Assembly: GCA_021818445.1 (NCBI GenBank)
Contig: JAKAEB010000014.1
Location: 1 to 64,000, forward strand
From: Planctomycetota bacterium
GTDB taxonomy: Bacteria; Planctomycetota; Phycisphaerae; WQYP01
Direction of reading: 5' to 3'
DNA: 64,000 nucleotides
Position numbers and translations under genes: made by a program
In this document: positions 1 to 64,000 of the stretch, piece after piece
How the letters are laid out: every line of letters starts with the position of its first letter
Position numbering within the stretch: position 1 is the stretch's first letter
Notes under the pieces: generated by a model
The model's database searches: none
The model's input: the letters and a program-made list of their open reading frames with translations, nothing else
Told to the model about the DNA's origin: nothing

Positions 1-1060
1 TATTGCGGTTTTACCCGGTGACGGCATCGGCGTTGAGGTGATTGCAGCAGGCATGCAGGTATTGGAACATACCGCGCGGAAAAGTGGCCATAAAGTGAAT
101 GCCACTTATGCGGATGTTGGCTGGGCTGCAATCGATAAACATGGCACCGCTTTGCCGGCTGCCACCCGGGAGATTTGCCAAAAAAACAAGGCGATACTCT
201 TCGGCGCTGTCGGCCTGCCCGATCGCGATCAAACCCTGCCGCAGGCCCAGCGGCCCGAACGCGTGGCCCTGCTGGAATTGCGCAAAGGGCTTTTTGCCAA
301 TCTTCGGCATGTGGTATTGCCCCCCGGGCTGGCGGACCATTGTCCGCTCAAAAAGCAACTTATTGCGGCCGGCATCGACATCATGATTATTCGTGAATTG
401 ACGGGCGGCTTATATTACGGCAAACCGCAGGGGATCAGCGGGCATCCCGGCGATCGCCTGGCCGTGGACACGATGGCCTACACCGAAAAGGAAATCCGCC
501 GCATCTTGAAGGTTGGTTTTGAAACGGCCCGCAAACGACGGCGGCGGCTCACCAGCGTGGATAAAGCCAATATTCTGGCCACCAGCCAGCTTTGGCGCGA
601 GACCGCCGTAGCGATGGCCAAAGATTATCCCGATGTACAGCTTGAACACATGTATGTGGACAATGCATCGATGCAGTTGTTGCGGCGTCCGACCGAATTT
701 GATGTCATTGTTACCGAAAATACCTTTGGAGATATTCTCAGCGATGAGGCCAGCATGCTTTGCGGGTCTATCGGTCTGGTGCCATCGGCGTGTCTGGGCG
801 AAGATGCGGCAGCCACCCCGTTTTATGAACCGATCCATGGCAGCGCACCGGACATTGCAGGCAGAAATAAGGCCAACCCGGTGGGATCCATTCTGACTGT
901 GGCGATGATGTTGCGTTACACCTTTGGGCTGGAGCAGGAAGCGGCTGCCATCGAAAAGGCTTGCTTTAAGGTGCTCAATGATGCCAAAATTTTGACCGGC
1001 GATCTGGGCGGTACATCGAGTTGTACAGACGTTGCGGCCGCCATCATCACGGCCATGTAA
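1..1060 (+). CDS. leuB: 3-isopropylmalate dehydrogenase, 5' end cut by window
   Basis: Oxidative decarboxylation of 3-isopropylmalate in leucine biosynthesis, NAD-dependent, cytoplasmic. The reading frame is already open at base 2, so the true start lies upstream and 352 residues are visible. The first residues carry the nucleotide-binding GDGIGxEV motif. RELTGGLYYG (about residue 130) is the LeuB-specific form that distinguishes it from isocitrate dehydrogenases. DVIVTENTFGDILSDEAS followed by GSIGLVPSA is the metal and substrate segment, and HGSAPDIAG lies near the C-terminus. The stop is TAA at 1058-1060. A 251-base gap separates it from the next gene, so it probably ends its own operon. 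Confidence 0.93.
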   Translation, partial: IAVLPGDGIGVEVIAAGMQVLEHTARKSGHKVNATYADVGWAAIDKHGTALPAATREICQKNKAILFGAVGLPDRDQTLPQAQRPERVALLELRKGLFANLRHVVLPPGLADHCPLKKQLIAAGIDIMIIRELTGGLYYGKPQGISGHPGDRLAVDTMAYTEKEIRRILKVGFETARKRRRRLTSVDKANILATSQLWRETAVAMAKDYPDVQLEHMYVDNASMQLLRRPTEFDVIVTENTFGDILSDEASMLCGSIGLVPSACLGEDAAATPFYEPIHGSAPDIAGRNKANPVGSILTVAMMLRYTFGLEQEAAAIEKACFKVLNDAKILTGDLGGTSSCTDVAAAIITAM

Positions 1061-1251
1061 ATAATTGCGACTCAAACACCATTAGTCCGAGGACGGCAAC
1101 ATTTGCTGTCGGTGTGCGATGTTCATTGCCCGCGTTTGTCCATGCCAATTCGCACAACATCCACGCGTCGAATGGTAAGGCGTTTTGGCGATAAACATGA
1201 CGACTTTTTCGAGTTGTTCTATGGGACTTTGGCATTTCGCATTTTAGCTAT

Positions 1252-1279
1252 TTGTTAGGTATCGCACATTGGGTATAAT
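1252..1279 (+). promoter_or_regulatory. Promoter of the radical SAM/photolyase cassette
   Basis: A perfect TATAAT at 1274-1279 stands 16 bases after TTGTTA at 1252-1257 (four of six matches to the -35 consensus). The predicted transcription start is near 1286, which gives a leader of about 26 bases before the GTG at 1312. No other promoter of this quality is seen inside the cassette, and the following genes are tightly spaced. I infer that it drives all four. Confidence 0.55.
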
Positions 1280-1311
1280 CCTGCTGCACCTTCACGGCAA
1301 GGATGTCTTGA

Positions 1312-2619
1312 GTGGATATCAGTATTAAACTCGCCATATTAGCTGATGCCGCCAAATATGATGCCTCCTGCGCAAGTTCGGGTGCCAAAAGAAGGGGCAA
1401 CGGCAAGCTGGGTAATGCAACGGGTGTGGGTATATGCCATTCCTACACGCCGGACGGTCGCTGCGTGTCGCTGCTGAAAATCCTGCTCACCAATTTCTGC
1501 ATTTTTGACTGCGTGTACTGCGTAAACCGCATTTCGTCCAACACTCGTCGCGCCCGATTTACGCCAGATGAAATCGCTGATTTGACCATTCAGTTTTACA
1601 AACGCAATTACATCGAAGGGCTTTTTTTATCATCGGGGATTATTCAATCGCCGGATTACACCATGGAGCAGCTTGTGCGCTGTGCCCAGTTGCTGCGCGA
1701 GGTTCATCAGTTCAACGGTTATATCCATTTAAAGGCTGTGCCCGGCGCTGCACCGGAACTCATTGAACTTGCCGGCAAATACTCCGACCGGCTGTCAGCC
1801 AATATCGAACTGCCGACGCCCACTGATCTGACCCGCTTGGCACCCGAAAAGAATTTCAATCAGATTACAGCGGCAATGGGAGATATTGCCGGGCATATTA
1901 ACCTTCGGCGGCGGCCACCAACGGTTATCCGCAACCCGGAACAGACATTGCCGCTGGTGCCAAACCGGCACCCGACCGCGGCGTGGAAAAGCGGAAGGCG
2001 GTTTGCCCCAGCAGGCCAAAGTACGCAAATGATTGTCGGTGCGACGCCATCAACCGATGTGACAATTCTGCAGACAGCGAGTGATCTATATCAGCGCTAT
2101 CAACTTCGTCGGGTCTACTATTCGGCCTACTCGCTGATTCCACATCACGATTCCCGCTTGCCGGGCATCGCGCCCCCGCTCCTTCGGGAGCATCGCCTGT
2201 ACCAGGCAGATTGGCTATTGCGTTTTTACGGTTTTAATCTTTCAGAAATTGCTTCCGCTTCCAACAATGGACAGCTTCACCCCCATATTGACCCCAAACT
2301 GGCATGGGCGCTGCGTCATCCGACGCATTTCCCCGTTGACATCAACAAGGCGTCAAGACACGAACTGCTGCGTGTGCCGGGTCTGGGCGTGCGAAATGTC
2401 GACCGAATCATCCGAATGCGTCGGGTTGCTAAACTCCGGTTGGCAGATTTAACGAGCTTGAAAGCCCCGCTAAATCGCATACGTCCCTTCGTTATGACGG
2501 CAGATTACCATCCGTCAATCTTTGAACTCAAACGGCTTTCAGGCCCGAAATTGCGGCCAATTCAGCCAACGTTATTTGACCTTGCACCGACGTCTAAATC
2601 CACCGAGATGACCAATTGA
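1312..2619 (+). CDS. Putative DNA modification/repair radical SAM protein
   Basis: A 435-residue radical SAM enzyme. The cluster motif CxxxCxxC is at residues 63, 67 and 70. A helix-hairpin-helix follows around residues 342-375 (DINKAS, VPGLGVRNVDRI), a DNA-binding element. This layout matches the family annotated as putative DNA modification/repair radical SAM protein, which is normally linked to a uracil-DNA-glycosylase-type partner. That partner's DUF4130 part is the next gene, 46 bases downstream. The GTG start follows an in-frame TGA directly, and AAGGA at 1299-1303 sits eight bases ahead, so the start is well fixed. The substrate is unknown; a role in lesion chemistry is inferred from the HhH domain and the neighbours. 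Confidence 0.85.
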   Translation: MDISIKLAILADAAKYDASCASSGAKRRGNGKLGNATGVGICHSYTPDGRCVSLLKILLTNFCIFDCVYCVNRISSNTRRARFTPDEIADLTIQFYKRNYIEGLFLSSGIIQSPDYTMEQLVRCAQLLREVHQFNGYIHLKAVPGAAPELIELAGKYSDRLSANIELPTPTDLTRLAPEKNFNQITAAMGDIAGHINLRRRPPTVIRNPEQTLPLVPNRHPTAAWKSGRRFAPAGQSTQMIVGATPSTDVTILQTASDLYQRYQLRRVYYSAYSLIPHHDSRLPGIAPPLLREHRLYQADWLLRFYGFNLSEIASASNNGQLHPHIDPKLAWALRHPTHFPVDINKASRHELLRVPGLGVRNVDRIIRMRRVAKLRLADLTSLKAPLNRIRPFVMTADYHPSIFELKRLSGPKLRPIQPTLFDLAPTSKSTEMTN

Positions 2620-2665
2620 TGAATACCAATATCAGATATTTTGCTTATCGCCGGAGACGGTCATC

Positions 2666-3658
2666 ATGACAACAACTGTTAAATTTGATGGTTCGTTTGA
2701 GGGTTGGCGAAAAGCTGCCGGCGAATTGCTCCGCCGCGAAACGCACCCGGCGCAGATTATCTGGCCTGATCCGTATGTCCCCGCCAGTGGACTATTCGAT
2801 CACTCGATGCCGATGGATGGCTGGGCTGCTGCTTCCGGGGATGCTGATACGCTGGCTGGCAGAAATTGCTCTACTCCGCTTGCTGGGCACCGACCTTGTC
2901 CGATGGTTCCTGCAAAAGCATGGCAACAATTCTTAACGATAGCCAGACGCGTATGCTACGCCCGCTACCGGGAGCGGTTCAACTTGCTATACCGGATGGC
3001 TTGGCGCATGCGACATGGCGAACCACAACTGCCAGATCAACTTTCCGACCCGGATATGCTTGTCGCCCGCCATTGGGACGCATTGGTGAGACGCGATGCA
3101 CATAAAACCAAAGCCTTTATTCGCTTCAAATTGGTTCATCGTGACCCGTCCACCGGGTTGGAGCATTTTTCAGCCTGGCATCGCCCCACGCAATATCCGT
3201 TGCGATTGGTAGGCAGTTTTTTTGCGGATCGCTTCTCAACGATGCGATGGACAATTTTTACTCCCGACGAAATTGCTGCGTGGGACGGTCGTCATGTTAG
3301 CTACTCATTTAATGGACTCAAATATCATTTTGAAAAATGGGACAATATTGAATCGCTTTGGATTACCTACTACGCCCATATCTTCAATCCCGCCAGATTG
3401 AACGTACGGGCTATGCAAAAGGAAATGCCCAAGCACTTCTGGAGCACCTTGCCTGAAACCACCGTATTGCCCGAACTGATAAAAGCGGCGTCCGCCAGAT
3501 CATTGGCGATGCGGAAGCATATCGATGTTCCACCGCCCAAACGAAAACCGGGCTCACATCAATTCACCCGCCCTACCGCAGAACACATGGATGCACAAAT
3601 GCCGGATTCCGCCAGGCACAATCAACCTTCTCAAGGCACCGAACAGGAGACAACGTGA
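2666..3658 (+). CDS. DUF4130 DNA-metabolism protein, partner of the radical SAM enzyme
   Basis: A 330-residue protein recognised by the C-terminal half, where YYAHIFNPARLNVRAMQKEMP followed by KHFWSTLPE is the DUF4130 signature (about residues 235-275). In many genomes this domain is fused to a uracil-DNA glycosylase-like domain. Here the chain ends soon after DUF4130 with a Pro/Gln-rich tail, so no glycosylase domain is present. GGAGA precedes the ATG. The stop lies one base before the photolyase ATG, which implies translational coupling. The biochemical activity is not known. Genetic linkage to the radical SAM gene is a widespread pattern and suggests a two-component repair or modification step. 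Confidence 0.8.
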   Translation: MTTTVKFDGSFEGWRKAAGELLRRETHPAQIIWPDPYVPASGLFDHSMPMDGWAAASGDADTLAGRNCSTPLAGHRPCPMVPAKAWQQFLTIARRVCYARYRERFNLLYRMAWRMRHGEPQLPDQLSDPDMLVARHWDALVRRDAHKTKAFIRFKLVHRDPSTGLEHFSAWHRPTQYPLRLVGSFFADRFSTMRWTIFTPDEIAAWDGRHVSYSFNGLKYHFEKWDNIESLWITYYAHIFNPARLNVRAMQKEMPKHFWSTLPETTVLPELIKAASARSLAMRKHIDVPPPKRKPGSHQFTRPTAEHMDAQMPDSARHNQPSQGTEQETT

Positions 3659-3659
3659 G

Positions 3660-5234
3660 ATGAGCCGCATCGGCGCGTGGATATTGGAAGACCAGTGCTC
3701 GCTTTCAGGCAGTGCCATTGAACGTTTAGCGGCAGGCACGCCGCTGCTGCTTATCGAGGATATGCCTTACCTGTCGCGCTATCCCCACCACTGGCAGAAA
3801 TTAGTCCTGTTGATTTCAGCCCAACGCCATTTTGCCGCCGAACTAGCCCGGCGCGGTTTTAATGTTACCTACCACAAAATGTGTCTCGATCCTATTCGGG
3901 CCGTCAACGACTTTATTCAGCAATTCAATATAACTGAATTGCGGCTGATGGAGCCAAATGATTATCCACGCGCCATGTCGATCTGCCGATGGCAATTGCC
4001 TTGCAGGCTAACGGTGACGGACAACAAACTTTTTTTAAATTCCAATGCAGAATTCGCCCGGTATGCTGCGGGAAAAAAGCAACTGGTTATGGAATTTTTC
4101 TACCGTCAGATGCGTAAAAAACTTGACTTATTGCTCGACAAAAATGGCGAGCCTATCGGCGGTGCATGGAATTTTGACAGGGAAAACCGCGCCGGCCGAA
4201 TACCCCCGCAGCTAAGCCTTCCGGATTTATATCAACCGAAAATTGATGCTGTGACACGCGAGGCGTTCATGGATGTCCGTCGAGGCTTTGCGGGAAAATA
4301 TTTTGGCCGGATGCCGACGCAGCCGGACGGCGAATTCATCTGGCCGGTGACTCATGATCAGGCCGTGGAGCAACTGGAAAGTTTTCTGCATCGCAGGTTG
4401 GAACATTTTGGCCGTTACGAAGACGCAATGACACTTCGATCATGGTCGGTGTTTCATTCGCACCTGTCGCCAGCGATGAATTGCGGACTTCTGCACCCGG
4501 CTTATATCGTTGATCGGATCAGGTCCATAACGCAGAGGCCAAATGGCACCATACCGCTGAACTCATTGGAAGGATTTGCGCGGCAGATAATCGGTTGGCG
4601 GGAATTTATGCGTGGAATCTACTGGCGAGAAATGACCGGTGGCCACGCAGTCGCCTACCCGCAACGCAACGAACTGGATGCTCATCATCCACTGCCCGAA
4701 TTTTATTGGTCCGGGCAATCTGATATGGCGTGCATTAATGAATCTCTCAAACCGGTGCTGCGTTATGCCTATTCGCACCACATTCCCCGATTGATGGTGC
4801 TTGCCAATTTTGCCTTGCTGCACGGCCTCAATCCACAAGCGGTAAATGAATGGTTTACCTATGCCTACGCAGACGGATACGACTGGGTGACTGCACCCAA
4901 TGTCATCGGAATGGCCCTTTATGCAGACGGCGGAATAGTCGCGACCAAACCTTACGCCGCTGGCGGTGCATACATTCACCGCATGTCGGATTATTGCGAA
5001 CTATGCCCCTACGACCCAAACTTGGCCAGTGGCCCTCAGGCCTGCCCGTTTACGCGAGCGTACTGGCCATTTATCGCCCGCCATGCCCAGCGTCTGGCGG
5101 CCAATCCGCGTACCAGTCTGGCAGTACGCGCTCTAAATCGGCTAAGCCAAACTGAGATTGGGCGGCGGGCCGAGGAGGCCCAAAGGTGGCTTGTAAGTTT
5201 GCCAATTTACACATCACCGAACCAAGCGGAGTAA
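3660..5234 (+). CDS. Iron-sulfur bacterial cryptochrome/photolyase (FeS-BCP, PhrB-like)
   Basis: A 524-residue flavoprotein of the prokaryotic (6-4) photolyase class, which repairs UV photoproducts using light. Four cysteines at residues 358, 446, 449 and 462 have the same spacing as the [4Fe-4S] ligands of Agrobacterium PhrB (350, 438, 441, 454), each shifted by eight. The N-terminus (RIGAWILEDQ) and the YADGYDWVTAPNVIGMALYA segment are typical of the family. The reading frame continues upstream to 3525, but AGGAG at 3645-3649 and the stop-start junction with the DUF4130 gene place the start at the ATG at 3660. It is third in the repair cassette. A blue-light receptor role cannot be excluded. 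Confidence 0.92.
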   Translation: MSRIGAWILEDQCSLSGSAIERLAAGTPLLLIEDMPYLSRYPHHWQKLVLLISAQRHFAAELARRGFNVTYHKMCLDPIRAVNDFIQQFNITELRLMEPNDYPRAMSICRWQLPCRLTVTDNKLFLNSNAEFARYAAGKKQLVMEFFYRQMRKKLDLLLDKNGEPIGGAWNFDRENRAGRIPPQLSLPDLYQPKIDAVTREAFMDVRRGFAGKYFGRMPTQPDGEFIWPVTHDQAVEQLESFLHRRLEHFGRYEDAMTLRSWSVFHSHLSPAMNCGLLHPAYIVDRIRSITQRPNGTIPLNSLEGFARQIIGWREFMRGIYWREMTGGHAVAYPQRNELDAHHPLPEFYWSGQSDMACINESLKPVLRYAYSHHIPRLMVLANFALLHGLNPQAVNEWFTYAYADGYDWVTAPNVIGMALYADGGIVATKPYAAGGAYIHRMSDYCELCPYDPNLASGPQACPFTRAYWPFIARHAQRLAANPRTSLAVRALNRLSQTEIGRRAEEAQRWLVSLPIYTSPNQAE

Positions 5235-5239
5235 CGCAC

Positions 5240-5380
5240 ATGCAACGCCCATCCAAGATATGTCTTGTGTGCCAACGCCCCATGGCCTGGAGAAAAAAAT
5301 GGGCCAAAAATTGGGCCGCAGTTAAATATTGTTCGGATGCATGTCGTCGACGTGCGCGGCTTAGTAGAGGCCGGCATTAA
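5240..5380 (+). CDS. DUF2256 small zinc protein
   Basis: A 46-residue protein with C8-x2-C11 and C31-x3-C35, and the diagnostic RPMAWRKKW and VKYCSDACRRR segments of DUF2256. The start is the ATG at 5240, preceded by GGAG at 5227-5230, five bases after the photolyase stop. An in-frame codon further upstream would overlap the photolyase and has no ribosome site. DUF2256 genes commonly sit beside cryptochrome/photolyase genes. A role as a nucleic-acid or cofactor-handling accessory is inferred only from that linkage. Confidence 0.85.
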   Translation: MQRPSKICLVCQRPMAWRKKWAKNWAAVKYCSDACRRRARLSRGRH

Positions 5381-5587
5381 ATCAGCGGTTTATCCCGGCA
5401 ATGATCAAAGAATATTTTTATCCCGCTTACAGGACCATGGTTTCAGCTCGGCGGCGCTGGGGATTCGGTGCAGCCAAGCGTTTAGTCTCGCAACGGTTGT
5501 GCCGCTTTGTCGATTACCCGCAAAGGTTTCTGACGCAAGGTTGATGACCCGGCGGAGGCGTAAAAACGTCCTGTGTCCTTAATTATT

Positions 5588-5818
5588 TCATTTCCCGGCC
5601 GGCTCAAGGGCGGGTAACGGCGCACTACCGGCAAATAGCCCGTGTCGCGCGCCGTGCAGACATTCCTGCATAGCGTGCAAACAGGGATGGCAATAATATT
5701 TTCCATCCGGCGTCTTGATACGCCACTCACGACCGACGTCACGGTGACAATTGGCACACTGCTTGACAGGAATGACATGCCGATCCAAGTGTGAAATTAA
5801 ACTGCGCTTCGTGCTCAT
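5588..5818 (-). CDS. Small two-CxxC zinc-binding protein, unknown function
   Basis: A 76-residue protein with C21-x2-C24 and C43-x2-C46 flanking a charged 18-residue loop, a likely single zinc ribbon. The remaining sequence is low in recognisable motifs, with a Pro/Ala-rich C-terminus. A GGAGAG ribosome site lies a few bases upstream of the ATG on the minus strand, which supports expression. It converges on the photolyase cassette and is not obviously part of it. I do not recognise the family. Confidence 0.55.
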   Translation of the reverse strand: MSTKRSLISHLDRHVIPVKQCANCHRDVGREWRIKTPDGKYYCHPCLHAMQECLHGARHGLFAGSAPLPALEPAGK

Positions 5819-6332
5819 GACTCTCTCTCCAAAGTTTTTGCCCAGATGCCGATCAACGTGATCGAGCAGATTTGTGTCAATGGATAATACGAAATAAGGA
5901 GATGATTGTTAAGTGTAATCTTTCAGAATTCAGGGTATCGGACGCCGAAACAGGGTCTGGTAAATCAAGGCCCGGGAATACCACGCAAGGTAACATTTTT
6001 TGCGATTTCAGGAAGTGCGGAAAGCCTGAAATGGCGTGTTATGAGCCGCCAAGCAGGCATCGGGTAAACTATCGGAAACCTATGATGTGAACCAATCCGA
6101 TGCGATCGACACCCGAAAGTGGCAAGTGCTGTGAAAAATCAGCGGGACATTCAACTGTCAAGATGTTCGTCGCCCAGATTGCCTCTCAAGTGAGGCACGG
6201 CAGCAGGGCCCGGAAGAATAAGCAACTTCGCTATTGCCCGGTCAACAAAAAATCTGCCGCGGCATTCTGCCATTGGCGTAATCTGAAACCCGACGTTGGC
6301 TTGGATATATTGTCACGCTGGGAATTAATTTA
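5819..6332. other. 514-base gap with one clear hairpin
   Basis: No convincing gene. Short open frames on the plus strand lack ribosome sites and family-like sequence. An 8-bp inverted repeat, ATTTCAGG at 6005-6012 and CCTGAAAT at 6025-6032, encloses a 12-base loop. It is not followed by a T-tract in either direction, so it is not an ordinary terminator. The gap must contain the minus-strand promoter of the small zinc protein, but I could not place it. Confidence 0.5.
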
Positions 6333-7580
6333 TTACGGGGACGACTTGGGTACCACAATGCGAGTTTGAGTGCGATCAATCATTTCGTAGGTGATGCCGC
6401 GCCAGGTTACGGTTTTTCCGATACCGGCCAGGAGCAGGCAGACAAGATTGAACGCCAGCACCGCCGGAAACAGGACGGTGTACCAAAGCCAGCAGCCTTG
6501 AATTGCCGCTTGATGATCCGGCAGCAAAAGTTTGCCACCCCGCATTAAAAACCACCCACGTAACGTGCTGCCACCCCAGACTGAAATCACAACAGCCAGT
6601 GGAAGCCAGCGGCAGAGGCCATGCGCCAGTGGGCCAATGGGGTAGATTGCCAAGATGGCGGCAGATAAGAGCGTGGCGATGTACAGTAGCCCGCCGACCA
6701 GTCCCGTAAACCACAGCCGGGCCGCACAGCGGCGGGTAATGCGATATTGACGCACGGCAAATTCCATCAGTGTACGCCACGACATATCGGCTGGCGACGC
6801 CACCATGCACTGCGGCACAAAATGGATGCGCTCGCCGGCATGCTTTTTTACCTGATAACTGAGCACATAATCGTCACTAAGCGCATGTTGCCAGGCGGCA
6901 TGGATGCCAAACGAAAAAAACTTTTCCCGCGATATCGCCATCGACCCCCCCCACGCGACCGTCCGCCGATAAGGGCCAAGCATGGAAGCTACCATGGCAT
7001 TACCAGCGGAAAGCATGCTGTTCGGTGCCGACGTTCGCTGCGGGATGTAAAACCTGTAGCCCGTGGTAGCAGAAATATGCGGATAGGTAAGTGGAATAAG
7101 TAGCGCGTGAAGCCACTGCGGCGATGGTGCGGCATCCGCGTCTATAAAGGCCAAAAACTTATCATCCGCCGTCGTTTGATCGATGGCGGCAAGCTGATTA
7201 TGAATTTTTTGTGATCGATGAGCGGCGCTACCGGCAATGACGATACTGATTTTGGTTTTTGGAAATTGATCAATCAATGAGTTGATCAAGGGATAAACCG
7301 GATCTGCCGCGGACTCAACGGCAAAAATAAAGCGGGCGGAAGGATATTCCTGGTTGAGCAGTTTTTCAATATTGACACGTGTGCTGGCTTCGACTCCTTT
7401 TACGGGCAGTATGACGGCAACAGGTACATCGATGCGAGCCAGAGGTTCACGGACCACGCGGCTCATGCGGTAGACGAAAAACTGCGCCACCCGCAGTGCC
7501 CAGCACACCAACAGCAGTTCCACCACCCATAGGAGGCCGACGCTGTAATCGATAACCGTTATGTGGGCATATGGGCGCAT
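6333..7580 (-). CDS. Membrane glycosyltransferase, GT2/GT21 (ceramide glucosyltransferase-like)
   Basis: A 415-residue integral-membrane glycosyltransferase. An N-terminal membrane helix (about 12-34) precedes a GT-A catalytic domain with DADA at 147-150, the SDDYVL acidic motif at 235-240, and RQYRITRR at 277-284 in the place of the (Q/R)xxRW motif. Three or more hydrophobic helices follow (about 290-400). This order matches GT21 ceramide/hopanoid-type glucosyltransferases, which transfer a sugar from a nucleotide donor to a lipid on the cytoplasmic face. The acceptor cannot be told from sequence. The DUF1802 gene lies upstream on the same strand, 50 bases away. Confidence 0.72.
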   Translation of the reverse strand: MRPYAHITVIDYSVGLLWVVELLLVCWALRVAQFFVYRMSRVVREPLARIDVPVAVILPVKGVEASTRVNIEKLLNQEYPSARFIFAVESAADPVYPLINSLIDQFPKTKISIVIAGSAAHRSQKIHNQLAAIDQTTADDKFLAFIDADAAPSPQWLHALLIPLTYPHISATTGYRFYIPQRTSAPNSMLSAGNAMVASMLGPYRRTVAWGGSMAISREKFFSFGIHAAWQHALSDDYVLSYQVKKHAGERIHFVPQCMVASPADMSWRTLMEFAVRQYRITRRCAARLWFTGLVGGLLYIATLLSAAILAIYPIGPLAHGLCRWLPLAVVISVWGGSTLRGWFLMRGGKLLLPDHQAAIQGCWLWYTVLFPAVLAFNLVCLLLAGIGKTVTWRGITYEMIDRTQTRIVVPKSSP

Positions 7581-7630
7581 GGCGGAAGATGATACCGCAG
7601 AACCGTTACCCCGACAGTTTAATCTTATAT

Positions 7631-8197
7631 TTAATCGGCGAATGCCTCGGCAATTCGGATTTTGACTTTTTCCAGAACCTCATCGCTGCACGCGGGAACG
7701 GCACCCTTGGTTGAAATGGCGTGCGGCAGAGGCACCCAACTTTTGCAGCCCGCAAATTCAAGAGTGTTTTCAATTTGCGGCGGATGAAAAAATTTCCACG
7801 TTTTCAGCAGCAGCAGGTAAAGAGGGTATTGCGGGCGGTAATTGAACCGCATATCAATCAGGGGAGTGTCCCAAATATGCAAATCGGCAAGCCTGTCCAT
7901 TCGTGGCCGGTCGGGCACACGAAAAATCTTCTCCACGCTGGCCCAGCCGGGAAAATGAATGGTCGTCGGTTCACTGTGCACGACTGCTACCGATTGGCGA
8001 TAGGGTTTCTTCAGGCCATCGGCATTTTGATGCACAAAGGTGGGGAAGAATAAAAATCGGCTTTCTTCCAGTTCAAATTCACCACCCGATTCCAATATGC
8101 CCCCCTTACGCAGGAGGATGTGCTGCTGCCCACGACAAAGGGCGTTGCAGACAACATCCCACTCTTTCAAGGCTACTTGAAGCGATTCATCATCCAT
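7631..8197 (-). CDS. DUF1802 family protein
   Basis: A 188-residue soluble protein. The N-terminal ALKEWDVVCNAL, GQQHILLRKGGI, and the FLFFPTFVHQ block at about residues 47-56 are the hallmarks of DUF1802. The length is normal for the family. Function is unknown; members are scattered in cyanobacteria and planctomycetes. It lies between the glycosyltransferase and the large lipoprotein gene on the same strand, with gaps of 50 and 61 bases, so it may be cotranscribed with them. Confidence 0.8.
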   Translation of the reverse strand: MDDESLQVALKEWDVVCNALCRGQQHILLRKGGILESGGEFELEESRFLFFPTFVHQNADGLKKPYRQSVAVVHSEPTTIHFPGWASVEKIFRVPDRPRMDRLADLHIWDTPLIDMRFNYRPQYPLYLLLLKTWKFFHPPQIENTLEFAGCKSWVPLPHAISTKGAVPACSDEVLEKVKIRIAEAFAD

Positions 8198-8258
8198 GCA
8201 ACCATTATCGCCGAATAATCACCATTTTTCCTGCGGGTGCGTACCTACCCGAAACAAC

Positions 8259-10406
8259 CTATTTCAAACGCCGGATATAACCGTCCAACGTATGGCGTGC
8301 CTTCAACTCCTGCTTTTTAGCCGCACGCAGTGCACGCTGCGAGGTTGAAAGTTTTCGGTCCAGAGCGATAAGTTCCTTTGCGAAAAGCTGCGCCTCTTTG
8401 GGGGCCGACTTTGCCGCGGCGAGATTTTGCCGTATCCGGTCTTCGCTGGCATTGAGATTGGCGATTTGTGACGTTATATCTGACACTGTCCGGCTGGCCG
8501 AAACCAAAGCCTTCTTGAAAGTCACGGTTTGCGTCAATCCTTTTACGACTGATGCCTTCATGCCCTTGGTCTGTGCAAGCGCCGAGAGTTGGTCCGGAGT
8601 GGCAGCGAGCAAATCCACGTACGAGGTATGCGACGAAAGCTGGGCGATCCGGTAGGTTTTGTCGGACATGGCCGCAACGGGGATTTCCACTCCAATTCCG
8701 GATACCAGATGGAGGATGTGGTAAGGCGTTGATGCCAGGTGCCAGCCTGTCGGCCGGCCCAAAGCTGCTACCACATCGATACGGTTGCGGTGCATACTGT
8801 GCAACTTGATATCTAAATGATTCGTGACGGCATCAACTAAAACGAGCCTGCCTTTATGAAATTTGGCCGCCTGAAATACGCGGGTTTCGAAGTTCGTCAC
8901 ATCTGCGGTGAGAGATAAATCCGTGGCAAAGGGCATTACCAGTCGGGAATTGACGGCGATAGATGGCGCATTTATTTCACCGCTGTAGGTGGCCCCCTCA
9001 AATACCGTCATGGGGCCGGCGGGTAGATAACGGTCGGAATTGTTAAACAGCAGCACCGATCGACGCGCGTGTTTTTGAACCAGATTCACATTAATGACCG
9101 AAACGACACGTGCGGAAATCTTCGATGAAAGGATGGGGAATGATGCGGAATGTTCGCTACGGATCGAGATATCTCGGGCGACATAATCAAATGCAGGATT
9201 GGAACTTTGTGGTTCCGCCATGGCTTGCACGCTGATGGTCCGGCGCAATGATGATATCGATTGATTTTTCGCTGCCGCCAACGCCATTTGCGGCATGGCA
9301 CGTAACGAATTTACCGCAGTGGCCTGGGCGGGATAGAAACCATTGCTATTTGACGAATAATTCGCGGCTGTCATGTTGCGCAGGTAAAATAGTCCACCCT
9401 GAGGTGTAAGGGCCGTGTCGGCTGGTGCCGGCACGACTGGCCGCCGACCGTACAGCGGATGGCGCAGGTCTTCAATAAATGAATGCGGCCAGGTGCCGTT
9501 GATGTGCAAAGTAATATGCTTCCACGAAGTTGAGGTGGTATTGTGGACGAGGGCGTCTGCCATCATCTGAGCGGCCGGCGCTGGGGCGTGGCTGGAACTG
9601 GCCGGCGGCAACAGCAGCCTGTAGGTCATTCGCCATAAAGGTGTCTGGGTAGCGTAGCCAAATCGCACGATCCGCCGGCCGCTACCGCGAAATCGAATGG
9701 CGATACTTGCCGCACCGGTCTGTCGATTAGCTGCAATGTATCGCATGGCTTTACGGAGACTGGCCCGCAACTGATGGTTGCGTACCTTGAAACTGACCAA
9801 ATTAGCCAGGGACACACGTGTTACGCGACCATCGTGGTATATGTCGGCGTAGCGTGGGGGCCAGGCGAAGATCGCCGGCTGGGCATTAGTTGATTGCTGC
9901 TGCGGTTCAGGGTGCCTGAGCGGACTGATCGGCCATTGCGCCTTGATCCCTATAAGCCGACCATTGACACATTTGCCCTTCTTAAAAATCAGGCTGATTC
10001 TCCGTCCTTTTAACTCGGAAAGCAGGCTGATCCACGACCCATTTTCACTTGGCGAAAGGGGTAAGCCGGCGAGTTTCACGGAAAGCGGAATGGGGGTGGC
10101 AAAATTAACTTCCGGTGCCCGATTTGAGGAGTCAAAAAAAACAATTGTTTTTAGCAGGTCGTTCACGTCGTTGGGGTTGACCGGGAGATTCAGCGTTTGG
10201 CTGTTATCAACCGCGGCTTTGAAACCGATGTAACCCACACCGTTGGGAAATAAATCCACCTGGTTTACTTGGGAAGACGCCTGACCGGCCGGCAAGCCGG
10301 TTCTATTCCCGTTCCCCATACCCCAATGATGATTGACGGCTTGACATCCCCCCATTAACCCGGTCGCCACGCAAGCCAACGAATAGAGCCAATTTGTTCT
10401 GCGCAT
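8259..10406 (-). CDS. Large lipoprotein, DUF4139-like, unknown function
   Basis: A 715-residue exported protein. The start at 10406 is set by AAGGGGAA upstream and by an immediate lipoprotein signal (MRRTN, hydrophobic core, LMGGC with the lipidated cysteine at 21). An in-frame extension to 10592 lacks a ribosome site and would bury the signal. The middle of the protein is beta-rich with repeated SVKLAG/TLHINGTW-type strands, reminiscent of DUF4139 proteins. The last 90 residues form a predicted coiled coil rich in Lys, Ala and Gln. I do not recognise a catalytic motif. It is divergent from lptB, 205 bases away, which hints at an envelope role. Confidence 0.6.
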   Translation of the reverse strand: MRRTNWLYSLACVATGLMGGCQAVNHHWGMGNGNRTGLPAGQASSQVNQVDLFPNGVGYIGFKAAVDNSQTLNLPVNPNDVNDLLKTIVFFDSSNRAPEVNFATPIPLSVKLAGLPLSPSENGSWISLLSELKGRRISLIFKKGKCVNGRLIGIKAQWPISPLRHPEPQQQSTNAQPAIFAWPPRYADIYHDGRVTRVSLANLVSFKVRNHQLRASLRKAMRYIAANRQTGAASIAIRFRGSGRRIVRFGYATQTPLWRMTYRLLLPPASSSHAPAPAAQMMADALVHNTTSTSWKHITLHINGTWPHSFIEDLRHPLYGRRPVVPAPADTALTPQGGLFYLRNMTAANYSSNSNGFYPAQATAVNSLRAMPQMALAAAKNQSISSLRRTISVQAMAEPQSSNPAFDYVARDISIRSEHSASFPILSSKISARVVSVINVNLVQKHARRSVLLFNNSDRYLPAGPMTVFEGATYSGEINAPSIAVNSRLVMPFATDLSLTADVTNFETRVFQAAKFHKGRLVLVDAVTNHLDIKLHSMHRNRIDVVAALGRPTGWHLASTPYHILHLVSGIGVEIPVAAMSDKTYRIAQLSSHTSYVDLLAATPDQLSALAQTKGMKASVVKGLTQTVTFKKALVSASRTVSDITSQIANLNASEDRIRQNLAAAKSAPKEAQLFAKELIALDRKLSTSQRALRAAKKQELKARHTLDGYIRRLK

Positions 10407-10611
10407 GATAATTTCCCCTTGCGGCCACGAGTTACTCCAGCGCAAGTCCGCGAATTCGGACAGCGCAAAAGATAGTTGCCGCCAGAGTACCACGTCTTGC
10501 GAATCCTTGATGGCTTGCCATGCAGCGAATATCCAGCGACAATTCAGTATTGGCTGGTCTGATGGAACGCGACCTGCGATTGAGAAATGCAAAGGGAAGG
10601 CCCTTAAACGG

Positions 10612-11349
10612 TTGATACTGCTGAAGGCTGAAAATCTGGTTAAGCGATACGGCGGACGGACAGTTGTCGATCATGTCTCATTTGAAGTTGGGGCGCGAGA
10701 GGTGATTGGACTGCTGGGGCGCAACGGTGCAGGTAAGACAACCACCTTTCGCATGACCATTGGTATGGTACGGCCGGATGGTGGATCCGTCCTGTTTAAT
10801 GGTGCCGACATTACTCGTCTACCCATGTATAAGCGTGCCCGGCGCGGTATGGGGTACCTGTCGCAGGAACCATCGGTTTTTTTGCGCCTGACGGTGGAAC
10901 AAAATTTACTGGCAATTCTTGAGCATACCCGACGATCCCGGTCCGAGCGGCGGATCGAGGCGGATAAACTGCTGAGCCAATTTGGCTTGCAGCGTAATCG
11001 GACGCAAAAGGCTTATTCACTTTCTGGCGGTGAGCGGCGGAAACTGGAAATTGCCCGGGCCTTGGTCACTAATCCATCTCTAATCCTGCTTGATGAGCCA
11101 TTCAGTGGTGTTGACCCCATTGCCGTCGAAGACCTGCAGAGCGAGATTCGGCAATTGCGTGAACAGATGGGCAAAGCCATCTTAATCACTGATCACAATG
11201 TCCAACGCACGTTGGAGGTATGCGATCGGGCCCTGATTATTTCCGACGGTAAAGTGCTGGCACAAGGGGCTCCGAAAGAACTTATCAATAATGAACTGGT
11301 GCGAAAAACCTATCTGGGCCACACCTTTCGCGGCGATGAGTTTGATTGA
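10612..11349 (+). CDS. lptB: LPS export ABC transporter ATP-binding protein
   Basis: ATPase that powers lipopolysaccharide extraction from the inner membrane with LptFG. Taken from the TTG at 10612 it is 245 residues, the usual LptB size. Walker A GRNGAGKT is at 36-43, the signature LSGGERRK near 144, Walker B LILLDEP near 163, and the switch histidine in LITDHN. The open frame runs back to 10405, but that part has no family similarity. AGGGAAGG at 10592-10600 precedes the TTG with somewhat long spacing. The LptF/G/C/A genes are not nearby. It converges with gmhA. Confidence 0.88.
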   Translation: MILLKAENLVKRYGGRTVVDHVSFEVGAREVIGLLGRNGAGKTTTFRMTIGMVRPDGGSVLFNGADITRLPMYKRARRGMGYLSQEPSVFLRLTVEQNLLAILEHTRRSRSERRIEADKLLSQFGLQRNRTQKAYSLSGGERRKLEIARALVTNPSLILLDEPFSGVDPIAVEDLQSEIRQLREQMGKAILITDHNVQRTLEVCDRALIISDGKVLAQGAPKELINNELVRKTYLGHTFRGDEFD

Positions 11350-11386
11350 CCGCCATTCGGTGCCATGTGACCTGTGGAGAAACTTT

Positions 11387-11983
11387 TTACACCACCCGCT
11401 CAATATATTCCAGTATTAAGTGCAGAATGACTTCATGGGCTTCCTGAATGCTGGCTGTCCGATTGGAATTGACCACCAGCGATAGATCGGCTATCTCATG
11501 CACGCGCCCCCCACCCCGACCGAGAAGCGCCAACGCCGTGCCACCGAGACGCTTCATGGTGTCGCAGGCGCGGACGAGATTTTCACTCTTGCCGCTCGAT
11601 GAAAAAACCACCAATACATCGCCGGGCTTGCAATACGCCTCTATCTGGCGAGAAAACACACTGGCAAAGTCCCAGTCATTGGCAATGCAGGTTAAAGCCG
11701 TGGTATCAGCCGCCAGACATATGGCGGGTAAGGCGCGGCGGTCGGCGCGATGGTATTTACCGGTAAGCTCTTCCGCCAGATGCAACGCGGCCGCGGCCGA
11801 TCCGCCATTTCCAGCCGTCAGGAGTTTATTACCGGCCAGCAATTGCTCGGTAATTTTTCGACATATGGCATCAATCTCCGGCAATTGATATTTGAGTTGA
11901 TCAACAACCGACGCCGATTCTTTTATCAAGTCGAGCATCCAGGCCGGATTGACACTCAATGGATGAGAATTCTCTGAATTCAA
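11387..11983 (-). CDS. gmhA: Sedoheptulose-7-phosphate isomerase
   Basis: Converts D-sedoheptulose 7-phosphate to D-glycero-D-manno-heptose 7-phosphate, the first step to LPS core heptose. The 198-residue SIS-domain protein has AGNGGSAAAALHLAEELTGKY (phosphosugar loop), CIANDWDFASVFSRQ, FSSSGKSENL, and the C-terminal IQEAHEVILH with the catalytic Glu/His pair of GmhA. The start is TTG, with GGAGG nine bases upstream. It fits with the heptosyltransferase-like gene at 47178. The aldo/keto reductase lies 48 bases upstream on the same strand. Confidence 0.88.
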   Translation of the reverse strand: MNSENSHPLSVNPAWMLDLIKESASVVDQLKYQLPEIDAICRKITEQLLAGNKLLTAGNGGSAAAALHLAEELTGKYHRADRRALPAICLAADTTALTCIANDWDFASVFSRQIEAYCKPGDVLVVFSSSGKSENLVRACDTMKRLGGTALALLGRGGGRVHEIADLSLVVNSNRTASIQEAHEVILHLILEYIERVV

Positions 11984-12031
11984 AGTGAACTGCCTCCGCA
12001 GCCATCGGACGTAAGCGCCTCACTGAAAGGG

Positions 12032-12898
12032 TTAATCATTGAGGGCCTCAAATTCTTCAAGTTTAAATTGAATGTTTATCGCCGCGGCAGAACTGATTAC
12101 CGATTCTTTCCGACTCGCACCCGGAATTGGAATAATGTGCGGTGCCAGAAGCAGCATCCATTTAAGGACTACCTGCTGCGGACTGACGCGGTGATGCACC
12201 GCGATTGTCTCAAGCAGGGGTTCGGCGGCGGCGATTCCTTTGGCGGCCTTGATGCCTCCCAAGGGACTCCAGGGCAAAAAGGCCATGTCGTGCTTACGCG
12301 TGTAGTCCAGGACGCCATCATGCTGGGCTTTTCGAGTTTTACGCGAAAATTCATTCTGTATGCTCACAATTTTCGCGACGGACTGCGCCAGTTCTATTTC
12401 CAAGACAGATACGTTGCTTAGTCCGATATGCCTGATTTTGCCGGCATCCTGTAATTCCTTGAAGGCACCAACGCTATCGACAAACGCAACATGCGGATCG
12501 GGACGATGAAACTGGTAAAGGTCTATGCTATCGACCCCAAGATTCTTCAATGCTTCATCGCAACGAGCCTTGATACGGGCTGGCTTGCCATCAGGTTCCC
12601 AGCGCCCGTCCGGCCGCACAAGCCCTGCCTTGGTGGCAACCACCATGCGCTCGCGCGCGGCCGCGTCCAGCCGCGACAAAGCCTTGCCTATCAGGCGTTC
12701 ATTATGCCCCATTTCGGTATGATCGCGGCAGTAGGCATCAGCGGTGTCGAAAAAATTAATGCCCACGTCAATGGCCTTGTGAATGACGCCAATGGCATCC
12801 TCTTCCGACGGCCGATTTTCAGGTACTGACAGTGGCATACATCCCATGCCGATCGCGCTGACCATCAACCCCGAGGATCCCAACTTACGCATTTCCAT
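12032..12898 (-). CDS. Aldo/keto reductase
   Basis: A 288-residue NAD(P)H-dependent oxidoreductase of the AKR superfamily. The catalytic tetrad is visible: Asp and Tyr in FFDTADAY, Lys in VVATKAG, His in YQFHRPD. IPIPGASRKESV near the C-terminus is the cofactor phosphate-binding loop. A strong GGAGG eight bases before the ATG fixes the start at 12898; an in-frame codon 21 bases upstream is rejected. The substrate is unknown. It is followed by gmhA on the same strand. Confidence 0.88.
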   Translation of the reverse strand: MEMRKLGSSGLMVSAIGMGCMPLSVPENRPSEEDAIGVIHKAIDVGINFFDTADAYCRDHTEMGHNERLIGKALSRLDAAARERMVVATKAGLVRPDGRWEPDGKPARIKARCDEALKNLGVDSIDLYQFHRPDPHVAFVDSVGAFKELQDAGKIRHIGLSNVSVLEIELAQSVAKIVSIQNEFSRKTRKAQHDGVLDYTRKHDMAFLPWSPLGGIKAAKGIAAAEPLLETIAVHHRVSPQQVVLKWMLLLAPHIIPIPGASRKESVISSAAAINIQFKLEEFEALND

Positions 12899-13001
12899 GT
12901 GATATACCTCCAAATACACCGCCGACAGTGCCGACCTAGCCCATTATTCATCCCGGTTACTTGAACACCGACAAACATCCCAGCGCCGAGTAATCCGGCA
13001 G

Positions 13002-14102
13002 CTAATAATCCACCCGCAAAAATACACCCAGCACGGTGGCATCACTATGGGTGCCGGCTGGCTGCGCATAGCGCGTCGCGGCAAAAATACTGTTGGCCGA
13101 AAATCCTATCGTGTACTGCCCCGCCGATGGGCGTATGTTAAGCAGCCGATTGAGTGGATAGGTAATGGTCGTGCCGATATACGTGCCTAGATACCCGTCA
13201 CGAAAACTTGAACGGTTGACGTCGAGGCGTTTTTCCCCATTTATAAATGAAACCGAAAACGGGGAATAGATCGTAAGGCCACCCGTATGGGGCACACGGA
13301 ATACGGGGTCCATGCCCACCTCAAAGTACTGGCCCGCACTATGGGTGTAGTAGGCCCCGGCGTAGTCAAACCCCACCATGACAAACGGATGAAATGCAAA
13401 CTGATGCAGATATCGATCATCATTGAGCGACGCGCGTAAGAATATCTCGGGACTGTTCATTTGACCGTGCGAAAGCCCCATCCTGCCGAGCGGATTGGAA
13501 TGCGGAACGAAATATTGCGTGTTGGGGGTAATTTGATCGGTGAAACCCGCCTGTAAGTGAATAAGCCCGCCCGCATCGTAGGAGTAACCCAACGTCAAAT
13601 CTGCTTCGGAAAAATTGCTGTCAGGCACATTTCCCACCGCACCGCCAGCGGCAACCCGTCCGGCAATGCCTTGCGAAAGTGAATTGAAATAGGGGTTTTT
13701 AATATCGTATGACCAATTGGCAAAACTGCGAAAATAAAGCGACCCCAACTTTTTCATATTCAGCGAGATGCGAGTGATATTTTCCAGATTGGGTCGATTC
13801 GGGGATATATCGAGGTATCGATACCAGTAGTCATTGTAGTACCCAAATTGAGTCGATATGTGAATCGACGCTTTTTCCTGGTGTACAGCACTCCACCAAG
13901 GTGCCTTAACATGGTTGGAAGAGGGCGAAGCAAGCAGCGGCAGTAAATAAGATTGATTCGACGCGCCCGAGTCGTTGCCCCACACGATTCCCCCGCGCTG
14001 GCCGGCGATCAAAATGGCAGCCAGTGCCAACCAGCGTAGCGCAGCACTTCCTGATGCAGGTCGATGATTTCTTCCCCCAAAACCCATGCCTGCAAAGATC
14101 AT
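13002..14102 (-). CDS. Probable outer-membrane beta-barrel protein
   Basis: A 366-residue protein with an N-terminal signal-like hydrophobic stretch (about 22-36, WLALAAILIAG). The body is rich in alternating aromatic and polar residues (IHISTQFGYYNDYWYRYLD, IHLQAGFTDQI, FYAGAYYTHSAG-like strands) and ends in FLRVDY with a terminal aromatic residue, the usual end of an outer-membrane barrel. AGGTGG just upstream of the ATG at 14102 decides the start over a codon 21 bases earlier. Family not recognised; a porin or transport barrel is inferred from composition. A 22-bp palindrome lies 34 bases upstream. Confidence 0.6.
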   Translation of the reverse strand: MIFAGMGFGGRNHRPASGSAALRWLALAAILIAGQRGGIVWGNDSGASNQSYLLPLLASPSSNHVKAPWWSAVHQEKASIHISTQFGYYNDYWYRYLDISPNRPNLENITRISLNMKKLGSLYFRSFANWSYDIKNPYFNSLSQGIAGRVAAGGAVGNVPDSNFSEADLTLGYSYDAGGLIHLQAGFTDQITPNTQYFVPHSNPLGRMGLSHGQMNSPEIFLRASLNDDRYLHQFAFHPFVMVGFDYAGAYYTHSAGQYFEVGMDPVFRVPHTGGLTIYSPFSVSFINGEKRLDVNRSSFRDGYLGTYIGTTITYPLNRLLNIRPSAGQYTIGFSANSIFAATRYAQPAGTHSDATVLGVFLRVDY

Positions 14103-14135
14103 GTCACCACCTGTAAAGGCCATCCATCAAGTTAT

Positions 14136-14157
14136 GGTGCGCCGCATGCGGCGCACC
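14136..14157. promoter_or_regulatory. Perfect 22-bp palindrome upstream of the barrel gene
   Basis: The left arm GGTGCGCCGCA is followed directly by its exact reverse complement. It lies 34 bases before the start of the barrel gene and about 200 bases past the glycogen synthase stop. There is no T-tract on either side, so it does not look like an intrinsic terminator. An operator for a dimeric regulator of the barrel gene is the simplest reading. Confidence 0.5.
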
Positions 14158-14363
14158 GCAAACCGCCGATTGACAAAGCATACAGGCAATTACGGTCCAG
14201 AGTAAATGGCGCACGGACAAATTGCGCCGGCCGACGCGTTTGCCGTAAACGCCCCGTTGGCGGCGAGATTGGACTCATCTTCACCAGCGTCGCCGTTGGC
14301 CCGACGTCTTAAATCCGGGGCAATTCCGGCATATCGCAGCTCTGCTATTAGTTGGACAAACTA

Positions 14364-16157
14364 CTAGGCAATCACCACTTGCGGACGCACATGTTCGGCG
14401 TGCTTTCGCGCCAAGGCCCTGTCCATACCTGGAAGAACATAGTCGCGTGCCACCACCTCCCAACTCATCTGGTTGGCGAGGCGATACCCCTCCTTGACCA
14501 TTTTCTCGATGGCCGCATCCGTGGTCGGAAGGCCGGTCATAATCTTAGCTGCAATTTGCGCGGCAACCGCACATTCAATTTGATTCCGCCGGTTTTTGTC
14601 AATCGCGAGGCACGCTTCGATGGAGTCAAACTGGGCATGCGAATCCATGGTGTAATCCACCTCAATCACATTCGGCGTTCCCCCCTCTCCCGCCGCCTTA
14701 CGGGCGAAACCTGCGCAACCGCAAAGCGAGGTGAAAACGCAGATACCACCAAATGAGATGGGTTCAACCTGGGCGATGCCAAATGGTTCATAAACGGACT
14801 GCCCAAATTCTACATCCGAGCCTTGACGAATATCCATAAAATCCATCTCGGTGGGCATACGCAATCCACAGGTGCGCTGGTCAAACCCAAATTGATTGAT
14901 ATAGATAACTTTGCAGTATCGGCTGCGTGCATTGAATTCCTGCACGCCAACGTAAAATGCCGCCTCGCCGCCGGTCAGATCCGGATAACCCTCACGGTGA
15001 GCGACTGGCCAGTGGTAATTGGATTCCATGTTCAGCACATCATCCGCACCACGGGCGGACGTCTCGGTGGAAAGTACGATGAGTACAGCGGTTTGCTTTT
15101 TCTCCGCCATGTGCTGCTCAATTTGCTCCATGACGCGAATATCGCGCCATAGTCCCTTTGACAGCACCATACGCGTCACATGGGCGAAAACATAGTCTGG
15201 CTTAAAGCCCAGTAATGTTTGGCAGTAATGCTGAAGCCGACGGCGCGATGCATTTTTTTCATCCAGTGAAATTTTAAAGGATGGCACCCCGTTGTATGCC
15301 AGATCAATGTGTCGACGCTCAAAAACCGGGTTCAAAAAGTGAAACTCGTCGATAATGTAATCTCCCACCGCGAAAATATTATCGCAGTGTTTGGCCGCAT
15401 CCACGAGTGGATATTTGTAGAAGAATGACTGCGACCCAAATACATCATCGACGGATAAATGCTGCTGGTGTGCCAGACGCATGGCGTTGTAAAAGCTCAC
15501 GTCGTGCCCCGGATGTGATTCCACAATTCGGCGCATGGGTGCGACTTCATGGGCGTAAAATATCGTGCGGAAGCGGTCGGGGGCATTGAGTTTGGCCGCC
15601 AACGCCGTAGGCATTCCCATATACTCGTGCGAAAAAATAATGGCTGGATGTTCAGGTGAGCCGGCCCCAATGGCGGCCAACGCGTCAATCGCCGGTTCGG
15701 CGAGGCGGACATACTGCTCGTAATCCCATATCCATTCATAGCGGTTCGATTCAATGTGAAATTTGTCGTAAAGTTCCCATTTAAAAGCGGCAATTCGCTC
15801 GGCGGAATAATGATTCAAATTGAAAAGCAAAACCTCAGGATGTGAAGTTACCTGTGTGAACTTATCGTGAAAAGTCTTCCGCCCGTAAACAATGCTTACA
15901 TGGTATTTACGCTCCACGGCCTGAAGCGCCTCTGCCAAGGGATGACGAACAATACCGTCCATGGAACTGTAAAGCACCTCTCCGCCTAAGCCGAGACGCG
16001 TTTGCGCCGGGCCGTCCGTGCTGAAGAGAGGCCCGACGAGAATATCACGATCAACGCGGTCGCTGTAGTGCCGGGATGTAAGCAAACCGTGCAGCACAGC
16101 ACCAATTCCACCAATTTTCTGAACCGCCTCATGAGTTACGTGAACCGCTGTTTTCAT
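14364..16157 (-). CDS. Glycogen synthase-like glycosyltransferase (eukaryotic GT3-like)
   Basis: A 597-residue GT-B glycosyltransferase. KIGGIG at 14-19 is the nucleotide-sugar loop of glycogen and starch synthases, and FSHEYMGMP and FYAHEV follow in the N-terminal domain. VYEPFGIAQVEPISFGG in the C-terminal domain is the E-x7-E retaining motif. Length and arrangement resemble the eukaryotic/planctomycete type more than E. coli GlgA (about 477). Predicted to extend alpha-1,4-glucan from a nucleotide glucose donor. AAGGA lies ten bases before the ATG. The branching enzyme gene is 1.5 kb away on the opposite strand. Confidence 0.78.
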   Translation of the reverse strand: MKTAVHVTHEAVQKIGGIGAVLHGLLTSRHYSDRVDRDILVGPLFSTDGPAQTRLGLGGEVLYSSMDGIVRHPLAEALQAVERKYHVSIVYGRKTFHDKFTQVTSHPEVLLFNLNHYSAERIAAFKWELYDKFHIESNRYEWIWDYEQYVRLAEPAIDALAAIGAGSPEHPAIIFSHEYMGMPTALAAKLNAPDRFRTIFYAHEVAPMRRIVESHPGHDVSFYNAMRLAHQQHLSVDDVFGSQSFFYKYPLVDAAKHCDNIFAVGDYIIDEFHFLNPVFERRHIDLAYNGVPSFKISLDEKNASRRRLQHYCQTLLGFKPDYVFAHVTRMVLSKGLWRDIRVMEQIEQHMAEKKQTAVLIVLSTETSARGADDVLNMESNYHWPVAHREGYPDLTGGEAAFYVGVQEFNARSRYCKVIYINQFGFDQRTCGLRMPTEMDFMDIRQGSDVEFGQSVYEPFGIAQVEPISFGGICVFTSLCGCAGFARKAAGEGGTPNVIEVDYTMDSHAQFDSIEACLAIDKNRRNQIECAVAAQIAAKIMTGLPTTDAAIEKMVKEGYRLANQMSWEVVARDYVLPGMDRALARKHAEHVRPQVVIA

Positions 16158-16676
16158 ACAATACTGATCCTTACCGAGTCTTCAGAGCACATTCCAGCAG
16201 CATAACCGCCACGCATACATCTTGCGACAGGCTGGGGCCAAAAAGCATCCCGGCTACTGGCGATTTGTGTCCCATCCTGAGTGCAGGGGGAGCAATCATC
16301 ATGCCGAGATCAATCCTCTCCCGGGAACATTTTTCTGCCGGAGGAATTAAGGCCAAATATCCCCACACTCCCGATGCCGCCAACAATCGCGCGGCAGCCG
16401 ACGAACACTGAGGTCGGCCGACCACCTCACGTGAAACTCTCACGGCCAGCAGATTATCGGCAAGGTGCTGTACCAATCTGGAACTAACTTTTGGCGTCAC
16501 ATCCAAGTGCATTTAACTATGAATAGAATTCACACTCGACGTGGCGTGCTCTTTTGTTATGCCGCCATCACGGCTATAACCAGTGATAGAGCGAAGTGCG
16601 GGAATAGCGCGGTGTGCCGATTGGGTTTCTGGCGGCGCTTGTTGAGGAGGCCTGGACTTTCAGGTGCGTACCCGAA
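16158..16676. other. 519-base divergent intergenic region
   Basis: It separates the minus-strand glycogen synthase from the plus-strand kinase-like gene and should hold both promoters. A minus-strand open frame (16171-16512, 113 codons) fills part of it, but it has no ribosome site and no protein-like domain pattern, so I do not call it. The plus-strand gene may start as early as the GTG at 16614. Confidence 0.4.
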
Positions 16677-17621
16677 ATGGATGATCGAGAGGCCTATTTA
16701 CTAAACGGTATCGTCCAGCGTGATTTTCGGCTGGGGCGGATCATCCGATTCAGAAAACTCGCGCGTGGCGTTCAGAGCGAAACCATTGAGATACTTACGT
16801 CCGAACGCCAATCATTTCTCGTGCTGATTTACCCACGGATATATGCGCGCAAGCAACTCAACACGGGAGCAAAAAAGTCAACCAGTTTGGCGAAAGCGAC
16901 ATTTCCCAGCCTCCATTTCATGGAACCTGTAAAGGCAGGTGGCGGATGGGTTGTAGACGGCCCGCAGGGCACTCATCTCATGGTGGCGAAGTTCCCCGTC
17001 GGGCAGTCCGTTGCCTGCGAACAATGGCAAAGTCAGGATTTGAGCCAACTCGGAGTGCGCCTCGCCTGGATGCATCGCATGACAACTGACGCCGATCGCA
17101 CCCACACTGGAAAACCTCTTTACACCGAGCTTACCTGCCTGCTGGCCGAGCCCTCGCCTCGGCGCAACGCTTTGCTCAATATCCTCGATGCCAGCATCCT
17201 GCAGAAATTCGTCGACACCCAGAAGGGTAAACCACCCCTCCGAGGGTGGATTCACGGCGGTATTAATCAAAACTCCGTGCTAATGGACGACGATCGGCAG
17301 ATTACATCGGTGATCGATTGGGGGCTTGCCGGTAGCGGCAGCAACTACGAGGATGCGGTGGACGTTTTCGTACAATGGTGCGTGGATTCAGAAGGTCAGA
17401 TTCGGGCCACCGAAGCGCGCGCTTTTCTGGAGGCGTTTTTATCACTGGCTCCCGAGCCGAGAAGCCCCGATTGGCAGGACGTGGTGGATTACTGGTGCAT
17501 GCGGCAGATAAGTAATGCCCTGCGGGGATACCGCCCGTTACCGCGGGGATTCGGTTCGATTATCCGAAATCCGGCCTTCCTCTCCACAGCTATCGCCCTG
17601 TGTCAAAACAAAAATAGCTGA
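16677..17621 (+). CDS. Degenerate aminoglycoside phosphotransferase-fold protein
   Basis: A 314-residue protein with the APH/choline-kinase fold. VIDWG with the metal-binding Asp214 is intact. The catalytic loop, normally HGDxxxxN, reads HGGINQNS (193-200): the catalytic Asp is Gly195 and the usual Asn position holds Ser. It may therefore be a pseudokinase or use a shifted residue. The ATG at 16677 is chosen because the fold begins just after it; a GTG at 16614 in the same frame is possible and neither has a good ribosome site. It lies 80 bases upstream of glgB, so a link to glycogen or maltose metabolism (maltokinases share this fold) is plausible but unproven. Confidence 0.65.
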   Translation: MDDREAYLLNGIVQRDFRLGRIIRFRKLARGVQSETIEILTSERQSFLVLIYPRIYARKQLNTGAKKSTSLAKATFPSLHFMEPVKAGGGWVVDGPQGTHLMVAKFPVGQSVACEQWQSQDLSQLGVRLAWMHRMTTDADRTHTGKPLYTELTCLLAEPSPRRNALLNILDASILQKFVDTQKGKPPLRGWIHGGINQNSVLMDDDRQITSVIDWGLAGSGSNYEDAVDVFVQWCVDSEGQIRATEARAFLEAFLSLAPEPRSPDWQDVVDYWCMRQISNALRGYRPLPRGFGSIIRNPAFLSTAIALCQNKNS

Positions 17622-17701
17622 AATGTAATATCTCAACGGATGTCTTTAATCACCGGTCGGTTAAACTACATTTCTTAGTCGGTGGAAACAGGAGAATGCT
17701 T

Positions 17702-19780
17702 GTGCCAAAAAATAGATCGGATCATCAAACGAACGATAAAGGCTCAGAGAGCAAATTAATTACCGTTTCCGATCCATGGCTTGAACCGCACAAAGATGCC
17801 ATTCTTGCCCGATACGAGTACTATAACAAATTGATCAATCAATATGCATCGACGGGTGGTGTTCTGGGGCAAATCAGTCAGGGCCACCATTATTTTGGAT
17901 TTAATAGAGGCCAGCGCGACGGCGTGCCGGGTTTGTGGTATCGGGAGTGGGCTCCGGCCGCCAAAGCACTGTTTCTCACCGGAGATTTTTGCGCCTGGGA
18001 TAGGGGCCGCCATCCATTGAGCCGTGATGAATTTGGAGTTTGGCAGATATTCCTGCCCGACAACCAATTTGCATCGTGCCTCACCCACGGCAGTCATCTC
18101 AAGGTACATGTTGTTACATCGTCCGGAGGCAGCGACCGCATCCCCGCATACATTCGCCGCACGGTACAGGACCCCAACACCCATGGTTTTCTAGGGCAGT
18201 ACTGGAACCCGCCCAAGCCTTATGAATTTAAACATTCCGCACCGATGAGAACCCGTCGCTGTGGAATAAGAATCTACGAATCACATGTCGGTATGGCGAC
18301 GGAGGAGCCGAAAGTCGGGTCATTTGTCGATTTTAAAAATGCCGTTTTGCCGCAAATTGCGGCGCTGGGATACAACGCCGTTCAGCTTATGGCGGTCATG
18401 GAACATCCCTATTACGCCTCATTTGGGTATCACGTCAGCAGTTTATTCGCGGTGAGTTCCAGATTTGGAACCCCGGAAGACCTTAAAGAGTTGATAGATA
18501 CCGCGCACGGTCTGGGATTATCCGTCCTGCTGGATGTGGTGCATAGCCATGCCATTAAAAATATCAATGAGGGATTGAACCTTTTTGATGGGACGGATTA
18601 TCAATATTTCCACAGCGGTCCGCGCGGTCAGCATGTGGCGTGGGATTCACTCTGTTTTAACTACGCCATCTATGAAGTGCAGCGGCTTTTGCTCAGTAAT
18701 CTGCGTTACTGGATGGAGGAATTCAGATTTGACGGGTTCCGCTTTGACGGTGTGACCAGCATGTTGTACCTCGATCATGGCCTGGGCGCGAAATTCACCA
18801 GCTATGACTCATATTTCGGCCCGAATATTGACGGCGATGCCTTGGCGTATCTTCAGATAGCCAACACGCTTACCCACGCTATTAATCAGCACGCGGTAAC
18901 CATCGCCGAAGACGTATCGGGGATGCCCGGTATGGCCCGCCCCGTCGATGAGGGTGGATTGGGATTTGATTACCGATTGGCGATGGGTGTGCCGGATTAT
19001 TGGATCAAACTACTGAAGGAAAAGCGGGATGAGGACTGGAACCTCGGCGATCTGTATCACACACTGATGAATCGCCGACATAACGAACTGCATGTGGGTT
19101 ATGCTGAAAGCCACGATCAGGCACTCGTCGGTGATAAAACCCTTGCTTTTTGGCTGATGGACAAGGATATGTACAGCCAAATGAGTAAATTTGCACACAG
19201 TCCGGTCGTTGATCGCGGTCTGGCGCTGCACAAGATGATTCGCCTGCTTACCTTTACGCTCGCCGGTGAAGGCTATCTCAACTTTATGGGTAATGAATTC
19301 GGTCACCCCGAATGGGTTGATTTTCCCCGCCCCGGCAACAATTATTCATATCATTATGCTCGTCGTCTCTGGTCGCTGGCGCAGATGGATCACCTTCATT
19401 ATCAAGGATTATGGCGCTTCGATCAGGCAATGAACCAGATGGACCAGGATTACCAATTGCTTTGCGATCCTTTCATAGAGCAACTGATGGTTCATGAAGA
19501 TACGCGGCAACTGGCATATCGTCGTGGGCCGCTCGTTTGTATTTTTAATTTTCATCCCGGTGAATCGTACGTCGATCTGCGTATTCCCGTACCGGACCAC
19601 ACAGATTACAAGGTGATACTTTCAACCGATGAACAGAGATTTGACGGGCACGGACGCACTGAAAGCGGCACCTTGTACCCTATCCAAGCCTTTGCGATGT
19701 ATGGTCGAGAGCAGTCTATACAGATTTATCTGCCGTCGCGCAGCGCTCAGGTGATTTGTCCAGTGGGCTTGGCGAAATGA
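17702..19780 (+). CDS. glgB: 1,4-alpha-glucan branching enzyme (GH13, eukaryote-like)
   Basis: Creates alpha-1,6 branches in glycogen. The 692-residue protein has an N-terminal CBM48 region (YREWAPAAKALFLTGDFCAW) and a GH13 barrel with nucleophile Asp349 (DGFRFDGVTSM), acid/base Glu403 (IAEDVSG) and His471-Asp472. MGNEFGHPEWVDFPR and the FGYHVSSLFAVSSRFGTPEDLK segment resemble plant and animal branching enzymes (GH13 subfamily 8) more than E. coli GlgB. AGGAGA at 17690-17695 touches an ATG at 17696 but stands six bases from the GTG at 17702, so I take the GTG. A 7-bp hairpin (19769-19788) spans the stop codon. Confidence 0.93.
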   Translation: MPKNRSDHQTNDKGSESKLITVSDPWLEPHKDAILARYEYYNKLINQYASTGGVLGQISQGHHYFGFNRGQRDGVPGLWYREWAPAAKALFLTGDFCAWDRGRHPLSRDEFGVWQIFLPDNQFASCLTHGSHLKVHVVTSSGGSDRIPAYIRRTVQDPNTHGFLGQYWNPPKPYEFKHSAPMRTRRCGIRIYESHVGMATEEPKVGSFVDFKNAVLPQIAALGYNAVQLMAVMEHPYYASFGYHVSSLFAVSSRFGTPEDLKELIDTAHGLGLSVLLDVVHSHAIKNINEGLNLFDGTDYQYFHSGPRGQHVAWDSLCFNYAIYEVQRLLLSNLRYWMEEFRFDGFRFDGVTSMLYLDHGLGAKFTSYDSYFGPNIDGDALAYLQIANTLTHAINQHAVTIAEDVSGMPGMARPVDEGGLGFDYRLAMGVPDYWIKLLKEKRDEDWNLGDLYHTLMNRRHNELHVGYAESHDQALVGDKTLAFWLMDKDMYSQMSKFAHSPVVDRGLALHKMIRLLTFTLAGEGYLNFMGNEFGHPEWVDFPRPGNNYSYHYARRLWSLAQMDHLHYQGLWRFDQAMNQMDQDYQLLCDPFIEQLMVHEDTRQLAYRRGPLVCIFNFHPGESYVDLRIPVPDHTDYKVILSTDEQRFDGHGRTESGTLYPIQAFAMYGREQSIQIYLPSRSAQVICPVGLAK

Positions 19781-19788
19781 ATCGCCAA
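19769..19788 (+). terminator. Hairpin spanning the glgB stop codon
   Basis: TTGGCGA at 19769-19775 and TCGCCAA at 19782-19788 form a 7-bp stem with loop AATGAA, which contains part of the TGA stop. No T-tract follows. It may protect the 3' end or cause weak termination before the MCE gene. Confidence 0.35.
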
Positions 19789-19893
19789 CGCGCGGTTAGC
19801 GGTTTGGCACACCAAAGCCTGAAAATGCGCGTAACTGGGATACAATACCGTACCGGTAATGGATGAACGGCATGAAGAAGCAGGATTCTATTA

Positions 19894-20964
19894 ATGGCGC
19901 ATGAAAAGCTGAGAAATACGGCCGTCGGGCTGACGATACTGGTCGCAGTGGTGTTGCTGACCTGGGGAGCATTCCTGTTGGGGCGGCTTCCATACCTCGG
20001 CCCCAACGCACCATACCGGGTTACGCTGCGATGTGGTTCCGCGATGGGCCTTACTACGGGAGATCTCGTTTCTCTTAACGGCGTTGTTGTCGGCAGCGTT
20101 ACGGGTGTTTCGCTCACCGGCAATATGCAACAGGCCAGAATTCGGCTTGCGGTTTACCGCTCAATCAATGGCCGCCCCTTAAGGTTACCGCTGAGTACCA
20201 AGGCGCTTATCGGCAGTAAAACGATCGGCACACCGTTCGTTTCTTTATATGTGCCGCCCGGCAAAATCAGTGGTTATCTGCCGACGGATGGTTCCGCCCA
20301 TCTTGAGGCGAAGGTTGCATCATCGAGTTTAATTCCGCACTCGGTCATAAAGAATATCACATCACTCAAGACGGACTTCACCACACTTAGCGGCAAACTG
20401 GATCGAGTGGCAGATGATTTGCATTCCCTGCTAAAACCCGTCGCGCTTACTTCAGCACAGGCATCGGGTGAATCGTCTGAACCGGGTGATCTGAACAATG
20501 TCAGCGCGCTGATTCAGCGGCTTAATGTGACGATTAATTCCGTCAATCGGCTGGTCGCCAGTCAAAGCCTGCATCGTCAGGTGCGTACTATTCTCGCCAA
20601 CGTGTCGCATGCGTCTATTCAACTTGCAACGATTCTCAAACAGGTGCATCGCCTCGTCGGTCGCGCGGGGGTATTTATTGCCAAGGCCAATCACACCGCC
20701 TCGGATGTTGATGCCACCGTGGCAACTGCCCACCAACAAATTATCGCATTGAGTTTGAGACTTACACATGTGTTACAAAATGCCAATCTCATCCTCGCCT
20801 CCATCGCCAAAGGACACGGCACGGCCGGCCGATTTGTTAAGGATCCGAGGCTGTACAAGTCACTGCTGGTGATCACCCAACGCCTGAAGGGCACCATCAG
20901 CGGACTTGATGCCCTGGTGAAGCAGATCAAAGCCGAAGGATTTGACGTACATGTGGGCTTTTAG
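19894..20964 (+). CDS. MlaD/MCE-domain lipid transport protein
   Basis: A 356-residue inner-membrane-anchored periplasmic protein. A single N-terminal helix (about 10-30) is followed by the MCE domain (about 38-115; YRVTLRCGSAMGLTTGDLVSLNGVVVGSVTGV is the usual opening). The long helical C-terminal part forms the tube or dimer region. MCE proteins bind lipids for an ABC-driven phospholipid transporter. The permease and ATPase partners are not adjacent; lptB at 10.6 kb belongs to another system. AGGA lies upstream of the ATG. Confidence 0.85.
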   Translation: MAHEKLRNTAVGLTILVAVVLLTWGAFLLGRLPYLGPNAPYRVTLRCGSAMGLTTGDLVSLNGVVVGSVTGVSLTGNMQQARIRLAVYRSINGRPLRLPLSTKALIGSKTIGTPFVSLYVPPGKISGYLPTDGSAHLEAKVASSSLIPHSVIKNITSLKTDFTTLSGKLDRVADDLHSLLKPVALTSAQASGESSEPGDLNNVSALIQRLNVTINSVNRLVASQSLHRQVRTILANVSHASIQLATILKQVHRLVGRAGVFIAKANHTASDVDATVATAHQQIIALSLRLTHVLQNANLILASIAKGHGTAGRFVKDPRLYKSLLVITQRLKGTISGLDALVKQIKAEGFDVHVGF

Positions 20965-21052
20965 TGCGTTAGTCGCACAACGCATGCAGTGAGGCTGTGC
21001 AAAGAGAATTCTTTCAATCGAGAAATTGACCAAAAAACAATCAAGAACCCTT

Positions 21053-21880
21053 ATGATTCAGAGTATGACCAACGGCAATGACGCCATCACGCCTGCAAGT
21101 CGGCGAGAAGACCAGGCAATTATTGACCAGCGTGCCGAAGCATGGAAATCGCGGCCCTTACTGCGCGACGTCTATCACGAATATTTCGACCGCATGCGCC
21201 GGCACTTCGCACCCGGCCCATCGGTAACCAAGCCCTACGGCGTCATCCTGGAAGTGGGAGGTGGGTCAGGACATTTTCGCAGCTTTTACCCCGACATGAT
21301 TGTTACCGATATCCTCCCGACGCCTCATATCAATCTGGCCGCCGATGCCATGCATCTGCCCTTTCGCGATCAATCCGTCAATAATATTGTCATGCAGGAT
21401 GTGCTGCACCATATTCCTTTGCCGCTGAGATTTTTTTCCGAAGCGCAGCGAGTGCTGCAATCCGGCGGACGGGTAATCATGACCGAGCCATTTATTTCAC
21501 CAGTTTCCGGACTGTGCTATCGACTTTCTCATCCGGAACCAGTGGATATGGATGCGCCCCTTTTCAAATCGCAATCCAACCCGATTGGCGAAGACCCCGT
21601 TGCCGTCATCGGTTCAGGTGCATTTGCCAGCAATCAGGCGATTCCCACACTATTATTCTTTCGTTATCAGAGGCTTTTTGAACGTCGTTTTCCCCAATTA
21701 ACAGTTGTGCATCGTGAGGTACATTCGACCATGGTTTATCCTCTCTCCGGCGGATTTTCCAAACCCGTGCTGCTACCGCGTTTTGCGGCCCCGGCCGCCA
21801 AGATGCTTGAACGCATGCTTTCGCCCTTGGCACGCTGGATGGCATTTAGAACGCTGATTGTCGTGGAAAAAGCCCCCTAG
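21053..21880 (+). CDS. Class I SAM-dependent methyltransferase
   Basis: A 275-residue cytoplasmic methyltransferase of the Methyltransf_11 type. ILEVGGGSGHF is the SAM-binding glycine loop, followed by AADAMHLPFRDQSVNNIVMQDVLHHI (motifs II and III) and EAQRVLQSGGRVIMTEP (post-motif). The ATG at 21053 is preferred over a TTG 27 bases earlier; ribosome sites are weak. The substrate is unknown. The sugar aminotransferase gene follows by 42 bases, so a shared role in surface-glycan modification is possible. Confidence 0.82.
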   Translation: MIQSMTNGNDAITPASRREDQAIIDQRAEAWKSRPLLRDVYHEYFDRMRRHFAPGPSVTKPYGVILEVGGGSGHFRSFYPDMIVTDILPTPHINLAADAMHLPFRDQSVNNIVMQDVLHHIPLPLRFFSEAQRVLQSGGRVIMTEPFISPVSGLCYRLSHPEPVDMDAPLFKSQSNPIGEDPVAVIGSGAFASNQAIPTLLFFRYQRLFERRFPQLTVVHREVHSTMVYPLSGGFSKPVLLPRFAAPAAKMLERMLSPLARWMAFRTLIVVEKAP

Positions 21881-21922
21881 TTTCCTGGCTTCAGCGGGTG
21901 CGTTTATTTGGAGATTATCACC

Positions 21923-23107
21923 ATGCCCCAATCCGTGCATCCATCATCACCAACGGCATCACCAGAAGTGGACGGAGATGCCGGCGGCCAGGTGCCTGTG
22001 CCCATGTTCAATCTTACACGCCAGTACGACTCTATCGGCAAGGAACTGGAAGCCGCCGCGCGAACGGTACTTTCCCGTACTGAGTACATCGGCGGTACGG
22101 CCGTGAACGATTTTGAGCAACAATTGGGGGCGTTTTGCCAATGCCAAGCCGTCGCTGTATCGAGCGGCACCGACGCCATTCTTGCCATTCTCATGGCCTT
22201 GAAAATAGGCCCAGGTGATACGGTCATCACCACCCCTTTCACCTTTTTTGCTACGGGGGGCTGCATCGCCCGTACCGGTGCTAAACCCCTGTTCGTTGAT
22301 ATTAACCCCGACACCTTCTTAATTGATCAATCGGCCATGGAGCAGAGCGTAAATTCAAGTGTACGCGGCATAATCCCGGTGCATCTTTTTGGGCAGATGA
22401 CACCGATGAAGTCCTTGGTAAAGTGGGCGTGTGATCGTGGTATAAGCGTAGTGGAGGATGCAGCCCAATCCATTGGTGCACATGATCCGGACGGTGTGGT
22501 ACCGGGCGAACTTTCCGTCGCGGCAGCGCTCTCGTTTTACCCCACCAAAAACTTGGGAGCAGCGGGAGATGCCGGTGGCGTGCTGACGCGTATGGAAGCG
22601 TTTGCCAATCGCATTCGGCAGACGCGGCAGCACGGCGAGGTATCGCGTTATATGCATGAATTCGTCGGGGGCAATTTCAGGCTGGACGCTCTGCAATGCG
22701 CTATTCTTTCCGCTAAATTGCCGTATTTACCGAAATGGAACCAGCGACGCATCGAAATTGCCGATTTTTATGACCATGCTCTTGCTGATACAGATGTCAA
22801 GCCCCCCCACCGTATTGCCCACGCTCGACATGTGTTCCATCAATATGTGATTCGTACTCCCAAGCGCGACGAACTTAAAGATCATCTGACGCGACTCGGT
22901 ATCGGCTCAATGGTGTACTACCCGAAGCCCCTCCATCTCCAGCAATGCTTTGCGGATTTGGGTTACCAAGCGGGCGCGTTACCGAACGCGGAGGCGGCGT
23001 GTCGCGAGGTATTGGCACTTCCTATTTTTCCTGAACTCACCGAGGCCGAAATTGTTCGAGTAGCCAACGCTGTGCGACATTTTTTCGGCAAAAATGCATT
23101 ACCGTGA
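21923..23107 (+). CDS. DegT/DnrJ/EryC1/StrS sugar aminotransferase
   Basis: A 394-residue PLP-dependent aminotransferase that forms amino sugars on nucleotide-linked keto sugars for surface polysaccharide or glycoprotein. VSSGTDAILAILMALKIGPGD, TPFTFFATGG and VVEDAAQSIGA are conserved, and the PLP lysine is in SFYPTKNLGAAGDAG. GGAGA eight bases before the ATG at 21923 fixes the start over an in-frame TTG at 21908. It follows the methyltransferase on the same strand. A T8 tract at 23149-23156 lies after it, but the preceding stem is poor. Confidence 0.9.
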   Translation: MPQSVHPSSPTASPEVDGDAGGQVPVPMFNLTRQYDSIGKELEAAARTVLSRTEYIGGTAVNDFEQQLGAFCQCQAVAVSSGTDAILAILMALKIGPGDTVITTPFTFFATGGCIARTGAKPLFVDINPDTFLIDQSAMEQSVNSSVRGIIPVHLFGQMTPMKSLVKWACDRGISVVEDAAQSIGAHDPDGVVPGELSVAAALSFYPTKNLGAAGDAGGVLTRMEAFANRIRQTRQHGEVSRYMHEFVGGNFRLDALQCAILSAKLPYLPKWNQRRIEIADFYDHALADTDVKPPHRIAHARHVFHQYVIRTPKRDELKDHLTRLGIGSMVYYPKPLHLQQCFADLGYQAGALPNAEAACREVLALPIFPELTEAEIVRVANAVRHFFGKNALP

Positions 23108-23166
23108 GGTCTCCCTGATGGGTGCGGCGCACATGCTGGTGTTGTATTTTTTTTGGGTGAAATAAA

Positions 23167-24381
23167 TTGGGTAAATTTTTTCACGAATTGACCCCCAGGC
23201 AGCGATTCATCAATGGATGGCAGCGCATTTCTGCACGCCTGCGCGGCGATATCTGGTTCCCCCATTTACCCATGGCATTACTCATAGCCTCCCTGGGACT
23301 GGCAAATCTGGTGGCCGGTTTGAAAATACTTTCACCGCACCTACCTGCGGTTATTAAGATGATCACAAACCACCAGACATTCAAATGGCCGCCGGGATTG
23401 CTTACAGCCTTGGCAGGCATGCTGGTGCTGATCATGTCGGTGGGTCTTGGCCTGCGGTCGCGATTGGCATGGGCTATCAGTCTATTACTGATTGCCGGCA
23501 CGTTGGCCTTGTCACTTCATCAGCATTGGCTGCACTGGAGCAGCATGGTCTATTTCAATGCCATCATTCTGTTTTGCCTTATTATTTTCTTCCGGTCGTT
23601 CTCAAAATCATCCTTGGCGGCCGGTACATTACTTTCCGGTGTAAGTCTGGTGCTGCTTTTTGGCTATGCCATCATCGGCACCTATGTGCTGGGCAGCGAC
23701 TTTTCTCCTCCGATTACAACGTGGACCAACGCGCTCTATTTTGTTGTCGTCACGCTTTCTACCGTTGGGTACGGTGATATTACGCCCAAAACAGATGACG
23801 CAAAGCTTTTTGTTGTTTCGCTGATCATTTTAGGTATTACCGTATTTGCCACATCTGTTTCTACCGTTATTGTTCCGCTCGTTGGCAATCGAATGGAAAA
23901 ATTGCTCGCAGGAGAAAAAAAACGCATGCGCAAAGATCACTACATTATCGTGGGGGAAAACCCTCTTGCCCAGAATACCTATCGACAATTGCGTGACCGT
24001 AAATTTGATGTATCGGTAATCCTGCCCAATCCACCAACCAGCAAATGGGTTGAGGATGCTGATTTAATTATTGGCGATCCGACGGATACTGAGGTACTTC
24101 GCAAAGCCGGTGCCGAATTTTCCCGTGCCATACTCGCCCTGCGCAATGACGACAGCGAAAACGCCTTTATCGTCATGGCTGCCAAAGATATTGGGGGACA
24201 GGTTAAAACGGTTGCCGCCGTCAAAAATGCCAATAATCTTCAACGTGTTAAGCGGGTGTCTCCTGATTTAATTGTAGCACCGGACATTTTGGGTGGTGAG
24301 TTGCTTGCCATGGCATTAAGCGGCGAAACGGTTGACGCCAACAGCATTCTCAAGAGCCTGTTTATAACCAAGACTCCGTAG
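23167..24381 (+). CDS. kch: Kch-type potassium channel with RCK/TrkA-N domain
   Basis: A 404-residue ion channel. Several N-terminal membrane helices lead to the pore loop with the selectivity filter TVGYGD at 199-204, followed by the last helix. The cytoplasmic TrkA-N domain (about 258-375, HYIIVGENPLAQNTYRQL) gates the pore with a nucleotide or ion ligand. The only upstream start before a stop codon is the TTG at 23167; translation is probably weak, or begins at the ATG at 23215. It converges with araD. Confidence 0.88.
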   Translation: MGKFFHELTPRQRFINGWQRISARLRGDIWFPHLPMALLIASLGLANLVAGLKILSPHLPAVIKMITNHQTFKWPPGLLTALAGMLVLIMSVGLGLRSRLAWAISLLLIAGTLALSLHQHWLHWSSMVYFNAIILFCLIIFFRSFSKSSLAAGTLLSGVSLVLLFGYAIIGTYVLGSDFSPPITTWTNALYFVVVTLSTVGYGDITPKTDDAKLFVVSLIILGITVFATSVSTVIVPLVGNRMEKLLAGEKKRMRKDHYIIVGENPLAQNTYRQLRDRKFDVSVILPNPPTSKWVEDADLIIGDPTDTEVLRKAGAEFSRAILALRNDDSENAFIVMAAKDIGGQVKTVAAVKNANNLQRVKRVSPDLIVAPDILGGELLAMALSGETVDANSILKSLFITKTP

Positions 24382-24476
24382 AATTAATGGAACATTAAAG
24401 GCCGATCGATGGGATATTCATCCCTGCCGCCCGCTCAACGGACTTCGTCGTGTGCGGCTGGCCTGATGCCGACGAT

Positions 24477-25181
24477 CTACTTTCCCTGTCCATAGGTGGC
24501 GGACGGACCGTGCTTACGGTAAAAGTGCCGGTCGAGCAAAGCGTCCGAAACGGCAGGAATATCTGGCTTGACCACAATATTTTGCCAGCACATTTTGGCC
24601 GCAAATTCCAGAACAATGGCATTTTCAAGTGCCTTGGCCGGTGTAGGCCCCCAAGTGAAGGGCGCATGGCTGCGAACCAGCACGCCCGGCAGTTCAGCGG
24701 GATTAATTTTTGCCGATTCAAAACATTCCACAATTACGCGGCCCGTATTTAATTCATAGTCTGCGGCGATTTCTTCGTCGGACATGGGGCGAGTACAGGG
24801 GATCGTTCCATGGAAATTATCCGCATGGGTCGTCCCGAGGCACGGTATCCCGCGACCCCACTGTGCGAACGTCGTGGCAAAATCCGAATGGGTATGCACA
24901 ATGCCGCCAGCTTCCGCAAAATGTCGATACAGATGAAGATGCGTGGCGGTATCCGAGGAGGGGCGGCCAGTGCCCTCGATTTGCCGTCCCGATTCCAGTG
25001 AAATCACCACTACGTCAGCCGGCGTAAGCTTATCGTAGGCGACGCCACTGGGCTTGATGGCCATTACACCAGCATTGCGGTCGACACCGCTGGCGTTACC
25101 CCAGGTAAGCACCACAAGACCGGCTCGAACCAGATCGCGATTTATCCGGCATACATCTTCCTTAAGCGCATCGTAGGCCAT
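24477..25181 (-). CDS. araD: L-ribulose-5-phosphate 4-epimerase
   Basis: Epimerises L-ribulose 5-phosphate to D-xylulose 5-phosphate, the last step of arabinose entry into the pentose phosphate pathway. The 234-residue class II aldolase-fold protein has LTWGNASGVDR and KPSGVAYDKL at the N-terminus, the zinc histidines in VHTHSDFATTFAQWGRGIP, and GTTHADNFHG. The start codon overlaps the araB stop by one base (TAATG), so it is coupled to the kinase. Third gene of the pentose operon. Confidence 0.93.
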   Translation of the reverse strand: MAYDALKEDVCRINRDLVRAGLVVLTWGNASGVDRNAGVMAIKPSGVAYDKLTPADVVVISLESGRQIEGTGRPSSDTATHLHLYRHFAEAGGIVHTHSDFATTFAQWGRGIPCLGTTHADNFHGTIPCTRPMSDEEIAADYELNTGRVIVECFESAKINPAELPGVLVRSHAPFTWGPTPAKALENAIVLEFAAKMCWQNIVVKPDIPAVSDALLDRHFYRKHGPSATYGQGK

Positions 25182-26872
25182 TATTTACGCACCTCATCGC
25201 GGATGGCAAGTAATTCTTTCATGATGCCTGAAACGTCGGCCGTTTGACCTGCAATGCCAAATGCATCATGCAATCGCCGGTAGATTCCATACAGGCGATT
25301 GTATAAGGCCGCACTCCGTGGTGCGGGTTTGAATACCTTTTTCTGCACAGCCGTCATCGCCTTGGTTGCCGATGCAAAATCAGTATATCCACCGCGGGAG
25401 GGTCCAGCCGCTACCGCCGCACCGATGGCAGCTCCCAGCGCGCAGGTCTGTGTGCTGCGTGATATGGCAATGGGACGATTCATGATATCGGCGTAAATTT
25501 GCATCACGAGAGGATTCTTCGCCGCAATGCCGCCACAATTCACAACTCGCTCTACCTTGACGCCATATTCCTCAAAGCGTTCCATAATCACCCGGGCACC
25601 AAACGCCGTTGACTCGATAAGACTGCGGTATATTTCGGCAGGTGTTGATGCCAATGTCAGGCCCAGGGTCAGACCCGTCAGTCGCTGGTCAACCAGAATC
25701 GTCCGATTGCCGTTATGCCAATCTAATGTCAGAAGCCCGCTGGAACCGGGGCTTAATTTTTCGGCCTCGGCAGTTAATGATTCGTACGATCCCTTTTTTG
25801 CTCCGCCAGGCTGAATTTTATTAACGAACCAATTGAACATGTCGCCCACGGCAGACTGTCCCGCCTCCAGGCCGTAGTAATCCGGTAGTACAGATTCAGG
25901 CACGATGCCGCAGAGACCGGGTATATCAGACAAGTCCTGATTCATCGGTGCTACCATGATGTCACAGGTGGATGTACCAATAATTTTAACAAGCACATTG
26001 GACGATACCCCCGCCCCAATGGCACCATAGTGGCAATCAAACGCGCCGATACCAATCGTGATGCCTGCCGGCAAACCTAATTTCGCGGCCCAGGCCTCGC
26101 AAAGTCCTCCAGCAGACTGGGCGTTGCTATAGGTCACCGGCGGCAGACTTTGCCACACACGCACCAGCCTCGGATCGATGGCACTGAAAAAATCACGGTC
26201 GCCGTATCCGCCCCATTCCGGATTGAAAAAAGCCTTATGTCCGGCAGCGCAGACGCCGCGCCGTAAACCGGTGGGATGCAGATTACCGGCCAAGCAGGCG
26301 GGTATCCAGTCGGCTATCTCAACCCATGTATGGGCGGTTTCAAAGACCCGGGGCGAATGGCGGGCACATTTTAATATTTTGGCCCAGAACCATTCCGAGG
26401 AATATCTCCCACCTATCTTGGCCATGAACTGTGGCCGAATCCTTAAGCCGACATCAGTGATTTCGGCGGCTTCGGCATGACTTGTATGGTCTTTCCATAA
26501 CCACGCCAGCGCTGCCGGATCACTACTGAATTTTTTATTAAACGCCAGCGGCTGCCCCTGCGCGTCGACCGGCAGTGGTGTCGAACCGGTGGTGTCCACA
26601 CCAATGCCGATGACGTCAACGGGCGAAAACCCCCGCTGCTTTCTGGCCCCCTCACGCAGCACGGCCCGGACGGTTTTCTCAATCCCCACCAGATAATCCG
26701 ACGGATGCTGCCGCGCCAGATTCGGTTGGCGTGCATCGAGCACCACACCATGATCGCCGTGGGCGTAGTTCCACACGCTCATCGCCAATTCTCGTCCGGT
26801 TTTCACCTCAACGAGTAAGGCCCGAACGGAATTGGTTCCAAAATCCAACCCAATAACATATTTCCCAGCCAT
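25181..26872 (-). CDS. araB: Ribulokinase
   Basis: Phosphorylates L-ribulose with ATP. The 563-residue FGGY-family kinase begins with GLDFGTNSVRALLV (phosphate 1 loop) and VDTTGSTPLPVD. GIGAFDCHYGAIGAG carries the catalytic Asp, and NCGGIAAKNPLVMQIYADIMNRPI is the C-terminal adenosine motif of ribulokinases. The length matches the AraB type (about 560) rather than XylB (about 490). The isomerase gene lies 137 bases upstream in the same direction. Confidence 0.93.
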   Translation of the reverse strand: MAGKYVIGLDFGTNSVRALLVEVKTGRELAMSVWNYAHGDHGVVLDARQPNLARQHPSDYLVGIEKTVRAVLREGARKQRGFSPVDVIGIGVDTTGSTPLPVDAQGQPLAFNKKFSSDPAALAWLWKDHTSHAEAAEITDVGLRIRPQFMAKIGGRYSSEWFWAKILKCARHSPRVFETAHTWVEIADWIPACLAGNLHPTGLRRGVCAAGHKAFFNPEWGGYGDRDFFSAIDPRLVRVWQSLPPVTYSNAQSAGGLCEAWAAKLGLPAGITIGIGAFDCHYGAIGAGVSSNVLVKIIGTSTCDIMVAPMNQDLSDIPGLCGIVPESVLPDYYGLEAGQSAVGDMFNWFVNKIQPGGAKKGSYESLTAEAEKLSPGSSGLLTLDWHNGNRTILVDQRLTGLTLGLTLASTPAEIYRSLIESTAFGARVIMERFEEYGVKVERVVNCGGIAAKNPLVMQIYADIMNRPIAISRSTQTCALGAAIGAAVAAGPSRGGYTDFASATKAMTAVQKKVFKPAPRSAALYNRLYGIYRRLHDAFGIAGQTADVSGIMKELLAIRDEVRK

Positions 26873-27009
26873 TTATGCTCCAAACCGGTACCTTCTGAGT
26901 ACCGCCGGTCCATGAAAACTTATATTCGGCCGTTCATGCACATAGGTGCCCCGACTGTCGCCACGGATATTTGCCAGCGTGATTGACGGCTTTGACCGCA
27001 GAAACACAT

Positions 27010-28413
27010 CTACGCGCAATGGTGATACGTGTGCCACCCAAAATAATTTCCCAGTGCGTCCTGTAATGCAGACGATACGTTTGCCTTTGTTGCCGCCACA
27101 TGATGCTCAAAACCGTTCTCACAGATATAGCGCAGCAACTTCTGGAATTGCGGTACCTTAATCACACCGTAGCCGCCAAACGTATCGAGCTTGTCATCGG
27201 TAAATTCGCCCTCGCCAAAGTACGCGGCTACACGGCCATTGAGATCATCCGTTGAAACCCGGCAGTAGGTGAAAGGACCTGCTGCTACACGGCCCACAAT
27301 GGTACCAAAGGTGTTTTCCTTGCCGACGGTACCAGCGATAATTTCCTGATAGTCCATCTTCTGGCTCGCGAAAAAATCTTTCGGCAGATTGGAGCAATGA
27401 AATACCACGCCTCTGTCAGGGTCGGTACCGTAATTATTGTTCCAGTCCAGCAGTGCTGACGGTTTACCGGATGCCAACGTCAGCGCGTACATGCCAACTA
27501 CACCAGCAACGTCTGTTTCACATGCACTGGGCATAAGTGAATTGGACATCATGCTCATAATGGTGCACGGCACCACCCCGTAAAACTCTTCCAGAGAAGT
27601 CCAGCACTGGATAGCGGTGGCGACGAGGCCATTTTCCGCCACCCACCGGTCAATGGCCACACCCAGCTTGGCCATCTTGATGACCGGCAATTGGGGGATG
27701 GAGCCGGTGTTGGTGTACGCCTGTATGGCGGCTAATTTGGCTTTTACATCCGGATCATGATCCGTCATCTTGGCCGTCCACCCCAGCACCTCAGAGAGGT
27801 CCAGTGTTTCAACAGTGATGCCGGCGTGTTCTAATAATTTCTCACTGTAGCGGACGGTATTAAATGCGCCGGGGCGGGCACCAATGGCACCAAGACGGCA
27901 ATTCCGCAATTTGTTCACCACATGACAGGTGGAAACAAAGCGCCGCAGGTCTGCACGAAATTCGGCCGAATCCGGCGACATGGTGTGCCGCGTGGTAAGC
28001 GAATATTTAATGCCGTATTGCCGAAGGTTGTTGCAAACCGACATCTTGCCACAGAAACTGTCGCGCCTGTCTTTGATGGTCATCTTCCCGCCGTCATCTT
28101 CAAAGGCATGAATCAGCACCGGAACATTCAACCCGGACCAACGCAAAGTGTTGGCGACAGCCCGTTCATCACCAAAGTTTGGCAGTGTTACCAACACGCC
28201 ATCAATTTTCCCCGCGTGCTTTTTGAACAAGTCCGCACATTTGCGGGCATCGGCATGGCTTTCGATGGCACCGAATTTAGTTTCGTCCACCGACATAATT
28301 ACGGCATCGATGTTTTCCTCCGAAAGCACTTTTAGAATAATTTTTCTACCGGATTCACACAAATGCGAAGGAAAAAAGCCTCTGTTCCCAACCACTACAC
28401 CTAAAGTTGCCAT
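27010..28413 (-). CDS. L-fucose/L-arabinose isomerase family protein
   Basis: A 467-residue sugar isomerase of the FucI/AraA-like superfamily, first gene of the pentose operon. MATLGVVVGNRGFFPSHLC opens the N-terminal domain. CWTSLEEFYGVVPCTIMSMMSN, PSACETDVAG, and the C-terminal SALLDWNNNYG carry the metal-binding acidic residues. It is not the classical E. coli AraA type. Together with araB and araD it most likely makes L-ribulose from L-arabinose, but another aldose is possible. The ATG at 28413 has GGAG eight bases upstream; the longer frame to 28485 runs through the promoter. Confidence 0.85.
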   Translation of the reverse strand: MATLGVVVGNRGFFPSHLCESGRKIILKVLSEENIDAVIMSVDETKFGAIESHADARKCADLFKKHAGKIDGVLVTLPNFGDERAVANTLRWSGLNVPVLIHAFEDDGGKMTIKDRRDSFCGKMSVCNNLRQYGIKYSLTTRHTMSPDSAEFRADLRRFVSTCHVVNKLRNCRLGAIGARPGAFNTVRYSEKLLEHAGITVETLDLSEVLGWTAKMTDHDPDVKAKLAAIQAYTNTGSIPQLPVIKMAKLGVAIDRWVAENGLVATAIQCWTSLEEFYGVVPCTIMSMMSNSLMPSACETDVAGVVGMYALTLASGKPSALLDWNNNYGTDPDRGVVFHCSNLPKDFFASQKMDYQEIIAGTVGKENTFGTIVGRVAAGPFTYCRVSTDDLNGRVAAYFGEGEFTDDKLDTFGGYGVIKVPQFQKLLRYICENGFEHHVAATKANVSSALQDALGNYFGWHTYHHCA

Positions 28414-28466
28414 TAACCTAACTCCAAGCCCAGACTCACATACGGCCACATCTGTACCGGAACAGT

Positions 28467-28495
28467 ACGCTAAAGCGCTGAGCATAAAAAGTCAA
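28467..28495 (-). promoter_or_regulatory. Promoter of the pentose operon with palindrome in the spacer
   Basis: Read on the minus strand: TTGACT (28495-28490) as -35, a 17-base spacer, and TAGCGT (28472-28467) as a weak -10. The spacer contains AGCGCT (28479-28474), the core typical of LacI/GalR-family operators. A second, longer copy, TAAGCGCTTA, lies at 28595-28604 over the end of the upstream gene. Repression by looping or by spacer occupancy is inferred; no regulator gene is in the window. Confidence 0.45.
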
Positions 28496-28593
28496 CGTTG
28501 TTCAGTAATGCGCAGGGTTGGCAAAAACCTGACGCCGAAGCACCGTGATTGCGCCGGTTCGGTCATCTGGAAAGTGGCATTTAGCGGGATACG

Positions 28594-29706
28594 CTAAGCG
28601 CTTATGTCGAGTTTTACCGCTTTGCCGGGCGGGCGGGTCAAATTGCGAATGCTGATCTGCCCCGCGAGAGTCTCAACCATGGAGGTCATCTGTGGCTGCA
28701 TTTTGCCAGAAAAATTAGCAAATGGGTCACCCGAATCGGAATTGATCCGTACCGACATATCCAGCGGAAGTTGGCCGATAAATGGGAGGCTCATGTCCTG
28801 AGCCATTTGCTGAGCACCGCCGCTGCCAAAAAGATCGTAGCGTGTACCGTGTTCGCACACGAAATAGCTCATATTCTCAACAACGCCGAGTATCCACACA
28901 CCCAACTGCTGAAACATGCGCACCGCGCGGCGGGCATCGGCGAGCGCCACCTCCTGCGGCGTGGCAATAATGACCGCGCCGGTCAGAGGAATGCTTTGGG
29001 CAAGTGTAAGCGATACGTCCCCGGTGCCCGGAGGCAGATCGACAATAAGGTAATCCAGTTCTCCCCATTGCACCTGCTCAAGAAATTGACGGATCACACC
29101 GTGCACCATTGGCCCGCGCCATATGAGTGCTTTTTCCTTCTGCACGATAAAACCGATCGACATCACCTTAATCGGTTGCGATGCCGATCCCCAGTTAAAA
29201 GGTATGATCTTTTCTTCAACCACGGATGGCTGGGCGTCTGATAGACCGGTCATAATGGGTATTGATGGCCCGTAAACATCGGCATCCAGCAGACCGACCT
29301 TAGCCCCCGCAAGTGCCAAGCCGACGGCGATGTTTACTGCAACCGTGCTTTTACCCACACCACCTTTACCGGCCCCGACAGCGATCACATTACGCACATC
29401 GGGAAGAATGTTACGCTGATCATTGGATGGTCGCACACTGGCACCGAACTTAACTGCGACCGAAGCTGCCCCCGGAATTTGCAAAACCGCATCCGACACG
29501 TCCTTTTCTATCTTCGAGCGCATCGGACATGCCGGGGTGGTCAAATCGATGTCGATGCTGACGGCACCATTGCAGGCACGAACCTCTTTGACCATCTTAA
29601 GTGTAACAAGGTCTTTGAAAAGCTCAGGATCCTGAACTTTCGCCAGCGCAGCCCATACGGCATCTATCAGCGATTGATCGCCTTTTTCGGCGGTTGCATC
29701 AACCAT
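28594..29706 (-). CDS. Mrp/ApbC-type iron-sulfur cluster carrier ATPase
   Basis: A 370-residue P-loop protein that carries [4Fe-4S] clusters to apoproteins. An N-terminal DUF59/MIP18 domain (about 12-85, VQDPELFKDLVTLKMV) precedes the deviant Walker A GKGGVGKST and DADVYGPSIP. The segment that usually holds CPxC reads FVCEHGTRYDLFG, so only one of the two cysteines is present. The ATG at 29706 has AAGGAA just upstream; the longer TTG start is rejected. It lies 18 bases after ccsA and fits as the last gene of the cytochrome maturation operon. Confidence 0.88.
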   Translation of the reverse strand: MVDATAEKGDQSLIDAVWAALAKVQDPELFKDLVTLKMVKEVRACNGAVSIDIDLTTPACPMRSKIEKDVSDAVLQIPGAASVAVKFGASVRPSNDQRNILPDVRNVIAVGAGKGGVGKSTVAVNIAVGLALAGAKVGLLDADVYGPSIPIMTGLSDAQPSVVEEKIIPFNWGSASQPIKVMSIGFIVQKEKALIWRGPMVHGVIRQFLEQVQWGELDYLIVDLPPGTGDVSLTLAQSIPLTGAVIIATPQEVALADARRAVRMFQQLGVWILGVVENMSYFVCEHGTRYDLFGSGGAQQMAQDMSLPFIGQLPLDMSVRINSDSGDPFANFSGKMQPQMTSMVETLAGQISIRNLTRPPGKAVKLDISA

Positions 29707-29724
29707 TAAATTCCTTCCCAACTA

Positions 29725-31653
29725 TCAGGCGTAGCTGTGAAGTCCAACCAGGAAAAAGTTCACGCCAATCCAGTTGAACATCATGACGCCGAATCCCGCA
29801 ACGGAAAGTACGGCCGTCCACGTAGGCCGGTACTTCGGCGTAACAAACCGCAGGTGCACGATGATGAGATACACCAACCAGGTGACCAATGCAAAAGTTT
29901 CCTTAGGGTCCCATCCCCAGGGTCGGCCCCACGCATAGTCCGCCCATACGGCCCCAAAAATAATACCCGAACCGAGAAACCAAAACGCCATTTGCAGGAT
30001 AACAATATTGGCCGAATCCAACTGCTGTAAAAATTGGGTGCGGCGCATTTGCGGGCTTATGACAGTGTTCGCAGCAGCCACAGGTGCCGCCTGAAGAGCC
30101 ACGCCACCTGCGGTGCCTTGCGATCCACCCACGTGGGGTTCGTCGGTCGTATGCGTACCGGCGGGTTCAATACCGTAGCTTGAAACCGGATTAAGTTTGT
30201 AGTAACCCTTTATACCCAAAAATAACAATCCAAGACAGAAACTCGCACCAATAAGGGCATAGCTACTGATGACAACATTAACATGTATCCAAAGCCAATA
30301 GGTGCTCAGCATCCCATCCACGCGGGAGATGTTGGCACCCATGCTGGTGCCCACCACATACGGCATTACGAAACAGGCTGTCATAGCCATAAATCCGACA
30401 AAGCTCATGGCCAAGCCGAAGAGACTGTTCTTTTTCCAATATTCCAATATCAGACCGATGGTGCACCCCACCAGCGCGGCCCCCAGCACGCTTTCAAATT
30501 CATTTTGGATGGGAATGCGCCCGGCCAGCCACCAACGCACACCGGTGAAAGCTGCGTGATTGATAACGGCCACGGTAAAGAATCCCAGCGCAACCTTCCG
30601 CACGCCCGGTGCGGCACCGACTGCTGCAATCAAAAACAATGTCAACGACACAAAATAGAAAAACACGCCCACGAGGGTGCCGTCGAAAAGGCGGTTGTAC
30701 CAGATTTCCGTTACCCGTTTGGCGTAAGACGGATAGGCGGCCTTATTAACCTTGGGCAAGATGCCGCTGAGTACGTTTATTCCGGCATTGGCCAGCTTGG
30801 CATCGTTGTCGCGCCAGCCGCCAAAAAGTTCCACAAAGCCTAAAACAATGCGCTTGGACATCTGCTTGGAATATCCGGGAACAGGCTTGCCCAGTGGCAT
30901 TCCGGGCGGTGGCGGTACACCAGTGTTGGGAATCAAATCAACGGGATTCAGCCACACTTTGCTTTTTGAGCTCGGTAGCGGGGGCACAATTCGCAGTTGC
31001 GCCGCCATATTCTTAAATGCATTCAGGGCGTCGCCAATCTGGGCGACTGAAGAATTAAGCACACCGTTACGACTGATGTGCTCCAAAAGCCGCCGCACTT
31101 CCGGTTGCGCCAGAAAATCCGGGCTCACCGTCCCCTGCTCAAGGATTCTCTTGGCCTCAGCCTTCGTTACCAGCTTACCAAGTTGCTCACGAATAGGCAC
31201 GGCCATAATGTAGATGAAATTACGGTTATCCCACGCCTCGGGACGATAAGCCATATCGAGGGCTGTGTACAAGGGTTCGCGGCCGTTGATTGAACCATAA
31301 AATGTAATAGTCTGTAGCACTTGACGAGCCCATGTATCAAGCGTCTTGACTTCCTCCTGATTTTGCACCGCCAATGTTTTGAGCGGCCCTAAATTAATCG
31401 CATGCCGAAACGCTGTACGATTTTGCGCGGCTATCGCCTTAGCCCGCGCCGACCGAAAGTTTTTAATTTCTGCTTTCATAACCGACGCGGCATTCAGCGA
31501 CGCTTGGGCCGCTGACGGGAATTTACTCGGTGCCCCTTCCTGAACTTTGATGGCCGCGCCATGGGCTAATGATACACCGATGGCCACCACAGCCAATGCG
31601 GCCGCCAAAACACCGGTTGGAATACGGAAACGATCAAATAGGTTCATATTCAT
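29725..31653 (-). CDS. ccsA: Cytochrome c biogenesis protein CcsA (ResC-like)
   Basis: Heme-handling membrane protein of system II cytochrome c maturation. It has 642 residues: a signal-like first helix, a long periplasmic region (about 35-310) not found in chloroplast CcsA, then about eight helices. The tryptophan-rich heme motif is WGRPWGWDPKETFALVTW, with conserved histidines in WIHVNVVISSY and the terminal GLHSYA. It follows resB by 17 bases. The extended N-terminus is also known from other planctomycete-like CcsA proteins, though its role is unclear. Confidence 0.9.
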   Translation of the reverse strand: MNMNLFDRFRIPTGVLAAALAVVAIGVSLAHGAAIKVQEGAPSKFPSAAQASLNAASVMKAEIKNFRSARAKAIAAQNRTAFRHAINLGPLKTLAVQNQEEVKTLDTWARQVLQTITFYGSINGREPLYTALDMAYRPEAWDNRNFIYIMAVPIREQLGKLVTKAEAKRILEQGTVSPDFLAQPEVRRLLEHISRNGVLNSSVAQIGDALNAFKNMAAQLRIVPPLPSSKSKVWLNPVDLIPNTGVPPPPGMPLGKPVPGYSKQMSKRIVLGFVELFGGWRDNDAKLANAGINVLSGILPKVNKAAYPSYAKRVTEIWYNRLFDGTLVGVFFYFVSLTLFLIAAVGAAPGVRKVALGFFTVAVINHAAFTGVRWWLAGRIPIQNEFESVLGAALVGCTIGLILEYWKKNSLFGLAMSFVGFMAMTACFVMPYVVGTSMGANISRVDGMLSTYWLWIHVNVVISSYALIGASFCLGLLFLGIKGYYKLNPVSSYGIEPAGTHTTDEPHVGGSQGTAGGVALQAAPVAAANTVISPQMRRTQFLQQLDSANIVILQMAFWFLGSGIIFGAVWADYAWGRPWGWDPKETFALVTWLVYLIIVHLRFVTPKYRPTWTAVLSVAGFGVMMFNWIGVNFFLVGLHSYA

Positions 31654-31670
31654 GGTACATCTGCCTTTAC

Positions 31671-33788
31671 TTATGCATTGCGACCCGGCATCAGACCAAC
31701 GGCCTGCGCCAACTGCTTCTTCTTCACGTTAATGAGAATAGGCTTAATATAAAAAGCATACCCAATACCGGCGATTATCATGATCACACCGGTCAGCATG
31801 GCGTAAAAACCATGCGTATTTCCTACCCCCAGTACCGTAAACGGCTGCCCATTCTGCAGCTTGCCGAAGCGGGCCTGAAAAATATGCAATCCGTCAATTT
31901 GCGCGGGATGATTTAGATGGATTGTGACATCTTTGGCCTTGCCGGTGCGCAGATTCCGCACGCGCACCTTGCTGATGAAATCACGCGGAAACGAGTGCCC
32001 GCCGGGAAAAAACACCTCTTTGCAACTCAGCAGCTTGATTGAAATCGGCATAGCACGGCGAAATTCCGAAAATATCAGACTCAGTTTGCCACCATTCGGT
32101 AATCGCGCCGAGATCGGTGGCAAATCGCCATGAAAGCCGAATTGCTGAAACGGAACATATAGATGCTTCGTGAACCCGTTGGGACCGGTAATTTTCGCCA
32201 ATAAGATGCAGTGTCCCATGGTATTTTCCACCTTGGGACGCCTGTCTGCGGCGGGTATCAGATGGGGACGCAATGCGACCTCGGCGTCGCGTACCAATGT
32301 AAATGTGGATTTAATACCCTGCATGCTGATGGGAATCGGCTTTCCGAAACCGCTGACAACCTTTTGCGATACCGCCCCGCCGGGCTTCCGGTGCACCAGT
32401 AAAAATTGACCGCTTTTCTTTTCCACCACCCAGAATTGATCGCGTGTTGCATCGAGATACCGAATATGCAATTGGCGATCAAACTTGTGCACGAGCAGTT
32501 TGCGACGCCCATTTTTGACCACAAAATCCACTGATTGAGTTGGATAGCGAAACAGAGCCACACGCTGAAACTGCACACGTTGGCCGCCTGTTTTCCGCGT
32601 AACATTGATCATGCAGGCCTGGCTGATGGCACCATTGTAGGTGGAACTGATCAGCGGCATGGTCATCAGATGGCGTGGTACCAGTTTGTACGGCGTACCT
32701 GCCACCTTAATTTTTTCACCCAGCCTAAAGGGGTAAACGCGACGTACATGGTCGGCGTTCACCCGGACAATAAGGGCGTGTGTGCCTGAAAAGCTTTGAG
32801 TGATGTCGCGCAGACGCCGTTGCGATGGATGGTACAAATACTCCACCACAAACGGTGAATTGACGCCCGTCACACGAGCGCGTGGGCTGTTGCCAATCAG
32901 CCATTCCCCACCTGATCCGTGGGAGCCGCCGATGTTAAATTCGATTGCGGGGCGACGCGGATCGGTACCCGGCGTTCGAGGAATCGGAAACCCCTCGAGC
33001 CGCGAGTAGGGAAAATAACCAATTATCTTTACATGGTATCCCTTGAGCGATGGGCTTAATCCATCAATGGCACCTTGCGGAATGGTGATATTAAGCGGAT
33101 TACCCCCCTGCGGCGTGCGCCGATCGAATATTGGCAGCGATTTGAGTTCCACGATGGAGGATTTTTTCGTCATTCCATCTTTGTACTCCAGATATGCCGC
33201 CCGATCGGAAGCGTCATAATAGTGCCGAACCGAAGAATTTAGGAAAATGCGTGTCAGGCCTTCGTGCTTAAGGCCGAAGTAAAAAAAACACCCGATAATA
33301 AGGGTGATGATTCCGGTGTGTACTGTCCACACGCCGAGTTTATACAGCGTGAGCGGAATGCGTCGCAGCGTCACGACGATCAGTGTGACAGCCAGGAGCA
33401 AAAGCATGATTACCAGGGGCGGCGCATCAAAAAATTCCATGGTGGAGACATCAAAGTAGGCACGCAGGGAGGGCAGCCCCGATCCCAAGGCCATGTAGAC
33501 GGCAATTAACCCGAGGTAAATTATGCCCAGCGTCACTGAGCTGAAGTACCGAACCGTCAGACCGATGATGTCATGCCGCATGGCCAATTTATCGAGGAAT
33601 TTTCCAGCAGCCTTGGGATAACGCCCCACCCACAGGATAGCGCGCTCAATGGCCCAAAGTTGCGCCGCCGGCTTGGCCGCGGCCACCGCTGATGGCGGGC
33701 TTTGGGATGGGTCTGGAGTAACAGTCACCATGGGGTTAATCGACTCACTAAAGCTACCGGCGGTCCGCCTTGCCGCGTCTTGGAACAT
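31671..33788 (-). CDS. resB: Cytochrome c biogenesis protein ResB (Ccs1)
   Basis: Partner of CcsA in heme delivery and apocytochrome ligation. It has about 705 residues. Three N-terminal helices (FSSVTLGIIYLGLIAVYMALG, PPLVIMLLLLAVTLIVV, VWTVHTGIITLIIGCFFYFG), a large periplasmic domain, and a last helix (FYAMLTGVIMIIAGIGYAFYIKP) form the ResB layout. The start is uncertain: the ATG at 33788 is preferred because a longer TTG start at 33848 would place the CRP-type operator inside the gene. Another ATG at 33731 is possible. First gene of resB-ccsA-apbC. Confidence 0.86.
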   Translation of the reverse strand: MFQDAARRTAGSFSESINPMVTVTPDPSQSPPSAVAAAKPAAQLWAIERAILWVGRYPKAAGKFLDKLAMRHDIIGLTVRYFSSVTLGIIYLGLIAVYMALGSGLPSLRAYFDVSTMEFFDAPPLVIMLLLLAVTLIVVTLRRIPLTLYKLGVWTVHTGIITLIIGCFFYFGLKHEGLTRIFLNSSVRHYYDASDRAAYLEYKDGMTKKSSIVELKSLPIFDRRTPQGGNPLNITIPQGAIDGLSPSLKGYHVKIIGYFPYSRLEGFPIPRTPGTDPRRPAIEFNIGGSHGSGGEWLIGNSPRARVTGVNSPFVVEYLYHPSQRRLRDITQSFSGTHALIVRVNADHVRRVYPFRLGEKIKVAGTPYKLVPRHLMTMPLISSTYNGAISQACMINVTRKTGGQRVQFQRVALFRYPTQSVDFVVKNGRRKLLVHKFDRQLHIRYLDATRDQFWVVEKKSGQFLLVHRKPGGAVSQKVVSGFGKPIPISMQGIKSTFTLVRDAEVALRPHLIPAADRRPKVENTMGHCILLAKITGPNGFTKHLYVPFQQFGFHGDLPPISARLPNGGKLSLIFSEFRRAMPISIKLLSCKEVFFPGGHSFPRDFISKVRVRNLRTGKAKDVTIHLNHPAQIDGLHIFQARFGKLQNGQPFTVLGVGNTHGFYAMLTGVIMIIAGIGYAFYIKPILINVKKKQLAQAVGLMPGRNA

Positions 33789-33813
33789 CTTAACGGCTCG
33801 CCGCCAAAATATC

Positions 33814-33831
33814 TTGTGAAATTTATCACAA
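33814..33831. promoter_or_regulatory. CRP/FNR-family operator upstream of resB
   Basis: TTGTGA at 33814-33819 and TCACAA at 33826-33831 are exact reverse complements separated by six bases, an ideal TGTGA-N6-TCACA CRP-type site. It lies 26 bases before the preferred resB start. A CRP-like or redox-responsive paralogue could therefore control cytochrome c maturation. Confidence 0.6.
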
Positions 33832-33891
33832 ACTCTGCTACGCTCCAAATCAGTGATAAGTTCAGATGAATTTCACCGCATGTAAAGTTTT

Positions 33892-34923
33892 CTAAAGTGA
33901 AGAGATAAGTGCTGTTGTAAATTCATCCGTGGTAGCTGAGCCCCCCAGATCGCGCGTGCGTATTTTGCCTTCTGCCAGCACATGGTCATACGCACCTTTG
34001 ATCCTTTCGGCGGCGATTCTGCACGGTTGAGAATGATGCTTTTCCGCCAGAAAATTAAGCATCATCACGCCGCTCATCAGGCACGCCAGCGGATTGGCTA
34101 ACCCTTTCCCTGCAATGTCGGGTGCGCTGCCATGAACGGCTTCAAAAACGGCACAATCACGACCGATGTTGGCCCCCGGCACAACACCGAGGCCCCCCAC
34201 TAAGCCCGCGCACAGATCACTTACCAAATCGCCATAAAGATTTTCCATCAGCAGTACATCGTACCGGGAAGGATCACGCACGAGTTGCATGCATGCGTTG
34301 TCGATTATGATCTCTTCGTAGCCTATCTGCGGGTATTTCGCATCATGCACGGCTTTGGCACAACGCAGGAACAGGCCGTCGGTCAGTTTCATGATATTCG
34401 CCTTATGGAAGACGCTCACCTTTTTTCTATTGCGGTGCACGCAATATTCAAAGGCAGACTCCGCAATACGCGTGCATGCCGTCTCGGTGGCGACTTTCAT
34501 GGATGTCACAACACCGGGGGCTACCTGATTCTCAATACCGGTGTAAAGCCCCTCAGTATTTTCGCGGAAGATCACAAGATCAACATTTTCATAGCGGGTC
34601 TTGACCCCCGGCAGGTTACGGACCGGTCTGACAGCGGCGTATAAATCGAGGGCTTTGCGTAACGAGACATTTACTGAACGAAACCCGCCTCCAATTGGTG
34701 TGCCCACGGGCCCTTTCAGGCCCACACCCACGCGGCGAAGTTCAGCCAGCGTCATCTCCGGCAGCACATCCCCATGGGTGGCGACAGCACCAACACCGGC
34801 CGGCATGGAAAGCCATTTGATCGGTGCTCCGGCCGCCTGCATCACTTCGCATGCAGCGGCAGTCACCTCAGGGCCAATTCCGTCACCAGCAATCAAGACG
34901 GCTTCAATCACTTCAGTAGGCAT
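33892..34923 (-). CDS. NAD-dependent isocitrate dehydrogenase
   Basis: A 343-residue beta-decarboxylating dehydrogenase of the TCA cycle. LIAGDGIGPEVT, VNVSLRKALDLYAAVRPVRNLPG and FRENTEGLYTGIE identify the mitochondrial-like NAD-IDH subfamily; LeuB would have ELTGGxY at that point. HGSAPDIAGKGLANP binds the cofactor. The ATG at 34923 is taken, with GGAAGGGG upstream at a rather long spacing. It is the paralogue of the leuB at the left edge. The gene upstream is divergent, so this is the first gene in its direction, with resB behind it. Confidence 0.88.
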   Translation of the reverse strand: MPTEVIEAVLIAGDGIGPEVTAAACEVMQAAGAPIKWLSMPAGVGAVATHGDVLPEMTLAELRRVGVGLKGPVGTPIGGGFRSVNVSLRKALDLYAAVRPVRNLPGVKTRYENVDLVIFRENTEGLYTGIENQVAPGVVTSMKVATETACTRIAESAFEYCVHRNRKKVSVFHKANIMKLTDGLFLRCAKAVHDAKYPQIGYEEIIIDNACMQLVRDPSRYDVLLMENLYGDLVSDLCAGLVGGLGVVPGANIGRDCAVFEAVHGSAPDIAGKGLANPLACLMSGVMMLNFLAEKHHSQPCRIAAERIKGAYDHVLAEGKIRTRDLGGSATTDEFTTALISSL

Positions 34924-35216
34924 CAGACGGTAACCCCTTCCCAAAAAACACGCAGCAGCAGATGATAGCCGGATTCATCAACCGCATGCCAACAAGATGA
35001 TAGCGACGGACGTCCTTAATCCATACTGCAATCCGTTAAACGCCCCGCCAATGTTGACGCCACATATCGGTCTTTTCCGCCATCGATAAACCGATTTTGC
35101 GCTTGGTGGTAAAAACCTGTACACTTTAAGTGGGTAAAGTCGGTCGGAAGGTGGCAGAGACTCCGACGGATCGACTGAAATATTTTTAGCGAAGCTGCTA
35201 CAGGAGTTTGAAATCG

Positions 35217-36341
35217 ATGCTTTACCGCGTCATTCCCCATACCGAGATCAAGGTATCAACTTTATCCTTCGGCAATTTTATCTATGGCAGCGGCATGTGG
35301 GGCAAGACCGCAGCCGATGAACCTCAAGGCGTCGCTCTGCAAAATAAGGCCTTTGATCTGGGCGTTAATTTTTTCGACACCGCCGACGCCTATGACAACG
35401 GTCGGGCCGAGCAAATGATGCGCGAAACTATTGCTTACGCGGGCCGCGATAACATTGTGCTTTCGACGAAATTTGGTTACGACTTTTATTCTGATCCCGG
35501 CTCGGCTGGGTCGCATCGCGAAAGAAAACAGGACTTCTCATCAGCTTTTCTTGATTTTGCATTGGAGCAATCCCTTAAACGTCTTAACACGGACTATATC
35601 GATCTTTGGCAGGCGCATAATATTAAATTGCCGCAGATGACGGATGAACTTCGCGCCTCGCTGGAGCGCCTTACCCGGGAGGGAAAAATTCGCGCTTGGG
35701 GCATTGCCCTTGGCCCAGCAATTGGCTGGCGCGAGGAAGGCGCAGCCGCCATAGAGGACTGGAAATGCGGGACGGTTCAAACCGTCTTTAATATGCTTGA
35801 ACAGCATCCGGGCCGCGAATTTTGCGTCCGCAGCCAGCGAACCGGCTGCACGGGAATCATCAGTCGCGTGCCGCACAGTTCAGGCATTTTGCAGGATATC
35901 TACACGGCCGATATGACCTTCACCGATCACCGTAAATTTCGCGACCGCAACTGGCTGGTTTACGGACTGAAAAAAGTTGAGTTGCTGCGCGACATTCAAC
36001 GTGCCCACGACTGCACGCTGGGGCAGTTGGCAATCAAATGGCTGCTGAGTTTCCCCACGCTGCTTTCCGTGCAACCGAATATTGCTACCGAGGCAGAATT
36101 GCAGGAATTTGCCGCCGCATCCTCCGATTCGCGATTCCTCAGCGAAGCGGAGATGAAGAAAATTGAAGACTTGGTTGAAAATGATTTTGGATTTGGCGCG
36201 GAAGCCCACGCCTGCGATCTAAAGAGCAGCTTGACCGCAAGTGGCGTCACTCGCAGCGAATATCAAATGGATCATGCAGTGCCGCGACTGCCGTGGTCCG
36301 CTCCGACCGCGGTGCCCCAGCCAGCCAGCGCCGCGAGTTAA
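35217..36341 (+). CDS. Aldo/keto reductase
   Basis: A 374-residue AKR with Asp and Tyr in FFDTADAYDNGRAE, Lys in LSTKFGYDF and His in LWQAHNIK. It is longer than the other AKR in this window and has a Pro/Ala-rich 35-residue C-terminal tail. Unlike most members, it lacks a clear cofactor phosphate loop, reading LLSVQPNIATEAELQ in that place. AGGAG at 35202-35206 stands ten bases from the ATG at 35217 but only one base from an in-frame TTG at 35208, so the ATG is chosen. A weak promoter (TTGCGC at 35097, TACACT at 35120) lies upstream. Confidence 0.85.
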   Translation: MLYRVIPHTEIKVSTLSFGNFIYGSGMWGKTAADEPQGVALQNKAFDLGVNFFDTADAYDNGRAEQMMRETIAYAGRDNIVLSTKFGYDFYSDPGSAGSHRERKQDFSSAFLDFALEQSLKRLNTDYIDLWQAHNIKLPQMTDELRASLERLTREGKIRAWGIALGPAIGWREEGAAAIEDWKCGTVQTVFNMLEQHPGREFCVRSQRTGCTGIISRVPHSSGILQDIYTADMTFTDHRKFRDRNWLVYGLKKVELLRDIQRAHDCTLGQLAIKWLLSFPTLLSVQPNIATEAELQEFAAASSDSRFLSEAEMKKIEDLVENDFGFGAEAHACDLKSSLTASGVTRSEYQMDHAVPRLPWSAPTAVPQPASAAS

Positions 36342-36435
36342 AGGTCTGTCGAAAGGCTGATGGCTTTAGCTATTGACTCGCGCTTACGGAACTGAGGTGG
36401 AAGTGACGCTGCTTTCAGCTTGGGTGAGATATATT

Positions 36436-36912
36436 ATGGGTGTGTCAACGGGCAAAAATGATCCGAAGGGAATGCCAGCATTTTTTTTCAGCGATGCGAT
36501 GCGATTGGATTATTCTTCGGCGACCAGGGCCAACGTTGAAAAACAATACGCGTCGGTCATACCACGTTACTGGTACATCGATGCCATAGTTAAATGCCAG
36601 CGTTGCGAGAAAGAATTTTGTTTTACCGCTGCGGAACAACGGGTATGGTATGAGGAATACGGATTTTGGATTGATTCATTTCCCAAGCGCTGCCTTACCT
36701 GCCGACATGCCCTAGCCGAAATCAAGGCTCTTCAGCAGGAGTATGACCGCGATATTGCCCGGGCGCTTGGCACTCAAGACATCAAATTAAAGCGGCGCAT
36801 GATTGAACTCATCAAACGCCTGGTCGATATGGGGCAAGACCTTCCGCCGCGTATCCATGAAAAGCGAAGGATTCTTTCAACGCAGATTGATCGGGATGCC
36901 GGAGCAGATTGA
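36436..36912 (+). CDS. Zinc-ribbon protein (zf-trcl type)
   Basis: A 158-residue soluble protein. VKCQRCEKEFCFTAAEQ followed by FPKRCLTCR matches the probable zinc-ribbon domain often annotated zf-trcl (about residues 50-95). The C-terminal half is a charged helical region. The ATG at 36436, with GGTGAG eight bases upstream, is preferred over a TTG at 36373. Function unknown. A shorter DNA-repair or translation accessory role cannot be judged from context. Confidence 0.65.
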   Translation: MGVSTGKNDPKGMPAFFFSDAMRLDYSSATRANVEKQYASVIPRYWYIDAIVKCQRCEKEFCFTAAEQRVWYEEYGFWIDSFPKRCLTCRHALAEIKALQQEYDRDIARALGTQDIKLKRRMIELIKRLVDMGQDLPPRIHEKRRILSTQIDRDAGAD

Positions 36913-37201
36913 CACGTCACCAGCACCCACGAGCATGTCCGAGTAATAACAGGGACTGCGACGGAATGGATTTTGGCGGGAATCAAGAAGCGGCGACGAG
37001 GACGTATCTGGCGAAGTTGATACGCCGAGGAAGCCGCGCCGTCGAGGCCAGGCGAAAGGCGTGCCGCCGGGAGGTTTGCCGAACCTGTTGCGGCTCGTTC
37101 AAGCCAGTAGCGCGGGTGGAAGAACGCTGCAGATCGTAGATGTCGATTTCGGCAATGCCTACCACAACATATGACGGCATGCTGTAGAACTCTGCAGCTA
37201 T

Positions 37202-38149
37202 TTGAACATCTACGCAGAATCCTCTACGCTAATCACGCACCGGGATTTGCCCACCAATTTTCAGGTGGATTCTTTTTTGGGGAGTCGCTCTGGCGTGACG
37301 CTGGCATCTTTATTCTGGGTTTTAAAAATAGCGCTCATTTCGTGCGCCGGTGGAGTGGTTGGGGCCATAAGTGGCTTAGGCGGCGGAATCGTCATTGTGC
37401 CTGTGCTGACCATTTTCATGGGTTTGCCCATTGAAGATGCCATCGGTGCAAGTATTGTGTCGGTGATTGCCGTTTCATCCGGCGCAGGTGCTGTTTATGT
37501 GCGAGACCACATTACTAATGTGCGGATTGCCATGTTTCTTGAATTGTCCACGGCGACCGGTGCGATCTTTGGGGCGGCAGTCCTGGCGCGATATTTGAAT
37601 GCCCAATTACTATCGATACTTTTCGGTATTACGCTTTTGATATCCCTTATTCCCGTTATGTTTAAGATCGGTGACGAATTACCGAAAAACATAACCAATG
37701 ATCGATTGGCGAATTTTCTAAAATTGCAAGGCAGCTATTTCGATAAGCGGATGAATCGTGAAGTGTTTTATAATTCCGCGCACGTACCGCCGGCGATGGG
37801 CATCATGTTTGTGGCGGGATTAATGGCTGGTATTTTGGGAATCGGTGCCGGCGTACTTAAGGTACTGGCGCAGGAAATCGCTATGAAACTGCCCACCAAG
37901 GTGTCCACGGCAACCAGTAACTTCATGATTGGAGTGACGGGCGCGGCCGCAGCGGGAGTCTATCTCAGGCGTGGTCTTGTGCTTCCCTATCTGGTGGTGC
38001 CCGTGGCCACATCGGTGCTGCTCGGTGCGTTAATCGGCACCAAATTGATGGAGAAGATGTCGAACTCGGGTGTGAGAAAGGTCTTTGCCGTAGCGCTGGG
38101 TGTGGTGGGCGTTGAAATGCTCTTACGCGGACTTAAGGTGCATCTGTAA
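37202..38149 (+). CDS. TauE/SafE-type membrane transporter
   Basis: A permease of the sulfite-exporter TauE/SafE family with about eight helices; paired glycine-rich motifs GLGGGIVIVPVL and GIGAGVLKVLAQ begin the two halves. Exports or imports small organosulfur or organic anions in known members. The frame opens with a TTG at 37202. The first helix begins near a GTG at 37295, preceded by GGGGAG, so the true start may be there and the product about 284 residues. The stop overlaps the DUF1634 start by one base (TAATG). Confidence 0.85.
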   Translation: MNIYAESSTLITHRDLPTNFQVDSFLGSRSGVTLASLFWVLKIALISCAGGVVGAISGLGGGIVIVPVLTIFMGLPIEDAIGASIVSVIAVSSGAGAVYVRDHITNVRIAMFLELSTATGAIFGAAVLARYLNAQLLSILFGITLLISLIPVMFKIGDELPKNITNDRLANFLKLQGSYFDKRMNREVFYNSAHVPPAMGIMFVAGLMAGILGIGAGVLKVLAQEIAMKLPTKVSTATSNFMIGVTGAAAAGVYLRRGLVLPYLVVPVATSVLLGALIGTKLMEKMSNSGVRKVFAVALGVVGVEMLLRGLKVHL

Positions 38150-38562
38150 TGAATGAAGAGACGAAACCTGATTCAGCCGAGGGAACCGTTGCCCCCAATC
38201 AAATCCATAGCGATGCGATCGTACAGGATGTTTCCGGATGGGTGCTACGCATTGGTGTTATTTTAAGTGTCGTAGTGATGATAGTGGGTTTTATTCTCAG
38301 CTACATCCAAAAAACACCCAGCGTGAAGTATATGGAACACGCGACATTCAAATGGAGCACGCGCACACTGGTTTTGGGCGTGCTGCACGGATCGGGTGAA
38401 TCCATTATTGAGCTGGGACTCCTGTTACTGGTGCTTACCCCCGTTACGCGCGTGGCGGTGAGCGTATTTCTCTTCACGTTTGTCGATAAAGACCGGTTTT
38501 ATGCGCTGGTAACACTCGGCGTACTGATTATTACACTTATCTCGTTGTTCTGCATTCGCTGA
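38149..38562 (+). CDS. DUF1634 membrane protein
   Basis: A 137-residue protein with three helices (about 31-51, 75-100, 118-136) and a charged N-terminus. DUF1634 proteins are regularly encoded next to TauE/SafE permeases, as here, where the start codon overlaps the permease stop. GESIIELGLLLLVLTPVTRV is characteristic. Probably an accessory subunit of the transporter. Confidence 0.8.
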   Translation: MNEETKPDSAEGTVAPNQIHSDAIVQDVSGWVLRIGVILSVVVMIVGFILSYIQKTPSVKYMEHATFKWSTRTLVLGVLHGSGESIIELGLLLLVLTPVTRVAVSVFLFTFVDKDRFYALVTLGVLIITLISLFCIR

Positions 38563-38668
38563 CTTCATGCGGACGGATCGGACAGCAGACTGCCGCTACT
38601 CGCGTATACATCAATGTGCCCGTAGAATCTCCGCCATGTTGACCGGCAAGGCGCGAGGAAAACCGTTA

Positions 38669-40498
38669 ATGACACGCTCGACACCCCTTTGGGTGCTCAT
38701 CTGCATGCTGACGCTTACGGCGTCATCAGCAACTCTGGCCTGGGCTGCAGCAAAATTGATCCCGACCGGCCTGCAAGCTGCTGGCGATGGCAAAACGGTG
38801 TTTCTTTGCCTGCCCGAAATCGCCAAGGGTAACACACCTGAATTTGCCGTCTGGTATCACCCGGCCAATCGGAGGTCGGGCGCAGGTGGCCTTTGGAGGA
38901 ACCTTTATCCAGTACCCTTGCTCGGGCATCCTGCGTGTATCACGACGATTAAACCAGCGAACTCACATTCGCGGTCGTCTACGCTGGTGGCTTTTTTTCC
39001 TTCGGGCACAGGCTGGGAATATTCTTCAGCCGGACGAATTGCCCTGACACCGCTCCCTCACGGATTTGCGCCCGTAACCGCCTGCGACACTGCAAAGGGG
39101 CTGACAGTTCTCGGTGAGGTTGAAGCTACCCCACCGACGCACCCGCCGGCGGCATCGGCAGCGACGCACCCCAGCCCAGGTGCCGCGCCTGCAAAAGCGA
39201 CAGCCAAAGCGGTTCCAGCCGCCCCCCTGAAAGCAGTGGCCAAAGAGCCTGGCGTCAGTGGTAAAGCGGCCAGTCGAAGCACGGCAAATCGATGGCTTTT
39301 GTTGCAACTGCAGCACCGCCGTTGGACGCCAATACCGCTGCCAGCGGGCTTCTTGCACATCATCGCCCACGCCCATCCCATCATTGTTGAAAAAAATAGT
39401 TCGCTATGGCTTTTTGCTAACCGTCCTGGCCCGGTAGAGGTGATTCACTATTGGCGGTTGCCGCCGCCTGATGGCCTCCATGGGAGCGATGGACTACCGC
39501 CTAAGCAAAGTGGCAACAAGCAGATGGCAGGAACGCATTCGAACGCCCCAAAACCCATAATGAAGGCCTCGCGAGCGGCGACGCGATGGAAACCTTATTC
39601 CCCGGGATTGACGATTGCGGCATCGGCGGGTGTGGCCACGGAATTTTCAGTCCATGGGGGTGTCGCCGTCCTTGTCGCATGCAAATCCCCAAAATCTCAG
39701 ATGGAAATTAAGGGCGGAATTATTCGTCCGGAGGGTAATAACGAGGCATTTAAACCGTGGATAAAACCGTTGAAAATCGGTCGCATTCGCGCTGATAAGC
39801 CGCTGACCGATCTTGCAACCGCCCGCGACGGTGATGGTATCAATGTGCTGATACTCGGTCCAAAGGGGGACATATCATCACTCACCCTGACCCCGACCGG
39901 GGAGCAGATTTACGGCCTCGCCCCTGTTGCCGCACGGAAGTCGCCATCTCCGCAGCCACCGTCCTATCCCCAATTCCTCGTCCTGGCGTTAGTCACATTG
40001 CTGGTGTTTTCACTGTGGCAGCGTAAAGCGCCGGTGGGCGGTTCCGAGGCGGCGACGTTCAAGATTGCCCTGTTGCGTCAGCGTCTGGCGGCCGCACTGG
40101 TTGACATGGCGCTGGCTGCGGGCGTTATTGCCGTAATTTTCAAACTTTACGACTATCACGCCTGGCAGCCCATTATTCACGCTGCCGAAAATATTCTTGC
40201 CCAGCCGGATTTAATCTTGAGCACGCCGCCACTGGTCATGTGGCTGAGCCTGTATGAATTGCATGTCATCTTAGGCGAAGCACTGTTTGGACGTTCCATT
40301 GGCAAAGCCATTTTTGGTATACAGGTTGTGGACATAACCGGCAAACCGGCAGGTCCGCTGGCGGTACTGATTCGCAATCTGATTCGCATACCGGAAATGA
40401 TTACCATATTTTTGTTAATATTCATGTTTGTAAGTGAGGAACGACAGCGCCTTGGCGATTTAATAGCCCGCACGATTGTCATAAGACAAAAGAAATGA
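38669..40498 (+). CDS. RDD-domain membrane protein with large exported N-terminal region
   Basis: A 609-residue protein. A signal peptide (residues 1-26, ending ATLAWA) leads into a 400-residue exported region with weak repeat character and an Ala/Pro-rich linker (about residues 150-205). A first membrane helix is near residue 435, and the C-terminal RDD domain follows (LRQRLAAALVDMALAAG, FGRSIGKAIFGIQVVD, DLIARTIVI). The ATG at 38669 has GAGGA nine bases upstream; a longer frame to 38567 hides the signal. RDD proteins are membrane transport or sensor components; the function here is unknown. Confidence 0.65.
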   Translation: MTRSTPLWVLICMLTLTASSATLAWAAAKLIPTGLQAAGDGKTVFLCLPEIAKGNTPEFAVWYHPANRRSGAGGLWRNLYPVPLLGHPACITTIKPANSHSRSSTLVAFFPSGTGWEYSSAGRIALTPLPHGFAPVTACDTAKGLTVLGEVEATPPTHPPAASAATHPSPGAAPAKATAKAVPAAPLKAVAKEPGVSGKAASRSTANRWLLLQLQHRRWTPIPLPAGFLHIIAHAHPIIVEKNSSLWLFANRPGPVEVIHYWRLPPPDGLHGSDGLPPKQSGNKQMAGTHSNAPKPIMKASRAATRWKPYSPGLTIAASAGVATEFSVHGGVAVLVACKSPKSQMEIKGGIIRPEGNNEAFKPWIKPLKIGRIRADKPLTDLATARDGDGINVLILGPKGDISSLTLTPTGEQIYGLAPVAARKSPSPQPPSYPQFLVLALVTLLVFSLWQRKAPVGGSEAATFKIALLRQRLAAALVDMALAAGVIAVIFKLYDYHAWQPIIHAAENILAQPDLILSTPPLVMWLSLYELHVILGEALFGRSIGKAIFGIQVVDITGKPAGPLAVLIRNLIRIPEMITIFLLIFMFVSEERQRLGDLIARTIVIRQKK

Positions 40499-40609
40499 CC
40501 TGAATTTTTCCAGGCACCTTGATCGTCGGCGCGGCATTGATGCCGAAACGCTGCCGTCGATAGGCCCGCTCCAAAAACCCGTGACCGTTTATGTATGGAG
40601 ACAATGCTT

Positions 40610-41116
40610 ATGCCGCCGGCCGGTCATCAACTTTCCGTGGTACTTGTTCACCCGGAGATGCCACAAAACACGGGAAATATCATCAGACTGTGTGCCGCCG
40701 CAGGAGCGCCATTGCATTTAATAAAGCCCCTCGGATTTGTCTGGAACGAAAAAAAAATGCAGCGTGCGGCTATGGATTATGTACAGCACACCTCGATTGA
40801 ATTGCATGCGGACATTGACGCCTACCATCGCACGGCGACAGGAAGACATTGGCTGATGAGTGCCAAAGCGGATGCAAATCTTTACGACACCGTCTTTGCG
40901 CCACAGGATCGGCTGGTTTTCGGCAGCGAATCCGCCGGTTTGCCCGACGTATTCAAGACTCTTTATCCCGATTCTCTCATCCGCATTCCGATGATGAGCG
41001 GCAGGCGATGTCTGAATCTCTCATCTGCGGTAGCAATCACCCTTTACGAGGCGATTAGACAGTTGGTCTTTCATTCTGGAGCAACACACCATGGCAGCCC
41101 AATCATTGACCCTTGA
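40610..41116 (+). CDS. trmL: tRNA (cytidine(34)-2'-O)-methyltransferase
   Basis: SPOUT-fold enzyme that methylates the wobble nucleotide of leucine tRNAs. It has 168 residues. VVLVHPEMPQNTGNIIRLCAA at the start, LVFGSESAGLP in the middle, and CLNLSSAVAITLYEA at the end form the knotted SAM site. GGAG at 40597-40600 stands nine bases from the ATG at 40610, whereas two earlier in-frame ATGs are too close to it or overlap it. Its last 26 bases overlap the MazG-like gene. Confidence 0.9.
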   Translation: MPPAGHQLSVVLVHPEMPQNTGNIIRLCAAAGAPLHLIKPLGFVWNEKKMQRAAMDYVQHTSIELHADIDAYHRTATGRHWLMSAKADANLYDTVFAPQDRLVFGSESAGLPDVFKTLYPDSLIRIPMMSGRRCLNLSSAVAITLYEAIRQLVFHSGATHHGSPIIDP

Positions 41117-41375
41117 TGAGTTTCAAAAACACATACTGGCAAAGTATGGTGAACATGACAAAAAACGGGGGACAGCTCCCACATTCATGTGGTTTATGGA
41201 AGAGATCGGCGAGCTTGCCACGGCTCTCGGGTCGAATGACCCTGCCAATCTGCGGGAAGAATTTGCGGACGTGCTGGCATGGCTTTGTACACTTGCCAAC
41301 ATCAATGGTGTCGACCTTGCCACCGCCGTACATGATAAATACCTTGCGGGTGATGGCCCCACCGGCCATAAATAG
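41091..41375 (+). CDS. MazG-like nucleotide pyrophosphohydrolase
   Basis: A 94-residue all-alpha NTP pyrophosphatase. Metal-binding EExxE is at 37-41 and ExxD at 57-60, the single-domain MazG pattern. It hydrolyses non-canonical or excess nucleoside triphosphates in characterised relatives. GGAG lies nine bases before the ATG. The start is inside the 3' end of trmL, so the two are cotranscribed. Confidence 0.85.
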   Translation: MAAQSLTLDEFQKHILAKYGEHDKKRGTAPTFMWFMEEIGELATALGSNDPANLREEFADVLAWLCTLANINGVDLATAVHDKYLAGDGPTGHK

Positions 41376-41387
41376 ACAGTTTCCAGC

Positions 41388-41789
41388 TCATTGATGGCAG
41401 GTTGCATAAAGCGACCATTTATCAGCAGAAACGTTTCGCAGGGCCATTTTCAGCGGCGGATTGCACCCGCTGGCGCGAATCTCCAGTGCTGTCGAGCTTT
41501 GCCAAATGACCTGAGCGTCAAGATGAATAACTGGGGTAACCCAGCCTCGTCCGCCGGAGATGGGTCCCGTGAAATCCAGATATTTAAGCCGATGATTATG
41601 CAACTGCGTAACGACGGTATTAAAATCAGTTGCGTTGAGGAACCAGGCAGACGGGTCAATGAGGCATCGCCATGCGAGAAGTTCCGGTGCGTGGCCGACA
41701 CGAATTAAAATATCCCAATGGATGACCAAGGGACTGGCGTGATAGAGCACCACAAACTTCGATCCATCAGTGCCTTGCCGTTCAACCAT
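41388..41789 (-). CDS. Stand-alone LigD 3'-phosphoesterase-like domain protein
   Basis: A 133-residue protein that resembles the phosphoesterase (PE) domain of bacterial DNA ligase D. VIHWDILIRVG corresponds to the histidine-containing strand, LLAWRCL to the LATWRL segment, and HRLKYLDFTGPISGGRGWVTPV to the signature DHRxxYLDYEGPxxGGRG. LigD-PE trims 3' ends at breaks before end joining. No ligase, polymerase or Ku gene is nearby. The catalytic histidine set looks only partly kept, so activity is uncertain. It is the only minus-strand gene in this stretch. Confidence 0.65.
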   Translation of the reverse strand: MVERQGTDGSKFVVLYHASPLVIHWDILIRVGHAPELLAWRCLIDPSAWFLNATDFNTVVTQLHNHRLKYLDFTGPISGGRGWVTPVIHLDAQVIWQSSTALEIRASGCNPPLKMALRNVSADKWSLYATCHQ

Positions 41790-41838
41790 GCTTCAATGAT
41801 ACTATCGTAGTGGCCGATTTTGGCAAAAGGAGATTTTC

Positions 41839-42519
41839 ATGGCGGACGTTTCGATTCGATTCAATGCAATCAAGGCTCTTACGGCTTGCGCGTTGATCGG
41901 GGCTGCAGGTTTCATCGGTGGTTGTGCGGACCGCAGCATGCATCTTCGCGATCAGGGCGTGGCGCTTTACCAACAGCATAAATATCCGCAGGCATTGACG
42001 GCGTTAAATGCCGCACTCAAGTACGATCCTACCAGCGCCGAAGCCAATTACTATGCCGGTATGATTCAGTATTCCAAGCATAACTACGATCTGGCGGCCT
42101 TCCATTTCAAACTAACTTGGAATGCTGATCCGCATTACCCGCATGTGAAAACGGCTTTGGCCAATACTTATTTAAAAATGGGTGAACCCAATGCCGCCAT
42201 GAATTTTCTGGAACGCGACGCCGAACTCACCGGTTCCATTGCCGGACGATTGCGGGTGGCGCGATTCTATAAAAAGATTGGGGACCTGGATGATGCACGG
42301 CTGAATTACGAAAAGGCGGCGGCCATGGATCCGAGAAGCGTGCGTGTGCTGATGACAACCGCCGAATTTTTGGATTCTGTCGGAGACCGGCATGCCGCCG
42401 GCGAATATTACGCCAAAGCATACCGCATAGCGCCCACCACGCCTGGCTTGGTGGAAAAAATGCAGGCTGATGGTGTCTCAATTGCGGACGCGTTGTCGCA
42501 GGCTGCTACGCAGCCTTAA
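41839..42519 (+). CDS. TPR-repeat lipoprotein
   Basis: A 226-residue lipoprotein. The signal peptide ends in FIGGC with the lipidated cysteine at 29. At least four tetratricopeptide repeats follow (QGVALYQQHKYPQALTALN, AEANYYAGMIQYSKHNYDLA, VKTALANTYLKMGEPNAAMN, ARFYKKIGDLDDARLNYEKA). AAAAGGAG precedes the ATG. TPR lipoproteins act as scaffolds in envelope assembly or secretion; the partner is unknown. Confidence 0.8.
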   Translation: MADVSIRFNAIKALTACALIGAAGFIGGCADRSMHLRDQGVALYQQHKYPQALTALNAALKYDPTSAEANYYAGMIQYSKHNYDLAAFHFKLTWNADPHYPHVKTALANTYLKMGEPNAAMNFLERDAELTGSIAGRLRVARFYKKIGDLDDARLNYEKAAAMDPRSVRVLMTTAEFLDSVGDRHAAGEYYAKAYRIAPTTPGLVEKMQADGVSIADALSQAATQP

Positions 42520-42627
42520 CGCATCCATGATCTCGCCAGCATGAATCGTGGCATAGCCACAGACAGCGTCTGGAAAATGGACGGAGCTTATTATTGAAAT
42601 GGAAATTCGGCAATCGGTTAGTTTGCT

Positions 42628-43257
42628 ATGATTGAATCCACCAGCCAAGCTTTTTTGGATATCCTCGATCCGGCCAAAGATAAACTGTACAACTTGGCGC
42701 GAGCCGCCGGAGCAAGCCAGGCGGAGCTTTGCTTCCAGCGTTGTGCGCGTGATGTGTTTGAGCAGTTTCACAATCGGGTTATTGGCCCGGCGGATGTGAT
42801 CTTACGCATCGAGGCTCAGATTCACGCCAGCCAAGCCAGCAACGAAAATTCGACGACGGATACAGTGCCGATGCCCGCCGCGGTCTGGGCTCGAATGGTG
42901 GCCGCTGTGCAGATCGACGCCGCTCGCCTCGGCGGGGTAGCGGAGCAATCAATGCTCGCCTACGACCCACTGCTGGCACCGCAGAAGAAGAAGGCCAGCG
43001 ACGACGGCTCCGAAGGTTTGAACCTTTCGCCTTGGTCGAGATTTGTCATCGCTGCCGCCATCGTGCTTACCGTCGGAATCGCGGCCAGCATAATCCTCAC
43101 CACACGTCATTCACCATCGGGCAATGATGCCAAACCCGCCACGACCACCAAGCCGCATCAGCCTGCCCATCATGCTTCGGGGAAAAAATTGCCGGCGGCC
43201 AATCCGACAACCACACCGGCTACGCATAAGGCATTAAAGGCATCGTCGCCATCATGA
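42628..43257 (+). CDS. Single-pass membrane protein, unknown function
   Basis: A 209-residue protein with a cytoplasmic N-terminal part (1-135), one membrane helix (about 136-156, FVIAAAIVLTVGIAASIIL), and a periplasmic Lys/Pro/Thr-rich tail. The N-terminal LYNLARAAGASQAELCFQRCARDVFEQF faintly resembles sigma-70 region 2, but the key DLVQ residues are not kept. An anti-sigma-like or sigma-derived sensor is only a guess. The ATG of the following methyltransferase overlaps its stop (ATGA). Confidence 0.5.
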   Translation: MIESTSQAFLDILDPAKDKLYNLARAAGASQAELCFQRCARDVFEQFHNRVIGPADVILRIEAQIHASQASNENSTTDTVPMPAAVWARMVAAVQIDAARLGGVAEQSMLAYDPLLAPQKKKASDDGSEGLNLSPWSRFVIAAAIVLTVGIAASIILTTRHSPSGNDAKPATTTKPHQPAHHASGKKLPAANPTTTPATHKALKASSPS

Positions 43258-43979
43258 CCGCGCAGACCACCGCTATTACTTACCGCCACCCGACACGAAT
43301 CCACCTATTTCAATTTGGCGATACGGCCATGAAAATAGTCGCCCCCGCCGATCCCGACGCATTACTCGATGATCCGGAGGCGGAAAGGCGATACGCCGCC
43401 GACCAATCGCTTCCCTACTGGCCTGTTATCTGGCCCAGTAGCCTTATGCTGGCCGGGCAAATTCAGGCATCTGGTCCGCATACCGGTGGGCGCACATCGT
43501 GCCGCGTGCTGGAACTTGGCTGTGGACTTGGGATTGCAGGTATTGCCGCCGGAATGGCCGGCATGCAGGTAACATTTACCGATTACGATCAGGATGCACT
43601 GCTGTTTGCCGGGCACAATGCACAGATAAACGGTTTAAATCAATATTCGCTGCGGTTGATGGACTGGCGCAAGCCCGATTCGGATTTATTTGATTGGATC
43701 ATTGCCTCAGATGTCCTCTATGAGCGGCGGCTTCACGAAATACTTATTAATGTGCTCGATAACATGCTGGCTCCGGATGGCGAGGTCTGGATGACCGATC
43801 CCCAACGGACGGCCGCAGCGGACTTTCCACTGCTGGCAGCGTCACGAGGATATCGCTGCTCGTCAGCAGCCATAGGATGGGAAGCACCGGCAACGCCTAT
43901 GATTGCTGGAACCTTGTTAAAGATAAACCGCGCTAAATACAGTCGTTCAGTGCCACAGGTTCTTTCCGACGGCGGATGA
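43254..43979 (+). CDS. Methyltransferase, lysine/ETFB-methyltransferase-like
   Basis: A 241-residue class I SAM methyltransferase. YWPVIWPSSLMLAGQI precedes the SAM loop VLELGCGLGIAGIAAG, then TDYDQDALLFAGHNAQIN and IIASDVLYERR. This order is typical of the METTL18/20 protein-lysine methyltransferase group. It overlaps the upstream gene by four bases and is followed by rsmE four bases later, so it is translationally coupled to both. The target is unknown; a translation factor is a possible guess from the neighbourhood. Confidence 0.78.
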   Translation: MTAQTTAITYRHPTRIHLFQFGDTAMKIVAPADPDALLDDPEAERRYAADQSLPYWPVIWPSSLMLAGQIQASGPHTGGRTSCRVLELGCGLGIAGIAAGMAGMQVTFTDYDQDALLFAGHNAQINGLNQYSLRLMDWRKPDSDLFDWIIASDVLYERRLHEILINVLDNMLAPDGEVWMTDPQRTAAADFPLLAASRGYRCSSAAIGWEAPATPMIAGTLLKINRAKYSRSVPQVLSDGG

Positions 43980-43983
43980 CGAT

Positions 43984-44706
43984 ATGGATCGATATTACTG
44001 CGAAGAAATCAGCCAGGCCGGTGTCATATCGCTGTCCGATGACCAGGCGCATCACGCGTTGCATGTTATGCGGTTGCGGAATGGAGATAAGGTAGAACTT
44101 TTTGACGGACGAGGCCAGTGGGCCGCCGCCCACGCGATCGTTCAAAAGAGGCAAATCCAATTTGAGATTGTTGGCGACAAGCATACTTCTCCCCCACCGC
44201 CGTTTGAACTGTACATTGCCACCGCCATTCCAAAGGCAGATCGGAGTGAACAGTTGGTGGAGGCCGCCAGCCAACTCGGTGTGCACACGGTCAGTTGGAT
44301 AAACTACCGACGGAGTGTTGTAAAGTCCGGCGACACAGGGGGGAAGATGGGCAAATGGCGGCGAATCGCCATCGAGTCGGCCAAACAATGCCGGCGGAAC
44401 TGGCTCATGAATATCGAATCACCAACGCCCTTAAGTGACTTTATCCATCGGTGCAAGATGCCCATGCTCTTTGCCGATCCGCAAAGTTCCATGCATCTCA
44501 TGGCGTGGGCGATACCGGCCACCCCACCGAAACAATTGACCATTTTCATTGGTCCGGAAGGGGGCTTGAGCCCTGATGAAGTCCAGACATTTCAGAACTG
44601 CGGTGCCCAGGCTGTCAGCTTGGGGGTACATATCCTGAGAATTGAAACTGCGGTTGCCGCTTCCGCCGCCATCATGGGCAAGCTGCTAATGCCCCCCTTG
44701 TCATAA
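43984..44706 (+). CDS. rsmE: 16S rRNA (uracil(1498)-N3)-methyltransferase
   Basis: SPOUT methyltransferase acting on helix 44 of 16S rRNA. It has 240 residues. HHALHVMRLRNGDKVELFDGRG is the N-terminal PUA-like domain. The C-terminal knot has TIFIGPEGGLSPDE and SLGVHILRIETAVAAS. The product has the usual length. It follows the methyltransferase gene by four bases and ends before a hairpin. Confidence 0.92.
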   Translation: MDRYYCEEISQAGVISLSDDQAHHALHVMRLRNGDKVELFDGRGQWAAAHAIVQKRQIQFEIVGDKHTSPPPPFELYIATAIPKADRSEQLVEAASQLGVHTVSWINYRRSVVKSGDTGGKMGKWRRIAIESAKQCRRNWLMNIESPTPLSDFIHRCKMPMLFADPQSSMHLMAWAIPATPPKQLTIFIGPEGGLSPDEVQTFQNCGAQAVSLGVHILRIETAVAASAAIMGKLLMPPLS

Positions 44707-44712
44707 ATGGTT

Positions 44713-44737
44713 TCAGGACGTATTGTTTGCGTCCTGA
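44713..44737 (+). terminator. Hairpin between rsmE and argD
   Basis: TCAGGACG (44713-44720) and CGTCCTGA (44730-44737) form an 8-bp stem with a 9-base loop, beginning seven bases after the rsmE stop. Only TTT follows, then the argD ribosome site. It is either a weak terminator or a leader structure that limits argD translation. Confidence 0.45.
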
Positions 44738-44754
44738 TTTGAGAGGAATTTCCG

Positions 44755-45933
44755 ATGTCCGTTGCGCAGCAGATTGTCGATCGACACACTCATCACATCA
44801 TTGGCAATTATGGCAAATTGCCGGCGGTTTTTACACGCGGCAGTGGATCCACCCTTTGGGATGCCGATGGCAAAGTTTACGTAGATTTGTTTGCCGGTTT
44901 CGGCGGGACCATTCTCGGCCATGCGCATCCTGATCTGGTAAAAACCATTCATCTGCAGTCACAGATGCTTTGGCATGTGGGTAACCAGTTTTATACCGAG
45001 CCACAGGTACGTCTGGCCGAGGCGATCAGGCAGGCCAGCTTTGAGGGGCGAGGTTTTTTTTGCCACAGCGGAGCCGAAGCGGCCGAGGCGGCCATTAAAT
45101 TGGCGCGGATATCCGGCGGGCCGGATCGAAAGAAGATTGTATCCATGCATAAGGGCTTTCATGGCCGAACGCTCGGTGCCCTGTCAGCAACTTCCGGCCC
45201 AGCGCAGCAGGGTTTTGAACCGCTGGTACCCGATTTTGTGCACGTACCGTTTGATGATTTGGGTGCCCTTGAAGGCGTGATGGATGAGCAAACGGCTGGC
45301 GTCATCATGGAACCGATCCAAAGTGAGGGCGGGATGAATGTGCCCAGCCCGCAATACGTGGCCGGCGTGCGAGCTTTGTGCGATCAGACCGGCGCTGCCC
45401 TTATTTTTGATGAGGTATGGACCGGTGTTGGACGCACCGGCAGATTTTTTGGCCATCAGCATGTCGGCGTCACACCCGACATCATGACCATGGGCAAGGC
45501 CCTTGGCGGCGGTTTACCGGTTGGCGGCATCTGGGCTGTACCGGAGCGTGCCTCATTTTTTAAGCCGGGAACGCATGGGTGTACGTTGGGCGGCAACCCC
45601 ATATGCACGGCGGTCAGCGCGGAGGTGTTCAGCGTAATCAATCGCGATAATCTCCTCGCGCGTGCGGTTGAGGGAGGCAAACAGATAGTGCGCTTCATGC
45701 AGTCGTCCCGGCATGCATCTAAAATTGCCGACATTCGCGGACGGGGCTTATTTATCGGCGTTGAGTTGAATATCGCTGATGCGACGGCGGTTTTGCATCG
45801 TTGCCTTGAGCTTGGCCTTGTAATCAACGTGACACAAAAAAATGTTATTCGGATTTGCCCCGCATTGACGATATCCGATGCGCAGCTACAGCAAGGTTTG
45901 GAACTGCTTGAAAAGGCGCTGGGATCCATTTAG
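44755..45933 (+). CDS. argD: Acetylornithine aminotransferase family protein
   Basis: A 392-residue class III PLP aminotransferase of arginine biosynthesis. DADGKVYVDLFAGFGGTILGHAHP, NQFYTEP, FFCHSGAEAAEAAIKLAR, GFHGRTLGALSAT and IFDEVWTGVGRTG are the ArgD blocks. The PLP lysine is in MTMGKALGGGLPVG. AGAGGAA precedes the ATG. Ornithine or 4-aminobutyrate transaminases look similar, so the exact substrate is inferred from best motif match. Confidence 0.88.
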   Translation: MSVAQQIVDRHTHHIIGNYGKLPAVFTRGSGSTLWDADGKVYVDLFAGFGGTILGHAHPDLVKTIHLQSQMLWHVGNQFYTEPQVRLAEAIRQASFEGRGFFCHSGAEAAEAAIKLARISGGPDRKKIVSMHKGFHGRTLGALSATSGPAQQGFEPLVPDFVHVPFDDLGALEGVMDEQTAGVIMEPIQSEGGMNVPSPQYVAGVRALCDQTGAALIFDEVWTGVGRTGRFFGHQHVGVTPDIMTMGKALGGGLPVGGIWAVPERASFFKPGTHGCTLGGNPICTAVSAEVFSVINRDNLLARAVEGGKQIVRFMQSSRHASKIADIRGRGLFIGVELNIADATAVLHRCLELGLVINVTQKNVIRICPALTISDAQLQQGLELLEKALGSI

Positions 45934-46102
45934 CAGCTTCCAAGTATGGATCACCGACGCCCCTTTATTACAGATATCACGCCGCTCACCGAGTTAACCA
46001 TCTCTTTGATCGAAATCTCGGTTAAAATCGGGTGGAGGAGTTCGGGCCGGCGGTCACCGCGCTGTCAGTGTTGCGGACCACACGATCAAAAGCGAATGAT
46101 GT

Positions 46103-47176
46103 ATGGAGATAATGCGAAATCATCTGAAAATCGGGCCTTTTACGCTGCCCATTCCAGCCATTGAGGCGGGGCTGGCCGGTTACAGCGACATGGCCATGCG
46201 CGTTACGGCGCGGCGTCGCGGCTGTCCTTATGCAGTGACTGAGGCCCTGCTGGACCGAGTGATCATTACCGGCGGGCGTGGGCGCGAAAAAGGACTGGTT
46301 TTGAGCGACGACGATCATCCCGTGGCTGGTCAATTATTGGGAAGTGAGGCGGAAGAAATGGCCGCCGCGGCAAAAATTCTCAAAGAGTATGGTTTCGATG
46401 TGGTGGATCTTAATTTCGCCTGCCCGGTTAAAAAAGTAATGGGCCGCTGTCGGGGCGGATATCTTCTCAGTGATCCGCAGCAAGCTATTGCAATTATGCG
46501 ACGGGTGCGTGATGCGATTGGCGGCCCGCTAACGCTTAAACTCCGAAGAGGCCTCGATGATTCAATGCAGGCGGCCGAGCAGTTCGAGCAGATTTTTGAC
46601 GAGGCTGAGCGGCTCGAATTTGCCGCTATCGCCGTTCATGGACGAACCGTTGAGCAGAAATATACCGGGAAGGCGGATTGGGATTTTTTGCGACGTCTGA
46701 AAGCCCGCAAGCCGAATATGACGGTTCTAGGTTCCGGCGATGTATTTTGCGCTGTCGACGCCCTGCGTATGTATGAGACCACCGGCGTTGACGGGGTTTG
46801 GATTGCGCGCGGTGCCATTGGCAACCCATGGATATTCGCTGAATTCGAAGCCCTTCTCAATGGGCAATCGCTGCCACCGCCGCCGGGCATATTTGCCCAG
46901 CGAGCTGCATTGCTGGAACATTTTCAGCTTGCCGTCGACATTTACGGCGATGAACTTGCGTCGCGGCAAATGCGCAAGATGGGAATTAAATATTCACGCC
47001 TGCATCCCGATGGGGCTGCCGTGTGGCGGGACTTTATTGCGGTTAAATCGCAATCGGATTGGGACAGAGTATTGGCGAGTTATTATGCGTCGGACGGGCC
47101 GGGACGCCCCCAGACATCCATTTCCGATGCTGCGGATATTTACAATTCATGCAGTTCCGCAGGTGCGGCGGCTTAG
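46103..47176 (+). CDS. dus: tRNA-dihydrouridine synthase
   Basis: FMN-dependent enzyme that reduces uridines in the tRNA D-loop. It has 357 residues. IEAGLAGYSDMAMRVTARRRG is the N-terminal strand, and VAGQLLGSEAEEM and VDLNFACPVKKVMGRCRGGYLL follow, the last with the catalytic cysteine. FAAIAVHGRTVEQKYTGKADW and GVWIARGAIGNPWIF bind FMN. The arrangement is closest to DusB. The start is ambiguous between ATGs at 46103 and 46112. The heptosyltransferase gene begins one base after its stop. Confidence 0.9.
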   Translation: MEIMRNHLKIGPFTLPIPAIEAGLAGYSDMAMRVTARRRGCPYAVTEALLDRVIITGGRGREKGLVLSDDDHPVAGQLLGSEAEEMAAAAKILKEYGFDVVDLNFACPVKKVMGRCRGGYLLSDPQQAIAIMRRVRDAIGGPLTLKLRRGLDDSMQAAEQFEQIFDEAERLEFAAIAVHGRTVEQKYTGKADWDFLRRLKARKPNMTVLGSGDVFCAVDALRMYETTGVDGVWIARGAIGNPWIFAEFEALLNGQSLPPPPGIFAQRAALLEHFQLAVDIYGDELASRQMRKMGIKYSRLHPDGAAVWRDFIAVKSQSDWDRVLASYYASDGPGRPQTSISDAADIYNSCSSAGAAA

Positions 47177-47177
47177 C

Positions 47178-48212
47178 ATGGAGCATCCCCGCAAGATACT
47201 CATCATCAAGCCCAGTTCCCTCGGTGATGTGGCCACGTGCCTTCCGCTTGTTGCGGACCTGAAATACCATTTTCCTGAATCGCAAATCGACTGGCTGATA
47301 AGTCCGGCGTTTGATGCGATGGTCAGGAATCATCCCGATCTGCACCGCTGCCTGTATTTTGACCGCAGCGCTCTAGCTGGCTGGCTTTGGAATCCATCAT
47401 CCACGCGGGCACTTCGCGATTTGATCGGCACGTTGCGTCATGCCCGGTATGACGTGGTAATCGATGCCCAGGGGTTGATGCGTAGCGCCCTGCTGGCGTG
47501 GGCGTCCGGTGCCGCAATGCGTATTGGCCCCGGTGATGCGCGGGAAGGTGCAAAATTTTTATACACCCATCGTGTGGACACCCACCGGCATACGCAGTTG
47601 GCCGTGGATCGAATGCGTCTTTTGCAGACACCATTAGCACCGCTGCGCGATCAGGTGGATTTTCGTCTGTGTGTCGATCCCGCCGCAGCCGTGAGCATAC
47701 AAACTCGGCTGGACAGCCGCCGTCCGTATATCGCACTGCTGCCAGCCGCTCGCTGGAACGCTAAGATTTGGTCGCCGGAAGGTTTTGCGCAGCTCGGCAA
47801 ACTCATTACGCAGGCCGATATGGGCGTGGTCATTCTTGGTGCCCCCGTTGAAATCTCGATGTGTGATGCCTTGGCTGCCCAAATTGGCCCTGGCGCGAAA
47901 TCATTGGCCGGTAAGACTCATCTGGCAGAGATGATTGCCATTTTAGCTGGTGCCAACGCCGTCGTGGGCAATGATACCGGTCCGCTGCACGTTGCCGCCG
48001 CCCTCAAACGGCCGCTGATTGGACTATATGGGCCAACGGATGAAAAATCTGTCGGTCCGTGGGGGCAGTTGCACAATGTGCTGCGGTTTGCTCCGCGAGG
48101 GGATTACCGCCGTGACGGAGCGCCTCGTGGCGACGAAAACCTGCAACGCTTGCCAGCCCAGCAGGTATGGAAGAAACTTCAGGAGTTACTTGATGGATCA
48201 GGCAGCAGATAA
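47178..48212 (+). CDS. Glycosyltransferase family 9 (LPS heptosyltransferase-like)
   Basis: A 344-residue GT-B enzyme. ILIIKPSSLGDVATCLPLVADLKYHFP at the N-terminus and VGNDTGPLHVAAALKRPLIGLYGPTDE at the C-terminus are the GT9 landmarks. LLPAARWNAKIWSPEGFAQL resembles heptosyltransferase I. It adds heptose to the LPS core in characterised members, consistent with gmhA and lptB in this window. The frame continues upstream inside dus, but the ATG one base after the dus stop is the start. Confidence 0.85.
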   Translation: MEHPRKILIIKPSSLGDVATCLPLVADLKYHFPESQIDWLISPAFDAMVRNHPDLHRCLYFDRSALAGWLWNPSSTRALRDLIGTLRHARYDVVIDAQGLMRSALLAWASGAAMRIGPGDAREGAKFLYTHRVDTHRHTQLAVDRMRLLQTPLAPLRDQVDFRLCVDPAAAVSIQTRLDSRRPYIALLPAARWNAKIWSPEGFAQLGKLITQADMGVVILGAPVEISMCDALAAQIGPGAKSLAGKTHLAEMIAILAGANAVVGNDTGPLHVAAALKRPLIGLYGPTDEKSVGPWGQLHNVLRFAPRGDYRRDGAPRGDENLQRLPAQQVWKKLQELLDGSGSR

Positions 48213-48807
48213 GGCTTTCCGGGGACGACATTGGACCTTGGCAAGCGCATCGCCTCGGCGCGCTGAACTTTTACAGCAAGTACTTGAATCATTTGATATC
48301 AGGGTGAGTCACAAACCTGAGCCTGTGCGTAAGCCGGCAAGCGTCGAGGTGGAAGTCTGGCCTGTGTGCCTCGCACACTACAAGGCAAAGGCGGTGGCGG
48401 CCGCGGTGCACCGAGCACCTCGACGCAATAATAAATGGGGTGTGATCGGCGCAGACACCATTGTTGAACTTAATGGCCGGATTATTAACAAAGCACCCAA
48501 CGCGGCCCATGCGCGGCGCATTTTACTATCGCTTTCCGGGCGGCTGCATCGCGTGATCACCGGGGTGGCCGTGATTGGAAGCGATCAAACCCATCTGCTT
48601 TCCGCGACCGCCCTTTGCCGTATGCGCCGGTTGAATCCTGCGCTACTGGAACGATACATTGCCACGGGCCTATGGCGTGGCAAGGCTGGTGCCTACGGTA
48701 TACAGGATGTTGCTGACCCTTTGGTAGAGATTATTTCCGGGGATATTACAACGGTAATGGGCCTTCCCGTTCCACCCCTTTTGGATATATTAGGACGCCT
48801 GAAGTAA
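48193..48807 (+). CDS. maf: Maf-type nucleotide pyrophosphatase
   Basis: A 204-residue housecleaning nucleotide pyrophosphatase. LASASPRRAELL at the N-terminus, GADTIVELNG and the C-terminal GKAGAYGIQDV are diagnostic. In relatives it removes dTTP/UTP or modified nucleotides. AGGAG at 48181-48185 is seven bases before the ATG at 48193, which lies 20 bases inside the end of the heptosyltransferase gene; the longer frame is rejected. Confidence 0.9.
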   Translation: MDQAADKAFRGRHWTLASASPRRAELLQQVLESFDIRVSHKPEPVRKPASVEVEVWPVCLAHYKAKAVAAAVHRAPRRNNKWGVIGADTIVELNGRIINKAPNAAHARRILLSLSGRLHRVITGVAVIGSDQTHLLSATALCRMRRLNPALLERYIATGLWRGKAGAYGIQDVADPLVEIISGDITTVMGLPVPPLLDILGRLK

Positions 48808-48860
48808 CCCAACCGTCGTTGCGGACTGTGTTGGCTTTTAATAGTGGAGGAGTTAGTGAT

Positions 48861-49826
48861 ATGCCGATGATTGATTTTCCCATGGAGCAACTGGTCGTTT
48901 ACCAGGGACGAAATCCCAGGCCGACCGACTTTGACACCTATTGGGATCGAGGTGTGGCGGAGATGAGAAGCATTGATCCCAGAGTTCGGCTGACGCCCGC
49001 CCGGTTTCAAGCACCGCAGGCTGATTGCTTTGATATGTACTTTACCGGCGTCGGCGGCGCACGCATATATGCCAAATTGCTCAAACCCAAAGTACTGAAG
49101 ACCGGCACTCACCCGGCGGTGTGTCTGTTTCATGGTTATACAGCCAACAGCGGCGACTGGTTTGATAAGTTACCGTGGGCAGGTGCGGGTTACGTTGTGG
49201 CGGCCATGGATTGCCGAGGCCAGGGTGGACGATCGGAAGACATTATCCCCGTATTAGGAACCACGCATACCGGCCATATCGTTCGAGGTTTGGATGATCC
49301 GAATCCGGATAAGTTGCTGTTTCGATCTATTTTTCTGGATGCAGCCCAGCTCGCGGGCATCGTCATGAGCATGACGGAAGTTGATCAGAACCGGGTATTT
49401 GCCGCAGGGGGTTCCCAAGGCGGCGGTCTGACCTTGGCCTGCGCCGCACTCGAACCTCGGATAGCCAAGCTGGCAAGCCAGTACCCGTTCCTGTGCGATT
49501 ACCAGCGCGTATGGGAAATGGATCAAGCCAAGGACGCCTATAAGGAGCTATCCAGCTATTTTCGGCGGTATGATCCGCGGCACGAAAGACAGAATGAAAT
49601 ATTTACCCGCCTTGGCTACATTGACTGCCAGCACCTGGCCGGCAGAATTAAGGGAGAAACGCTTATGGCCATTGGTCTGATGGATACCGTTTGCCCCCCA
49701 TCCACCCAGTTTGCAGCTTACAACAAGTTGAATGGCAAAAAGCAAACGGCCATTTACCCCGACTTCGCGCACGAGAATCTGCCTGACTGGTGGGACATGG
49801 TCTTTGAATTCTTTAATCGCCGTTGA
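48861..49826 (+). CDS. Acetylxylan esterase, CE7 family
   Basis: A 321-residue alpha/beta hydrolase that deacetylates xylo-oligosaccharides and cephalosporin C in characterised members. FHGYTANSGDWFDKLPW, the CE7-specific RGQGGRS, nucleophile in GGSQGGGLTLA, acid in GLMDTVCPPST and base in FAHENLPDWW are all present. No signal peptide, so it acts in the cytoplasm on imported oligosaccharides. A long ribosome site GGAGGAG eight bases before the ATG at 48861 fixes the start. It goes with the GH3 enzyme and the arabinose operon as hemicellulose use. Confidence 0.92.
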   Translation: MPMIDFPMEQLVVYQGRNPRPTDFDTYWDRGVAEMRSIDPRVRLTPARFQAPQADCFDMYFTGVGGARIYAKLLKPKVLKTGTHPAVCLFHGYTANSGDWFDKLPWAGAGYVVAAMDCRGQGGRSEDIIPVLGTTHTGHIVRGLDDPNPDKLLFRSIFLDAAQLAGIVMSMTEVDQNRVFAAGGSQGGGLTLACAALEPRIAKLASQYPFLCDYQRVWEMDQAKDAYKELSSYFRRYDPRHERQNEIFTRLGYIDCQHLAGRIKGETLMAIGLMDTVCPPSTQFAAYNKLNGKKQTAIYPDFAHENLPDWWDMVFEFFNRR

Positions 49827-49872
49827 TCCTTGACCGCAGGGGTATTGGCGGATATTTTAGCGGGTCTGTATT

Positions 49873-49945
49873 GGGGGCATAGCTCAGTTGGTAGAGCGTC
49901 TCGATGGCATCGAGAAGGCCAGGGGTTCGAGTCCCCTTGCCTCCA
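49873..49945 (+). tRNA. tRNA-Ala (anticodon GGC)
   Basis: A 73-base cloverleaf. The acceptor arm is GGGGGCA with TGCCTCC, including one G-U pair. The D stem is GCTC/GAGC. The anticodon stem is TCTCG/CGAGA around loop ATGGCAT, with GGC at 49906-49908. The T arm is AGGGG/CCCCT with loop TTCGAGT, and the discriminator is A. The 3' CCA is not encoded, so it needs the CCA-adding enzyme. It reads GCC (and GCU) codons. Confidence 0.97.
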
Positions 49946-50220
49946 TTTTTCAGGGCACTCCACGTCGGCGGCAATCGCACGTGCTGACTGTGAACAGCAA
50001 CTTCGATCGATAATTTCGAAATGTCACCCCGGATGAAAGTCGAATGACTCTGGAAATTGGGAACCTCACGAGGCATACGGCATAAAACGCTAATTGGGCT
50101 TGTGCCACATACTACGGCGATTACGTTTAGACGCTCGCCCTTGCTGGCGATATAATTGCTCGCTTTGCTGAAGGCGAATGCACATATGGTGCTTCTGGCC
50201 GCTGATTTACCCGAGGTAAC

Positions 50221-53160
50221 ATGGAATCACCCCCAAAAATTATGCAGGAATCATCGAACAAGGACTACAAGTCCACACTGAATCTACCGTCTACCGCTTT
50301 TCCGATGAAGGCGAATTTGACGCTGCGCGAGCCAGCCATGCTGTCACAATGGCAGAAAGAGAATCTCTATGCGCAAATTCGCGAATCGCGGCATCGACTC
50401 GGCAAATGGGTGCTGCATGACGGGCCGCCGTATGCCAACGGTGATATCCATATGGGGCACCTCATCAATAAGGTGCTTAAAGACATTGTGGTCAAATACC
50501 GCACCATGTCTGGCTATGACTGCCCCTACGTCCCCGGATGGGATTGCCATGGCTTGCCGATTGAGAGTGCGGTTCAAAAAGAACTCGGCCCGAAGTTAAA
50601 AACCATGCCGCCCTCGCAGGTGCGTAAACTCTGCCGCGACTACGCCATGAAATTTGTTGGCCAGCAGGCAAAATCGTTTGAGCGGCTTGGCGTATTTGGC
50701 GATTTTCAAAACCCTTACCTGACGCTTGCGCCTGCCTACGAAAAAGGCGTTTTGCAGGTACTCGCCGAGTTGTTGCAACGTGAGTTGGTATTCAGGCAGC
50801 GTCGGCCGGTGCATTGGTGTACTTACGATCAGACGGCTTTGGCTGAGGCTGAACTGGAGTATGCCCCGCATGAATCTACCAGTGTATTTGTGGCCTTTGC
50901 AATGAATTTATCAGAGGGTGCCTGGCCCTCTGCCTTTGGGCCCAAGCCGACATCAGCCGCCTACCTGATATGGACCACCACGCCTTGGACTCTGCCGGCC
51001 AATCGCGCCGTCGCCGTCGGGCCTGCAAACGAGTACGTCTGTCTGCGTGAACGTGGTAACAGGCATCCGGCACTGATCGTCGCCAAGGAGCGGGCTGCGA
51101 CCGTCATCGAAGCAGCCGCTAAAGGCCCTTTGGCCGGAGACTATCAAATTGACGGCGAAGCTGTATTGGGTGACGCACTTGCTGCCGCAGCGATTCCATA
51201 CCGACATCCCTTTGACGCACCGCGTCAATGCCCGGTAGTTTGTGCCGATTATGTCACTTTGGAAGACGGCACCGGCTTGGTGCATACAGCGCCGGGGCAC
51301 GGTAACGAGGATTACCTGACCGGTCGTCGGTACAACCTTGAAATCTATTCACCTGTTTTACCCAATGGACGCTACGACCAGACCGTAGACGATTTCCTCC
51401 GAGGTGAATTGATCTGGGCCGCCAATGAAAAAATTACTGCTCATTTGGCGCGCCGCGGGCATCTGATTGCCCAGGAGTTGATTAAGCATAGCTATCCGCA
51501 TTGCTGGCGTTGCCACCGGGCTATTATCTTTCGCGCAACTGAACAATGGTTTGTGCGGGCGTCGCACGAGAGTTCATTGGTACACCGGGCTGATCAATTT
51601 ATTGATCAGGTGCAATGGATTCCGGCGTGGGGTAAAACCCGGATAGCTGGAATGCTCGCGACGCGACCCGATTGGTGTATCTCCCGGCAGCGGTCCTGGG
51701 GGGTGCCGATACCGGCTTTCACCGATGCGGACGGTAATATTCTGCTCACCGCCAAGTCGGTTGCGCGTGTGGCGGAATATATCGGCACACACGGGGCGGA
51801 CAGTTGGTACACGGACGCGCCGGAGAAAATTCTCGGCACCGACAATTGGTGGGATGAGGCATTAGTATCCAATGCCGGCAAAAAGCCTGGTCATCAGTTT
51901 ATCACCGCCAACTTGCGTAAGGGCAGCGATATTCTGGATGTGTGGTTTGAATCCGGGGCGTCGCATCGGGCAGTTCTGGAAGGAACACATCCTGAGTTGG
52001 GATACAGCGCTGATTTATATCTGGAAGGCTCCGATCAGCACCGTGGTTGGTTCCAGGCGACGCTTTTGGAGGCGGCAGGATATAAAAGCGAGCCACCGTT
52101 TAAAACCGTACTGACGCACGGCTTTATTGTCGATGGACAGGGACGCAAGATGTCCAAAAGCGCCGGCAATGACATTAAGGTATCCGATGCTTTGAAAGAG
52201 CATGGTGCCGACGTGTTACGCCTGTGGGTTGCGAGCGTGGATTATCAAAATGACATGCCATGCTCAAAAGAACTGCTGGCGAGAATTGGCGAAGCGTATC
52301 GAAAAATTCGTAATACGTTTCGCTATCTGCTTGGCAATTTATATGACTTCGATGCCTCGCAACACGCCATTGATCCGCTACCGCAGAGCATTGATATCTG
52401 GATGCTTGGTCGGCTTAGTGCCATGGAGCGCGATACCCTGTCGGCCTATGAGCAATACGATTTCCATCGGGTATTTCGGAATATTTTTGAATTTTGCAAT
52501 GTGGATATTTCAGCCATTTATGCCAAGGCCATTAAAGACCGTCTTTACTGCGAATTGCCCGATGCACGCCGGCGCCGATCATCGCAGCATGTCTGCTTTT
52601 TGCTGCTTCGGTCAATGGTGACTATTTGCGCACCGATACTGGCATTTACCGCCGATGAAGTATGGCGGGCGATGCGTGAACTGCCCGGGATGGACAATAT
52701 TCTCTCCTCAGTTCATCAGGCGCAGTTTTCGGAACCTGTCATCGTGAACCACGCGTCCATTGAACCATGGGCACAATGGATGGAGCTTATTGAAAGCGGC
52801 AATAAACAACTCGACGAATTGAAGCGCAGCGTTGGTTTAGGCAATGCCCTTGATGCGGAAGCAGTCATCATCGCCCCTCCGGATGAAGCATCGCAATCGT
52901 TGGCGCTTCTATACGGACCGGAAATTGAGGACGCATTGGGCGCGGGATGCCATCGGATTGAACCTGGTCCGCAATGGCATATCCGCATGACCGATGTGCG
53001 AGATCAATATTCCAGTTGTGCGCGGTCGTGGAAGCGGCGGCCGGATGTCGGTTCAAACCCCCAATACCCCGATTTATCCGCACGCGATGCGCGGGTGGTG
53101 GAAGCCTTGCTTAAGCAAGGAAGCGAAGCGTCGCCGAAGTCAGTATCGTCGCAAGGATAA
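50221..53160 (+). CDS. ileS: Isoleucyl-tRNA synthetase
   Basis: Charges tRNA-Ile, with an editing domain for valine. It has 979 residues. The class I HIGH motif is HMGH at 77-80 and KMSKS is at 643-647. The editing domain includes WTTTPWTLPANRAVAVGP and GLVHTAPGHGNEDYLTG. The C-terminal zinc finger is degenerate: the CxxC pair reads C933-x2-S936 and the second pair reads S953-x2-D956. GAGG lies four bases from the ATG. It is the first gene of a tight series with pdxJ six bases downstream. Confidence 0.95.
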   Translation: MESPPKIMQESSNKDYKSTLNLPSTAFPMKANLTLREPAMLSQWQKENLYAQIRESRHRLGKWVLHDGPPYANGDIHMGHLINKVLKDIVVKYRTMSGYDCPYVPGWDCHGLPIESAVQKELGPKLKTMPPSQVRKLCRDYAMKFVGQQAKSFERLGVFGDFQNPYLTLAPAYEKGVLQVLAELLQRELVFRQRRPVHWCTYDQTALAEAELEYAPHESTSVFVAFAMNLSEGAWPSAFGPKPTSAAYLIWTTTPWTLPANRAVAVGPANEYVCLRERGNRHPALIVAKERAATVIEAAAKGPLAGDYQIDGEAVLGDALAAAAIPYRHPFDAPRQCPVVCADYVTLEDGTGLVHTAPGHGNEDYLTGRRYNLEIYSPVLPNGRYDQTVDDFLRGELIWAANEKITAHLARRGHLIAQELIKHSYPHCWRCHRAIIFRATEQWFVRASHESSLVHRADQFIDQVQWIPAWGKTRIAGMLATRPDWCISRQRSWGVPIPAFTDADGNILLTAKSVARVAEYIGTHGADSWYTDAPEKILGTDNWWDEALVSNAGKKPGHQFITANLRKGSDILDVWFESGASHRAVLEGTHPELGYSADLYLEGSDQHRGWFQATLLEAAGYKSEPPFKTVLTHGFIVDGQGRKMSKSAGNDIKVSDALKEHGADVLRLWVASVDYQNDMPCSKELLARIGEAYRKIRNTFRYLLGNLYDFDASQHAIDPLPQSIDIWMLGRLSAMERDTLSAYEQYDFHRVFRNIFEFCNVDISAIYAKAIKDRLYCELPDARRRRSSQHVCFLLLRSMVTICAPILAFTADEVWRAMRELPGMDNILSSVHQAQFSEPVIVNHASIEPWAQWMELIESGNKQLDELKRSVGLGNALDAEAVIIAPPDEASQSLALLYGPEIEDALGAGCHRIEPGPQWHIRMTDVRDQYSSCARSWKRRPDVGSNPQYPDLSARDARVVEALLKQGSEASPKSVSSQG

Positions 53161-53166
53161 CGCATT

Positions 53167-53880
53167 ATGCCATTGTTGGGTGTGAATATTGATCATGTCG
53201 CCACGCTTCGACAAGCCCGGCGAGGTGTTGACCCGGACCCCATCTGGGCTGCGGTGGAAGCCCAATTGGGGGGTGCCGACATTATAACCGTACACCTGCG
53301 GGAGGATCGCCGTCACATTAATGACGCCGATGTGCGGCGATTGCGGTCGGTGGTGCAGGTGCCGCTGAATTTGGAAATGGCGGCGGTCGCTGAGATTCGG
53401 ACTATTGCCACCTCGGTGCAGCCGGCGATGATTACGCTGGTACCTGAAAAGCGTACTGAGGTGACCACGGAAGGCGGCTTGGATGTTTGCTCAAAGCATA
53501 AAGCTCTTCGTACCTTCATCGCGCCGTTGCGCAAGCGTGGTATTCTGATCAGTGCATTTATTGACGCCGACACCTCTCAAGTTCGCGCTGCCGCCGATGC
53601 AGGCTTTGACATTTGCGAATTGCATACCGGGCCATATTCGACTGCAAATATCGGGCGGCGCGAGTCTGAAATTGACAGATTACGACTGGCCGGAGAGGAA
53701 GTTGTCAACCAGGGGATGCAACTTAATGCCGGCCACGGATTGAACTACACCAATGTTGGCCCGGTTGCCGCTCTGCCCCATATGACAGAATTACATATCG
53801 GGCACTCAATAATCAGCCGGAGCGTGTTTATTGGGCTGCGCGAGGCCGTGCGCCTTATGCGAGAATTGATCCAGCTTTAG
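53167..53880 (+). CDS. pdxJ: Pyridoxine 5'-phosphate synthase
   Basis: Condenses 1-deoxy-D-xylulose 5-phosphate with 3-amino-2-oxopropyl phosphate to make vitamin B6. The 237-residue TIM barrel has GVNIDHVATLRQARRG at the N-terminus, VHLREDRRHI, VPEKRTEVTTEGGLD, ELHTGPYS, and NAGHGLNYTN with C-terminal IGHSIISRSVFIGL. All conserved PdxJ blocks are present. It lies between ileS and dapA with gaps of 6 and 18 bases. Confidence 0.96.
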   Translation: MPLLGVNIDHVATLRQARRGVDPDPIWAAVEAQLGGADIITVHLREDRRHINDADVRRLRSVVQVPLNLEMAAVAEIRTIATSVQPAMITLVPEKRTEVTTEGGLDVCSKHKALRTFIAPLRKRGILISAFIDADTSQVRAAADAGFDICELHTGPYSTANIGRRESEIDRLRLAGEEVVNQGMQLNAGHGLNYTNVGPVAALPHMTELHIGHSIISRSVFIGLREAVRLMRELIQL

Positions 53881-53898
53881 ATGCAAGGAGTCAGCAAC

Positions 53899-54774
53899 AT
53901 GTTTGCGGGAACATTCACCGCGTTGATAACCCCCTTCAAGAATCAGCAATTTGATGAGTCGACATTTGAGCGGCAGATCAAAGCCCAGACCGATGCTGGA
54001 ATTACCGGCATTGTGCCGGTTGGCACCACCGGCGAATCGCCAACCTTATCGCACGAGGAACATCGACGGGTTATTGAAGTAGCCGTCTCATTGGGGCATG
54101 CAGCCGGGCTTAAGGTGATAGCGGGCACAGGATCGAATAGCACGGCCGAGGCGATTGAGCTTACAGCCCATGCTAAAACGTCGGGTGCCGATGCGGCACT
54201 TCTTGTCAATCCGTATTACAACAAGCCCCCGCAGGAGGGGCTGTTTCGCCATTTTTCGGCCATTGCCCGGCAGGTAGATATCCCGATCGTGCTCTACAAC
54301 ATCCCCAGCCGCACCGGCGTGACGATGACGGTGTCTACCATGAAACGGCTAACAAGCGAATGTAAAAATATTGTGGCAGTAAAAGACGCCGCCGGCAGTT
54401 TGGATTTGACCAGTGAAGCCGTCGGTGCGGGTTTGACGGTACTTTCGGGAGATGATTCGCTGACACTGCCGATGATGGCCGTTGGCGCGAAGGGAGTGGT
54501 GAGTGTGGCATCCAACATCGTGCCGGAAATGGTGGTGTCTATGGTAAAACACGCGGCGAACGGGGACATTCATCAGGCTCGGGTGATACATCACAAGTTA
54601 TTTGCTTTGTGCCGGGCGCTGTTTATTGAAACGAATCCGATTCCAATCAAAGCCGCGATGCAAATGGTGGGCCGCGACAGTGGTGAATTGCGGCTTCCTC
54701 TGTGCGAGATCAGCAGCGCCAATCGCCCCGCCCTTCAGGCTGCCGTCCTGGCAGCGGGTTTGTCGTTAAGGTAG
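53899..54774 (+). CDS. dapA: 4-hydroxy-tetrahydrodipicolinate synthase
   Basis: First committed step of lysine and diaminopimelate biosynthesis. The 291-residue aldolase has FTALITPFK, GTTGESPTL, the catalytic Tyr in VLYNIPSRTG and the Schiff-base Lys in VAVKDAAG. AAGGAG at 53885-53890 stands eight bases from the ATG at 53899, so the in-frame ATG at 53881 is not the start. A peptidoglycan or lysine role is expected from the family. Confidence 0.94.
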   Translation: MFAGTFTALITPFKNQQFDESTFERQIKAQTDAGITGIVPVGTTGESPTLSHEEHRRVIEVAVSLGHAAGLKVIAGTGSNSTAEAIELTAHAKTSGADAALLVNPYYNKPPQEGLFRHFSAIARQVDIPIVLYNIPSRTGVTMTVSTMKRLTSECKNIVAVKDAAGSLDLTSEAVGAGLTVLSGDDSLTLPMMAVGAKGVVSVASNIVPEMVVSMVKHAANGDIHQARVIHHKLFALCRALFIETNPIPIKAAMQMVGRDSGELRLPLCEISSANRPALQAAVLAAGLSLR

Positions 54775-54813
54775 TCTGTGTTACCATTTTTAATTCTTGA
54801 AAAGGAGCTTTAG

Positions 54814-55266
54814 ATGGCGCGAACCATAAACTACTCAACCTTGCAGAGTTTAGGCCTGCTGCTAATTCGGTTGGCCATCGCCATGGTGTTTTTATACCAC
54901 GGTTCACAGAAACTTTTCGGCGCATTTGGGGGCCCGAACTATCAGGCGTTTGCCAAATTTCTGGCCGCCAAACATGTCCCTATGCCCATGGAGAGCGCCA
55001 TTCTTTCCGGTTGTGCCGAATTTTTTGGCGGATTGGTATTTCTGGTCGGCACAGGTTTACGCCTGATATCCATTCCATTGGCTTTTAATATGGTGGTCGC
55101 GGTGCTTATGACTGCACCCAATGGCTTCAACGTGAGCAATAAGCCTTACGCTGGATGCGAATATCCGCTGACTCTGCTGTTTGTTGTTGTCGCGATGGGC
55201 CTGCTGGGTCCGGGTGAATTTACGCTTGACCGCCTTTTTCGCAAACCGGTCAAGGTGGTTGCATAG
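54814..55266 (+). CDS. DoxX family membrane protein
   Basis: A 150-residue protein with four helices. RLAIAMVFLYHGSQKLFGAFGG at the N-terminus and GCAEFFGGLVFLVGTGLRLISIPL in the middle are DoxX blocks. DoxX proteins act in membrane redox or thiosulfate:quinone chemistry; the exact role varies. AAAAGGAG precedes the ATG. It follows dapA by 39 bases. Confidence 0.88.
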   Translation: MARTINYSTLQSLGLLLIRLAIAMVFLYHGSQKLFGAFGGPNYQAFAKFLAAKHVPMPMESAILSGCAEFFGGLVFLVGTGLRLISIPLAFNMVVAVLMTAPNGFNVSNKPYAGCEYPLTLLFVVVAMGLLGPGEFTLDRLFRKPVKVVA

Positions 55267-55294
55267 TGTAGGTGGGGATGCTGATATCGGAATC

Positions 55295-55915
55295 GTGACT
55301 TTTCATCGCCCGCCCCGAGCCAACTTTGGGTTGTCGCTGGCATTCATGTTTTGTTTTCTTGCAATCGCCGCTTTGGCAGGCTGCACCAATGAGTCCGTGC
55401 AGCCTGGTGTGACGGCATCCGCCAACCGGGCCGCTGCCATGCATTCTGTCGCCCCGAACTTGGCGACGGCGCTGGGAAACTTGGCAAGGGCCAGTAGCAA
55501 TAAGTGTCAATTGAGTTTTTTAGCGTCATTCAAAGGTTTATCTTCGGCTGCGGCGCGATTTAATAGCTATATGGGAAAAAGCCAGAAGGCCTTGCTTGTT
55601 GAATTGCAGCATTGGGCGCAGAGGCATCACCTGACATTGCGACATCATCGCCGGAAAGGTTTATTTGGAACCGCTGAAAAATTGCAAAGTTCCAGTGATG
55701 CGCACGCCCTGCTAACCACCAGCGGGATTAACTTTGAGCATCTCTACCTGCTGCTGATGTTCACCGATTATTCGTGGCAAATTCAGTTGGATAAGGCAGC
55801 CTTGCAGTTCAAGACGCCACCGGTTCCGATAACTTATCTCAAACACGCGTTAAAGGTAAATCGACAATCATTATCCATGATCGAACGATTGCTGTTCCAT
55901 GCAACGCATCATTAA
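55295..55915 (+). CDS. Lipoprotein of unknown function
   Basis: A 206-residue lipoprotein. From the GTG at 55295 the signal has a basic n-region (HRPPR), a hydrophobic core and ALAGC with the lipidated cysteine at 30. The mature part is helical (about 60-200) with repeated His and Arg residues, and it may be related to DUF4142, but I am not sure. The longer frame back to 55181 lies inside the DoxX gene. A later ATG at 55346 would shorten the signal. Confidence 0.55.
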   Translation: MTFHRPPRANFGLSLAFMFCFLAIAALAGCTNESVQPGVTASANRAAAMHSVAPNLATALGNLARASSNKCQLSFLASFKGLSSAAARFNSYMGKSQKALLVELQHWAQRHHLTLRHHRRKGLFGTAEKLQSSSDAHALLTTSGINFEHLYLLLMFTDYSWQIQLDKAALQFKTPPVPITYLKHALKVNRQSLSMIERLLFHATHH

Positions 55916-56217
55916 AATTTGGCCCGCCCGGAAAACAGACCAAATGCTACGTTTCCCGGACATTAGCTGGAGGGCTTGGACGAGTGAAGGTCCTTGTGAT
56001 CTCAGGGGTGGGTAGAGAAATGCCCCCAATCAAAGTGACCATTTACCGATAATTGACTTTTTGCGATTTTTTGTTATTCTCTATGTTCTGTACCTATGGG
56101 CGGGGAATCTGGCCCACCGTGTAAAATCGCGTCCTAGCTCGACCGATTTTTTGCAACGGATTGATGGTCAGTTCGGGCTTGAGAGTGGCATCGTAACGCT
56201 GTACCTTTGGAGTCTCC
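55916..56217. other. 302-base gap holding the DksA-like gene promoter
   Basis: No gene. It contains the promoter described at 56053-56080 and a leader of about 130 bases before the DksA-like start. I see no clear terminator for the upstream lipoprotein gene. Confidence 0.5.
56053..56080 (+). promoter_or_regulatory. Promoter of the DksA-like gene
   Basis: TTGACT at 56053-56058 (five of six to consensus) and TATTCT at 56075-56080 (four of six) are separated by 16 bases of AT-rich sequence. The transcription start would be near 56087. Confidence 0.5.
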
Positions 56218-57042
56218 ATGGCCTCAAAAACAATCGTGACAAAGAAAAAATCAGTCAACAAAAAAACGGCCAAACTGGGCGCAGGTAAATCGGCTCGCCG
56301 CGGACCAGTCACTGCCAAAAAACCGCCTAAAGCCAAGGCTGCCGTTTCCAAGCGTGCCGCCACAACCCGCAAGCGGTCTTCTGCAAAAATCGCAAAGCCA
56401 AAGCGTTCATCCAAGGTTAAAAAACCAATAGCTGCTGTTAAACGTCGAGGTGGTGCGGCTAAAGCGACCCGCCGGGTGTCCATGGTTCGTCGGGCGGCGT
56501 CAACACCGGCAACCGGTCGCAAAAAATCTCCCTCGGCGACCGCAGCTAATTCGAAGAAGAGGCCTTCCCTTGAGTCGTCGCCCGCTGCGGTTTCCAGCGC
56601 CACTGAAGCGCCGGTGGCGGAGCCAAAACTCACTGCCGCCGATCTGGAATATTTCCGAGGCTTACTCGTTGAAAAGCGCCGGGAACTGCTTGGCGATATG
56701 GGTTCGATGGAGAACACCGCATTCCCTTCGGATGGTCACTCATCGAGCCCAATTCACATGGCAGATGTGGGCACAGATAATTTCGAGCAGGAATTTACCC
56801 TGGGTCTACTTGAAAGCGAACGGCAGACCCTCCGGGAAATTCATGAGGCCATTGAACGCGTCGATAATGGTACATTCGGTGTTTGCGTAGCAACTGGAAA
56901 GCCGATTGGACGAGCGAGGCTCGAGGCAAAACCTTGGGCCAAATACTGCATTGAATACGCGCGACAGATGGAGCGTGGGCAGACTTCTCGTCTCATGGAG
57001 GCTAACAATCACAATGAAGATGGCGAAGACGATGATGACTGA
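56218..57042 (+). CDS. DksA/TraR-type regulator with histone H1-like N-terminal tail
   Basis: A 274-residue protein. Residues 1-135 are a low-complexity Lys/Ala/Arg/Pro tail (KKPPKAKAAVSKR, KPKRSSKVKKP) resembling histone H1 or AlgP-like tails. Residues 138-255 form the DksA fold: coiled coil (LEYFRGLLVEKRRELL), ADVGTDNFEQEF, and a C-terminal zinc region. Only C223 and C244 of the four cysteines remain; the partners are T226 and Y247. GGAG precedes the ATG. Predicted to act on RNA polymerase through its secondary channel, with the tail binding DNA; both are inferences. Confidence 0.8.
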   Translation: MASKTIVTKKKSVNKKTAKLGAGKSARRGPVTAKKPPKAKAAVSKRAATTRKRSSAKIAKPKRSSKVKKPIAAVKRRGGAAKATRRVSMVRRAASTPATGRKKSPSATAANSKKRPSLESSPAAVSSATEAPVAEPKLTAADLEYFRGLLVEKRRELLGDMGSMENTAFPSDGHSSSPIHMADVGTDNFEQEFTLGLLESERQTLREIHEAIERVDNGTFGVCVATGKPIGRARLEAKPWAKYCIEYARQMERGQTSRLMEANNHNEDGEDDDD

Positions 57043-57143
57043 TTGGCAGTCACAGCCCGTTTCGATTATTTTCGCGTAGATTGATCGACCAGTACTTCGT
57101 CTAAACCGGGCCTTATCCTGACCGTCAGCGGCTGCATCTTTCA

Positions 57144-57305
57144 TCATTTCTGTGCACCTTCGGCGCGTGACCACTCGGTGCCGCGAATTGGCATATGTAA
57201 ATAGTCCTCACCAATTTGCAGCCTTGGCCGTCCACGCCCGGAATTGCCTTTGCCCCGCCGCCAGGTACGGTCGCAGTAATAACGTTTATCGATACTGATA
57301 GTCAT
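57144..57305 (-). CDS. Small basic hypothetical protein
   Basis: A 53-codon frame on the minus strand. GGGAG six bases before the ATG at 57305 supports expression. The product is basic and Gly/Arg-rich (RRGKGNSGRGRPR) with a central Tyr/Trp-containing start. Family not recognised. It is divergent from the AbrB-like gene and shares its 118-base promoter region. Chance is possible for such a short frame. Confidence 0.35.
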   Translation of the reverse strand: MTISIDKRYYCDRTWRRGKGNSGRGRPRLQIGEDYLHMPIRGTEWSRAEGAQK

Positions 57306-57351
57306 GCACATCTCCCGCCGCCACCCCATCACTATCTTATTTAATTTTCAT

Positions 57352-57380
57352 TTGCCATTGCCTTAATGTTTATGTACAAT
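57352..57380 (+). promoter_or_regulatory. Promoter of the AbrB-like gene
   Basis: TTGCCA at 57352-57357 and TACAAT at 57375-57380 are separated by exactly 17 bases. The start of transcription would be near 57387, and the ribosome site AGGAG follows about 25 bases later. Confidence 0.6.
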
Positions 57381-57423
57381 TTCCTTGGCTTTCAGCTTTT
57401 AGCTTTTTTATAAGGAGCACCGA

Positions 57424-57591
57424 ATGCCAAAGATCAATCAGCACGGCCAAGTCACCATCCCAATTTGGATGCGTCGCAAGCTGGAAATCGAATCGGGTGA
57501 TTATGTGGATATTGAGGAAGGCAAAGGGTGCGTGACGATCAAGCCGCGTCGTGGCAAGCTTCGTCACGTGTCACCTTACAAGAAGAAGTAA
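57424..57591 (+). CDS. AbrB/MazE-type DNA-binding protein
   Basis: A 55-residue swapped-hairpin DNA-binding protein. QHGQVTIPIWMRRKLEIESGDYVDIEEG is the full AbrB fold; the C-terminal end is Lys/Arg-rich. AGGAG at 57413-57417 is six bases before the ATG. Such proteins are global regulators or antitoxins. There is no toxin gene directly downstream, so it may act alone. Confidence 0.8.
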   Translation: MPKINQHGQVTIPIWMRRKLEIESGDYVDIEEGKGCVTIKPRRGKLRHVSPYKKK

Positions 57592-57935
57592 ATTCTTCTC
57601 AGGTAATCATTCATTTAGATTGGCGTAGCCGCGACCGCGGCATCAGCATCACGTTGTTACAGTGTGTAGCCTCTGCCGCGGTTGTGCGCTGCGGGTTATT
57701 TTTTTGCCACTTCCAGCAAAGACTGCAGATTCCATCAATTGCCCCGTCTGAAGCCCGCGTTTATTGGTGCGACGGTCAATTGCCATAAAGCCGGGCTGGT
57801 CTTGGCTCGCCTTTAGTATTACTTGGATTGGGATTGCGGTTGGCCTTAGCCATGCGCATTTCCCTTGGCCCATTTACGTTGCTGCGCAATGGCAATCAAC
57901 ATTTCGGAACTTCCGATAGATCAGCGTAGAGGCTC
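57592..57935. other. 344-base gap after the AbrB-like gene
   Basis: Nothing gene-like on either strand. The GCCGCG-AC-CGCGGC near-palindrome at 57627-57640 and the possible terminator at 57676-57705 are the only structures seen. The convergent GH3 gene ends at 57936. Confidence 0.4.
57676..57705 (+). terminator. Possible terminator after the AbrB-like gene
   Basis: CCGC and GCGG pair across an 11-base loop, followed by TTATTTTTTT. The stem is only four pairs, so it is a weak candidate. Confidence 0.3.
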
Positions 57936-60629
57936 TCAGACTAATTCAACTCGCGCCTTGAGCCTGCTGTCGGCAGATGACTCCCCCACCAGCACAGTAA
58001 ATGATCCAGGCGGTGAGACAAATTTTCGCTTTGAATCATCCCAGTAATAGAATGCCTGCTGGTTGCGCGGCAGTTCAAACTGCACAGTCACCTTCTTGCC
58101 CATCGGGATATGCACCTTTTTGAACGCGACGAGTTGCTTATTTGGTCGTTTAAGACCGGCAACCTCCGGCGGCGTGATGTAGCATTGCACAATTTCATCG
58201 CCATCCATCGAACCGGTATTTTCAACATCCACTGAAATCTTCAGCGAACGGCTAGCTGATAACCGTTTGGAACTCAGTTTGAGATTGCTGTACTTGTAAC
58301 TTGTATAACTCAAACCATATCCAAATGGATATAGCACCGGACCGGTGTAATACATATAGGTGTGCGTGGTTATGTCAAAATTATGAAACGGGGGAAGATC
58401 CTTCACATCGCGGTACCAAGTTACGGCTGTTTTTCCCGACGGGTTGTAATGGCCGAACATTACATCGGCAATCGCGGATCCCTGCGCCTGACCACCAAAA
58501 ATAGCGCCGACAATCGCCGACAGATTGTCATTTTCCCAATTCACTGCCACCGGGCAATTCGATGAAATGACTAAAATTGTTTTAGGATTAGCGGCAAAGA
58601 CGGCCTTGGCCAGTTCATGCTGGGCACCGGGCAGATGAATGTAATCCCGGTCATGCTGCTCGCCATCCACAGTTTGATCGGCACCCAGTACCAGGACGGC
58701 CACATCTGCCTCTTTGGCCGCCCTGACTGCCGCCTGAATCTGTTTTTCATCCGCGGCACCGGTTACCGAACACCCTTGCTCGTAAACAACTGCGACGGAT
58801 GCCAAGGCATGGTGATGGTGCACAACCGGGGTAAATTCAATCCATTCAATATTGAATAGCGCGTTACCATTGCCACTGAATGTTAAAAACAGCTTGTGCT
58901 TTCCCTGTGCCGCCTTAACGTGGCTATGGAGCGTTACCCAATTCTGCCAACCTCCGGTATTTTTAACTTCAAAACTGGCAATTACGGGACCGTGGCGCGA
59001 ATCGATGTGGACATGGAGATGCCCACCGGGGTTATCGCTGGATACGCGGGCAAGCAGGCCGGTCTTTCCGCTCAGATCGACAGGCGAAAGTTCGAGCCAG
59101 CCACCATTGTTAAGCCAGCCCACATTCAAACCTCCCTCAGAGCAACCTTGCGACCTTACAGACGCCGATGCGGCAATGTAATCGGCTGCACGGATGCCCG
59201 GCCCTTCCGGCACCTTAACACCCATAGCGGCGGCAATACCCTGCAGCGGCGAAACGGAATGGGCCGGCGTCCCGCTATAACCGCCGAGGTGAGCCTGGTT
59301 CCCCATGGGGCCTATGACGGCCACCCGTCTGGCCTGACTCTTCTTAAGCGGCAGCATCCCATCATTTTTTAATAATACAACCGACTGCCGAGCCGCCTCC
59401 AGCGCCAGCTTGGAATGGGCCGGTGATGCGACGGCATCAAACCCAATTTTGCTGTATGGGCAATCTGAGGGTGAATCAAATTCTCCAAACAGAAATCGCC
59501 CGGTTAAAACGCGTGCAACGGCACGATCTATCGTCTCCAGCGAAACCAGATTATCGGCCAGCGCCTTGGCCGTATGCTGCTGGTATGTATTACCGCAATT
59601 GGAATCGCAGCCAGCTTCCAATGCCAGCGCCGCCGCCTCGTGGAACGTTGGCACAAAATGGTGAGAACCGCAGATATCCCAAACGGCGTCACAATCCGAA
59701 ACCACATAGCCGCGGAAACCCCATCGGTGCCGAAGAAGATCGGTAAGCAGTTCGCGATTGCAGGTATTGGGCACACCGTTGACCGCATTGTATGACGACA
59801 TGAGAGTAAAAGCCTTGCCCTTGCGCACACATGCTTCAAAAGCGCGGGTGTAATATTCCCAAAAACTGCGCGGATCGACCGCCTCTGACACATAATGCCG
59901 ATCATCATCAGTCCCGTTGCAGATGAAATGCTTGATGCACGCGGTCATCTTAAGGTATTTTCGGCTCGGCCCCTGAATTCCGGCAATGACCTGCACCGCC
60001 AAGGTGGATACGAGCAACGGGTCCTCGCCCAGCGTTTCCTCAATGCGTCCCCACCGTGGATCGCGCGCCATATTGAGTGTCTGCGGCGAATAATAGGCTA
60101 AGCCTCGATTGTATTTTTTGTTATACCCGCGGGCCTCATCGGATACCGCCGTGTAAATTTTATATTGCAATTCTGGGTTCCACGCGTTGGCCAATGCCAA
60201 TGGCAGCGGGAAGGACGTGACCGGCGGGCCAGCACACACACCGTGGAGGGCCTCACCGGAATAATAGTTATACGCCGGTAAACCCAGTCGCGGTATGGCG
60301 GGCACTCCGTTGCCCAGTTGGCCGATCTTCTCGGTAACCGTCATTTTCGACACCAATGCCGCGGCACGCTGGCGAGCCTTACGGATGGCCGCCGCAGACA
60401 ATCCGTAGTCCGGGCCACTTTCATCCGCCCACTGCATCACTGCCGAAGCGTGCACTCGCCGTTTCGGCTTGCGGATAAGCACCGCTGCCGCACCAGCAGC
60501 CAACACCGACCGGCGCGTGACGCCAAGGTTCGATTGCCCCGTTGTTTTATTGGCACCAGCCGAGGCCCTTTCCGCCGGCCGCCTTGTGCTGTGTTTGTTA
60601 AATTCCGACGAGATGGGCGTTTCAGTCAT
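57936..60629 (-). CDS. GH3 beta-glycosidase (xylosidase/glucosidase) with Tat signal
   Basis: An 897-residue exported glycoside hydrolase. Twin arginines in TRRSVLAAG at 38-46 indicate Tat export. The GH3 N-terminal barrel carries the nucleophile Asp312 (YVVSDCDAVWD). The alpha/beta sandwich follows (VVLLKNDGMLPL). A carbohydrate-binding module of CBM6 type appears inserted (GGWLELSPVDLSG to FNIEWIEFTPV). The C-terminal fibronectin III-like domain ends near 890. The pattern matches GH3 beta-xylosidases. AAGGAG eight bases before the ATG fixes the start. Confidence 0.92.
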   Translation of the reverse strand: MTETPISSEFNKHSTRRPAERASAGANKTTGQSNLGVTRRSVLAAGAAAVLIRKPKRRVHASAVMQWADESGPDYGLSAAAIRKARQRAAALVSKMTVTEKIGQLGNGVPAIPRLGLPAYNYYSGEALHGVCAGPPVTSFPLPLALANAWNPELQYKIYTAVSDEARGYNKKYNRGLAYYSPQTLNMARDPRWGRIEETLGEDPLLVSTLAVQVIAGIQGPSRKYLKMTACIKHFICNGTDDDRHYVSEAVDPRSFWEYYTRAFEACVRKGKAFTLMSSYNAVNGVPNTCNRELLTDLLRHRWGFRGYVVSDCDAVWDICGSHHFVPTFHEAAALALEAGCDSNCGNTYQQHTAKALADNLVSLETIDRAVARVLTGRFLFGEFDSPSDCPYSKIGFDAVASPAHSKLALEAARQSVVLLKNDGMLPLKKSQARRVAVIGPMGNQAHLGGYSGTPAHSVSPLQGIAAAMGVKVPEGPGIRAADYIAASASVRSQGCSEGGLNVGWLNNGGWLELSPVDLSGKTGLLARVSSDNPGGHLHVHIDSRHGPVIASFEVKNTGGWQNWVTLHSHVKAAQGKHKLFLTFSGNGNALFNIEWIEFTPVVHHHHALASVAVVYEQGCSVTGAADEKQIQAAVRAAKEADVAVLVLGADQTVDGEQHDRDYIHLPGAQHELAKAVFAANPKTILVISSNCPVAVNWENDNLSAIVGAIFGGQAQGSAIADVMFGHYNPSGKTAVTWYRDVKDLPPFHNFDITTHTYMYYTGPVLYPFGYGLSYTSYKYSNLKLSSKRLSASRSLKISVDVENTGSMDGDEIVQCYITPPEVAGLKRPNKQLVAFKKVHIPMGKKVTVQFELPRNQQAFYYWDDSKRKFVSPPGSFTVLVGESSADSRLKARVELV

Positions 60630-60754
60630 GTAACAACTCCTTCAAATTTCGGTCTCATATCTGCTGAAACGTGATATTAAACGCACTGGCGGCAGTTTCT
60701 ATTGCACGCTTGGCTTCAAATGCCGCACCGTTATGGCCCCCCGCCATCGAGCAT

Positions 60755-61147
60755 CTAATATCGCGGTACCGAGGGATCAACCCACAGGCTCCATCCATCA
60801 ATCCCCGCCTTCATCGATTGGGCATGTGCAAACCCTTGCCCGCGAAGCCATTGGACCGCCCGCAATGAACGGACACCGTGGTGGCAGTGCACGACCAAAG
60901 GTTGGCCAGACGGCGGAACAATTTCGCCTGCACGAGATTCGAGTTCTGCCAGCGGAATTAGTATGGCACCAGATATACGGGCCACATCCCACTCGCCAGG
61001 AGTGCGTACATCCACAAGAAGCAGATTGCCGGTGTCCAGAAGTTTTTTTACGTCAACAGGATGTATTTCCCACTCTGCAGGGGTTGCGGGCGACGAGAGA
61101 TTTATTTTTGAAGACGCGCCCTCATTTTTCTCATGTCGGTTAGCCAT
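60755..61147 (-). CDS. Rhodanese-like protein
   Basis: A 130-residue single-domain sulfurtransferase. The active-site loop is C88-HHGVR-S94. Upstream, LLLVDVRTPGEWDVARISGAILIPL is the rhodanese fold opening. The ATG at 61147 is preferred over a TTG at 61210, which lies within the divergent promoter region. Transfers sulfane sulfur to acceptors; here it is divergent from the JAMM protease gene. Confidence 0.88.
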   Translation of the reverse strand: MANRHEKNEGASSKINLSSPATPAEWEIHPVDVKKLLDTGNLLLVDVRTPGEWDVARISGAILIPLAELESRAGEIVPPSGQPLVVHCHHGVRSLRAVQWLRGQGFAHAQSMKAGIDGWSLWVDPSVPRY

Positions 61148-61247
61148 CTGGTCGCCACCCCACACATAAAACGGTTGGTTGACGATAATCGATTGGCGAT
61201 CGTTTAGCAATGTGCACTTATTTCATCCCGATTAAAGACTAAACGCA

Positions 61248-61253
61248 TATAAT
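61248..61253 (+). promoter_or_regulatory. TATAAT just before the JAMM gene start
   Basis: A perfect -10 hexamer ends seven bases before the GTG at 61260, so the transcript would begin at or next to the start codon. No good -35 is seen at the expected spacing. Confidence 0.4.
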
Positions 61254-61259
61254 CATTGG

Positions 61260-61733
61260 GTGTCTTTAACCTGTGCTCAACTAGTTATTTCCTCCGGTTC
61301 GCTGGCTGATATCGACGGTATGTGCCGGTGCGATGCCGGTGGCAAAGACCCGCACGAGGTTTGTGGATTTCTCGCCGGGCAAATCGAGGGAAATCAATAC
61401 ATCGTGCGACTGGGCCTCGGGGTGCAGAATAGTGCCGTGCGTGATCAACACCGGCGATATCAAATCAGTACGGAAGCCTTCATCGAGGCCGAACGTCTTT
61501 TGCAGATGCAGAGATTACATATCCTCGGACTTTTCCACAGCCATCCCGACGGCCGGGCCTGGCCAAGCCCATTGGATATTGAATATTTTTTCCCAGGCTG
61601 GATTTATTTAATTATTGGAGTTTCTGCCGACAGTGTCACTGAACGCCGTGCTTTTCAACGATCCGCGTTAAGTGAAGCTCAATTCGTGGAAGTCGGTATC
61701 ACGGTAGTTAGTGACGATACCACTGCAACGTGA
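61260..61733 (+). CDS. JAB1/MPN+ (JAMM) metalloprotease
   Basis: A 157-residue zinc peptidase of the JAMM family. Glu33 (DPHEVCGFLAG), H93-x-H95, Ser103 and Asp106 form the complete JAMM motif with standard spacing (H-x-H-x7-S-x2-D). In bacteria such proteins process ubiquitin-like or ThiS/MoaD-like sulfur carriers. No ribosome site precedes the GTG, but a -10 hexamer does, consistent with a leaderless message. It converges with the transporter gene at 61771. Confidence 0.85.
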   Translation: MSLTCAQLVISSGSLADIDGMCRCDAGGKDPHEVCGFLAGQIEGNQYIVRLGLGVQNSAVRDQHRRYQISTEAFIEAERLLQMQRLHILGLFHSHPDGRAWPSPLDIEYFFPGWIYLIIGVSADSVTERRAFQRSALSEAQFVEVGITVVSDDTTAT

Positions 61734-61770
61734 TGCCATGAGGTTATCTACCCCCTCCCAACAGTCCCGA

Positions 61771-62817
61771 TTACGCGCCCAAGCGGATGGCAATCAGTGC
61801 TCCGGTGGCGATCAAGAACCACAGCAAAATCCCCTGCAGCATGGGTTTAAAGCCCACGGCTTTGAGAGTTTCCTTGGAAAGCCCCAAACCAATAAGCAGC
61901 AAAGTCAGAGCGATACCTATGGCACTGATATGATCGATATCTCCACTGTATGGGTGAATGGCCGGGACAAACGTTCGAATAACACTGGCAATCAAAAATA
62001 CGCCGATAAACCATGGAATGTGATGTGCCTTTACAGCCGTCGTTTTGGCTTTATTGCCTGCGGCATCTTTCTTATCGACATCAAATTTCATGGCGACGAC
62101 AATGGTTATTGGGATGATCCACAGTGCGCGCGACAGTTTTACTGCGGTGGCGACCGTAAGTGCGTGCGGACCGTATCGTGCGCCAGCGGCCACTACCGAC
62201 GAAATATCATGAATGGCAATTCCAGCCCAAGTGCCAAAAGCTGTTTGGCTCATACCCAAGGCATGCCCAATCGGTACAAAAACACATAGCGCGACCGCAT
62301 TGAGAATAAAAACCGTTCCCATGGCAACGCTGAGAGCCGCCTGATCTGCATCGATAACTGATGCAACAGCCGCTATCGCAGAACCGCCACAAATGGCGGT
62401 GCCGGCCGAAATCAGCAAGGACGCCTTCCGCTCTACACCCAATCTTTTGCCCAGCCATATTCCGGCAATCAGCGTGACGGCAATCGATATGGCTGCAAAA
62501 GCAGCACCGTCGGCTCCGGCCGTAAGCACCGTTTTGAGGTTCATCGTAAAACCCAGCAAAACCACACAGGCTTGCAGCAGCCATTTGGCAGTGATGTGGG
62601 TTTGGCGTCGCCAGGGGTTGTCTAAAGTCAGAGCGATGGTGATGCCCATCCCGAGGGCAATTGGTGGCGAAGCGACGCCCAATACGCAAAGCAGCCCGGC
62701 GGTCGTCATTGCCACCGTGGGCCAAGGCAGTGATTTTACCTTTTCGGCAGTCTTGGAAAGCGTTTCTATTTCCGGGGCAACTTCCTCTACTGGTGTGGTT
62801 ATTTCATCTTGCGACAT
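61771..62817 (-). CDS. YeiH family putative sulfate exporter
   Basis: A 348-residue membrane protein with about ten helices. SAGTAICGGSAIAAVASVI and GTWAGIAIHDISSVVAAGARYG are the conserved YeiH (UPF0324) blocks. Family members are described as putative sulfate or taurine-related exporters. The ATG at 62817 has AAGGGA ten bases upstream. A five-codon open frame ends at the start codon (TGAATG), which may be chance. Confidence 0.88.
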   Translation of the reverse strand: MSQDEITTPVEEVAPEIETLSKTAEKVKSLPWPTVAMTTAGLLCVLGVASPPIALGMGITIALTLDNPWRRQTHITAKWLLQACVVLLGFTMNLKTVLTAGADGAAFAAISIAVTLIAGIWLGKRLGVERKASLLISAGTAICGGSAIAAVASVIDADQAALSVAMGTVFILNAVALCVFVPIGHALGMSQTAFGTWAGIAIHDISSVVAAGARYGPHALTVATAVKLSRALWIIPITIVVAMKFDVDKKDAAGNKAKTTAVKAHHIPWFIGVFLIASVIRTFVPAIHPYSGDIDHISAIGIALTLLLIGLGLSKETLKAVGFKPMLQGILLWFLIATGALIAIRLGA

Positions 62818-63155
62818 TCACTGATATCCCTTCATCAAAGATCACAGGTTGAAGCATAGCGAAGACAATTACATCTATCAAATCGATAACATATATGTTT
62901 ACAATTCTTTTAACTGATATAAGTCTCTGATATTCGTCAAGTCTTTCATCATCTGGCCAACGTTGGCGCAAAGTACACCTCGAATTCTCCCACGACAAAA
63001 ACTGTCGGTGATATCGGAATGGCCTATGGTCCGGTAAACTTTGAAACAGTTATGCGGAAGTCATCGGTGTGATGCCGATGAACTGGGAATATATGTATGC
63101 ACCGTACGTTAGTCCAAAGTGATGGAAGTTTCGGACAGGAATTGCGAATAGGTCT
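62818..63155. other. 338-base divergent gap with palindrome and hairpin
   Basis: It separates the transporter from the secreted-protein gene. A 12-bp palindrome, AACATATATGTT, is at 62888-62899, and a 7-bp stem TCATCGG/CCGATGA is at 63061-63081. Both are candidate regulatory elements. A minus-strand open frame of 64 codons here is not protein-like. Confidence 0.45.
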
Positions 63156-64000
63156 ATGTGGTACACACCCTTGAACGGTACAGGTAAGCCATCGGCTGAA
63201 TTCACCTTTGCGCAGAGGATGGCCCCACCACGGCTACTCGGCAGGTGGACGCTGGCAAGAGGACTCGTTTTCGTATTAACCGCGATAATGGTTTTGTCGA
63301 CCTCAAAAATTTGGGCTCTCCCTAATAGTACCACCCGACCCGCTACGACGCAGCCGGTTGGGGGTGGCGGAACTGGTAACGACAAGTTGAAGATGCCTGA
63401 AGACACGCGACTACCCGTGCCCCCGGCGCGCGAATTGGCACGTGCTAATGATGAATTACAGGCGTACTACGTGAAAAAATATCCACTGGACACCAACTTG
63501 GCCGAGTACAAATTTTACATGACTTTGTTTCGCCACTATGTGAGCGGAAACGGGGGCAGGCACCGCCCTGTGATGTGTTATGCAGCCATGATGGCCATTG
63601 TAAAGTTGGCACCTCTGCAATTGGATTCAAACACCACTTTTGAAACCATTGCGGCCCTCGCCAAAAAATATAAGGTTCACGAATACCGTATGATCGCCGA
63701 AGCCAGCCAGAGGATGGTTCGTCTCGGCGGGATGAGCGTTTCAACTGCAACCACGCTGGCCGGTCAATTGGTGACCTACACCGGCAAAGCCATTAAGTCA
63801 GTTCATTTTAAATCGGCTGAGCGGCTGGCCCGCATGGGATTGACCTTGGCCGAGGCCGTTGGAAATGAACCGGACGAAAAGGAACTGATCCCCATGCTGG
63901 CCGACGCTCGCTTGGCTGCACCGCTTAGTGGCAAATTTGAACAGGCGAAAAAGCGGCTGGCACTGCACCCCAATGCCCCGGCAGCCAACACAACGGCTGG
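63156..64000 (+). CDS. Secreted protein of unknown function, 3' end cut by window
   Basis: The frame is open from 63123 to the edge; 281 residues are visible from the ATG at 63156. A basic stretch and hydrophobic core (ARGLVFVLTAIMVLSTSKIWA) form a signal peptide at about residues 36-58, which suggests that the true start may be a later ATG at 63219. A Pro/Gly/Thr-rich linker follows, and then a helical region with ARELARANDELQAYYVKKYP and YRMIAEASQRMVRLGG. I do not recognise the family. Confidence 0.6.
   Translation, partial: MWYTPLNGTGKPSAEFTFAQRMAPPRLLGRWTLARGLVFVLTAIMVLSTSKIWALPNSTTRPATTQPVGGGGTGNDKLKMPEDTRLPVPPARELARANDELQAYYVKKYPLDTNLAEYKFYMTLFRHYVSGNGGRHRPVMCYAAMMAIVKLAPLQLDSNTTFETIAALAKKYKVHEYRMIAEASQRMVRLGGMSVSTATTLAGQLVTYTGKAIKSVHFKSAERLARMGLTLAEAVGNEPDEKELIPMLADARLAAPLSGKFEQAKKRLALHPNAPAANTTA

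Follow-up and report, generated by a model that had tools for sequence, protein, structure and literature searches.

A single-domain rhodanese and a JAMM metallopeptidase, encoded divergently in a 64,000-nucleotide stretch of Planctomycetota DNA (the window), are on balance likely to supply two trans-acting steps of a carrier-dependent pathway to homocysteine (methionine), together with a sulfur carrier, an E1 enzyme, and a synthase encoded on another contig (C114) of the same genome. The pair is probably a split MoeZ/Mec-like module serving a methionine pathway of the MetM/MetO type. The individual parts are all of familiar types; what is new is that the module is split into two genes and probably serves a pathway like MetM/MetO.

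The rhodanese is read from an ATG at position 61147 (in its longest reading, from a TTG at 61210) and the JAMM protein from a GTG, which leaves 49 bases between them if the TTG is used and otherwise the stretch given in Table 1. The first-pass annotation had described a complete JAMM protease facing a rhodanese across 112 bases, and indeed both open reading frames lie where it placed them, with intact active-site motifs. The intergenic stretch presumably holds the promoters of both genes; no promoter or terminator signal in the pair region exceeded background, and no RNA family matched the stretch itself.

Table 1. Features of the divergent pair and of the C114 operon
Feature	Position	Strand	Basis or remark
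Single-domain rhodanese, 130 aa	60755..61147	-	PF00581; resembles C-terminal rhodanese domain of MoeB/MoeZ
Catalytic Cys88 of rhodanese	60884-60886	-	alignment
Divergent intergenic stretch, 112 bases	61148..61259	.	sequence
JAMM/MPN+ metallopeptidase, 157 aa, GTG start	61260..61733	+	PF14464 and PF01398
JAMM E33	61356-61358	+	motif residue
JAMM HSHP motif	starts 61536	+	motif
JAMM D106	61575-61577	+	motif residue
Operon: threonine-synthase-like enzyme (thrC-like), CysO-like carrier, NIL protein, E1, in this order	contig C114 (L008)		
SAM riboswitch RF00162 before the thrC-like gene	L008 4397-4533		67.8 bits (cut-off, 44.4)

The JAMM protein matched PF14464 with 56.5 bits (Pfam cut-off, 25) and has the upstream Glu and the HxHP...S..D motif of JAMM/MPN+ enzymes. 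E33, H93, H95, S103, and D106 were unchanged in 26 of 26 aligned sequences, i.e., the window's and those of all other matching genomes except G010 and G049 (25 of 27). An AlphaFold2 model (pLDDT 83.8; pTM 0.82) matched solved JAMM folds in Foldseek, for example that of P. furiosus JAMM1 with SAMP2 (5lda; E 1.4e-9). The sole NCBIfam match was to the desampylase model NF041370, and membership in that family was rejected at 49.3 bits against a curated cut-off of 130 bits. The rhodanese matched PF00581 with 58.5 bits (Pfam cut-off, 22.2). Its Cys88 lies in a CHHGxRS sequence that contains the CxxxxR loop of rhodaneses, and this Cys, like the CHHGxR stretch as a whole, was invariant in 15 of 15 aligned sequences. 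The top NCBIfam matches, PRK07411 and PRK07878, aligned at their C-terminal ends, down to the last residue, with scores far below the whole-protein cut-offs. With one domain and 130 residues, the window rhodanese carries no fused E1 domain and is not itself a MoeZ/MoeB-rhodanese fusion.

Conservation of the pair was analyzed in 61 genomes, 28 of which belong to the window's family (f1); the window's own genome is G000. JAMM was present in 28 of the 61 genomes, and 21 of these 28 are f1 members (21/28 of the family). A close rhodanese relative, defined by an E value at or under 1e-26, was found in 21/28 f1 genomes and in one genome outside f1 (G029). Both genes were present in 19 f1 genomes. 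They were adjacent and divergent in 11 (G000, G001, G002, G004, G008, G009, G012, G014, G016, G019, and G024), divergent with one intervening gene in three (G005, G020, and G025), and on separate contigs in five (G003, G007, G013, G018, and G026). The intervening gene is long, was read from the sequence, and is presumably a GGDEF/EAL gene; this insertion (L047, L059, and L061) was seen in three genomes of a single genus. As for the separated genes, JAMM starts 134 bases and the rhodanese less than 300 bases from contig ends in G003, and the corresponding distances in G026 are about 0.7 kb and about 2.9 kb; both separations may be assembly breaks. In G007, G013, and G018, the two genes are unlinked over at least 3 kb.

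Since the divergent arrangement recurs in six of the eight f1 genera having both genes, it is more than chance. Among the genera that keep it, JAMM identity to the window's protein falls to 24%. Furthermore, three tested flanking genes of the window (for a GH3 enzyme, a YeiH-like transporter, and a hypothetical protein) adjoin the pair only within the genus, and we conclude that the pair was kept while its surroundings changed. The PF03601 (YeiH-family) transporter gene at 61771-62817 and the gene for the long hypothetical protein at 63156-64000 adjoin JAMM in G001 and G003 also.

Opposite JAMM, G009 and G012 have a gene whose product joins this rhodanese to an E1; no other fusion was seen in f1. 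Of these two, the G009 fusion was scanned; it scored highest with MoeZ (444.5 bits, below the cut-off of 647) and narrowly passed a MoeB subfamily model (266.4 versus 266). In a tree of 30 rhodanese domains, the two fused domains fell, weakly, among the single-domain f1 ones. A scan of named genomes gave at least 556 rhodanese loci, of which we considered the best 80, mostly titled planctomycetes. JAMM was near 11 of these best 80, which match f1 genomes already counted and therefore add no new evidence. An in-frame E1 was detected at three of the best 80, one of them also with JAMM. At the 69 of these 80 that lack JAMM, where some stretches were short, neither JAMM in the available sequence nor a convincing alternative conserved partner of the rhodanese was found; their commonest neighbor group (30 loci) looks like an open reading frame antisense to the rhodanese.

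The first-pass annotation had proposed that the pair may be a sulfur-transfer module whose carrier is missing from the window, and had suggested a search for sulfur carrier and E1-like genes, the lack of which in the genome would speak against it. In outline, this was probably right, and no such lack was seen: Pfam searches of the window genome gave two E1 genes and two carriers above the cut-offs, and one carrier and one E1 are encoded together in the C114 operon (Table 1). The C114 carrier has 91 residues, ends in AIAGG, and matches both CysO of M. tuberculosis (3dwg_C; 77.6 bits) and the ThiS/MoaD-family chain 4n6e_B (78 bits); its top family-model match is SAMP1, below the cut-off. A terminal GG was found in this carrier and in 19 of 20 fetched ones (that of G005 was a fragment), and one residue follows GG in G041. 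Maturation of the carrier by JAMM, the role first suggested, was rejected for the C114 carrier, which already ends in GG.

The operon order was the same in 16 of 17 f1 loci, namely, the window genome's own and 15 of the 16 from relatives; in one of these 15, the contig ends within thrC, and the remaining locus (G005) breaks off before thrC. The SAM riboswitch precedes 16 of the 18 thrC-carrier loci examined in f1 and in family f6, the window genome's included. L256 was barely over the cut-off, and the two misses are L263, truncated within the gene, and L258, which G018 carries as a second copy. No SAM riboswitch was detected by the pair or by JAMM in the window, in 12 pair loci of relatives, or in seven other JAMM loci, and among the loci seen, the pair and the thrC-carrier operon were never on the same contig. 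In G008 (C55:1935-2636), the E1 match in the thrC-carrier operon contains one in-frame TAG.

The threonine-synthase-like enzyme of C114 passes the threonine synthase model TIGR00260 with 273.6 bits. A second ThrC-like gene, on C35 (L164), reaches 226.3 bits with this model, and its product is 28% identical to the C114 enzyme; if the latter is MetM-like, the C35 protein is probably the true threonine synthase. A PALP search of the window genome revealed five proteins over the cut-off: these two, a CysK-like protein on C46 (TIGR01139; 429 bits), and proteins on C110 and C9, which we take to be IlvA- and TrpB-like. A CysM-type synthase with carrier and JAMM was not found among the five. The carrier-bearing operon thus suggests a role in making homocysteine/methionine.

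ThiF is the only Pfam family over the cut-off in the C114 E1, and therefore a separate sulfur donor is expected. About 100 C-terminal residues of this E1 (L008 6680-7774) lie beyond ThiF and had no Pfam match over the cut-off; they seem to be shared by the E1s beside JAMM in G047, G050, and G041. The genome's other E1, encoded on C93, includes a fused JAB domain of its own and is part of a different system. There (L010 504-3126), a multiubiquitin and E2-like protein (PF14452 and PF14462), the JAB-E1 fusion (PF14464 and PF00899), and a DUF6527 protein are encoded in a row, next to genes that, going by their sequences, we take to be recombinase-like and type IV secretion-like. This cluster is a bacterial ubiquitin-like conjugation system, probably carried by a mobile element. 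On C38, another separate locus, ThiS adjoins a ThiG-like gene and ends in GGG without a tail.

PF01053, the family of MetB, MetC, MetY, and MetZ, had matches in 61 of 61 genomes at E 0.001, mostly partial ones within f1. When a best E under 1e-50 was taken to mean a full-length enzyme (which counts G044, with a fragment at E 2.4e-27, as without), one of 28 f1 genomes (G011) was positive, and so were 30 of the 33 genomes outside f1 (exceptions, G032, G044, and G050). The best match in the window genome has 33 bits (Pfam cut-off, 27) and covers 122 of 381 positions; we infer a cross-match to another aminotransferase. In G011, no JAMM, CysO-type carrier, or close rhodanese was found, and in G032 and G050, JAMM and a CysO-type carrier are both present. 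The DUF39/PF01837 route to homocysteine was rejected, with 0 of 61 genomes and 3 of 14 control genomes positive.

A CysO-type carrier was detected in 22 of 28 f1 genomes, the calls for G015, G017, G019, G021, G023, and G025 resting on match length and place. Among the 45 genomes that are at least 90% complete, JAMM was present in 18 of 18 without full-length PF01053 and in 3 of 27 with it; since 16 of those 18 belong to f1, this should be read as a pattern rather than as independent testing. Outside f1, comparison of JAMM with the carrier gave a p of 0.023 (Fisher), and such values overstate the evidence because relatives are not independent. JAMM occurred without a CysO-type carrier in G010, G026, G031, G040, G047, and G049, and the carrier without JAMM in G017, G021, G023, and G035. 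All presence/absence sets were compiled by hand from profile-search results.

Outside f1, in other families of the class, JAMM lies in the orders E1-JAMM-cysteine synthase (G047), E1-cysM-JAMM-cysK-adenylylsulfate kinase (G050), E1-cysM-JAMM-sulfurtransferase-cysK (G041; the cysM-like frame is open over 316 residues), and JAMM-cysK (G032). The gene names in the clusters outside f1 come in part from profile scans and otherwise from reading the sequences, and cysM and cysK were told apart by closeness of sequence. The E1s near JAMM resemble the C114 E1, with 53% (G047), 46% (G050), and 42% (G041) identity. G031 has the order PAPS reductase-PF01053 enzyme-ThiS-like carrier-E1-JAMM-sulfite reductase, the carrier having residues after GG, and the core from the PF01053 enzyme to JAMM is found in G040 and G049 too. 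The ThiS-like carriers beside E1 and JAMM in these genomes lie at G031:C20, G040:C14, and G049:C37. Two of them were read (those of G031 and G040), and both have residues after GG; therefore, the JAMM enzymes there may trim them. In summary, the neighbors of JAMM outside f1 favor cysteine as much as homocysteine.

Homologies, motifs, gene order, the riboswitch, and the phyletic pattern were seen directly; each chemical step of the proposed route is inferred, by analogy with the mycobacterial CysO system, as is the partnership in trans. The C114 E1 would adenylate the C-terminal Gly of the CysO/MetO-like carrier. The window rhodanese, bearing a persulfide on Cys88, would then pass sulfur on to give the carrier thiocarboxylate, a step that MoeZ is thought to perform in cis with its own rhodanese domain. 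In the manner of MetM, the threonine-synthase-like PLP enzyme would use O-phosphohomoserine and the carrier's sulfur, and the window JAMM would hydrolyze the carrier-homocysteine adduct to free homocysteine and carrier, as Mec+ does with CysO-cysteine. We place the pair in trans to the operon because the C114 E1 has no rhodanese domain and E1-rhodanese fusions occur in sister genera, and because JAMM lies near similar E1s in other families and shares a phyletic pattern with the other parts. A broader reading, to which we give slightly less than even weight, is that almost all of f1 has exchanged the PF01053 homocysteine enzymes for a SAM-riboswitch-controlled route with a ubiquitin-like carrier, in which MoeZ is split into an operon E1 and a trans-acting rhodanese and JAMM frees homocysteine.

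If the proposed route is correct, the pair offers candidate genes for sulfur loading and product release in homocysteine synthesis from O-phosphohomoserine, and it explains how methionine could be made in a lineage without the usual methionine enzymes. It would also present a MoeZ-type enzyme as two proteins, E1 and rhodanese, whether split or not yet joined. Annotation based on PF01053 could wrongly label these bacteria methionine auxotrophs.

Because JAMM lies beside cysteine synthase genes outside f1, its substrate could be a carrier-cysteine adduct. JAMM would then act like Mec+, as the hydrolase in a carrier-dependent route to cysteine of the CysO/CysM type, with the rhodanese thiolating CysO for cysteine and not for homocysteine. 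The cysteine-synthase-like neighbors in G032, G041, G047, and G050 and the CysO match of the C114 carrier are in line with this, as is the action of Mec+ and MoeZR on CysO described in the cited part of PMC3227635. However, the one cysteine-synthase-like protein found in the window genome is CysK-like and encoded on another contig, and the gene preceding that of the carrier is thrC-like and lies under a SAM riboswitch. We consider a purely cysteine-directed role unlikely; one JAMM could serve both routes. The metabolic genomic contexts also speak against a desampylase-like isopeptidase that removes a SAMP1-like carrier from proteins, with the rhodanese being incidental or aiding stress thiocarboxylation. 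This role is quite improbable, although the only NCBIfam match of JAMM is desampylase and the best of the carrier SAMP1 (both below cut-offs), and although Foldseek matched P. furiosus JAMM1 with SAMP2.

Coincidence could also have placed a general rhodanese opposite a JAMM unrelated to it, which would fit the unlinked genes in G007, G013, and G018 and the lack of JAMM or another convincing neighbor at 69 of the 80 best rhodanese loci (out of at least 556). Given an arrangement found in six of eight genera with JAMM proteins down to 24% identity, tested flanks conserved only within the genus, and an E1-rhodanese fusion as the partner in two genera, we regard coincidence as improbable. Cofactor thiolation, also raised in the first-pass annotation, would have the pair serve formation of the molybdopterin or thiamine thiocarboxylate. 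The rhodanese does resemble the MoeB/MoeZ domain, and ThiS and a ThiG-like gene are together on C38. But MoaE had no match in the window genome (93.75% complete), and its distribution (13 of 61 genomes) does not follow the pair; the C38 genes form a separate locus whose ThiS ends in GGG without a tail, and the CysO-like carrier is in another operon. Molybdopterin or thiamine service was therefore rejected as highly improbable.

The homocysteine route favored here can be compared with known systems. Some homocysteine routes remain undiscovered, according to the cited part of PMC5764234. No paper linking the MetM/MetO route with JAMM or with a free rhodanese appeared in a search of titles and abstract openings that left most subscription journals uncovered. 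In mycobacteria, as the cited part of PMC3227635 describes, MoeZR thiolates CysO, CysM forms the CysO-cysteine adduct, and Mec+ hydrolyzes it. The CysO-like carrier, the MoeZ-type rhodanese, and the JAMM hydrolase are alike in the M. tuberculosis system so described and in ours, whereas here E1 and rhodanese are separate, a threonine-synthase-like enzyme replaces CysM, and the gene layout is different. Neighborhoods of E1-rhodanese with JAB form row 4b of Iyer et al. 2006 (PMC1779556, in the part cited). G009 and G012, in which an E1-rhodanese fusion faces the JAB gene, resemble that row as described, but in the window the E1 part is missing and the rhodanese alone faces the JAB gene.

Sulfur-assimilation clusters of the Wolinella type were reportedly also treated by Krishnamoorthy and Begley in 2011. 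Row 4e of the same survey (PMC1779556, in the part cited) lists ThiS, E1, JAB, and O-acetylhomoserine sulfhydrylase for them. Such clusters, present in G031 and G040, likewise tie carrier, E1, and JAMM to homocysteine synthesis, as far as that part of the survey describes them; they differ in that their carriers have residues after GG and lie beside a PF01053 enzyme, while the PF01053 matches of the window genome are only partial.

Also close by description is the recently described MetM/MetO system of Streptomyces. MetM was reported as a threonine-synthase-like homocysteine synthase (Hasebe et al. 2024, AEM e01247-24, via the cited part of PMC12172450). The same part implies a SAM riboswitch upstream of S. 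albulus metM and likens S. albulus metO to a sulfur-carrier gene adjoining thrC in Microcystis. Microcystis ThrC, with its metO-like neighbor, is described there as a threonine synthase and deaminase that appears not fully MetM-like in cells, so a metO-like neighbor does not by itself make a thrC gene metM. The C114 operon shares with the Streptomyces system the threonine-synthase-like enzyme, the metO-like carrier, and the upstream SAM riboswitch, a likeness by the partial description in PMC12172450. Within the cited part, the route as described for Streptomyces names neither a sulfur donor nor a hydrolase. The C114 operon differs in that it also encodes a NIL protein and an E1; the divergent pair, apart from the operon, would provide the sulfur donor and the hydrolase.
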